A stretch of DNA of 34,340 bases from Candidatus Poribacteria bacterium (GTDB lineage Bacteria; Poribacteria; WGA-4E; WGA-3G): the NCBI GenBank assembly GCA_009843785.1, contig VYCT01000043.1:1-34340 (forward strand), in the 5' to 3' direction. The notes beneath the pieces were generated by a model, which did no database searches, was not told the origin of the DNA, and was given only the letters and a program-made list of their open reading frames with translations. Positions within the stretch are counted from its first letter, which is position 1. The number at the start of each line of letters is the position of its first letter. Of the stretch, positions 1 to 34,340 are shown one piece after another. Both the position numbers and the translations under genes were made by a program.

Positions 1-73
1 AAGGGTTTAACGCACTTTTTAACAACTTTTTGCAAGTCCAAAACGACTAATTCCGGTTTGGAATACCGCGCCC

Positions 74-283
74 GTGCCGAGACCGCTCTGTGTCCGTCGC
101 CGCCACTGCCGCGTGTGTGTTCCGGATGTGAGAGTCCCTGATTGTGAGGTCGCACCGTTACCGCGTGCGTGTGAACCGCTGAAACGTCGGCAAAAGTTGT
201 CTCTTGAAGCTGTTGCGATAGATCCACTTCAGAGCGTCTCGCGGGTGTCCACTTTAGACATCATGCGGGCGATCGGTCGATAA
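74..283 (+). CDS. Possible small Cys/Arg-rich ORF, unrecognised
   Basis: This is an open frame of 69 codons from a GTG. The frame is open from position 23, after a TAA at 20-22, so the true start is unclear and no ribosome binding site is visible. The product is rich in Arg, Cys and Pro at its N-terminus. The last 30 residues look more like ordinary protein. Its TAA (281-283) directly abuts the ribosome binding site of the selenoprotein gene, which would fit translational coupling. I do not recognise a family, and the ORF may be spurious. Bases 1-73 show nothing else that I can support. Confidence 0.2.
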   Translation: MPRPLCVRRRHCRVCVPDVRVPDCEVAPLPRACEPLKRRQKLSLEAVAIDPLQSVSRVSTLDIMRAIGR

Positions 284-296
284 TGGAGGTCTCCCG

Positions 297-578
297 ATGT
301 TTGTGATCCGTTTATCGTCAGTCCTGTTGTTGCTCGCCATCGTGCTTTTTATAGGTTGCGGTGAGCCGCCCCAGGAGATAAAGTTAGCGGTCGCTGGTAT
401 GGATTGAGGCGGTTGTGCCGAAGAGGTGCGGTCCGCACTCGGTAAAGTTTCAGGTGAATTGGAGATCGTCTCGGTTTCTATCCCTGATAGAAGGGTCGTT
501 GTGAAAAGTAACGTTAAAAGTTCGGTGCTGATCTCTGCTTTAGCGACAGTGGGTTTTGGTGCTGAAGTCGTCAAATAA
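297..578 (+). CDS. Putative selenoprotein: HMA/MerP-fold lipoprotein with in-frame TGA (Sec37)
   Basis: Read through the TGA at 405-407, this frame gives 93 residues. The start ATG has a strong GGAGG (285-289) seven bases upstream. Residues 1-21 form a hydrophobic signal ending in an FIGC lipobox-like site, so the protein is probably a lipoprotein. Residues 27-93 show the beta-alpha-beta-beta-alpha-beta pattern of heavy-metal-associated (HMA) domains. The family's metal loop is GMxCxxC. Here it reads G-M-D-TGA-G-G-C, so the TGA falls exactly on the first metal-binding Cys and the second is Cys40. A SECIS-like hairpin starts 9 bases after the TGA. The frame after TGA continues 56 codons with intact HMA character to TAA (576-578). 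I therefore infer selenocysteine at residue 37. Likely role: binding a soft metal such as mercury or copper, or a thiol/selenol redox role, at the membrane surface. The alternatives are a pseudogene with one nonsense mutation or a sequencing error (Cys TGC/TGT to TGA). No selA, selB, selC or selD gene is in the window. Confidence 0.72.
416..444 (+). promoter_or_regulatory. Bacterial SECIS-like hairpin after the TGA
   Basis: Bases 416-421 pair with 439-444 (six pairs including one G-U). The 5' side then has a 4-base bulge (AGAG, 422-425). The upper stem GTGCG (426-430) pairs with CGCAC (434-438), closing a GTC loop at 431-433. If the last G-C pair opens, the loop reads GGTCC. This resembles the GGU-containing apical loop of the E. 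coli fdhF SECIS, which SelB binds. The loop G at 431 is 24 bases after the TGA, in the range usual for bacterial SECIS elements. The pairing was worked out by hand. Confidence 0.62.
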
Positions 579-625
579 GAACCCGATACAGACGTGTATC
601 GGTGTCAAACTCAAGGAGTGAAAAC

Positions 626-1423
626 ATGTTTTTACGAAAATACTGGATACCGATCTCGGTGTTCATCGTGGCAATCGCAGGCGTAGGTCTTTACCTGCTC
701 GCGACGCAGCCACCGAAAGACCAGATTCTGATTATCAAACCCGTTGAACCTCTGCCGAAGCCTCCAGTCGCGGAAGCACCTGTTGGTGATACCTCGCAAG
801 GTGAAAACGTCCATGCAGACGGCACATGGCATGCCGAGCCGCATGATAAGTCACAGCCTCCAACGAAGGTTGAAATGCGGGGAAACCCCCACCCCAGTGA
901 CGTATTTGTGAAAGAAGCACCTGAGATCCGTTATAACGGGAAACTGTTCCATGAACTCACTCCCAAAGAAAGAGCGAAAATATGGGAAAAGGCGTACCGA
1001 GAAAACGTTAAGGATGCTCCGCCACCTCCTGGGTATCTAAAAGCGGCAGAGGCAGAATTTCAACGCATTCTAAGATCTCTTGATGAACCGCAAGTGGAAA
1101 TAACTTTTGTAACCGGTTTTGCTCCGAACCGAGTGCAACTTTCGACATACCTCGACTTACAAGCAAAATTACGCGTTGCTGAGAGTACAGGTGCGACACT
1201 TGAAGCCAACACACTGCGCGCTGAAATTGAATCTCTGCAAGCCGCGGCGCGAGGTAAAGTCCCTCTGGTCACCGGTTCCTATCAGAGTGAAAAAGGCAAA
1301 CGCAAAATACGTCAGGCGATGAAGGAGAAAGAAGAACAGGCGTATAGAGACTTAGGGCTTGGACACATGGTGGAAGCCGATATCAGCGGACTGACGCAGG
1401 TCCGACCCACTCGTCCCCACTAA
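626..1423 (+). CDS. Membrane-anchored hypothetical protein with His-rich linker
   Basis: 265 residues from the ATG at 626, which is preceded by AAGGAG (613-618). A GTG at 602 is in frame but has no such site. Residues about 6-25 form one transmembrane helix after a short basic N-terminus, so the bulk is probably outside the membrane. Residues 30-80 are Pro-rich and hold a His cluster (HADGTWHAEPH). The rest is charged and probably helical, with an E/R/A-rich segment. I do not recognise a catalytic family. It lies 47 bp after the HMA selenoprotein gene and 18 bp before a Cys-rich secreted protein gene, all in one direction with good ribosome binding sites, so the three are probably one transcript. 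A role in metal handling at the cell surface is only an inference from the His cluster and these neighbours. Confidence 0.7.
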   Translation: MFLRKYWIPISVFIVAIAGVGLYLLATQPPKDQILIIKPVEPLPKPPVAEAPVGDTSQGENVHADGTWHAEPHDKSQPPTKVEMRGNPHPSDVFVKEAPEIRYNGKLFHELTPKERAKIWEKAYRENVKDAPPPPGYLKAAEAEFQRILRSLDEPQVEITFVTGFAPNRVQLSTYLDLQAKLRVAESTGATLEANTLRAEIESLQAAARGKVPLVTGSYQSEKGKRKIRQAMKEKEEQAYRDLGLGHMVEADISGLTQVRPTRPH

Positions 1424-1441
1424 ATGACAAGGAGTTTATTT

Positions 1442-2734
1442 ATGTTTTCCAAAAAGATTCTTTTCTTGATTTGCTGTCTTTTGTTTCTGTGTCTTCCAAG
1501 TTTTTTATTTGCAGGCGACCTCGTCGGCGACGCAGGTCTCACCTGCAACACAGGCCCCACAGGGGTGTGTGATACTTCTGACTATACGTGGTATGAAACT
1601 TTAGACTTAAGCAGTGGTGTAATCTCGGGGTACTGGTCCCCATCCCAACCTGGTAATGTGTCGGTCGGTTTCGAGGCAACTGCTACAGGATATGGGTATA
1701 TCAAAGCATCCTTGTCATATACCGTTGGTAGTGTCTCCGGTTCTTTAAATCTAAGAGCCGAAGCCGGTTACTATGGCGTTGCCTTCTTTGTCCCCTTCAC
1801 TGTTCCTGCAATAAATAAATCTGTCGGTGCAACGGGTGTTGTTGGTTCAATCGGTAGCCATTTCGGTCGCTACGATTGGGATGTTGAAGGCACAGCCTAT
1901 GTTCAAGCAGTCTATTGGAAACCAGAGGCAGGTTTCCCTGTTCAAGGAGGCGAATTCGAGGACTATGGCGATGCAAACGATAAGGATGTTACAGGAAGTG
2001 GATCTTTTAAAGTCTCTTCGAAAAAAGTCTGTCCAAAGTGTGGATTGACAGACATCTCATATTTTTCCGAACACAAATACATGAGTTGTTCTGCCTCCAT
2101 TACCCAAAATGGTAGTACCGTGTATTGTAGTGCTGGTAGCGACGTGTGGAAATGTCAGGATCATACTCACGTATTTGATTCGTCAGGTTCTGGTAGTAGT
2201 GGTAGCACGCCGCCGAGTGGGGGTAGCACACCGCCATCAGGAGGTGGTAGCACCCCACCACAGTCGACCGACAACACGCCGAATTGTCAGGATTGCACGT
2301 CAGATTGTAGTTCACCGTGTAGCTGCACCAACTCGGGAACGTGTGGTGGGACGGTAACGGACAACACGCCCAATTGTTCAGGTTGCACAAGTCATTGTTC
2401 CTCGCCGTGTAGTTGTTCGGATTCTGGAACGTGTAATGGGACCGTGGCAGCCCCGCCACCCTCACCGCCTGAGCCGACACTGGTTGCGTGTGAGCGTGGT
2501 CGTGGTTGTACGGTTCGGAGTTCCAATGGCAGACAGTGCTATGTGGATCCGTCTCGTTCGGCGTGTGGTCATGGCTACTGGTCTTGCAATTCGTCAGCGG
2601 TCTCTTGGCACGTGACCTCTCACCCCTGCACGCGTTCGGGGTGTGGTGCGAGTTATACCAACTGCTCGAGAGGCAATGGCACGTGTCGTGCCCCTCATCC
2701 TAAGGGCGGAACTTACCAGTGGCATGGTAATTAG
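1442..2734 (+). CDS. Secreted Cys-rich repeat protein, function unknown
   Basis: 430 residues. The ATG at 1442 has AAGGAG at 1429-1434. A hydrophobic signal peptide (residues 1-24) ends at FLFAG. Residues 25-180 are Gly/Ser/Tyr-rich and look beta-structured. Around residues 190-245 there are paired cysteines (CPKC, then scattered Cys and an HTH triplet) like a zinc-binding module. A Gly/Ser/Thr/Pro linker with SGGSTPPSGG-type repeats follows. Two tandem 30-residue Cys repeats (residues 277-336) come next, then a Pro-rich hinge and a final Cys-rich domain to residue 430. The many cysteines in an exported protein suggest disulfides or metal binding. No family is recognised. It sits between the His-rich membrane protein and a GspC/PilP-like gene that starts 2 bases after its stop. 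Confidence 0.75.
   Translation: MFSKKILFLICCLLFLCLPSFLFAGDLVGDAGLTCNTGPTGVCDTSDYTWYETLDLSSGVISGYWSPSQPGNVSVGFEATATGYGYIKASLSYTVGSVSGSLNLRAEAGYYGVAFFVPFTVPAINKSVGATGVVGSIGSHFGRYDWDVEGTAYVQAVYWKPEAGFPVQGGEFEDYGDANDKDVTGSGSFKVSSKKVCPKCGLTDISYFSEHKYMSCSASITQNGSTVYCSAGSDVWKCQDHTHVFDSSGSGSSGSTPPSGGSTPPSGGGSTPPQSTDNTPNCQDCTSDCSSPCSCTNSGTCGGTVTDNTPNCSGCTSHCSSPCSCSDSGTCNGTVAAPPPSPPEPTLVACERGRGCTVRSSNGRQCYVDPSRSACGHGYWSCNSSAVSWHVTSHPCTRSGCGASYTNCSRGNGTCRAPHPKGGTYQWHGN
2270..2449 (+). repeat. Two tandem 90-bp units coding 30-residue Cys repeats
   Basis: Unit 1 is 2270-2359 and unit 2 is 2360-2449. Both begin with codons for DNTPNC and share the spacing of seven cysteines (CxxC, CSSPCSC, GTC). DNA identity is high but not complete, so the duplication is not very recent. 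Confidence 0.85.
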
Positions 2735-2736
2735 CC

Positions 2737-3261
2737 GTGTGTTTCACGCTGAACCCTATCCACCGACGCGCCGGTGGTCTTTGGATCGCTGGCGCGTTCG
2801 TCTTACTGCTGATTGTTGTTGTGGTGCGTCTGCTGTCGTCCGCGCCTGTGAGACATGCCCCTGAACCCGTCAAGGAGAGAACATCACCCTCACACCGACG
2901 CGATCAGCAGACCCCACCTCCAGTCTTTGATACCGAAACCTACTATCGCACCATCATCGACAATAACCTGTTCCGTCCGCTGGGGTGGACACCGCCGCGC
3001 CCGGTGGAACCCTATCGCTTACTTGGCACAATCCTGCCCACCGACGAGAAAATACCACCCCAGGCGATTATCCAGGTTTCCACTGCCGGAAATAAGACGC
3101 ACATCGTCAGCATCGGTGATACCCTTGACGCGGACACCAAGATCGTTGACATCCAACCCAAGCAGGTCGTCCTTGACAGGACGGGACAACAAACCACTCT
3201 GAAGTTAGATACATCTCCGTGGATAAGCACTTCCAAAGGACGCTTCTCACGCCGAAGATGA
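2737..3261 (+). CDS. GspC/PilP-like inner membrane secretion or pilus protein
   Basis: 174 residues from a GTG two bases after the upstream stop. No clear ribosome binding site is seen, so translation may be coupled. One transmembrane helix lies at residues about 14-32. After a Pro/Ser/Thr linker, residues about 65-160 show the pattern of the GspC homology region or PilP: NNLFRPLGW, YRLLGTI, a GD turn after IVSIGD, then KQVVLDR and a final alternating hydrophobic strand. Such proteins link the inner-membrane platform to the outer-membrane secretin in type II secretion or type IV pili. A pseudopilin and a prepilin peptidase lie about 9.5 kb away on the same strand. No secretin or ATPase is in the window, so which machine it serves is open. 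Confidence 0.6.
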   Translation: MCFTLNPIHRRAGGLWIAGAFVLLLIVVVVRLLSSAPVRHAPEPVKERTSPSHRRDQQTPPPVFDTETYYRTIIDNNLFRPLGWTPPRPVEPYRLLGTILPTDEKIPPQAIIQVSTAGNKTHIVSIGDTLDADTKIVDIQPKQVVLDRTGQQTTLKLDTSPWISTSKGRFSRRR

Positions 3262-3351
3262 TCGTCAATGTTGTACCTTCTTGCAAAGAGATTCAACAGT
3301 GTCAATAGTATACCAAGAACCGACTGCTGATGGAGACCGACAGCCAATAAA

Positions 3352-4626
3352 TCACGGATACACAAACTTACCCAGAACTTTCCGAACAGATGCGCCCGTT
3401 GCAGAAGGCAGATTCCCCGCATTACCGTGGAGGGTCTCATTCGCCAGAATCGCAAACGCAATCGCCTCCTTCGCATCCGCCGAGATACCAGAGTTGTCCA
3501 CGGGTTCAACCGATGTATCTGATAGGAGTTCGTTGAGTCGATGCATGATTGTCTGATTGTGGACACCACCGCCACTTACATAAAGCGTGTCTATAGGGTT
3601 CTGTTCAGTTACAAATTTTGCGATATAGTCGGCAATCGTTTGGACTGTCAACTCGGTCAACGTCGCAATGCAATCGTTGTCTGAAAGCTCATGTTCATGG
3701 CAAGCCGCCAGACATTCCATCGCATAAGTGTACCCAAACATCTCACGTCCAGTGGTTTTCGGCGGGGACTGATGGAAAAACGGGTGCTTTAACCATTCAC
3801 CGATGAGCAGCTGGTGAGCCGTACCTGCCGCGGCGCGTGTGCCGTCTTTATCGTAGTGTTCCGCCCCTTCCGTGATTTCCGATACAACGGCATCAATACA
3901 CATGTTACCGGGCCCCGTATCCGCAGCACAGACGGAATCAAACGTTCCGTTTGCAGGTAGCACCGTGAGATTCGCAATCCCGCCGATGTTCAAGAGTCCG
4001 ACTGTTTTAACGCTGTTATGGAACAGTAGATAATCGATGTATGACACCAACGGCGCGCCCTGCCCGCCTGCTGCCATATCTGCGACGCGAAAATCCGCTA
4101 TCGTCGGAATCCCTGTTTCGTGTGCGATAACCGCAGGCTCGCCAATCTGCAATGTCGAAGGTTCTTTAATGTTCCTGTTACCAGTGACCAGTGACCAGTG
4201 ACCAGAAAATGCAATAGTTGGGTTCTCCTCTCTCTTAACTGGCGACTGGTAACTGGTGACTGGTGACTGGTGCGGCAAATGGTAAATCGTTTGACCGTGT
4301 GAACCGATAAGGTCAATGTCGTTAGCAGACATTCCACTTTTTTGCAGAATACATTTCACAGCCTCCGCGAAGAGGTGTCCGATATAAAAGTTCATCTCAC
4401 AGATATCATCAACGCGACCGGTATCGGGGTGGCAGAGCGCAAGGATACGTTGTGGTACGCCGGGCGGAAAATGGAAGGTCTCAAAAGCGATCAACTCCAC
4501 TTCGATTTCTAAACCGTGTCCAGTAATTTCAACGACCGCAGCATCAATGCCGTCAACTGAAGTCCCCGACATTAAACCGATAACACATTTTTTATCTTTA
4601 TTGAGCAACTCAATAAACGCTTTCAT
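3352..4626 (-). CDS. anmK: Anhydro-N-acetylmuramic acid kinase with in-frame repeat insertion
   Basis: 424 residues. The family cleaves the 1,6-anhydro ring of anhydro-MurNAc and phosphorylates it to MurNAc-6-phosphate in cytoplasmic cell-wall recycling. The ATP-binding motif GLMSGTSVDGID is at residues 17-28, GSHGQT at 108-113, LQIGEP at 159-164, ADTGPGN with the catalytic Asp in the middle, and a Gly-rich SGGGVHN near the C-terminus. All key motifs are present. The start follows AAGGA, which overlaps the end of namZ 10 bp upstream. Residues about 119-155 are absent from normal family members, where the IYHLP-type segment runs directly into the LQIG segment. They are coded by a palindromic heptamer element. 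The insertion lies in a surface region between motifs, so the enzyme may still work. Confidence 0.93.
   Translation of the reverse strand: MKAFIELLNKDKKCVIGLMSGTSVDGIDAAVVEITGHGLEIEVELIAFETFHFPPGVPQRILALCHPDTGRVDDICEMNFYIGHLFAEAVKCILQKSGMSANDIDLIGSHGQTIYHLPHQSPVTSYQSPVKREENPTIAFSGHWSLVTGNRNIKEPSTLQIGEPAVIAHETGIPTIADFRVADMAAGGQGAPLVSYIDYLLFHNSVKTVGLLNIGGIANLTVLPANGTFDSVCAADTGPGNMCIDAVVSEITEGAEHYDKDGTRAAAGTAHQLLIGEWLKHPFFHQSPPKTTGREMFGYTYAMECLAACHEHELSDNDCIATLTELTVQTIADYIAKFVTEQNPIDTLYVSGGGVHNQTIMHRLNELLSDTSVEPVDNSGISADAKEAIAFAILANETLHGNAGNLPSATGASVRKVLGKFVYP
4162..4272. repeat. Heptamer palindromic element inserted in frame in anmK
   Basis: The left arm (4179-4205) is tandem 7-base units CCAGTGA. 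The right arm (4237-4272) is tandem units CTGGTGA/CTGGTAA. The arms are imperfect inverted repeats around a core of about 31 bases. The extra coding length is about 111 bp, a multiple of three and free of stops in the anmK frame. Confidence 0.8.
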
Positions 4627-4635
4627 AATTGTTCC

Positions 4636-5820
4636 TTAGGCGTAGGCATGATACTGTATTGTGTTGTCCCGCCACGTTTGAAGTTCCTGCTCCCACCGCC
4701 CCTGAATTGTATCCACTGATTTGGAATTTGACAAGGCATCTCGGAGCCAGATGTTTCCTGCTAACCTGTCAAAATGGGCGGGTAAAAATTCAAAATGGTC
4801 TCTATACTCGGTGCTTAAAACGGATAACATCTGGAGAGCTGTCTCTATGGGTCGGAATTGCGTTCTGTCGGTAATGTGGATTGCAACGCCGCTGCAGGTC
4901 TGTTTTGCGTACTTTGTGGTTTCAGTCGCCGGCGCGGGTGTAAAAACGACAGGACGGAACCGAACCCCGGGTAATTGACAGTTATTCAGCTGTTCTGCCC
5001 ACCTCTCGCCATTACACCAAGGTGCCCCAATGTATTCAAACGGCTTCGTCGTGCCGCGACCCTCGCTCATGTTTGTCCCTTCAAACAGGCATAAACCCGG
5101 GTAAAGCACTGCTGTTGTGAGTGTCGGCATATTCGGCGATGGTGGCACCCACGGCAAACCTGTATCATCGTACCACATGCAGCGTTTATATCCGCGCATC
5201 CACGCCACTTTTAGTTGACAGGACGGCACGCGTTCCGCTTTCAACAATACCGCCAATTCGCCGATTGTCAACCCGTAGCGGATAGGGATCGTGTGTATGC
5301 CTACGAACGATTCAGAACCGCTTTCTAACACCGGGCCCTCTACAGCAGTGCACGTAATAGGATTCGGTCGGTCCGTAACAATGAACGCAACGCCACAGTC
5401 GCTGGCGGCTTCCATTGCATGGAGTAAGGTTGAAATGTAGGTATAATAACGCGCACCGACATCTTGCATGTCGTAGATAAGCAGGTCTATGCCTTCAAGT
5501 TGATCCGCTGTCGGACGCATCGACTGTCCATAGAGGCTAAAAACCGGCACGCTTACTGGATTTTCATCAGGTGTTTCAACACTATTAATAGCGATACCGT
5601 CTTGGACTGCTCCCCAGAGTCCATGCTCTGGGGAAAAAATCGCAGAAAGCTGACACGCGGGTGCTTCGGCGAAAAGCCGATAGTTGCTCTGGAGAGTAGC
5701 ATCAACCCCCGTATGGTTTGTAATCAGCCCGATGGATTTCCCTCGAATCCAATCGCTTTTCTCGCTGAGCAAGATGCTCAACCCTAATTCTGTTTGTTGT
5801 GATTTTGCCGGAACATCCAT
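4636..5820 (-). CDS. namZ: Exo-beta-N-acetylmuramidase NamZ-like (DUF1343, GH171)
   Basis: 394 residues with no signal peptide. The DUF1343 signatures are clear: GLITNHTGVD (residues about 34-43), FSPEHGLWG, SLYGQSMRPT, DLLIYDMQDVGARYYTY and DRPNPI, then a C-terminal domain with GTNMSEGRGT and PFEYIGAPW. NamZ enzymes remove terminal MurNAc from peptidoglycan fragments. The gene precedes anmK by 9 bp and follows a serine hydrolase gene, which is a known grouping for muropeptide recycling. The ATG at 5820 lacks a strong ribosome binding site and has a heptamer repeat element directly upstream. The absence of an export signal suggests cytoplasmic action on imported fragments. Confidence 0.88.
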   Translation of the reverse strand: MDVPAKSQQTELGLSILLSEKSDWIRGKSIGLITNHTGVDATLQSNYRLFAEAPACQLSAIFSPEHGLWGAVQDGIAINSVETPDENPVSVPVFSLYGQSMRPTADQLEGIDLLIYDMQDVGARYYTYISTLLHAMEAASDCGVAFIVTDRPNPITCTAVEGPVLESGSESFVGIHTIPIRYGLTIGELAVLLKAERVPSCQLKVAWMRGYKRCMWYDDTGLPWVPPSPNMPTLTTAVLYPGLCLFEGTNMSEGRGTTKPFEYIGAPWCNGERWAEQLNNCQLPGVRFRPVVFTPAPATETTKYAKQTCSGVAIHITDRTQFRPIETALQMLSVLSTEYRDHFEFLPAHFDRLAGNIWLRDALSNSKSVDTIQGRWEQELQTWRDNTIQYHAYA

Positions 5821-5834
5821 CTTTTCGTTTTTTT

Positions 5835-5981
5835 ATAGTTATCGGAGGGAATAGTTATCAGTTTTCGGTTCGCTTTTCTTTCAGAAAACCTTTCAGTTAT
5901 CGGTAACAAGAGGGTAACATAGACGATATGGGTATACCTAAACCCTCTTAACCGATGACTGATAACCGATAACCGAAAACC
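5835..5981. repeat. Heptamer palindromic element (GTTATCR type)
   Basis: Units such as GTTATCGG, GTTATCAG and TTTTCGG occur at 5835-5870 and again, inverted, at 5949-5981. The core between them contains another GTTATCGG at 5896-5903. The right arm codes the last eight residues and the stop of the serine hydrolase. The same unit forms the element at 13099-13199. Confidence 0.8.
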
Positions 5982-7036
5982 ATTTCATGGAACATCTTCC
6001 GAAATTCAATAATACCGCGGCGATCAGCATCCGGATGTACCCGATTTGTCAGCAGAATAGCCGCGAGTTTCCTTTTTAAACATATCCGTATTGAAGTCCC
6101 CGTGAACCCAGTATGATAAAGACATCCATCATCTGTCACTGCCCAACCGACACAGCGGCGTTCCCCTTCTGCTGAGGCGACTTGACGCATCGTGCTGAGA
6201 CTCCCCGGACGTAAGAGCGTACCGCCATTGTCCATTAACGCCCGACAAAACTTTCCGAGATCCGTCGATGTAGAAAAGAGTCCCGCATTGCCTGAAACAC
6301 CCCCGAGAAAATGTGCATTTTCATCGTGAACCTGTCCCATAATTACACCTTCTCGCCAGTCGTAGCGTTCATAGTTGACCATCCGGCGTTCAAAACTGTT
6401 AGAATCCTCAGTAGCCGCACAGTTTCCATGCCACGCCTTCGGCGGATTGAACCGCGTCTGCTCCATACCGAGCGGTGCGAATATCCGATCCTGCGCCAAT
6501 TTGTCAAGCCGTTGTTTCGTTACCTGTTCAAGCAGCGCACCCAGCACAATATACCCTAAGCAACTATACACCGCCTTCTCTCCGGGTTGAGATTCCAATG
6601 CTACCTCACCGAGATAAGAAGTCACATGCTCGCGCGAACCCGCTCGCAAGTAGAGAGGGATCCATGCCGGAAGTCCTGAGGTATGTGTTAACAGATGGGT
6701 AAGCGTTACGCCTTTCTGCCTGAACGCCGGCAAGTATTTTTCAGCAGGTGCATTGAGGGAGAGTTTGCCGCTCTCAACAAGCTGCATGCAGAGCGTCCCG
6801 ATGACAATTGGTTTTGTCAGCGATGCCAAGTCAAACAGGGTCGTCCGAAACATCGGTAGTCGTTTCGGCTTTATAGATCGGAAACCGAACGCTTCGTGGT
6901 AAAGCCCCTTCGCATCGGTGAGGATATAGATAACCGCCCCAGGAAATACCTTCTCTGCAATGCTATTCTCAATAAGTGTTGAAATCGAATTTTTGAACAT
7001 GGTAGTAGGCACAATCCGTACGAATCCTAACCTCAT
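5948..7036 (-). CDS. Serine hydrolase, beta-lactamase/DD-peptidase fold
   Basis: 362 residues from the ATG at 7036. The ATG at 7000 (residue 13) is an alternative start, and neither has a strong ribosome binding site. The class C beta-lactamase/esterase motifs are SLTK (Ser72, Lys75), Tyr157 in YSC and HTG (308-310) near the C-terminus. The usual YxN is YSC here, so the third residue is Cys. LLTHTSGLP and the GGVSGNAGLFST segment also fit the family. It probably acts on cell-wall peptides or esters, in keeping with namZ and anmK downstream on the same strand. The last eight residues and the TAA are coded by a repeat element, so the natural C-terminus has been replaced or extended. Confidence 0.85.
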   Translation of the reverse strand: MRLGFVRIVPTTMFKNSISTLIENSIAEKVFPGAVIYILTDAKGLYHEAFGFRSIKPKRLPMFRTTLFDLASLTKPIVIGTLCMQLVESGKLSLNAPAEKYLPAFRQKGVTLTHLLTHTSGLPAWIPLYLRAGSREHVTSYLGEVALESQPGEKAVYSCLGYIVLGALLEQVTKQRLDKLAQDRIFAPLGMEQTRFNPPKAWHGNCAATEDSNSFERRMVNYERYDWREGVIMGQVHDENAHFLGGVSGNAGLFSTSTDLGKFCRALMDNGGTLLRPGSLSTMRQVASAEGERRCVGWAVTDDGCLYHTGFTGTSIRICLKRKLAAILLTNRVHPDADRRGIIEFRKMFHEMVFGYRLSVIG

Positions 7037-7049
7037 AGATACAAGAACC

Positions 7050-7112
7050 TTTGTAGCATAGGCTGTTAGCCTGTGCGTGTATAAGGCGCAACCTCACAGG
7101 ATACGCTACAAA
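7050..7112. repeat. Palindromic element bounded by TTTGTAGC / GCTACAAA
   Basis: The arm at 7050-7077 matches the reverse complement of 7086-7112 at most positions, and each arm also has inner self-complementarity. A related half-copy lies at 21010-21037. It sits in the 205-bp gap between the divergent serine hydrolase and cupin genes. This looks like a REP-type dispersed element. Confidence 0.7.
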
Positions 7113-7241
7113 ACTGAAAACTAAATAGCCCTAAGTGCCCGCGATTTAGGATTGACGAGCGAACTGCCTATATGATACACTATCTACTATATTTTTAGAA
7201 GCATTTTTAACGATTGCGTACCGTAGCTCGGAGACTAAATC

Positions 7242-7607
7242 ATGGAATTATCCCCGCAAGAACTTCAAGCGATAACAACAGTTGAGAAACCTTGGGGAGG
7301 CTTCATACAATATGTACTCAATCAACCTGTCACTGTCAAAATCTTAGAAATTCGGGCAGGCGAGCAGGTGAGTTATCAGTATCACCACCACCGGAGTGAG
7401 TTATGGATTCCGCTTGATGAGGGTGCCTGCTTGAAACTTGACGGTACCCTTCAACGTCCCAAACCTATGGAACCTGTGTTTATTCCGCAGGGTGCGAAAC
7501 ATCAACTCATCGGTGAATCGAAAGACTATCGGATACTCGAAATCTCGTTCGGGCACTTTGATGAAGAAGATATCGTCCGCTTATCGGACAAATATGGAAG
7601 AATTTAG
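7242..7607 (+). CDS. Cupin, mannose-6-phosphate isomerase type II-like
   Basis: 121 residues. The ATG has GGAG eight bases upstream. It is a single cupin barrel like the C-terminal isomerase domain of bifunctional ManC/GMP proteins. EKPWGGF starts the domain, YQYHHHRSELW gives the metal-binding His cluster, FIPQGAKHQLIG supplies the second cupin motif, and FDEEDIVRLSDKYGRI is the typical C-terminus. The likely reaction is mannose-6-phosphate to fructose-6-phosphate with bound zinc. The glucose-6-phosphate isomerase gene follows within 16 bp, so together they would interconvert mannose-, fructose- and glucose-6-phosphates. No nucleotidyltransferase domain is attached. Confidence 0.82.
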   Translation: MELSPQELQAITTVEKPWGGFIQYVLNQPVTVKILEIRAGEQVSYQYHHHRSELWIPLDEGACLKLDGTLQRPKPMEPVFIPQGAKHQLIGESKDYRILEISFGHFDEEDIVRLSDKYGRI

Positions 7608-7623
7608 TAAAAGGGAGATTTTG

Positions 7624-9003
7624 TTGGACAGAAAACTTCATTTTTCGTTTGACGATAGCGGGTCAAGTTCATTTCCACAGGCAGCGCAACAGAAAGTTGA
7701 TGCCGCCTTGCAGAAGATTCACGCGCTATTTCAGGAAGAGGCATCAGCCCCGCTTGCCGACTTGGAACACGGACTTCGTGCCTGGACCCGCAGTCATCTA
7801 CAAGACGAAGATATTGACAAAGTCACGATGTTAGCTACGCGTGCCCGCGAAGATTTTTCGGCACTGGTTGTCATCGGTATAGGCGGCTCTGATTTAAGTG
7901 CGCGTGTCTTTCACGATTCTTTCAATCATCCATACCACAACTTGCTATCAACTGAAGAACGCGGCGGCGCGCCAGAGGTCTATTTTACAGGTGATACCTT
8001 CGATCCACGCAAACTCGTCGGCTTAATTGAGATGCTCAAAACGCGAAATCTCCTCCAGAAAACACTCTTCAACGTCATCAGTAAATCTGGCACAACAACT
8101 GAGACAATGGCGACATTGATGATTATCCGTGAAGTACTTGGTGATGTAAACTATCAGCAGCAGATCCTCGCGACCACCGGGCTAACCACTGACAGTGTAC
8201 TGTTCCGAATGCATGAACAAACCTCTTTTTACGGCGGCACCCTACTTCCTGTACCCGATGGTGTCGGCGGACGGTTCTCAGCCTTCTCGCCAGTGGGCCT
8301 GCTCTTTCTCGCTATGACAGCGGGAAAAGGCGAAACTCCAGAAACCCGCATCCGTGTCGCGGTGGAAGGTGTAAAACAAGCACACGAGGATTTTTTCCTG
8401 CCTTGTGAACATCAAGATAATGTCGCCTATCAACTTGCTCGCTGGATTCACCTCGCTGAAGAAGTTGACGGCAAAAGCTCTATTGTTTTCTATAACTATG
8501 CCGATAACAGCTGCCTCGGTGAGTGGTTTGTCCAACTTTGTACGGAATCTATTCAAGAACGCGGGGCTGGTCCTAACGTCATAAATGCGAAGGGCCCCAC
8601 GAGTAATCACTCAATTCTCAACGGCATCATCGCGGGCCCAAGAGATAAAGCTGTCCTATTTATCCATTGGAAGGAACTTGGCACCGATTTAGTGCTGCCG
8701 AGAGACACTAAAATGGACAGAAAGTTAACCGACTTTGAAGGGTTATCCATGACGCACCTGCAGAACGCCTCCTACCGCGGCACCGCCTTGGATTTTAGCG
8801 AGAACGGTGTATCCAATGCGACGTTAACCCTTTCAAAACGGGATATTAAATCTGTTTGTCAGTTGATGCGTCTCTTAATGGATACCATTGCCGTGAAAGG
8901 CAGACTCCAAGATTTGCACCTTGACACCGATAGCGGAAATGAGTTAACATATCTCCAAGATGGTGTTGAAGGTTATAAACGGAATTTCCGATCTTTTTTG
9001 TGA
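7624..9003 (+). CDS. pgi: Glucose-6-phosphate isomerase
   Basis: 459 residues, close to the roughly 450 of Bacillus-type enzymes. It interconverts glucose-6-phosphate and fructose-6-phosphate in the cytoplasm. IGIGGSDLSARV, the phosphate-binding loop ISKSGTTTET, DGVGGRFSAFSPVGLL (family signature) and NSILNGII-like His/Glu segments are present. I chose the TTG at 7624 because AGGGAG (7612-7617) lies six bases before it. An in-frame ATG at 7594 would overlap the cupin gene by 14 bp and has no ribosome binding site. A much longer open frame starts at 7438, but it overlaps the cupin and is not conserved-looking. The stop is TGA. Confidence 0.93.
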   Translation: MDRKLHFSFDDSGSSSFPQAAQQKVDAALQKIHALFQEEASAPLADLEHGLRAWTRSHLQDEDIDKVTMLATRAREDFSALVVIGIGGSDLSARVFHDSFNHPYHNLLSTEERGGAPEVYFTGDTFDPRKLVGLIEMLKTRNLLQKTLFNVISKSGTTTETMATLMIIREVLGDVNYQQQILATTGLTTDSVLFRMHEQTSFYGGTLLPVPDGVGGRFSAFSPVGLLFLAMTAGKGETPETRIRVAVEGVKQAHEDFFLPCEHQDNVAYQLARWIHLAEEVDGKSSIVFYNYADNSCLGEWFVQLCTESIQERGAGPNVINAKGPTSNHSILNGIIAGPRDKAVLFIHWKELGTDLVLPRDTKMDRKLTDFEGLSMTHLQNASYRGTALDFSENGVSNATLTLSKRDIKSVCQLMRLLMDTIAVKGRLQDLHLDTDSGNELTYLQDGVEGYKRNFRSFL

Positions 9004-9009
9004 AGGCTG

Positions 9010-9106
9010 TTAGCCCCCGTGGCATTCACTGCACTCACCCTCGGCAGTTGGTTTTCGGATCAGACGAGCGTTGATTGTGGCATACAAAGACTACGCAACT
9101 GTCACA
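9010..9106 (-). pseudogene. Possible decayed fragment of a multihaem cytochrome c
   Basis: The reverse strand between pgi and the kinase codes Cys-rich peptides in two frames. One frame gives CDSC then CX4CH (9077-9106) and runs to a TGA. The next frame gives ECSECHGG and a TAA (9010-9033), with a canonical CxxCH at 9019-9033. A single frameshift would join them into a short C-terminal segment with two haem-type motifs. No start codon or upstream remainder is visible, since the histidine kinase gene lies there. It could be chance in a short sequence. Confidence 0.3.
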
Positions 9107-9148
9107 GGTGTTAACTCTCACTGCGAGGCAAACCAATAACGAAAGAAA

Positions 9149-11191
9149 ATGAGGAATAAACTCTCTACTCTACAGTTTCATGATAAGATATTTATCGCTT
9201 ATGGTTTCATTTTCCTCGTCATGTTTGGTGTTGTCTTTGGGAGTACCAGTTTCCTGATCCAGCTCGCTTTTAAAAGGGAAATTGATAAGTACGTTGAAAC
9301 CCTCCAAGGCACAATTTCAAACAGTTACCAGGTTTTCCTTAACAAAGTTCAGAAGGAGGTTCATGCTACAGCCGCTGATGAGAGATTGCTTGGCTACATA
9401 CAAAGAGAGGCTACCCTCGGTTATCTACCGACACCAGACTTTGACCTCTTCGAGTATGGCACCGCAGACGGGAAATTGCTATACCCGAACCTAAAAACTG
9501 CAAGAAATCTACGCACCTATAATTGGGTTGACAACGAGAGCGGACACATACAACTCAGATATATCCCGCAACAGAGCGATCTCGGATTACAGTTTGTGGT
9601 TCAAGTAAGGGCATCGGGCGAATGGGGATTCGTTACAGGTGGCTACCGCTTGCAAACATGGCTGGAAACAACCCAAACGAGTATTCAGTCAGACGAGCAT
9701 CCGATTTTTCTTGTCAGAAAGCCGCAAACATCTGACACGACAGGTTTCAGTACTGAAGAATCGGAGCATTGGCTTCCATTGAATAATGCCGCTCGACACG
9801 TCCCACTTGGTAATCGGTTTCAATTACTTTCCGGTTCGCAACTCCGACAAAAAGTCACTTTAGAGGGATCAGAAGAAACCGACGGGAGTACTTATACCGC
9901 TTCTCGAATAACACCTTTTACTTCTGCTTTCGCGACGACACGTGAAACACCACCTGTTGATCTAATCGTCGCATATTCGCATGCCCGCCAAATGAAATGG
10001 CAGCGGCGGCTTACACTTACACTGCTTTTAAGTGGTGTCGTTGGACTCGTATTGGTTTATCTCATTAGTTACATCATTAGCCGTCGCATCACCCGTCCTA
10101 TTGCGACACTGCGTGAAGGCGTTAGCCATATCGCTGCTGGTAATCTTGATCATCGTGTTGTTATCCAATCACACAATGAGATCGGACAGCTTGCGGATGG
10201 ATTCAACCGGATGGCGCGAGACCTGAAACTGGGTTTAGAGGAGCGTATGGCGGCAGAACGGGCAGCAACATGGCGAGATGTCGCACGGCAGGTGGCGCAC
10301 GAAATCAAAAATCCGCTTTTCCCGATCCAACTCTCTGTTGAGAACTTACAACAGGCGAAATCTAAACCTGAGGTTTTCGAGCAGATATTTAAGGAGTGTA
10401 CGGATACCGTCATTGAGGAAGTTGATCGCATCGGAAAGTTAATAGATGGGTTTCATCAATTTGCGCAGATGCCGAAACCAGAGAAAAAACTCTGCCAGTT
10501 AAATGATATTGTCCGATCTATTCTGACGTTATATACCGGTGGACAGGTACCAGTTCTCGATCAGGAAAACGAAGACACAGCGATAATTTCAGGACACGAG
10601 AACTTGACACGCTCGAATCCTAACAGTGAATTTTGGCTTAAAAATATTTCTAAGATTCAGGTCGAAACTGAGTTGGAACAACTTCCACGACTGCTGCTTG
10701 ACCCAAAGCAGATCGCACAGGTACTCGGTAACCTCTTGAAAAACGCGATTGAAGCGATGCCTGATGGCGGCACGCTTAAAGTTAAAACTTATTTCATGCC
10801 AAGTTCACCACAGAACAACGAAAACAGTGGAGATGATGGGACAATAAACGCGGACACCCCCGGCACGGTTTCACTGGAAATCCACGATACGGGACATGGT
10901 ATGTCCGATGAAACGATGGCGAATCTTTTTGTGCCGTATTTCACAACGAAGTCAGAAACAGATGGACGCGGGCTTGGCATACCAATTGTCAGACAGATTG
11001 TTGCTGAACATGGTGCCGAGATTGATTTTCAAAGTACCGAGGGCGTAGGTACAACGGTCCGTATCCGTTTCTCAGACGACCCATCTGAACGTTCCGAAGC
11101 ATTAACGCCAGAACCGGAAGAATTGACACCACTCACAGGTTTAAGACCTAAACTGGAAACAGAAGAACGGTCAGGAGACACTCACGAATGA
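9149..11191 (+). CDS. Sensor histidine kinase, NtrY-like
   Basis: 680 residues. There is a transmembrane helix at about 14-38, an extracytoplasmic sensor region to about 285, a second helix at about 288-312, HAMP at about 313-365 (RRITRPIATL, EIGQLADGFNRM), a phosphoacceptor helix with His384 in VAHEIKNPL, and an ATPase domain with NLLKNAIEA, DTGHGM, FTTK and GRGLGI. A short acidic tail follows. It autophosphorylates and probably passes phosphate to the response regulator gene 31 bp downstream. The PAS domain common in NtrY is not evident. The kinase domain carries a 45-residue extension between helix 2 and the N box. The signal is unknown. The ribosome binding site is weak. Confidence 0.9.
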   Translation: MRNKLSTLQFHDKIFIAYGFIFLVMFGVVFGSTSFLIQLAFKREIDKYVETLQGTISNSYQVFLNKVQKEVHATAADERLLGYIQREATLGYLPTPDFDLFEYGTADGKLLYPNLKTARNLRTYNWVDNESGHIQLRYIPQQSDLGLQFVVQVRASGEWGFVTGGYRLQTWLETTQTSIQSDEHPIFLVRKPQTSDTTGFSTEESEHWLPLNNAARHVPLGNRFQLLSGSQLRQKVTLEGSEETDGSTYTASRITPFTSAFATTRETPPVDLIVAYSHARQMKWQRRLTLTLLLSGVVGLVLVYLISYIISRRITRPIATLREGVSHIAAGNLDHRVVIQSHNEIGQLADGFNRMARDLKLGLEERMAAERAATWRDVARQVAHEIKNPLFPIQLSVENLQQAKSKPEVFEQIFKECTDTVIEEVDRIGKLIDGFHQFAQMPKPEKKLCQLNDIVRSILTLYTGGQVPVLDQENEDTAIISGHENLTRSNPNSEFWLKNISKIQVETELEQLPRLLLDPKQIAQVLGNLLKNAIEAMPDGGTLKVKTYFMPSSPQNNENSGDDGTINADTPGTVSLEIHDTGHGMSDETMANLFVPYFTTKSETDGRGLGIPIVRQIVAEHGAEIDFQSTEGVGTTVRIRFSDDPSERSEALTPEPEELTPLTGLRPKLETEERSGDTHE

Positions 11192-11222
11192 ACTTTAAAC
11201 ACAATGCGTTAGGACAAAGATA

Positions 11223-12650
11223 ATGGAAACTATTCTGATTGTAGACGACGAAAAAAATACGCTTAAGATGTTATCGCAGGGGCTGAAGATGCGGGGGTTT
11301 AAAGCCTTAACAGCGGCAAGTGGTGAGGCGGCATTGGAGCAGGCAGCAAAATCCGATGTAGATCTTGTGCTATTGGATATCCGTATGGAAAACGGCATGG
11401 ATGGTGTCCAGACGCTCGTGAAACTCCGTGAACGCTACCCGGAATTAAACGTCGTGATGATGTCGGCACAGCAGGATATCGAAATCGCTGTGAAAACGAT
11501 GGAACTCGGCGCGAAACGGTATATTACGAAACCTATTCGTATCGACAAAATTCTGTCCAGTGTTCAGCCGTTTTTGGAGATATCGCGTCTCTCGCAAGAA
11601 AATGAGATTCTGAAATCTCAAATTACGCCCAGTGATGAGATGGTAGGTGAGAGTGCCGCTATTTCACACCTCCGCTCACAAATTGATCGGGTCGCGGGAA
11701 GCAAACTCGGCGTCTTGATCTCTGGTGAGAACGGCACTGGTAAGCAGCTGGTTGCTAACGCTATCCATCAAAAGAGCAGCCGTGCAGCGAAAACCTTTAT
11801 CCCTCTCAACTGTGCTGCATTGCCCGATGAACTCATTGAGAGCGAACTCTTCGGACATGAGCGCGGCGCGTTTACAGGTGCCGACTCCCGAAGGCAGGGG
11901 CGCTTTGAACTCGCAGACGGTGGAACCCTTTTTCTTGATGAAATCGGAGATATGAGCCTAAAGGCGCAAGCAAAAGTGCTCCGCGTCATCGAAACCGGTG
12001 AAGTCGAACGCCTCGGCGGCAATCAGATTCGGATAGTGGATGTACGGATTATCGCCGCAACTAACAAAAATCTATCTGAAGAGATTGAGAACGGGCAGTT
12101 CCGACGGGATCTCTTCTATCGCCTGAATGTTGTGCCTATTAAGGTCCCACCGCTTCGGGAGCGCACAGAGGATATCCCGTTGTTAGTCCAGTACTTCGCC
12201 GAACGTCTGCAACTCAATATGGGGTCTACTCCAAAAGCCATTGATCCGGGGGCTTATACCGTGTTTCAAAGTTACAACTGGCCCGGGAACATCCGAGAAC
12301 TAAAAAACATCGTTGAACGTCTCCTTATTATGGTGAACAGAGATGTCGTCATGGCACCGGATGTTGCGGAGGCACTTTCCCTAATACCCCAATTGTCCAC
12401 ACCATCTCAACTTTCAGATGATCTTTTGGATCCTGGTGCCTTACAGTCGCTGCCAAGTGTAGCACTCTACAAACCAGGGACCGCCTTAAGTCAGATGATG
12501 GATACCGCCGAAGCGCAGTGCATTCTCGCGGCTTTGGAGGAATTTAACTGGAACATCCGGCGTACCGCGGAGGCATTAGAGGTTGAGCGGAGCAACTTAT
12601 ACAAAAAAATGAACAAGTACGGTATTTCACGTCCGGATTCCGAGGAATAG
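11223..12650 (+). CDS. Sigma-54-dependent response regulator, NtrC/PilR type
   Basis: 475 residues. The receiver domain (1-115) has Asp8/Asp9, phosphoacceptor Asp52 and Lys103. The AAA+ domain (about 140-375) has the Walker A GENGTGKQ (168-175), the sigma-54 contact loop GAFTGA (215-220) and the Walker B GGTLFLDE (233-240). The C-terminal Fis-type helix-turn-helix (about 430-470) reads WNIRRTAEALEVERSNLYKKM. All parts needed to activate a sigma-54 promoter are intact. It is the partner of the upstream kinase. The GspG-like pseudopilin gene begins 12 bp after its stop, which suggests a PilS/PilR-like link to pilus or secretion genes. I found no convincing -24/-12 promoter nearby. Confidence 0.93.
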   Translation: METILIVDDEKNTLKMLSQGLKMRGFKALTAASGEAALEQAAKSDVDLVLLDIRMENGMDGVQTLVKLRERYPELNVVMMSAQQDIEIAVKTMELGAKRYITKPIRIDKILSSVQPFLEISRLSQENEILKSQITPSDEMVGESAAISHLRSQIDRVAGSKLGVLISGENGTGKQLVANAIHQKSSRAAKTFIPLNCAALPDELIESELFGHERGAFTGADSRRQGRFELADGGTLFLDEIGDMSLKAQAKVLRVIETGEVERLGGNQIRIVDVRIIAATNKNLSEEIENGQFRRDLFYRLNVVPIKVPPLRERTEDIPLLVQYFAERLQLNMGSTPKAIDPGAYTVFQSYNWPGNIRELKNIVERLLIMVNRDVVMAPDVAEALSLIPQLSTPSQLSDDLLDPGALQSLPSVALYKPGTALSQMMDTAEAQCILAALEEFNWNIRRTAEALEVERSNLYKKMNKYGISRPDSEE

Positions 12651-12662
12651 TTTGGGCTAACG

Positions 12663-13097
12663 ATGCTACAGAATCACATCATCAAAAACGGCGGAATGAC
12701 CCGCCTTCAACTGCTTATTCTCATTGCCATCGTTGCTGTGATTGGCGTACTCTCTTTTCCACCGTGGTTAGAACAGCGTAAGGTTAGCACAGCAGATATA
12801 GATGTTGAAACGGTTGCCGTTGCTATTAAGAAGTACCATAGACATACGGGGAGTTACCCGACGAGTTTGGATGCACTGGTGACAGATCCGGGTGTTGAAG
12901 GGTGGCGCGGGAATTATCTGGAAGCTGTTCCCGAAACACCTTGGGGCGGCCGTTATGTCCTTCTTCCAGAGAGTTATAAGGTGGGAATAGCGAAAAATCA
13001 CCCACGCGCGCCCGAAAAATATAGAATCGGTGGTGTCGCAGAAATCAGCAGAGTCTATCATGCCGACGCACACCTCGGCGAGAAATATTGGTGGTAA
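12663..13097 (+). CDS. GspG-like pseudopilin
   Basis: 144 residues. The prepilin leader ends at Gly10-Gly11 and is followed by MTRLQLLILIAIVAVIGVL, so cleavage is expected before Met12. Mature position 5, normally Glu, is Gln, which is unusual for a major pseudopilin. The globular part has the GspG pattern YPTSLDALVTDPG, GWRGNYLE, P-TPWGG-Y. The calcium-site region is divergent. It would be an inner-membrane pseudopilin of a type II secretion-like system. It lies in line with the two-component genes upstream and the prepilin peptidase downstream. Confidence 0.82.
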   Translation: MLQNHIIKNGGMTRLQLLILIAIVAVIGVLSFPPWLEQRKVSTADIDVETVAVAIKKYHRHTGSYPTSLDALVTDPGVEGWRGNYLEAVPETPWGGRYVLLPESYKVGIAKNHPRAPEKYRIGGVAEISRVYHADAHLGEKYWW

Positions 13098-13098
13098 T

Positions 13099-13199
13099 TA
13101 GTTATCGGTTATCAGTTATCAGTTGTCAGTTAATATCTTGTGGCAGTCGCTTCATAGGTCACTACCGCAGCATATCTCTTTAACTGATAACTGAAAACT
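13099..13199. repeat. Heptamer palindromic element (GTTATCR type)
   Basis: The left arm 13099-13133 is tandem GTTATCG/GTTATCA units. The right arm 13179-13199 is the inverse (AACTGAT, AACTGAA). The core of about 45 bp has no ORF. It fills the gap between the pseudopilin and peptidase genes and replaces any normal ribosome binding site for the latter. Confidence 0.8.
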
Positions 13200-13210
13200 A
13201 AGAAAAAAAT

Positions 13211-13999
13211 ATGTGGGTCTTTATTTTTCTCTTTGGTTTAGCAATTGGTAGTTTTCTCAATGTCTGTATCTACCGAATTCCACGCGAAGCTCTATCGATT
13301 CATTCGCCGCGCCGTTCTTTTTGTCCAGAATGTAATACACCGATAAGTCCTTACGACAATATCCCTGTCCTGAGTTACCTGCTTTTGCGCGGAAAGTGTC
13401 GGCGGTGTCGCGCGACAATTTCTATTCTATATCCTTTAGTCGAACTCGCAACAGCTGGGATATTTCTCTTTCTATTTTACCGTTTCGGATTGACCCTCGA
13501 ATTTCTGCTCGCGCTCGTTTTCATCTCAGTGCTACTGCCAATCTCCGTCATTGATGCGCAGCACTATATTATACCAAACACTCTCATTGTGACAGGATTG
13601 ATTCTCGGTTTCGGTATCGTCTGCGCGATTGCGTATCAACGCGCCGATGTTTGGTATCTTCTGATACGCCTTATTGGTGCTGTTGCTGGGAGCACGGCGT
13701 TGTGGTTGGTTGCAGTGATTGGAAGCGCAATCTTACGCAAAACAGCGATGGGTGGTGGAGACATCAAGCTGATGGCACTCAACGGGTTGTTCCTCGGTGC
13801 ATGGCCTGAACTCGCGATGGTGATCGCTTTTTCTGCCTTCAGCGGTGCAGTTGTCGGGACGACACTCATTGTCTCTGGGATAAAAGATCGTCAAAGCCCA
13901 ATCCCTTATGGCCCGTTCCTCGCAGGTGCCGCCGTGGTCGTCTTGTCATGGGGAGATACCCTCTGGCGTTTGTACTTGCAATCCGTTGGATGGAATTAA
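13211..13999 (+). CDS. pilD: Prepilin peptidase / N-methyltransferase (A24)
   Basis: 262 residues, an integral membrane aspartic protease. The N-terminal methyltransferase domain has the zinc motif C38PEC41 ... C63RRC66. Catalytic Asp115 lies in SVIDAQHYIIPN, and the second Asp184 is in GGGD (GxGD motif). About eight hydrophobic helices cover the length. It cleaves and N-methylates type IV prepilins and pseudopilins such as the product just upstream. The start ATG is preceded by A-rich repeat sequence and lacks a clear ribosome binding site. Whether it is named pilD or gspO depends on the machine it serves. Confidence 0.92.
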   Translation: MWVFIFLFGLAIGSFLNVCIYRIPREALSIHSPRRSFCPECNTPISPYDNIPVLSYLLLRGKCRRCRATISILYPLVELATAGIFLFLFYRFGLTLEFLLALVFISVLLPISVIDAQHYIIPNTLIVTGLILGFGIVCAIAYQRADVWYLLIRLIGAVAGSTALWLVAVIGSAILRKTAMGGGDIKLMALNGLFLGAWPELAMVIAFSAFSGAVVGTTLIVSGIKDRQSPIPYGPFLAGAAVVVLSWGDTLWRLYLQSVGWN

Positions 14000-14007
14000 T
14001 TGTAGGA

Positions 14008-14042
14008 GGGATTTGTAATCCCGATCAGACACACGCCGTGTG
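14008..14042 (+). other. Two small hairpins between pilD and the FGE-fold gene
   Basis: GGGATT/AATCCC (14008-14022, 3-base loop) is followed by CACAC/GTGTG (14030-14042, 3-base loop). Neither has a T-tract, so a terminator role is doubtful. They could be a repeat remnant. Confidence 0.4.
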
Positions 14043-14071
14043 CCGTAGCCACCTGATACAATGGAAACGAT

Positions 14072-15424
14072 ATGAAAACCTTTTACATAATCGCTTGCCT
14101 ACTGATATTAGCCTTAAGTCAACAGGTTGTGTCTGCACAACAGCCGCCTGCGACAGAACCAACGGAAGAATCTGCCGAAGGTTTTATTAAACTGGAGATG
14201 CCTCTGGAAGAAGCACTCACCAAAACTACGTTTGTCGTTAGGTGGTTAAGCGGAGAAGGAAGTACTGAAGTAATTTTTCAAGGTGAGAACGTAATCCGCA
14301 CCGCTGATTACATAGAACTCCGCATACCGTATGAAAATGATAGCAGCAGGTACAGTTCTTATAAAATTCTAACTAAGTATGCAGTTGAAACGCATCGGTA
14401 CATTTTTGTCCCTTTAGACGACTGGGGCGGGGGTTCGGGAATCTTTAGGAGTCTCCACGCGGTTGACAAAAAAACGCTCAGAACTGTTGAGAAAATCGCG
14501 TTAGGGGATCGATCCGGGATCTGGGGACTGACTGCCGCCGATCCAGCCACGAACACGATCGCTATGACTTATATAAGAGAAGAGGATTGGCGCGGTAACC
14601 TTACAGATTCCCTCGATAAAGCAATCACAGGACATCTGAGAATGATAGAGGGTAAACTTCGAGATGTGGCAGGTCCGCGAAGTCCGATCCCACCGGATAT
14701 GGCGTTCTTTAGGGCAGGTAGATTTTTTACAATGGGAAGCTGGGGAAAAGATGCGGAAACTGATGAGAAGCCACAACACGTCATCCACCTTGATGCGTTC
14801 TATATGGACAAATACGAAACGACAAATGCACAATACAAGGAATTTATTGATGCCAACCCACAGTGGCAGAAAAATCGTATCCCAAAAAAATACCACGATG
14901 GAGATTATCTGAAGCATTGGAATGGAAATGATTACCCACTCGACAAAGCCAACCACCCCGTTGTTTATGTCAGTTGGTACGCAGCAATGGCTTATGCAGA
15001 GTGGCGCGGGAAACGCCTGCCGACAGAAGCCGAATGGGAGCGCGCAGCACGGCGTGCTTGGCGGCGTGCCATTAATGCTGACACAGCAAACTATGGTGAA
15101 AATGTCGGCGATACGACACCCGTCGGAACGTATCCTCCGGGCGCAAGCGGCTTGTACGATATGGCAGGCAACGTCTGGGAATGGTGCCTTGATGAATACA
15201 ATCCCGACTTTTACGCTATTTCTCCAAGTCATAATCCACTTGCCGGTGGAACTATGGATAATATCTTATCCGATTGGACAAACGTTAAAACCGTCCGTGT
15301 ATTACGCGGTGGCTCTTGGGTAAGTAACGCCAAATTTGTGCGAGTCTCCGATCGTACAAGGTTCACTCCACGGATCACAAACAAGGCTCGCGGATTCCGT
15401 TGTGTTAAGCCTGTAACACCTTAA
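14072..15424 (+). CDS. Secreted formylglycine-generating-enzyme-fold (SUMF1) protein
   Basis: 450 residues with a signal peptide (1-22, cleavage near VSA-QQ). Residues 30-200 are an unassigned region. Residues about 205-448 form the FGE-sulfatase domain: FTMGSWGKD, HVIHLDAFYMDKYETTNAQY, HPVVYVSWYAAMAYAEWRGKRLPTEAEWERAAR, GLYDMAGNVWEWCLDEY, RVLRGGSW and ARGFRCVKP. The family includes copper-dependent formylglycine-generating enzymes and many binding or structural relatives. The strand that carries the two catalytic Cys in true FGEs (YCYRYRC in the human enzyme) reads FVRVSDRTRF here, so both are missing. I infer a non-FGE role. The name says fold, not activity. Confidence 0.88.
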   Translation: MKTFYIIACLLILALSQQVVSAQQPPATEPTEESAEGFIKLEMPLEEALTKTTFVVRWLSGEGSTEVIFQGENVIRTADYIELRIPYENDSSRYSSYKILTKYAVETHRYIFVPLDDWGGGSGIFRSLHAVDKKTLRTVEKIALGDRSGIWGLTAADPATNTIAMTYIREEDWRGNLTDSLDKAITGHLRMIEGKLRDVAGPRSPIPPDMAFFRAGRFFTMGSWGKDAETDEKPQHVIHLDAFYMDKYETTNAQYKEFIDANPQWQKNRIPKKYHDGDYLKHWNGNDYPLDKANHPVVYVSWYAAMAYAEWRGKRLPTEAEWERAARRAWRRAINADTANYGENVGDTTPVGTYPPGASGLYDMAGNVWEWCLDEYNPDFYAISPSHNPLAGGTMDNILSDWTNVKTVRVLRGGSWVSNAKFVRVSDRTRFTPRITNKARGFRCVKPVTP

Positions 15425-15466
15425 TACGAAATTCGCACATTGCGAAGAAACGAAGAAACCAGCATC

Positions 15467-15495
15467 TTGCAATTAACGGGTCAGTAGGGTATAAT
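15467..15495 (+). promoter_or_regulatory. Sigma-70-type promoter for the nitroreductase
   Basis: A -35 TTGCAA (15467-15472) and a perfect -10 TATAAT (15490-15495) are separated by 17 bp. Transcription would start near 15502, just before AAGGAGG (15506-15512) and the ATG at 15523. This gives a very short leader. Confidence 0.65.
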
Positions 15496-15522
15496 TAAAT
15501 CCCATAAGGAGGATACAACATA

Positions 15523-16092
15523 ATGGATGTTAAAAACGCGATTCTTTCACGACGCACGATTTTCAAGTTCAAACCGGAACCCGTGCCAAACGATGTCATC
15601 GAACAGGTTTTCAGTTTCGGAATATGGGCACCCAATCACCATGTCACGGAGCCGTGGCGGTTCACTGTGATCGGTAAGGAGACAAAGTTAATCCTTGCAG
15701 ATCGCTACCGCGAGATCAAGATGGAGGATACACCCGACCACGTTGATGCCGAAAATCTCGACAAAATCGGCGAACTGGCTTACGAAAAATTTATGTCCAA
15801 GCCGACGATTATTGCCGTTTCGTGCCTACAGGAAGGCGACGAACAACGCCAACGCGAAGATTATGCCGCCGCTTGTTGTGCGATGCAGAACGTCCAACTC
15901 GCCGCATGGGATGCCGGTGTTGGGATGCAGTGGAGCACAGGCAGAATCACGATGGAAGAACAAACATATCAACTCTTAGGCATTGATTCGTCACAAGAGT
16001 ACATCATTGGCTTCTTCTATACCGGTTACCCCGCCGACATCGGGCAACCGAAACGGCAACCGGCAGGCGAGTTTATCCGTTGGGTAGCGTAA
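15523..16092 (+). CDS. Nitroreductase-family flavoprotein
   Basis: 189 residues, single domain, similar in size to the E. coli YdjA-type enzymes. The FMN-binding RRTIFKF segment is at residues 10-16, followed by the WAPNHHVTEPWRF loop, an AAAC-like central helix and a C-terminal GFFYTGYP segment. It is expected to be a cytoplasmic FMN-dependent NAD(P)H oxidoreductase. The substrate cannot be told. It has its own promoter, a strong ribosome binding site (AAGGAGG) and no operon partner. The convergent amidohydrolase gene lies downstream. Confidence 0.88.
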   Translation: MDVKNAILSRRTIFKFKPEPVPNDVIEQVFSFGIWAPNHHVTEPWRFTVIGKETKLILADRYREIKMEDTPDHVDAENLDKIGELAYEKFMSKPTIIAVSCLQEGDEQRQREDYAAACCAMQNVQLAAWDAGVGMQWSTGRITMEEQTYQLLGIDSSQEYIIGFFYTGYPADIGQPKRQPAGEFIRWVA

Positions 16093-16120
16093 AAACCGTC
16101 AGCCTTCGGTTTGTGTCTGG

Positions 16121-16187
16121 AAAGTTAGCAAGTAAAAAGTGTGCTAAAGTTGGAAAGTTGTCGTCTTTACGAACTTTAGAACACTTT
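16121..16187. repeat. 16-bp inverted repeat between convergent genes
   Basis: AAAGTGTGCTAAAGTT (16136-16151) pairs with AACTTTAGAACACTTT (16172-16187) with one mismatch and a 20-base loop. Extra AAAGTT units lie at 16121 and 16154, so it resembles the heptamer elements with another unit. It may act as a bidirectional transcript end for the nitroreductase and amidohydrolase genes. A weaker hairpin (AAACCG/CGGTTT, 16093-16112) precedes it. Confidence 0.6.
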
Positions 16188-16222
16188 ACAGATTTTCAAA
16201 GGTTTTCGACGGCTGATAGCCA

Positions 16223-17059
16223 CTACACAGATAATTTGTACGCTGCTTTGGCATTCTGCCAGAAGAACTTTGCTTTGACGGTATCGCCTTTCGCGCTGAA
16301 ATAGTCGTCCACAATCTGTTGCACGACTTTATACGGTGCGAAACGTTCTGATACGGGCCAGTTGCTTCCATAGATGAGCCGATCCTCGCCAAACGCGTCC
16401 CACAGGACATCAATCGTTGGCGTGTAATAGGCAACTTCTGTCGGTGCAGGGGTTTGTCCGGTATGTTCCGCCAACCCTGATACTTTGCAGTAGATGTTCG
16501 GATAGCGCGCGACTTCACGGATAGCAGAAACCCATCCCGCGTCGGGTGGATCTTCTGATATACGCACCCCCGCAATATGGTTGATGACGATCCGCATCTC
16601 CGGTGTATGTTCGACCAATGCTGGCAGCGTTGATAGCATTTCGGGATTAATCAGCAGATCCAAGGTAAGTTCTTTCGCTGCTAACTTCTCAATATTCGCC
16701 ATAAAAGTAGTTTCGCCGATGGCTCGTAAGTGTCCACCGCCGAGACGTATCCCGCGAAAAAGTGGATTTGCAGAGAACCGGTTCAAGTTACCTTCAAAAT
16801 CCGTGTCGTCCGGTTCCAAGTGTCCAACAAATCCGAGAATAAAAGGCTCGTCTGCGGCGAGGTCAAGAATCCACTGGTTATCCTCAAGCCACTTGCTCGC
16901 CTCAACGACGACGGTCCCGGTCGCGCCTTCAGGGACCGCGAGGGCTTTGAAATCTTCTGGCATAACCCGTCGGTAAAGGACTTCATCGTTAGGGTTCGGC
17001 CACGGCACACCTTCAGGTCGTGTTGGATCGTAGAAATGCGTATGTGTATCAATAATCAT
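16223..17059 (-). CDS. Amidohydrolase-2 family metal-dependent hydrolase (lactonase-like)
   Basis: 278 residues, a TIM-barrel hydrolase like L-fuconolactonase and 2-pyrone-4,6-dicarboxylate lactonase. The first strand has the HxH motif in DTHTHFYDP (His6, His8). FRGIRLGGG, VINHIAG and the C-terminal LIYGSNWPVSE follow. The last motif has Asn where many relatives have Asp, as some members of this family do. A sugar-acid lactone substrate would fit the sugar-acid dehydratase at 22282 but is only a guess. The start at 17059 is the natural N-terminus because the first strand begins at residue 2. Confidence 0.85.
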   Translation of the reverse strand: MIIDTHTHFYDPTRPEGVPWPNPNDEVLYRRVMPEDFKALAVPEGATGTVVVEASKWLEDNQWILDLAADEPFILGFVGHLEPDDTDFEGNLNRFSANPLFRGIRLGGGHLRAIGETTFMANIEKLAAKELTLDLLINPEMLSTLPALVEHTPEMRIVINHIAGVRISEDPPDAGWVSAIREVARYPNIYCKVSGLAEHTGQTPAPTEVAYYTPTIDVLWDAFGEDRLIYGSNWPVSERFAPYKVVQQIVDDYFSAKGDTVKAKFFWQNAKAAYKLSV

Positions 17060-17135
17060 TTTTTTAACTATGGCCTCTTGCTATGACCAGCACGTTGTGC
17101 TGATCATCGGTTTCTGATTAAGTTGGGACGTTTCT

Positions 17136-17978
17136 GTGAATAAGTACGTTTTTATTTTTCTTTTTCATGTCAGGCATTTCACCGTAATATTAATCGCGCT
17201 TTTAGTAAGCGGGTTGTTTGGATGTACGCCTCCGGATCCGGAGCAGCAACAGAAGCTTGAGCTGCAACGGGATGCCCTAAAACTGAGAATGGGGCAGGCA
17301 CTCAACCCGACAGATGCGGAAGGACACCTTGAACTCGGTAAAATCTATCGTGAATTAGGTGAGTCCGAAAAAGCGATAGAATCCTTCCAAAACGCCATCG
17401 CGCTTGATGACAAACACGAACATGCCTATAACAATCTCGGTTTGGTTTATACCGATCTCCGTCTGTTTATTCTCGCGATTGAGATGTTCCAAGCTGCATT
17501 AGAGTTGTCGCCGGAAAACCCCGCCTTCTATAACAATCTCGGCTATGCTTACAATATGACAGACCGATTTGAGGAGGCACTCACCGCCTACAGCAGCGCA
17601 ATTGAGGCGGATCCAACCTTTGTTGATGCCTATTACAACCTCGCCGATGCCTACCTTAACCGCGATATGTATCAGGACGCTATTAAGTATTATGAGTCAG
17701 CACTTGAAATCGAAGCGGGCGACGCGGATGTCTATTTTAATATTGGACTCGCTTACGAGGAGACAGAACAATTCCTCCGCGCGATTCAATCCTACGAAAA
17801 GGGACTCTCTCTTGACGACAGTGATGTAGAGGCTTACTATCGCCTCGCGCAAGCATACAAAAAAAATGGCGATCCGCTCATGATGCGTCGCTATCTGGAG
17901 ACATTTTTGGAGCGGGCAAAGGATCTGCCGCATCTTGAAGAAGAGGTTCACGAGGCAGAGCAGATGTTTGACAGATAG
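17136..17978 (+). CDS. TPR-repeat lipoprotein
   Basis: 280 residues from a GTG with a weak GGGACG upstream. A signal helix (residues 12-28) ends in LFGC, so Cys30 is probably lipidated. About six tandem tetratricopeptide repeats follow (residues 60-265) with the standard Gly, Tyr, Ala and Pro positions (e.g. AYNNLGLVYTDL, AFYNNLGYAYNM, DAYYNLADAYL, DVYFNIGLAYEE). Such lipoproteins are scaffolds at the envelope, and PilF/PilW pilotins are one known type. No partner is adjacent. Its last 101 bp overlap the 3' end of the convergent methyltransferase gene. Confidence 0.87.
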   Translation: MNKYVFIFLFHVRHFTVILIALLVSGLFGCTPPDPEQQQKLELQRDALKLRMGQALNPTDAEGHLELGKIYRELGESEKAIESFQNAIALDDKHEHAYNNLGLVYTDLRLFILAIEMFQAALELSPENPAFYNNLGYAYNMTDRFEEALTAYSSAIEADPTFVDAYYNLADAYLNRDMYQDAIKYYESALEIEAGDADVYFNIGLAYEETEQFLRAIQSYEKGLSLDDSDVEAYYRLAQAYKKNGDPLMMRRYLETFLERAKDLPHLEEEVHEAEQMFDR

Positions 17979-19323
17979 CACTTTTTCTTAGGATCAGCAG
18001 AAATTCTGATTTCATCCCGTCCGGATTCTTATTCTTCCGCGCCCCGAATAACTTTCGCGTCTTAATCCTATCCTCATAGACCTTTTCAAACGCGAACCCA
18101 CGTTCCACGAAATACTCCGCCAATATCCGCCATATTTCGACAGTTATGCCATCAATCCGTGGGTTACCGACAAAGATACAGGCAGCCGCGTTCAGTTTCA
18201 ATTGACGCATCGAATTTTCAAGTGCGTTGACTGTATGGCAGAAATAGGAATCGAGCCGTTTTTGGAGGTCATCCCGCGTGAGCATCTCCCGAACTTTATC
18301 CAACGTTTCCGTCTGAATTATTCGATCCGCCTTCCGGTAGGGGATTTCAAGCCTTGATAATTCCTTAACCTCTTCTTCGGTGTGCCCTAACCAGAACAGT
18401 TCCATTTTCGTGGAACGAATATATTCCTGCGCTTGAAGATACGGTGGTGATGTTATGAGCGCGTCGCACGCTCGCGGTACAGCGACATAGGACGAATCAA
18501 CACCGCCGCGGAATTCAACCTGCCCCGAATGTTCAAAACAATTCTGCTGCGTGTACACCACGAAGTCATTGAGACTTCTTAACGTTTTCAAGGAGAGACT
18601 GTGAATCATATCATCTAACTGCTCTTTCCAATTCTCTTTCAGCAATTCCCCTATAGCCTGTAACTTACGCTTGGATCTGGCAAGTTTAGGGGTTCTGTCT
18701 TCTGTATAGGAAAAACGTTTGCTTGCCTTCAACAACGCGGCTTTAATGACGGTAGAATAGACTGTGTTATCTGTATTGTGTATGAAACCCCAGTATTGCG
18801 ATAGAACATCTAACATTTCAGGCGCGTACCAATAGGCAACATTTGACCAAACTGGCATAAACTGGTGCTTGCTCTCTCGCATGCCTTCCAAAAGTTTATG
18901 CAAATCCGCTTCAGCCAGTCTCTCTTTACTGTCGTAAACCTTCAGCGGCATAATATGATTCAGGAGCAGGTTGAGATCAAAGAGAATAGCGTTGCGTTTG
19001 CACAGATACGCCTCAACGCCAACCGTCCCTGACCCCGCGAACGGATCAACAATCCAATCCCCTTCTTTAGTATAGGTGTTAATCGCGTAGCGGACGATTT
19101 GGGGGATAAATTTCGCTGGATAGGCAAATATAGCGTGTGTCAGGTAGCCAGTATCATTGATCTCAGGGACTAAGTCTCGGAATGAAACCAACTCTGCCCC
19201 GTCAGAGGTCGTTTCCTCTTTTGGAACTTCAAATTCGTTATCTATCGGAAAAAGGGTGAATTGTGCTTCCAGATTTCGGTTTTTCATAAAGCTACTGCGA
19301 GGTTTGTAGAGCTGCAAACGCAT
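17878..19323 (-). CDS. Orphan DNA methyltransferase (N4-cytosine/N6-adenine type)
   Basis: 481 residues from the ATG at 19323. A later in-frame ATG is at 19284, and neither has a good ribosome binding site. Motif I, DPFAGSGT, is at 93-100 and binds S-adenosylmethionine. Motif IV, TSPPY, is at 291-295 and is typical of amino-methyltransferases. The order I then IV, about 190 residues apart, leaves room for an inserted target-recognition or helical region. No restriction endonuclease, specificity subunit or other phage-defence gene is nearby, so it looks solitary. It starts 8 bp after the cytochrome b stop on the same strand, an odd operon partner. The final 33 codons overlap the TPR gene antisense and look like a non-conserved tail. 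The target base and site are unknown, and an RNA substrate cannot be excluded. Confidence 0.78.
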   Translation of the reverse strand: MRLQLYKPRSSFMKNRNLEAQFTLFPIDNEFEVPKEETTSDGAELVSFRDLVPEINDTGYLTHAIFAYPAKFIPQIVRYAINTYTKEGDWIVDPFAGSGTVGVEAYLCKRNAILFDLNLLLNHIMPLKVYDSKERLAEADLHKLLEGMRESKHQFMPVWSNVAYWYAPEMLDVLSQYWGFIHNTDNTVYSTVIKAALLKASKRFSYTEDRTPKLARSKRKLQAIGELLKENWKEQLDDMIHSLSLKTLRSLNDFVVYTQQNCFEHSGQVEFRGGVDSSYVAVPRACDALITSPPYLQAQEYIRSTKMELFWLGHTEEEVKELSRLEIPYRKADRIIQTETLDKVREMLTRDDLQKRLDSYFCHTVNALENSMRQLKLNAAACIFVGNPRIDGITVEIWRILAEYFVERGFAFEKVYEDRIKTRKLFGARKNKNPDGMKSEFLLILRKSAICQTSALPREPLLQDAADPLPAPKMSPDSDAS

Positions 19324-19331
19324 CAAGAGAG

Positions 19332-20528
19332 TTATTGCGATTCTTCTACTTCTTTCGCGCCTTCAATCTCTTCCTCTGTGAGTTGGAAGTCAAACACCTC
19401 TTCTCCTTCTTCAACGACTTCTGTTTCCATATCCGGCGTTGCGTCTCCTTGGATTTGCTCTATGGGTTGCGCGGTCTCTTGTGTTTCAAGTTTCTTTGCA
19501 GTACCACCGAGGATTGTCAAAACCACAATCCCCATAACGCTGACACTCGTGACCGTCAATGCAATTGGACGTTTCCAGAGGACGGCGCGCTCGCTTCTGT
19601 CTAAGAACGGGAGAAATAGTAGTAGCAGCATGCCGGCCGTCGGAATTACAAACGTCCCGATAACTTCAAAAGGCCCTTGGAAATACTTCAGGAGTTGGAA
19701 CAGAAATAGGAAATACCACTCAGGACGCGGATCGTAATCCGCATTCGTCGGATCAGCGACATCTTCGAGCGGAACAGGAACGAACAACGCCACAACCGCA
19801 AGAACTATAAAGAGGATCAGCATACCGACAACATCTTCAAATACCTGATGCGGATAAAACGGTTTCCCGGCTTCCATATCTTCTGGTGTGTTCTTTGGCG
19901 TGCCTGAGGAACCGTAGTACCGGACAAAGAAGAGATGCGCACCTACCAAACCGAAGACCAACCACGGCAGCCAGATGGTGTGAAGCGCGTAAAACCTTGA
20001 GAGTGTCACCGCGCCTATCTCTGTACCGCCGCGCAGGACTTTCGCCACAAAATCGCCTAATCCGGGGGCAGTACTGGCAATTTCCACACCTACAACCGTT
20101 GCCCAATATGCCTTTTCGTCCCACGGAAGCAGATAGCCTGTGAATCCGAAGCCGAGTACAATTAAGAGGAGTAGAACGCCGAAGATCCAAGTGAGTTCAC
20201 GCGGGGCTTTGTATGAACTGTAGAGCACGACACGGAGCAGATGCAGGACGACGATGATAACCATCGCGCTCGCACCCCAGTGGTGCAAACCGCGCACGAA
20301 CGCACCAAACGGGACCTCTGTACTGATATAGGTTACCGCATTATGCGCGTGTTCGGGTGAAGGGGAATAGTAGAACGCGAGAAACGCACCCGTAGCCGCT
20401 TGCAGGAGCAGCAGAAACATCGCCAAACTACCAAATGAGAAAAGCAGATTGATGTGTTTCGGCAGTGGTTTACGCAAGTGCGCGGAGAACGCCTCTAACG
20501 GGAGGCGTTCGTTGAGAAATTGCCGCAT
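19332..20528 (-). CDS. petB: Cytochrome b, b6-like haem spacing, fused to subunit IV region
   Basis: 398 residues, the quinol-oxidising membrane core of a bc-type complex. The haem ligands are His82/His96 on one helix and His183/His198 on the other. The spacings of 14 and 15 match cytochrome b6 rather than mitochondrial-type b (14 and 14). The C-terminal half carries the PEWY motif (269-272) and three further helices, so the b6 and subunit IV parts are one chain. A strongly acidic tail of about 45 residues ends the protein. It starts directly at the stop of the Rieske gene, so the two are co-translated. No cytochrome c1 or f gene is adjacent. Confidence 0.92.
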   Translation of the reverse strand: MRQFLNERLPLEAFSAHLRKPLPKHINLLFSFGSLAMFLLLLQAATGAFLAFYYSPSPEHAHNAVTYISTEVPFGAFVRGLHHWGASAMVIIVVLHLLRVVLYSSYKAPRELTWIFGVLLLLIVLGFGFTGYLLPWDEKAYWATVVGVEIASTAPGLGDFVAKVLRGGTEIGAVTLSRFYALHTIWLPWLVFGLVGAHLFFVRYYGSSGTPKNTPEDMEAGKPFYPHQVFEDVVGMLILFIVLAVVALFVPVPLEDVADPTNADYDPRPEWYFLFLFQLLKYFQGPFEVIGTFVIPTAGMLLLLFLPFLDRSERAVLWKRPIALTVTSVSVMGIVVLTILGGTAKKLETQETAQPIEQIQGDATPDMETEVVEEGEEVFDFQLTEEEIEGAKEVEESQ

Positions 20529-20996
20529 CTACGTCTCCTTTACGTATAGAATACCCGCTTCGACTTTGGTTTCAAGCTTCTGCAGCGGCTCTGGCGGTGG
20601 ACCCGCAACAACAGCACCGGTCTTATCGAATATCGCACCGTGGCACGGACAGAGGAACGACTCCTTCTCCGCATCCCACCGGACGAGGCAACCGAGATGT
20701 GAGCAGGTACGAGAAAAGACACGCCACTCTCCGTTGCCAGCGTCGGTCACGTAGACAGAACGTTTTTTCGTTGCTTTGACCCAGCCGTCTTTCGCTGTGA
20801 AGGTATAGTCCACTTTTTTGAACCGACTGTTTTTAAGCCGATCAGCGAGACCTAAGTCAACCCATTTCGATTCTCCTTTCTTGAAAGCGGGTGAGATCGC
20901 GAAGCCGATCAGCGGAATACCCGCAGCAAGGCTTATTATGCCACCGATAAATCCGGTCAGGATTTCCAAAAATGAGCGTCTGCTCTTCTTTTCCAT
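20529..20996 (-). CDS. petC: Rieske iron-sulfur protein
   Basis: 155 residues. A twin-arginine signal/anchor (SRRSFLE, then a hydrophobic helix to about residue 34) places the cluster domain outside the cytoplasmic membrane. The cluster ligands are Cys98-x-His100 and Cys116-x-x-His119, with Cys103 and Cys118 for the stabilising disulfide (CSHLGC ... CPCHG). The GPPPEPL proline loop follows. It passes electrons from quinol via cytochrome b to an unknown c-type carrier. It is the first gene of the run petC-petB-methyltransferase. A repeat element lies directly upstream of the ATG. Confidence 0.94.
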   Translation of the reverse strand: MEKKSRRSFLEILTGFIGGIISLAAGIPLIGFAISPAFKKGESKWVDLGLADRLKNSRFKKVDYTFTAKDGWVKATKKRSVYVTDAGNGEWRVFSRTCSHLGCLVRWDAEKESFLCPCHGAIFDKTGAVVAGPPPEPLQKLETKVEAGILYVKET

Positions 20997-21009
20997 CGGT
21001 TTTCTCCAT

Positions 21010-21037
21010 GCACAACCTAACAGGTTATGCTACAAAG
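21010..21037. repeat. Half-copy of the TTTGTAGC palindromic element
   Basis: It matches the arm of the 7050-7112 element (read in reverse: CTTTGTAGCATAACCTGTTA). It contains its own AACCT/AGGTT hairpin at 21014-21026. It lies two bases past the stop of the Gfo/Idh gene and 14 bases upstream of the Rieske ATG. Confidence 0.65.
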
Positions 21038-21038
21038 A

Positions 21039-22103
21039 TTATCGTTTCCGCGTTTGCCCTTCAAACGGGGTGCGGAGGTCGTAACGTCCTTCTTCCAGAA
21101 CAGGTAGCGTGCCGTCGTTGACCATAAGTTCAAGTGGCAATTCCTTGGTTTCCATAGGCATGTTGACCACGTTCTTGATACGCAAAGATTCATAGATAGC
21201 CAACATGATTTCAAGTGTGTAGCGCGCTTGTACACCACTGCCGCGATGGTCAGAGATGTCTCCCTCAATCCACTCGATCAGTTCTTGAAATTGGTTCTTT
21301 GGCTCTGGTGGCGGTTTAATGGTTTGCCACCCCTTCGCGTCCCCGTTTTGGAGCAGCAGTGTCCCGTCGGGACCGTTGCGAATTTGGCCTTCCGTGCCAG
21401 CAATTTTGGGCATTGAGACAGGTGGATCCGGCAAGTCGCCTTCGTAAATGCCGCGCGCGCCACCTTCAAAGCAGACTAACCCCATACACAGATCTTCGCA
21501 GATTGTCCGGCGTTCCCATCGATCAGTCGTACGGGAGGTCTGTCCGATCACCCACAAAGTTTCAGGATCGGACAAAGTGAATCGCCAACCGTCGATTGCG
21601 TGCGTGCCTGTGTTGAGCAGTCCTGCGTGCTTTTTTGCACTGTGGTGGAGCGTTGTCGGTTCGCCAATTGCACCAGCAGCGACGAGCCTGCGCGCCTCTA
21701 TATTTGGTGCGGAATATCTACCTTGGTGACCGATGATAAGTTTGACATCGTTCTCTTGGCAAGCCTCAAGCATAGCGTCAGCTTGTCCAAGTGAGGCAGC
21801 CATCGGCTTCTCACCGATAATCCCTTTTACGCCTGCCTTCGCTGCCGCGACGGTGGCTTCCGCCCGCGGACCTTGCCATGTTGTGATACTGACGATGTCT
21901 AAATCCTCTTTTGCTAACATTTCATCAACGTCGGTATAAATGGCGGGAACATCGTATTCGTCCGAGACGCGTTGCGCTGCTTCTTCAAAGATGTCCATCG
22001 CTGCGACAACCTCTGCCCTCGGATTGTTCCCCCATGCCCTTGAATGAGACCTGCCCATCCCACCACAACCGATGATTCCGACGCGGTATGTCTGATCTGC
22101 CAT
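21039..22103 (-). CDS. Gfo/Idh/MocA-family NAD(P)-dependent oxidoreductase
   Basis: 354 residues. The N-terminal Rossmann fold has GIIGCGGMGRSH (residues 9-20), and the family motif EKPMA follows near residue 98. The C-terminal alpha/beta domain has HAIDGWRF in the catalytic-His region. Members oxidise or epimerise sugars and inositols in the cytoplasm. The substrate is not predictable. The ATG has AAGGAG upstream and a promoter at 22160-22189. It is divergent from a sugar-acid dehydratase, so the two may share a regulator and pathway. Confidence 0.9.
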   Translation of the reverse strand: MADQTYRVGIIGCGGMGRSHSRAWGNNPRAEVVAAMDIFEEAAQRVSDEYDVPAIYTDVDEMLAKEDLDIVSITTWQGPRAEATVAAAKAGVKGIIGEKPMAASLGQADAMLEACQENDVKLIIGHQGRYSAPNIEARRLVAAGAIGEPTTLHHSAKKHAGLLNTGTHAIDGWRFTLSDPETLWVIGQTSRTTDRWERRTICEDLCMGLVCFEGGARGIYEGDLPDPPVSMPKIAGTEGQIRNGPDGTLLLQNGDAKGWQTIKPPPEPKNQFQELIEWIEGDISDHRGSGVQARYTLEIMLAIYESLRIKNVVNMPMETKELPLELMVNDGTLPVLEEGRYDLRTPFEGQTRKR

Positions 22104-22159
22104 CTGTTTAGTCTCCTTATCTTAGCAATCGAGCCAACTGTTTAAAATCGTGTTGAACT

Positions 22160-22189
22160 ATTCTATCACTCCCTCACTGTTTTTGTCAA
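22160..22189 (-). promoter_or_regulatory. Sigma-70-type promoter for the Gfo/Idh gene
   Basis: On the minus strand, TTGACA (22189-22184) is followed after 18 bp by TAGAAT (22165-22160), five of six to consensus. Transcription would start near 22152, about 50 bases before the ATG at 22103. Confidence 0.6.
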
Positions 22190-22207
22190 ATCGTTTCTCT
22201 TGACAAA
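22182..22207. promoter_or_regulatory. Perfect 8-bp palindrome between divergent genes (operator candidate)
   Basis: TTTGTCAA (22182-22189) and TTGACAAA (22200-22207) are perfect inverted repeats with a 10-bp spacer. Each arm contains a TTGACA-like -35 pointing outwards. The rightward side lacks a good -10 (weak AACTAT at 22225-22230). A dimeric regulator bound here could control both genes. Confidence 0.5.
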
Positions 22208-22281
22208 CCTTCAGAAACGTTGCAAACTATAGAAAGCAGTATAGATTTGTAAACTACGCCGAAAGAGAGGATATTATCAAG

Positions 22282-23379
22282 ATGGCAGGTTATGAAGACA
22301 AAGGTTCTGAAATTCGGGTGACAAACCTTGAGGCTTACCCGATGGGTGTGAAGGCATACGTCAAGATTGAAACCAATATGGGTGTCACGGGTTGGGGCGA
22401 GATCAACAACATGGAGACAACCGTCACCTGCGCGTTGGCGCGCTCCTTATCGGAAATGATTATCGGCGAAAACCCAACACGGATTGAGCATCACTGGCAA
22501 CGCCTGTTCCGTGCACATCGCAATATCCGAGGCGGCGGATTAATGGTTCATACCATCTCCGCTATTGATATGGCGTTGTGGGATATTGCTGGCAAACTTT
22601 GGGGCGTGCCGGTCTATCGCTTGCTTGGCGGCCCCTGCCGCGATAAGATTTGGAAATACCCGAGTCCGAAGGCAATTAAAACCGGACCGGGAGGCTCTAA
22701 ACCGTTTGCTGGTAACCCCGATGAGATCGCTGACATGGTTAAACGCGTGCATGATACGCGAGAGAAGGTCGGTTCCGATGGTGCTGTAATGTTTGATGCA
22801 CATAGTTGTTTACCACCGCCTATCGTAAAACAATTCGCGAGTTACTTGAAGCCTGATGACCTACTTTTCCTTGAGGAAGCATGGGTGCCGGGCAACATTG
22901 AGGTGATGCGCAAAATCCGAGAATCCGTCCCCGTGCCACTCGCTACCGGCGAACGCGACCGCACAATATGGGAAGTCCGAGAAATCCTTGAAGCACAAGT
23001 GATTGATATTCTTCAACCCGATGTTGGACACGGGGGCGGCATCACACAGGTTAAGAAGGTTGCTGCACTCGCAGAAGCACATCACGTCCCGATCGCGCCA
23101 CACTGTACGATGTCCTACCTCGGTCTCACTGCAAGTTTTCACTTATCCGCTGCCGTGCCGTTTTTCCTTATCCACGAAGGCTATGAAAAGGTCCTGCCAG
23201 CGGGAGTCGCTCACAAGGCATGGGAGATGGACGAAGAGGGCTACGTTTCGCTCCCTGAAGGCCCCGGTTTGGGAGTCGAAGTGGATGAGGCGAAGGTTAT
23301 TGAAGTCGGACAAGAGGCAGGCAGACGCTTCACATGGCCCAACAGCCGATTGGCAGATGGTTCTATCGCCGATTATTAA
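22282..23379 (+). CDS. Enolase-superfamily sugar-acid dehydratase (galactonate/mannonate dehydratase-like)
   Basis: 365 residues. The N-terminal capping domain includes WGEINN. The barrel carries Asp172, Glu198 and Glu224 as metal ligands, His174 (DAH) as one base and His274 (APH) as the other, with Asp247 nearby. These spacings equal those I recall for E. coli galactonate dehydratase (183, 185, 209, 235, 285) minus 11. The likely reaction is loss of water from a six-carbon sugar acid to a 2-keto-3-deoxy acid in the cytoplasm. The start ATG has AGAGAGG-like sequence about 12 bases upstream. It is divergent from an oxidoreductase gene. The exact substrate is open. Confidence 0.87.
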   Translation: MAGYEDKGSEIRVTNLEAYPMGVKAYVKIETNMGVTGWGEINNMETTVTCALARSLSEMIIGENPTRIEHHWQRLFRAHRNIRGGGLMVHTISAIDMALWDIAGKLWGVPVYRLLGGPCRDKIWKYPSPKAIKTGPGGSKPFAGNPDEIADMVKRVHDTREKVGSDGAVMFDAHSCLPPPIVKQFASYLKPDDLLFLEEAWVPGNIEVMRKIRESVPVPLATGERDRTIWEVREILEAQVIDILQPDVGHGGGITQVKKVAALAEAHHVPIAPHCTMSYLGLTASFHLSAAVPFFLIHEGYEKVLPAGVAHKAWEMDEEGYVSLPEGPGLGVEVDEAKVIEVGQEAGRRFTWPNSRLADGSIADY

Positions 23380-23441
23380 TTTGAGGGTTTTCGGTTTAAT
23401 AATGATTTTGCTCCATTTCTAAAACGCGAGTCCCTGATGGC

Positions 23442-23462
23442 CTAAGTTCTAAATCCTAAAAT
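23442..23462. repeat. Three CTAARTY-type heptamers at the sigma factor 3' end
   Basis: CTAAGTT, CTAAATC and CTAAAAT follow one another. The first three bases of the second unit are the sigma-factor stop codon (TAG on the minus strand). A TTTTCGG unit at 23391-23397 and its inverse (CCGAAAA) at 23482-23488 suggest the remains of a larger element. Confidence 0.55.
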
Positions 23463-24033
23463 GGTATATATCATCACTTATCCGAAAACTCTCTTTAATA
23501 GTGCCCTCCGACTTGTCCAAGCGCGAGGCAATCTGTTTTATCGGGAGTTCGTGAAAGTAGCGTAAACGAAACGCGCGGCGTTGTCCTGACGGGAGTTGAT
23601 GTACGGCTTTGCGGATAATATGCCCGAGTTCCTCCTTCTCAAGAATTTGACAAGGCGACGGCTGCAGCTGGAGCATCGGAAGGACCTCGTCCCCGTTTTG
23701 CGGCAATTCCTCGCACGCAAAAAGGATTTGCTTATTGCGTTTGCGCATAAAATCAATACTGCAATTGACAGCAATTTGATAAAGCCATGTATAGAATCCC
23801 GATTGCTTTTTGAAGCGCGGTAGTGCTTGCCATGCCTTTAGAAATACTTCTTGACAAAGGTCTTTCGCTGTTTCACGGGCACCAACCCGTTGATAAATCA
23901 GATTGTAGATTTTGTGCTGATATTTCCGCACAAGCGGATTAAACGCCTCTGTATTGCCATTCTGAACGAGCGTGATAAGCTCCTGCTCATCGAAATGGTT
24001 GAGTTCAGTGTGTGTTGTCGAAGCACTGCTCAT
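23449..24033 (-). CDS. ECF sigma-70-family factor with truncated region 4
   Basis: 194 residues from the ATG at 24033, which has AAGGAG just upstream; a longer frame to 24144 lacks this. Region 2 is complete (NTEAFNPLVRKYQHKIYNLIYQRV, AKDLCQEVFLKAW, FYTWLYQIAVNCSIDFMRK). Region 4 starts normally (LPSGQRRAFRLRYFHELPIKQIASRLDKSEGTIK). After Lys it reads ESFRISDDIYHFRI and stops, where family members continue with a recognition helix such as SRLHRARKKL. Most of the -35 recognition helix is therefore lost, and the tail and stop come from a repeat element. It may be inactive or may bind promoters weakly. It lies 34 bp after the TolC-like gene on the same strand. No anti-sigma gene is adjacent. Confidence 0.8.
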   Translation of the reverse strand: MSSASTTHTELNHFDEQELITLVQNGNTEAFNPLVRKYQHKIYNLIYQRVGARETAKDLCQEVFLKAWQALPRFKKQSGFYTWLYQIAVNCSIDFMRKRNKQILFACEELPQNGDEVLPMLQLQPSPCQILEKEELGHIIRKAVHQLPSGQRRAFRLRYFHELPIKQIASRLDKSEGTIKESFRISDDIYHFRI

Positions 24034-24067
24034 ATTTTTCTCCTTTCGGGTATCCTGGCATAATATA

Positions 24068-25459
24068 TTATTCGATCCATTGCATTGTTTCTCGGAGTTG
24101 TTCCTTCGCTGCGGCGTAGTTTCGGCGCGCCTGATAAAAGACACGTTGCGTCTCTGTAAATTGTGCTTGTGCTTGAAACGCGTCGTTAAAAGTCAATCCT
24201 TGATAACCCGGAATATCAAACGTGACTTCGTCAAGCACATGCTCTATTGTCCGTAGATATTGTTCACGGATTTCCAATCGCTGCGCCTCAATCTCCATCC
24301 GTTCTTTAGCATTCGCCACGGCGCGATAGTCTCGTCTCACGGCGACTTGGATCAATTTCGTTTTTTCAGTGTACGCAAACTGAAGTCGCTCCAGTTCTGC
24401 AAGCTCTACAGCGCGTAGGTTATGGGTCTTTTTCCCATCATACAGCGGTATATTGAGGTTGAAGCGTACCTCCCATCCGTCCTGAGTGCGAGGGTTCGTC
24501 TGAAAAATACTCGATGCATCTCGTTCCCGATCAAATATGACTGGATCATAGAGTGCTTTCGCGTCCCAAGTTCGGTTCTGCTGGTGTTGTTCGAGCAGCA
24601 CATGGAGATCCTTATAGCGGGCTTCAGCAGAGAGTTCGGGAAACCGGTTCCATATTGTCTCTGCGGCGAGGCGCTCTTGCCGGACAATATCACCGCGTAA
24701 ATCGCGTAAATCAAGGCTGTGTGCGAGTGCAAGTTCAACCGCGGCCTCCAGCGTCACATCGTCATCGGGAAGGGATTGTGCAAGAACAACCTGTGCAAGC
24801 GGATCGAGTCCGGTGAGTCTGATGAGTTCGGCGGTATCCACGTCAAGCCGTCGTTGGAGTTCATTGAGTGCAAGCTGCTGTTCCGACAATTCGAGTTCCG
24901 TATTGAGACGACTCAGGAAGCTGATCCGTTTTTTTTCTTGCTTGAGTTGTGTGCCTTTGAGTTTTTTCTGTAGTTCTATCTCAATGGCGCGGCGTTGTTC
25001 AATTTCTTCTTGTGTAAGGATGATATTGTGCCAGAGATTCCGAACAGCGTGGACGCTCTCCTTTTTCGCGCGTTCATATTCAATCTCCGCCTTCCGTACC
25101 TCTTCCTGTGCTGCATCAAGTCCTTGAGGGATCTCACCGAATTGTGCGAAGAGGACGCTCATCTGTGCGCGGGTGAGATAGTCTTGCTCGTCAATATCAC
25201 CATCTCTTTGACGTTGATATTCGCCGGTGAGCCCCACTTGTGGTAGGTAAACCGCTTTGGATACGCGGAGGTTTGCTTTCGCGCGTTCTACCACCTTTTC
25301 CGCCTTTTTCACCGCCTCGTTGTTCTGTAGCGCGAGTTCAATCGCGCGGACTGGTTGAAGTGAGACAAGTCGCTGTGCTGAAACGGTGCCCGCAATACTA
25401 AAAAGCAAACAGACTGCAAATGCCGCTAACCTTTTGTTCATTTCAATTTTTTTAATCAT
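24068..25459 (-). CDS. TolC-family outer membrane efflux protein
   Basis: 463 residues. The signal peptide is near residues 7-28 (cleavage SAQ). The start may be the ATG at 25459 or at 25441. Two long helical hairpin halves show the TolC pattern: RAIELALQNNEAVKKAEKVVERAKANLRVSKAVYLPQVGLTGEY in the first, and AVELALAHSLDLRDLRGDIVRQERLAAETIWNRFPELSAEARY in the second. NIPLYDGKK precedes the last helices. It would form the trimeric outer-membrane channel for an export system. The ABC-2 exporter genes lie upstream on the same strand. No membrane fusion protein is seen, so the partner is unproven. Confidence 0.88.
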   Translation of the reverse strand: MIKKIEMNKRLAAFAVCLLFSIAGTVSAQRLVSLQPVRAIELALQNNEAVKKAEKVVERAKANLRVSKAVYLPQVGLTGEYQRQRDGDIDEQDYLTRAQMSVLFAQFGEIPQGLDAAQEEVRKAEIEYERAKKESVHAVRNLWHNIILTQEEIEQRRAIEIELQKKLKGTQLKQEKKRISFLSRLNTELELSEQQLALNELQRRLDVDTAELIRLTGLDPLAQVVLAQSLPDDDVTLEAAVELALAHSLDLRDLRGDIVRQERLAAETIWNRFPELSAEARYKDLHVLLEQHQQNRTWDAKALYDPVIFDRERDASSIFQTNPRTQDGWEVRFNLNIPLYDGKKTHNLRAVELAELERLQFAYTEKTKLIQVAVRRDYRAVANAKERMEIEAQRLEIREQYLRTIEHVLDEVTFDIPGYQGLTFNDAFQAQAQFTETQRVFYQARRNYAAAKEQLRETMQWIE

Positions 25460-25582
25460 GCCTAACTCGTATTATATTTTTTTGGGTTGTAATCGTTTTG
25501 AAAATTTTGCTGAAGTCACCTGAGATGAAGACGGACAAATTGAGCTTATAGCAAATCTACAAGTAGAGATACATCAAAGATT

Positions 25583-25605
25583 TGGCGGGGTTTATGACCC
25601 CGCCA
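25583..25605 (-). terminator. Strong GC hairpin downstream of the NEW3 gene
   Basis: TGGCGGGGT (25583-25591) pairs perfectly with ACCCCGCCA (25597-25605) over a 5-base loop. It lies about 30 bases past the stop of the 25636-27969 gene, before the TolC-like gene. The minus-strand sequence after it (AAATCTTTG) is only weakly T-rich, so intrinsic termination is plausible but not certain. Confidence 0.5.
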
Positions 25606-25635
25606 GTGAAAGAGGACGTTGGCTCCAATAAAAAA

Positions 25636-27969
25636 TTAGCGTCGGCTAATGCGGATTGTGACGACAACAATCGCAATCATGAGGAGTATCAACGCACCGA
25701 AGAGCAGCGTTGTCACCGACATTTGCGTCTTAGACTCCACTTGCACTGTGATCGAACGGTCGCGCGCCTCAAATTTACGGTTATCAACGGTGACCTCGGC
25801 GTTTAACTTCGCTTGATATTCCCCTACACCAATATCCTCAGGTGGCATCAACGTCAGTTGTATCTCTGTCTCCTCATTTCGACCAAGTGAACCGATGACT
25901 TCAGGGACAACGGTGTATTTCCAATCGGTGTTAACGTCAACGATCATACGGATATCAACCAAGTCACGGGTGCCGATATTCTTAAGTGTCGCTGTCATGT
26001 TAACCTGTTCGCCGATTTTGATGGTCTGGAACGCATTCTGCACGAACACCTCAATCTCTGGCACCCCCTTTGGTATAAGTTCAAACCGTTCGACACCGCC
26101 CTGTATACCCGCAATCTGTTCAGCAGGAAGGTCTAACCGATTATTAACACCACCCAACTCGTTTGCCTCAGTGTCATCAAGCACAGCAACATAGAACTCA
26201 AGCGTGCTATCAAGGTAGGAAGCATCCAATTCCTCCGGCAGGTAGACAATTAAGGACAAATTCCGCTTCGACTGTTCCTGCGTAAATTTCACCTGAGACT
26301 GTCGAGACTGCGTCTCTGGGTCCTGGAACTCAAAATTGATGCGGTTCAGTAGGTTAATAACACGCAATTGGAATGTATTTTCCGTCTCTGCCAACCGGTC
26401 CAGCGTGAGATCATAGGTGACGCTGCTGCCGAGATTCCCTTCCTGCGAAAAGCGTAATGAACTCACATTGACGACATCCAGCGCAGATTCTTTTTGGAGA
26501 TAGATCAGTCGCGTCTCTGGCATATCAAGTTCCGGGTAGTTCAACGATACTTGGAGGCTCTCAACATCTTTCTGGAGTTGGAACGTTAATTCCACGGTTT
26601 CATTGTAACCGAGAACTGGGATCTTCTCCTCATACGGTTTGACGATGTTCGTGCCATCAACGCTATCGAGTAAGGAGACATAAATCGAGCGAATCTCATT
26701 CGTTGCAGCAATCTCTTCAGGTGTCGCATTGACCGACATCGCTTCAGTTGTAGATGTGTTCTTTAACTGAAGCGTTACCATCATCTGCCCGCCTGTGTTG
26801 CTGGCAACCCGAAACTTCTTCGCACTCAGGATAGAAATATGGCGCGTGTCCGCCTCAAGGTGGATTTTATACAGATTTTCCTCCTTAAGGTAGTTAAGAC
26901 TCACAACGAGGCTATCCACATTCCGCCGCAGTTCAAAATCGAGCATTTTCTCTTCCCCATCTTTCAGTGTCGGAATCCGGTATTCGTATGGGAAGCCAAT
27001 AATGGCATCAGTGTCGTCTTTGATAGAGACATAGACGTTGTTGATTTCTTGTGCTGTGGTAGTGTCTACTTCCGCTATTTCGTCTTCCGCTGTTTCGTCC
27101 GTTAATGCGCCATAGGTGAGAACGACTTCCAAACGTCGGCGGTCACCCTCTTTATAACGCCTCGCGGACACGACAGAGATATACGGATCCTCCTGTTTGA
27201 GGTGGATGTTTTTCTTTTCTTCACGCCCCGCATACTTCAACTCTACGACGACATCTCGTATGTTCTCTTTGATCAATTCAAACTCCAAGGTGACAGATTC
27301 ATCTTCTTTAAGCGTCTCAATCCGTCGTTCGTACGGTTCGGTGATAATCGCCCCACCTGAGCCATAACCCTCCTGCTCTCTAATGGTGACGAAGATATCA
27401 TCAATCTGGGCACTGATGATAATATCTTGCCCTACCACTTTGGAGCTTTCAACGAGTTTGACGGGAGATGAACTGTTCCGCAGCGTAATCTCGAACAACT
27501 CTCTGCCATCGTGAGATTCAGATAAACTTGTCGCTTCAACGCTGATGTGCCATTCATCTTGGAGCGATTCCAGTTCCACCTGTTGCAGTGTTAGTTTTGC
27601 CTGTTCATATTCAGAGACAGCCCGTTCGTAGTCTTCCTCTGCGGTCTTTACTTCGGCGACGGTGACAATGTTGTTTTCCTCCGCCATCATCGCCTGCAGA
27701 TCTTCGAGCTCAATCTTCTTTTTGTCCATCAGCCTTTTTGCTGATTCCATCTTCTGACGCTCGATTTCTATCTTGATATGACGGTCCTGTTCATCTCTGG
27801 TTCTCGAACTCTCTCCATTAAGCGGTGCCGGTTCTTCCGACTCTTCTGCCAATGCTACCTCAAACAGCGCACTTGGCAACAGGATCCCTATGGCGAGAAT
27901 GAAAACCGATGTAAAAATATTAATTCGCATTTTTAATGGACTTTCGTGCCAATTTTTTGTATTGACCAT
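25636..27969 (-). CDS. Membrane-anchored protein with coiled coil, three repeats and NEW3-type domain
   Basis: 777 residues. I take the ATG at 27969, with AGAAAGG upstream; an ATG at 27930 is possible. There is a signal peptide at about 15-41 and a charged coiled coil at about 60-138. Three repeats of about 118 residues follow (near 141-262, 263-376, 377-495), each with an ISV-S start, a YVSI/FVTI strand, PYE-RI-TL and a V-L-Y strand. A divergent fourth beta region comes next. A C-terminal NEW3-like domain lies at about 635-746 (NMTATLKNIGTRDL, GEYQAKLNAEV), then one transmembrane helix (about 752-773) and a basic end. The bulk is extracytoplasmic. NEW3 proteins often accompany ABC-2 exporters, and an ATPase gene lies 110 bp upstream on the same strand. 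The function is not known. Confidence 0.8.
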   Translation of the reverse strand: MVNTKNWHESPLKMRINIFTSVFILAIGILLPSALFEVALAEESEEPAPLNGESSRTRDEQDRHIKIEIERQKMESAKRLMDKKKIELEDLQAMMAEENNIVTVAEVKTAEEDYERAVSEYEQAKLTLQQVELESLQDEWHISVEATSLSESHDGRELFEITLRNSSSPVKLVESSKVVGQDIIISAQIDDIFVTIREQEGYGSGGAIITEPYERRIETLKEDESVTLEFELIKENIRDVVVELKYAGREEKKNIHLKQEDPYISVVSARRYKEGDRRRLEVVLTYGALTDETAEDEIAEVDTTTAQEINNVYVSIKDDTDAIIGFPYEYRIPTLKDGEEKMLDFELRRNVDSLVVSLNYLKEENLYKIHLEADTRHISILSAKKFRVASNTGGQMMVTLQLKNTSTTEAMSVNATPEEIAATNEIRSIYVSLLDSVDGTNIVKPYEEKIPVLGYNETVELTFQLQKDVESLQVSLNYPELDMPETRLIYLQKESALDVVNVSSLRFSQEGNLGSSVTYDLTLDRLAETENTFQLRVINLLNRINFEFQDPETQSRQSQVKFTQEQSKRNLSLIVYLPEELDASYLDSTLEFYVAVLDDTEANELGGVNNRLDLPAEQIAGIQGGVERFELIPKGVPEIEVFVQNAFQTIKIGEQVNMTATLKNIGTRDLVDIRMIVDVNTDWKYTVVPEVIGSLGRNEETEIQLTLMPPEDIGVGEYQAKLNAEVTVDNRKFEARDRSITVQVESKTQMSVTTLLFGALILLMIAIVVVTIRISRR

Positions 27970-28078
27970 CAACTCGTACCTTTCTCTATTATGTTTGGAG
28001 TCGAATTGTTAGTCAAAAATCGGGTTTTCGATTCATCCAAACCGAAAGTTGGTGAATTGGTTGGTAAGGGTATGGACA

Positions 28079-28813
28079 CTACTCGGCTGCGTCTTCCTCA
28101 GGTTCGTATCCAGCAACGTAATGGAGATACAGTGCTTCGAGGTCCTCTGCTTGAATCTCTTCACGCGTCAATTCGCGCTCAAGGGTACCTTGCACCAGAA
28201 TGCCTATTCTGTCGGCGATCTCCTTCGCACGAAAAATGTCGTGTGTGGACATGAAGATGGCTTTGCCTTCCTCTTTTAGTTCACGGAGTAGATTCAGGAA
28301 ATCGGCACCGCCCTTCGGATCAAGTCCCGAAGTCGGCTCATCAAGCAGGACAGCTTGCGCGTTCTTCATAATCGCAATCGCGATGCCTAAACGTTGCCGC
28401 ATGCCTTTAGAGAATGTTTTGACGCGCCGTGTAAAGGCTTCCTCTGGCAGACCAACACGCCCAAGCGTTGCGTCAAGTTCCGCATTCGATACTTTCTTAC
28501 GTCCGCCCAATTTCGCGAAAAAGGACAGATTTTGACGCGCTGTAAAGTTCCGATAGAGTTCCACATTCTCGGAAACATAAGCGAGATGCTTCTTCGCCTC
28601 CAGCGGGAACTTCGGAATCTCAATGTCCCCGATCAGCGCGGTGCCGCTTGTCGGTTCAATGAAATTCAACAGCATGGAGATCGTCGTGCTTTTACCGGCA
28701 CCGTTCGCACCGAGGACGACATAGATTTCACCGTCTTCTACTTTCATGTTCAATTCGTTAACGGCTAAAACACTTTCGTTATAGACTTTCGTAAGGTCAC
28801 GGGTTTCTAACAT
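28079..28813 (-). CDS. ABC transporter ATP-binding protein (ABC-2 exporter type)
   Basis: 244 residues from the ATG at 28813, chosen for GGAGGAG just upstream; the open frame extends to 28849. It has the Walker A GANGAGKST (35-43), Q-loop region AYVSENVELYRN (Gln replaced by Ser/Glu), signature FSKGMRQRLG, Walker B AVLLDEP and the switch STHD. The signature starts FSKGM rather than LSGGQ, as is common in ABC-2 family ATPases. It would drive the two membrane permeases encoded upstream (29488, 32754). The short C-terminal extension is acidic. Confidence 0.93.
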   Translation of the reverse strand: MLETRDLTKVYNESVLAVNELNMKVEDGEIYVVLGANGAGKSTTISMLLNFIEPTSGTALIGDIEIPKFPLEAKKHLAYVSENVELYRNFTARQNLSFFAKLGGRKKVSNAELDATLGRVGLPEEAFTRRVKTFSKGMRQRLGIAIAIMKNAQAVLLDEPTSGLDPKGGADFLNLLRELKEEGKAIFMSTHDIFRAKEIADRIGILVQGTLERELTREEIQAEDLEALYLHYVAGYEPEEDAAE

Positions 28814-28938
28814 CGGGTTCTCCTCCGGTTGATTTTCCTTTATTTTCATGATACCAGAAATCTAAGGCGTTTTCAAGCGAGACTCACGCCAATTCTTTTC
28901 CTCTACTGAGTGTAACCTAAGAGATGTTGTATCCCTTC

Positions 28939-28966
28939 ATTCTATTTTTCAAGTTTAGTCACTCAA
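28939..28966 (-). promoter_or_regulatory. Candidate promoter for the ABC ATPase gene
   Basis: On the minus strand, TTGAGT (28966-28961) and TAGAAT (28944-28939) are 16 bp apart. The leader to the ATG at 28813 would be about 120 bases. The match is moderate and the region is AT-rich, so chance is possible. Confidence 0.35.
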
Positions 28967-29026
28967 CCATATTTTGGCTTATGTTATAGTGACGCGTTTT
29001 GAGGGTGAAAAGGTTGCATTATTTTA

Positions 29027-29218
29027 TTAATTTCTTTCAGATGACTCCAATTTCCAAGATCCATTAATTACCATATATGCTTCAGGAGTAATATCTGGTA
29101 CCGAGGGCCTGGCTTCTATCGATTCTATGAAGGCAGTGGCTGTTAGCTTGACTGTTTGCGAGTTCACTTGGGTCCCAAAAAGAGCGATAATACCCAAAAC
29201 AGTAAAAAATGTGAGCAT
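29027..29218 (-). CDS. Small exported peptide or remnant, unrecognised
   Basis: 63 residues. The N-terminus is a convincing signal peptide (hydrophobic residues 2-16, then VNSQ). The remaining 43 residues show no family. No ribosome binding site precedes the ATG. It may be a remnant of a larger secreted-protein gene, since intact genes here have clear AAGGAG sites. Confidence 0.3.
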   Translation of the reverse strand: MLTFFTVLGIIALFGTQVNSQTVKLTATAFIESIEARPSVPDITPEAYMVINGSWKLESSERN

Positions 29219-29233
29219 TTTAACAACATTTTT

Positions 29234-29347
29234 ATACCATTTCTGTTAATAAATGTTTCTTTACGTAGAATAAACTTCCAGTTTGTTCTACATAACTGCA
29301 CATTTCTTGAAAACCGCTAATGCTATATCATCATTTAGAAATGGTAT
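29234..29347. repeat. Nested inverted repeats, possible small mobile-element remnant
   Basis: ATACCATTTCT (29234-29244) and AGAAATGGTAT (29337-29347) are perfect 11-bp inverted repeats about 92 bp apart. Inside, GTAGAA-T-AAAC (29265-29275) pairs with GTTT-G-TTCTAC (29281-29291) around a 5-base loop. No ORF lies inside. Confidence 0.45.
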
Positions 29348-29487
29348 TACTTCTCATTTTCGTTATATCTCCTTCATTAGTGCTGACTGGCTTAAACATA
29401 TTTCTCCTTGAAATGGAGTCTCTACAATTAATGATCCAATATGTAGATGAAAAGGGTGCATAATTTCAGAACCGGCTAATATGTACA

Positions 29488-30894
29488 TCAAATATCCAAC
29501 CTGAAGAATTTCAGAAACGCTACGGTTGTCAACGTTACCGCAAAGAAACAGAGCAGTAGCACATCTACCGCCGATTGACGAAGCGTTTCTACTAAGGTAT
29601 CAGTTGCTAAAGGTGGCGGTTGTATGATTTGACCAATATCAGTCGTTAGATTGTACCTTCTGTTGGTGGCATAATCATCAATTTTGCTGAACAAAGCTGT
29701 ATGGAGCATATCATAATAGCGATCGCCCGTTTGAAGGTAATTGCTTCTTTGCACCTTTCCAGTCTGTGTTAAGTTTGTCGCGAGATAGATGAGCGAAGAT
29801 GTGGGTGTGATTCGCGAAAGCGTCTCACCCAACTGTTCTTGTCGTTTTGTTTCACGTTTGTAGTCTCGATCAATCCTGTTAGCATGGTCCTGGAATTTTA
29901 ATCGATGTTCCTCTGCAAGAGGTTTCATGAATTCATCTATCTTGTTGCCACTTACCACTATACGCCCTTGATTGTCCGGCCGAATTTCCATGATAAATTT
30001 CATTTTTTGCTTTTCGAGTTCCGCCTTGGAATCGTCTCTCAGGGCTTTCTTCTCCATATAGACGCTCTGGGCGGTTCGTGCTGGGGCGATAACCTTCGCC
30101 GCAAGAAAACCGAGGCGTGGTGTAATTAGCACAGCAAAGACCCAAATGGTGAAAGCGACGATAAGGGCTGTTTTGGCACTGTCCAAGTAAGTGGAAATCA
30201 CGGTTCCTATTGCAAAAAACACCCCGATGTAGAGTAACGAGATGGCCATCAGGTTGAGGACTCGTGGAAAAACGTCTGGTTCACCGAGGGGAAAGCCTTG
30301 CCAGACAAGCAGAAGTAACCCAAATAGAAACGACATCAGAAACGGAACAATGAACACAAGGTAGCCACCGACTAATTTACCCCACAAAAAGAGATCGCGC
30401 GGCACAGCATTTGATAGCGTAATCCGAATCGTGCCTACCTCTCGCTCCCCAGCAACAACATCAAACGTAAACAGCAACGCAAGCAGACTGAAAACCGTGC
30501 TAACCACAAACAGAAAATCGAGATGCCCTAAAAGTTGGGAGAGAGGGGCTGAAAACGTTGATGGTAGCCCATGTGTAACGCCATTGCGCGTCATACCCAG
30601 ATAACTTGGCAGTGAGTCCTCTAATCCCTTTGCAAAGACGCTCAAAGGTGTCGGCTTGAGGATAAGTTTGGAAACTTCAATCTCCGGTTCCAGCGGCATC
30701 TTCGGGTTCACTGTGGTTTCTTCAATGTTTGCCAACCTAACGGCTTCTTGGTAATCCACCAAGTCTTGGCGATAGCTTCGATAATTGATAGAAAGCGTGA
30801 GTGGAATGAGCAGGAGACACATCAAAAGGAGCGCAACAAACCGGACGCTCAGGATATGATGCATCATCTCTTTCTGAATGAGCGTTAGAAACAT
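29488..30894 (-). CDS. ABC-2 type permease, copy 1
   Basis: 468 residues from the ATG at 30894, chosen because GAGG precedes it and because the N-terminus then aligns with copy 2; the frame is open to 30960. There is an N-terminal helix (about 20-38), an extracytoplasmic stretch to about 135, then five helices between about 140 and 290 (FLFVVSTVFSLLALLFTF, LVGGYLVFIVPFLMSFLFGLLLL, LLYIGVFFAIGTVIS, TALIVAFTIWVFAVLI). A second soluble region of about 130 residues is rich in charged residues. A final helix ends VAFLKFFRLDI. EREVGTIRITLSNAVPRD is the conserved cytoplasmic segment contacting the ATPase. Copy 2 (32754-34166) is closely similar throughout the first half. Confidence 0.9.
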   Translation of the reverse strand: MFLTLIQKEMMHHILSVRFVALLLMCLLLIPLTLSINYRSYRQDLVDYQEAVRLANIEETTVNPKMPLEPEIEVSKLILKPTPLSVFAKGLEDSLPSYLGMTRNGVTHGLPSTFSAPLSQLLGHLDFLFVVSTVFSLLALLFTFDVVAGEREVGTIRITLSNAVPRDLFLWGKLVGGYLVFIVPFLMSFLFGLLLLVWQGFPLGEPDVFPRVLNLMAISLLYIGVFFAIGTVISTYLDSAKTALIVAFTIWVFAVLITPRLGFLAAKVIAPARTAQSVYMEKKALRDDSKAELEKQKMKFIMEIRPDNQGRIVVSGNKIDEFMKPLAEEHRLKFQDHANRIDRDYKRETKRQEQLGETLSRITPTSSLIYLATNLTQTGKVQRSNYLQTGDRYYDMLHTALFSKIDDYATNRRYNLTTDIGQIIQPPPLATDTLVETLRQSAVDVLLLCFFAVTLTTVAFLKFFRLDI

Positions 30895-30966
30895 GCTTTT
30901 ACCTCGTTTGGCTTCGTGGTTTTCGGTCACATTCACAGCATCGACTATCACGGCGGACACTGATTA

Positions 30967-32559
30967 CTACTTTTTGGAATCAAGTAACTTGTTAACCCTC
31001 TGTGAAAGGTCTTCTGGCTCCAAGTCTATAAACACATCTTTGACAACGAGTTCTTGATTTAAAAGAAGCGTTATAAGTTCCGTTTGTGGTTCGGACGCAT
31101 CTCTATTGAGGAGCGACTGTATATTGAGGAACGTCTGCATCTGATCATTTTTATCCATCCAGACGGGCATCGAAAGTTGGTGTTTCTCCTTGAACGCCGC
31201 AATCGCTTTCGCGGAATCATCCATGCTAACGCCAACCGCTTGCAATTGGGTAGCATCGTAGTTTGCAAGCAGTTTCTCCAACTGTTTTAACTTCGCTCCG
31301 GAGGGGGTGGAATCTGTTAAAAAAAGGTTCACAAGCGCAAACTTGCCATGGAGTGTTTCTAACTTGACAGGCTTCCCGGAAAGGGTCGTCAGTGTAATAT
31401 CTGGCATCGGTTTGCCCAATAGAAATGCAAATTTTTCACGATCTATGGATGCCGTTGTTAATTGCTTGAGCAGTGCTTGTCCTTCTGGTGATTCAAGAAA
31501 CGCCTCGCCGAATTGTTCTTTAAGCTTTGCCTGTGGGTCGTCCGAGGTCTTAATTTGCAAGACGGTCCTATTTACTTGATTATTACCGCCTTTGAGAGGC
31601 TGATCTTCTATCTGCTTCCTGACTTCTTCGGGCAGATCTGACGAGGAATTCGTTTGGATGGAAATGGTTTTCACTGTACTATTGTTATAAATTTTTCTCT
31701 GCGGTCCGTTACGATAAATTTTTCCACTGACGCTTAGATTGAGCAGATGATGTTCGCAGCGCACTACAGGCAGCATATCGCCTTCTATTTCCAACAGAAA
31801 TTCCTGTCCCGTTTTCTGCTCAGGACGAAATTGATAAAGATAACTACACGGCAGTGTTGGGTCCGATCCGCCTTCGGTTAGCACTCCGGGGACCCCTACT
31901 GTTGTATCTGCAGGACAAAGCAGCACATTTTTCTTTAGATATTCTGGAGAAAGTTCGGAGAGCCATTGTGGGTCTCTATCCTCTTCAGCCCGATGGTTTT
32001 CGAGAGCGAGTTTTATCTGCCTTAAATTCTCTCGACATCTCTCAATCCCTGTTGAATCGTCAGGCTTCTGTTTTTCTGAAGACGAGACTAACTCATAAGG
32101 ATAGGCATCTGTCAAAAGGAGCCGGTTTAAATGGATCAGAGAATCGCCGCGCTGTGGATTTTGTGCAAGAAATTCTTGGGTCCGTTTGCTGAGTTCAATA
32201 TCAGCAAAACTCTCGGCATCGTGGAGTGGACCCACTTGAAGGAGCCGATTCAAATCATCAAGCAGTGCTTTCCGAAGTTCTGGGGACGGACTGCTTATAC
32301 CATCATATTCACCTAACAACTGTTGTGTCTCAGCAGAGAGTTGTGGAGCGATGTGTTGGGATATAACAGCGCGCGTGTCTTGGAGTTTCACGGCTAAACT
32401 GCCTAAGTCTTTGAGATCATCTCCAGACAAAAGGAATTGACTTGTGTCGGCGCGGGGGGCAATTTGTGTGCTTAGGGTTATCAATAAAGTTGCGAACAAT
32501 AGCGTTATGGTTCTGTTGGATAGGTGAAATATCTTCAATCGCGAGATTATTTTTCGCAT
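30967..32559 (-). CDS. Exported thioredoxin-fold protein without the redox Cys pair
   Basis: 530 residues from the ATG at 32559, preceded by AAAGGAGA. The signal helix is at about 14-36. The middle part (about 175-285) resembles a DUF1559/pseudopilin-type globular domain (C-NLRQIKLALENH, LLCPADTTV, YLYQF, then CEHHLLNLSVSGKIY). The C-terminal 140 residues have the TlpA/AhpC fold (LGKPMPDITLTTLSGKPVKLETLHGKFALVNLF, then VGVSMDD). Where TlpA proteins have WCPPC this one has STPSG, so both catalytic Cys are gone. It lies between the two ABC-2 permease genes, 72 bp before copy 1. A role in folding or binding the exported product is an inference. Confidence 0.78.
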   Translation of the reverse strand: MRKIISRLKIFHLSNRTITLLFATLLITLSTQIAPRADTSQFLLSGDDLKDLGSLAVKLQDTRAVISQHIAPQLSAETQQLLGEYDGISSPSPELRKALLDDLNRLLQVGPLHDAESFADIELSKRTQEFLAQNPQRGDSLIHLNRLLLTDAYPYELVSSSEKQKPDDSTGIERCRENLRQIKLALENHRAEEDRDPQWLSELSPEYLKKNVLLCPADTTVGVPGVLTEGGSDPTLPCSYLYQFRPEQKTGQEFLLEIEGDMLPVVRCEHHLLNLSVSGKIYRNGPQRKIYNNSTVKTISIQTNSSSDLPEEVRKQIEDQPLKGGNNQVNRTVLQIKTSDDPQAKLKEQFGEAFLESPEGQALLKQLTTASIDREKFAFLLGKPMPDITLTTLSGKPVKLETLHGKFALVNLFLTDSTPSGAKLKQLEKLLANYDATQLQAVGVSMDDSAKAIAAFKEKHQLSMPVWMDKNDQMQTFLNIQSLLNRDASEPQTELITLLLNQELVVKDVFIDLEPEDLSQRVNKLLDSKK

Positions 32560-32641
32560 ATTCAAAATCTCCTTTTGCAAGATTCAAGCGAATGCAGTGA
32601 AGCACTACGGTTTTACTGTAAAATTTCCGCAGCAGGTATCG

Positions 32642-32688
32642 CTTTTCTGGATTGTATTGTTGTGTTACACACTATCTGTCCAGAAAAG
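32642..32688. other. 10-bp perfect inverted repeat downstream of permease copy 2
   Basis: CTTTTCTGGA (32642-32651) pairs with TCCAGAAAAG (32679-32688), with a small TGTG/CACA hairpin inside the loop. It lies between the stop of copy 2 and the start of the redoxin-like gene. It has no T-tract. It may end or regulate transcription. Confidence 0.45.
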
Positions 32689-32753
32689 TTGCAAACGGTT
32701 GAAAAATTGTTATTTTTCTTCATAATCAGTGGTAGTCGGGAGAGTTTGTTATA

Positions 32754-34166
32754 TTAGATATCCAAACTGAAGAACTTCAGGAACGCTACGGTAATCAACA
32801 CAACGGCTAAGAAACAGAGCAGTAGTAAATCTACCACAGAGTGCCGAACGGTTTCTGATAAGGAGGTTTCTACCATGTCTGGCGGTGGGGCAAGTTTTTT
32901 GGGTTCTGGAGGTTTGCTTGATGTGAATCGCGCTATCGTCGCAAATTGATCGTCTGCGATTTCACTGAAATACGCCGTCTCAAGTTGGTTATAATAACGA
33001 GTGCCCATTTGAAAATAAGTGTTTCTTTTTATTTTTCCTGTTTCGGCTAAATTCATGGCAAGATAAATGAGCGAAGCTGTTGGTGTGATTCGGGACAGGT
33101 TTTCTCCGACCGATTCTTGCCGCTGTTTTTCACGCTGGTATTCTCGGTCGACTTTGCCGACTTGCTCCTGAAATTTCTGTCGATACTCGGCATCAATCGG
33201 TTCTCTCAATTCTCTGATTTTTGCCATATCCTCGTTGAAGTTAATCGAGGTGCCTATCGTTCCGATGATCTTTTCGCCAATCGCTTGTTCCTTTTCTGTA
33301 TTGAGATTATTGCGGATCGCCGTTTTTTCCATATAGACGCTCTGAATCGCGCGTGTCGGTGCAATGAGTTTGGCGGTAAGAAACCCAGCGCGCGGTGCAA
33401 TCAACACGGCAAGCACCCAGACAGTAAAGGCGATAATGAGTGCCGTCTTGGAATTGTCCAAATAGGTGGAAATCACTGTCCCTATCGCAAAAAAGACACC
33501 AATGTAGAGCAGTGAGACGAGCGTCAAACTCAACACGCGTAGGAAAATATCAGACTCGCCCAAGGGGAAACCTTGCGAGACAAGCAAGAGTAAACCTAAC
33601 AGGAACGCTACCAGAAATGGGACAACAAACACGATATATCCACCAATGAGTTTGCTCCACAAGAATAAATCCCGCGGTAATGCGTTTGACAAGGTAATCC
33701 GGAGGGTCCCTGCTTCTCTTTCGCCCGCAACAGCATCAAATGTGAATAACAGTGCCAGCAAACTGAAAACAGTACTGACGACAAACAGAAAATCAAGATT
33801 CCCTAAAGCAGAGGAGAGCGGAGCTTCGCCAAGGGACATTGAACCTTGTTTTACACCGTTGCGTGTCATCCCCAGATAACTCGGAAGGGATTCCTCCAAA
33901 CCCTTTGCAAACACGCTCAAAGGTGTCGGTTTAAGAAAAAGTTTAGAGACTTCCGTATCCGGGTCTGGGGCATCTGGCGGTTTTTCTTCAGATTCCGCGG
34001 TCGAGAGTTTAAGGGATTCCTGATAATTGACTTGGTTTTGGAGATAATTGCGGTAATTAATGTGCAAGGTGAGTGGCACGAGCAGAAGACACATCACAAG
34101 GAGCGCAACAAATCGGACGCTGAGAATATGATGCATCATCTCTTTTTGGATTAGCGTCGTTAACAT
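32754..34166 (-). CDS. ABC-2 type permease, copy 2
   Basis: 470 residues with AAAGGAAA upstream of the ATG at 34166. The topology and motifs are the same as in copy 1: an N-terminal IQKEMMHHILSVRFVALL helix, a VSKLFLKPTPLSVFAKGLEESLPSYLG extracytoplasmic segment, FTFDAVAGEREAGTLRITLSNALPRD, five central helices, a charged soluble domain and the final FLKFFSLDI. The two copies differ most in the loop after helix 1 and in the soluble domain (about residues 290-430). They may form a heterodimer served by one ATPase, or export different cargo. The upstream 170 bp has no recognisable ATPase gene. Confidence 0.9.
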   Translation of the reverse strand: MLTTLIQKEMMHHILSVRFVALLVMCLLLVPLTLHINYRNYLQNQVNYQESLKLSTAESEEKPPDAPDPDTEVSKLFLKPTPLSVFAKGLEESLPSYLGMTRNGVKQGSMSLGEAPLSSALGNLDFLFVVSTVFSLLALLFTFDAVAGEREAGTLRITLSNALPRDLFLWSKLIGGYIVFVVPFLVAFLLGLLLLVSQGFPLGESDIFLRVLSLTLVSLLYIGVFFAIGTVISTYLDNSKTALIIAFTVWVLAVLIAPRAGFLTAKLIAPTRAIQSVYMEKTAIRNNLNTEKEQAIGEKIIGTIGTSINFNEDMAKIRELREPIDAEYRQKFQEQVGKVDREYQREKQRQESVGENLSRITPTASLIYLAMNLAETGKIKRNTYFQMGTRYYNQLETAYFSEIADDQFATIARFTSSKPPEPKKLAPPPDMVETSLSETVRHSVVDLLLLCFLAVVLITVAFLKFFSLDI

Positions 34167-34200
34167 TTCATTAAGTTTCCTTTGTTAGCCTCGCGCTCAT

Positions 34201-34308
34201 TTAGGCTTGTAAAAGCGTTGCTTCTGTTTCTGAAACGCGTGTTTCCGTCATCAACAGTCTATTACACACCCTTTGCGTGGAAAAGTTCCGTAAAAAAGTT
34301 TGGCTCAT
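34201..34308 (-). CDS. Possible 35-residue ORF upstream of permease copy 2
   Basis: The frame runs from an ATG at 34308 to a TAA at 34201-34203, just before the permease ribosome binding site. It has no ribosome binding site of its own and no recognisable motif. It could be a leader peptide or chance. The rest of 34167-34340 shows nothing that I can support. Confidence 0.15.
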   Translation of the reverse strand: MSQTFLRNFSTQRVCNRLLMTETRVSETEATLLQA

Positions 34309-34340
34309 GTCGAGATTGCATGCAATTCTATGCTTGAACG

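Follow-up and report, generated by a model that had tools for sequence, protein, structure and literature searches.

A Predicted Selenocysteine-Containing HMA-Fold Lipoprotein and Its Relatives in Candidatus Poribacteria

A Predicted Lipoprotein Gene with an In-Frame TGA

The window, by which we mean the whole 34,340-nucleotide stretch of DNA analyzed here, is contig 287 of a 6.17-Mb, 97% complete genome of Candidatus Poribacteria, a sponge-associated bacterium. Near its start lies a short gene with one in-frame TGA, followed by the genes of a cassette (Table 1). Translated with TGA as selenocysteine (Sec, U), its product begins MFVIRLSSVLLLLAIVLFIGCGEPPQEIKLAVAGMDUGGCAEEVRSALGK and ends in AEVVK before the stop codon. 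The loop itself reads GMD-U-GG-C, so that Sec occupies the first ligand position and Cys the second. With U read as C, residues 30-83 match the Pfam HMA family (PF00403) with an E value of 8.5e-8 and a score of 32.9 bits, above the gathering cut-off of 24.8 bits.

The earlier note on this DNA had proposed that the TGA stands exactly where the first Cys of a GMxCxxC loop is expected, that the HMA domain continues on both sides of it, that a mixed Sec/Cys motif results, and that a ribosome binding site and a lipobox-like signal precede it. All of this was borne out: the only in-frame TGA encodes residue 37, the PF00403 match spans it, the motif is UxxC (U-G-G-C), a GGAGG lies upstream of the ATG, and Cys21 is present in 28 of 28 aligned relatives. 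The signal ends in LFIGC in the window protein and in LLIGC or VVAC in relatives; its Phe at -3 is not the residue most often seen at that site. We predict an envelope lipoprotein, which would be lipidated.

Table 1. Features at the beginning of the window, with positions numbered from its first nucleotide
Feature	Position	Strand	Remarks
Gene 0, small secreted Cys-containing ORF	10..283	+	Cut by contig start; apparent frameshift near 110-120
Ribosome binding site GGAGG	285..289	+	From sequence, 5' of ATG
Predicted Sec-HMA lipoprotein gene	297..578	+	93 residues, ends at TAA; residue 37 read as Sec
Signal peptide, lipobox-like ...LFIGC	297..359	+	From sequence; Cys21 (357-359) invariant in 28 relatives
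TGA, predicted Sec codon (U37)	405..407	+	Replaces the first Cys of CxxC in the HMA loop
Cys40, predicted second metal-loop ligand (UxxC)	414..416	+	Invariant in all aligned relatives
Putative bSECIS hairpin	424..440	+	GTGC 426-429, loop GGTCC 430-434, GCAC 435-438
Gene 2, membrane-anchored protein	626..1423	+	No Pfam or NCBIfam match
Gene 3, secreted, variable, Cys-rich protein	1442..2734	+	No Pfam match
Gene 4, type II secretion protein C-like	2737..3261	+	T2SSC PF11356; last gene of the cassette

Selenocysteine Machinery in the Genome

According to the earlier note, absence of selB or selC from the genome would speak against a Sec reading; selA, selB, selC, and selD are all there. The selB gene (C234, 346 bits) is followed 39 nt downstream by a tRNA-Sec with anticodon UCA (78 bits), and selA (C335) and selD (C132) score 601 and 362 bits, respectively. 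The selD gene (L089, G000:C132:36283-37206) itself encodes a Sec protein: a single TGA lies in frame (CAG-U-ASK), and ~11 nt beyond it a hairpin begins. This gene serves as an internal positive control.

Of 83 genomes across the class, 74 have a tRNA-Sec and 70 a selA that exceeds the respective cut-off. Several genomes with a gap in one or the other carry selB above cut-off, which makes incomplete assembly the apparent cause of the gaps. One family includes two genomes (G001 and G002) with no selA, no above-cut-off selB, and no Sec-HMA genes; G001 yielded no HMA match, and G002 a single one, of the Cys type.

A Conserved Hairpin Downstream of the TGA

The published bSECIS model has a loop of 3-9 nt with a G within the first two positions, an upper stem of 4-16 bp, a spacing of 16-37 nt from the UGA, and a minimum free energy (MFE) of at most -7.5 kcal/mol (PMC13188914, Fig. 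2A). The candidate hairpin in the window fits this model, with a loop of GUC (RNAfold) or GGUCC, an upper stem of 4-6 bp, and a loop onset 22-23 nt 3' of the TGA. Its MFE is -12.5 kcal/mol for positions 416-452 and -7.0 for the short hairpin alone, and the stretch 405-460 folds at -20 kcal/mol (z -2.5). An Rfam scan of the window and the locus returned no match to a SECIS family.

Since the core pairs of the stem are invariant among Sec copies, we replaced covariation with a synonymous-codon test and a contrast to Cys copies. All 75 unique TGA copies have GTG at codon +7 and GCA at codon +10 counted from the TGA, against a background elsewhere in the same stretches of 21% GTG among Val codons and 13% GCA among Ala codons. 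The pattern GTGC-N5-GCAC is shared by every unique TGA copy (75/75) and by none of the Poribacterial Cys copies (0/6; Fisher 3e-9); after clustering at 80% identity, the counts are 21/21 Sec versus 0/3 Cys copies (p 5e-4). The Cys side is a small sample, 7 copies in all, 6 of them Poribacterial. Within tandem HMA proteins (see below), Sec domains keep GTGCAGGRTGCAC, and the adjoining Cys domains read GTACAGG.., GTTCAGG.., or GTAGAAG.. instead.

Conservation of the TGA Codon and Selection Beyond It

HMA relatives are present in 74 of the 83 class genomes searched, nearly all of them with exactly one in-frame TGA. The codon at the Sec position is TGA in 75 of the 83 unique copies fetched, TGT or TGC in 7, and TAA in 1; the search for homologs with Cys at residue 37 that the earlier note had called for thus found them, and UGA aligns with Cys as in other bacterial selenoproteins. 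Several genomes of the genus harbor members of a close subfamily that share ~60-80% identity with the window protein; one genome has 7 or 8 copies. The same note had warned of a sequencing error, which Cys codons in close relatives would reveal, and of decay after the TGA. Close relatives in independent assemblies retain the TGA, and the wider family retains it in genomes of one to four contigs. For the codons 3' of the TGA, dN/dS between the window copy and its relatives is 0.09-0.29, and the median over 78 pairs is 0.19 (median dS 0.93); this part of the gene is under purifying selection.

The TGA might alternatively be a true stop, leaving a 36-residue lipopeptide and a pseudogene, or a sequencing error. 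It is consistent with this that TGA serves as an ordinary stop in 6 of the 28 window genes checked, that one paralog has three TGAs (G049:C411), and that one relative has TAA at the Sec codon (G074:C20). However, 75 unique TGA copies come from independent assemblies, the synonymous positions of the hairpin are invariant, dN/dS after the TGA is 0.19, and the Sec machinery is complete, leaving this alternative very improbable; conservation of TGA and hairpin together with dN/dS led us to reject both sequencing error and pseudogene. A genetic code in which TGA specifies Trp was also rejected, given the ordinary TGA stops in the window and the complete machinery. Because the codon, the conserved hairpin, the machinery, and purifying selection come together, UGA-405 is almost certainly read as Sec, and selenium would be inserted at residue 37.

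Some copies depart from the common pattern. The close relative with TAA at the Sec codon (L065, G074:C20:25968-26249, - strand) has an intact hairpin and remaining frame, and the tRNA-Sec anticodon in its genome is UCA; a mutation or an assembly error is the likeliest explanation. The paralog with three in-frame TGAs (L059), two of which fall at Leu positions, is probably a decaying copy. In a Sec-HMA-like ORF of another genome (L134, G010:C129), the Sec site holds TGA, but the hairpin region contains a TAG in frame; this ORF is possibly a pseudogene.

An Optional Member of a Repeated Cassette

The gene order in relatives is gene 0, the Sec-HMA lipoprotein gene, gene 2, gene 3, and a T2SS protein C-like gene. 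Intact gene 0 copies end just upstream of the HMA gene; tblastn of one of these (L064) matches positions 10-120 and 110-280 of the window in different frames, and the window copy is probably broken or divergent. Gene 2 has a conserved N terminus with a His motif (GGHFHADGTWHAEPH in relatives, GENVHADGTWHAEPH in the window copy) and a hypervariable C terminus. Gene 4 scores 26.4 bits against PF11356, just below the 27-bit cut-off, and recurs 3' of gene 3 in relatives.

Gene 2 is present in ~10 copies in the genome, and the HMA gene is known only beside the window copy; it was absent from the other gene-2 regions fetched from this genome. The HMA gene is therefore optional in this repeated cassette of envelope or secretion genes, and the idea of gene 2 as its obligate partner is weakened. 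The cassettes themselves, ~10 in this genome (window 626-3261 and L122-L131), consist of genes with conserved N termini and hypervariable C termini beside a T2SS protein C-like gene. A mer transport gene was looked for in the cassette without success, and a genome-wide search for MerT gave no match, either here or in the control genomes. MerA-like reductases are present in the genome with scores below the family cut-off.

Fold and Relation to Known Families

An AlphaFold model of the window protein (pLDDT 81.6) has the signal helix followed by beta-alpha-beta-beta-alpha-beta, the order of the HMA fold. The nearest solved structure is MerP (1osd; TM 0.85, rmsd 1.5), and a profile search retrieves MerP (1afi, E 6e-14) as well as HMA domains of copper ATPases (ATP7B). 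Scores against the NCBIfam models CopZ (44 bits, cut-off 85), UxxU_metal_bind (33.5, cut-off 95), and MerP (27.5, cut-off 92.55) all fall below the cut-offs, and the protein thus belongs to none of these families.

Each of these families shares something with the window protein. MerP (TIGR02052) has the same fold, a GMxCxxC loop, and is exported; the window protein differs in its score, its lipoprotein signal, and the lack of a detectable mer operon. With no mer transport gene detected in the operon, "MerP-like" should be taken to refer to the fold alone. The earlier note was right that Sec-containing MerP proteins occur in marine surveys: such entries are present in the GOS survey (PMC2398784, Table 2). 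The CopZ family metallochaperone model (NF047957) gives the best NCBIfam match, which covers the whole HMA domain, but the window protein is exported and contains Sec.

The UxxU_metal_bind family (NF041115, metal-binding (seleno)protein) likewise combines the HMA fold with Sec in the metal loop, and a relative of the paired type (see below) reaches 51.9 bits against it. Its motif is UxxU with two Sec (PMC13188914), in contrast to UxxC with one Sec in the window protein, which in addition has a lipoprotein signal and a cassette of its own. The MerT/CopZ fusion selenoprotein (NF045683), which contains a CopZ/HMA part, and the Sec-containing E1-E2 cation ATPase (PMC13188914) are heavy-metal selenoproteins too; these are transporters, whereas the window protein is a stand-alone lipoprotein that scores 14.8 bits against NF045683 (cut-off 375). 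HMA-fold selenoproteins as such are already known.

Proposed Role

Selenolates capture soft metals, and a site made of one Se and one S ligand, the Sec binding first, would follow this general chemistry. We consider it somewhat probable that the main role of the window protein is soft-metal binding, as an envelope-anchored trap; the fold, the loop, and the His-rich neighbor argue for it together with selenolate chemistry. UGA-405 would be decoded as Sec by way of the downstream bSECIS hairpin, SelB, and tRNA-Sec. The Sec37 selenolate, ionized at neutral pH and the first ligand met by the incoming metal, would capture a thiophilic ion, which may be Hg, Cu(I), Cd, or similar, and Cys40 would close a bidentate Se-M-S site. 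The bound ion might then be kept away from other thiols or handed to a partner, for example the adjoining His-rich membrane protein. All of the evidence comes from sequence, which shows the codon, the hairpin, the machinery, purifying selection, the predicted fold, and the gene order. Metal binding is predicted from fold and motif, and the metal and its transfer are proposals. The His motif in gene 2 counts in favor of a trap; against it count the lack of a detectable adjoining mer transport gene, the scores below the MerP, CopZ, and UxxU_metal_bind cut-offs, and an operon that is not strictly built around the HMA gene, which ~1/10 of the gene-2 cassettes in this genome carry.

The UxxC pair could equally serve redox chemistry. 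Sec37 and Cys40 would then pass through a selenenylsulfide cycle in which disulfides or peroxides are reduced, and the HMA fold would be a mere scaffold. Most bacterial selenoproteins are thiol oxidoreductases, many of them with UxxC (PMC2398784), and some relatives, proteins ending in a Sec-HMA domain with CxxCH (haem-type) motifs and WD40-like repeats, hint at electron transfer. The fold is nevertheless HMA and not thioredoxin-like, the GMxCxxC metal loop is kept, and the operon neighbor is His-rich, so that we regard a redox role as rather unlikely. Storage or delivery of selenium, in the manner of animal selenoprotein P and with tandem forms as concentrated stores, would fit the multicopy genes and the tandem proteins with three or four Sec, but every Sec lies inside a UxxC metal loop that is intact, proteins with a single domain are the most frequent form, and a store has no need of the fold, which makes this the more doubtful of the two.

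Pairs, Tandems, and Fusions of Sec-HMA Domains

The genome of the window encodes two other Sec-HMA lipoproteins side by side (C209), an arrangement seen repeatedly in the order. Tandem HMA proteins combine four Sec and one Cys domains (L086:7356-8576, G074 contig 30), three Sec and two Cys domains (L087:9319-10515, G027), or three Sec and one Cys domains (L088:5167-6165, G026), the Cys domain or domains always coming last. Each TGA in them has its own hairpin, and the hairpins of the Cys domains are broken. These are apparent poly-Sec bacterial proteins, and the match table suggests a similar make-up in two further genomes (G046 and G069). In four proteins of ~460-570 residues (L072, L074, L075, and L079), the C-terminal Sec-HMA domain follows an N-terminal CxxCH (haem-type) motif, WD40-like repeats, or both, the repeats being judged by eye.

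A 2026 review puts the number of prokaryotic selenoprotein families or subfamilies at 119, of which the great majority contain a single Sec and a small minority two or three; it mentions neither Poribacteria nor sponges (PMC13188914). In the open-licence literature, our search for Poribacterial selenoproteins or selenocysteine found no paper beyond two passing mentions. On balance, we favor the view that the window gene belongs to an unreported, order-wide radiation of Poribacterial Sec-HMA proteins, in which tandems with three or four Sec, each with its own SECIS, stand beside Cys domains with broken hairpins, and which would form a selenium-based system for handling metals in the envelope, with chains whose Sec content exceeds the one to three listed for prokaryotic families.

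Because conventional gene calling treats UGA as a stop and cuts these genes there, a sizeable share of the sponge-symbiont selenoproteome is probably absent from annotation. The tandem proteins also offer a clean natural experiment, with Sec and Cys domains adjoining in one protein and the hairpin kept only with UGA. Since otherwise similar Sec and Cys HMA domains share one chain, the contribution of Sec to a metal site becomes directly testable. They also pose the question of how a bacterium decodes as many as four UGA codons of one mRNA in series.

Two further copies are of note. One of the paired HMA lipoproteins (L041:1030-1191, G059:C111) has an in-frame loss of exactly the metal loop, TGMTUGACTS, either a real deletion or an assembly artefact. 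A genome from another family of the class (G006) contains a Sec-HMA lipoprotein-like ORF (L111) with the loop GMR-U-TGC and a different downstream hairpin, which suggests that the trait either reaches past the order or had two origins.
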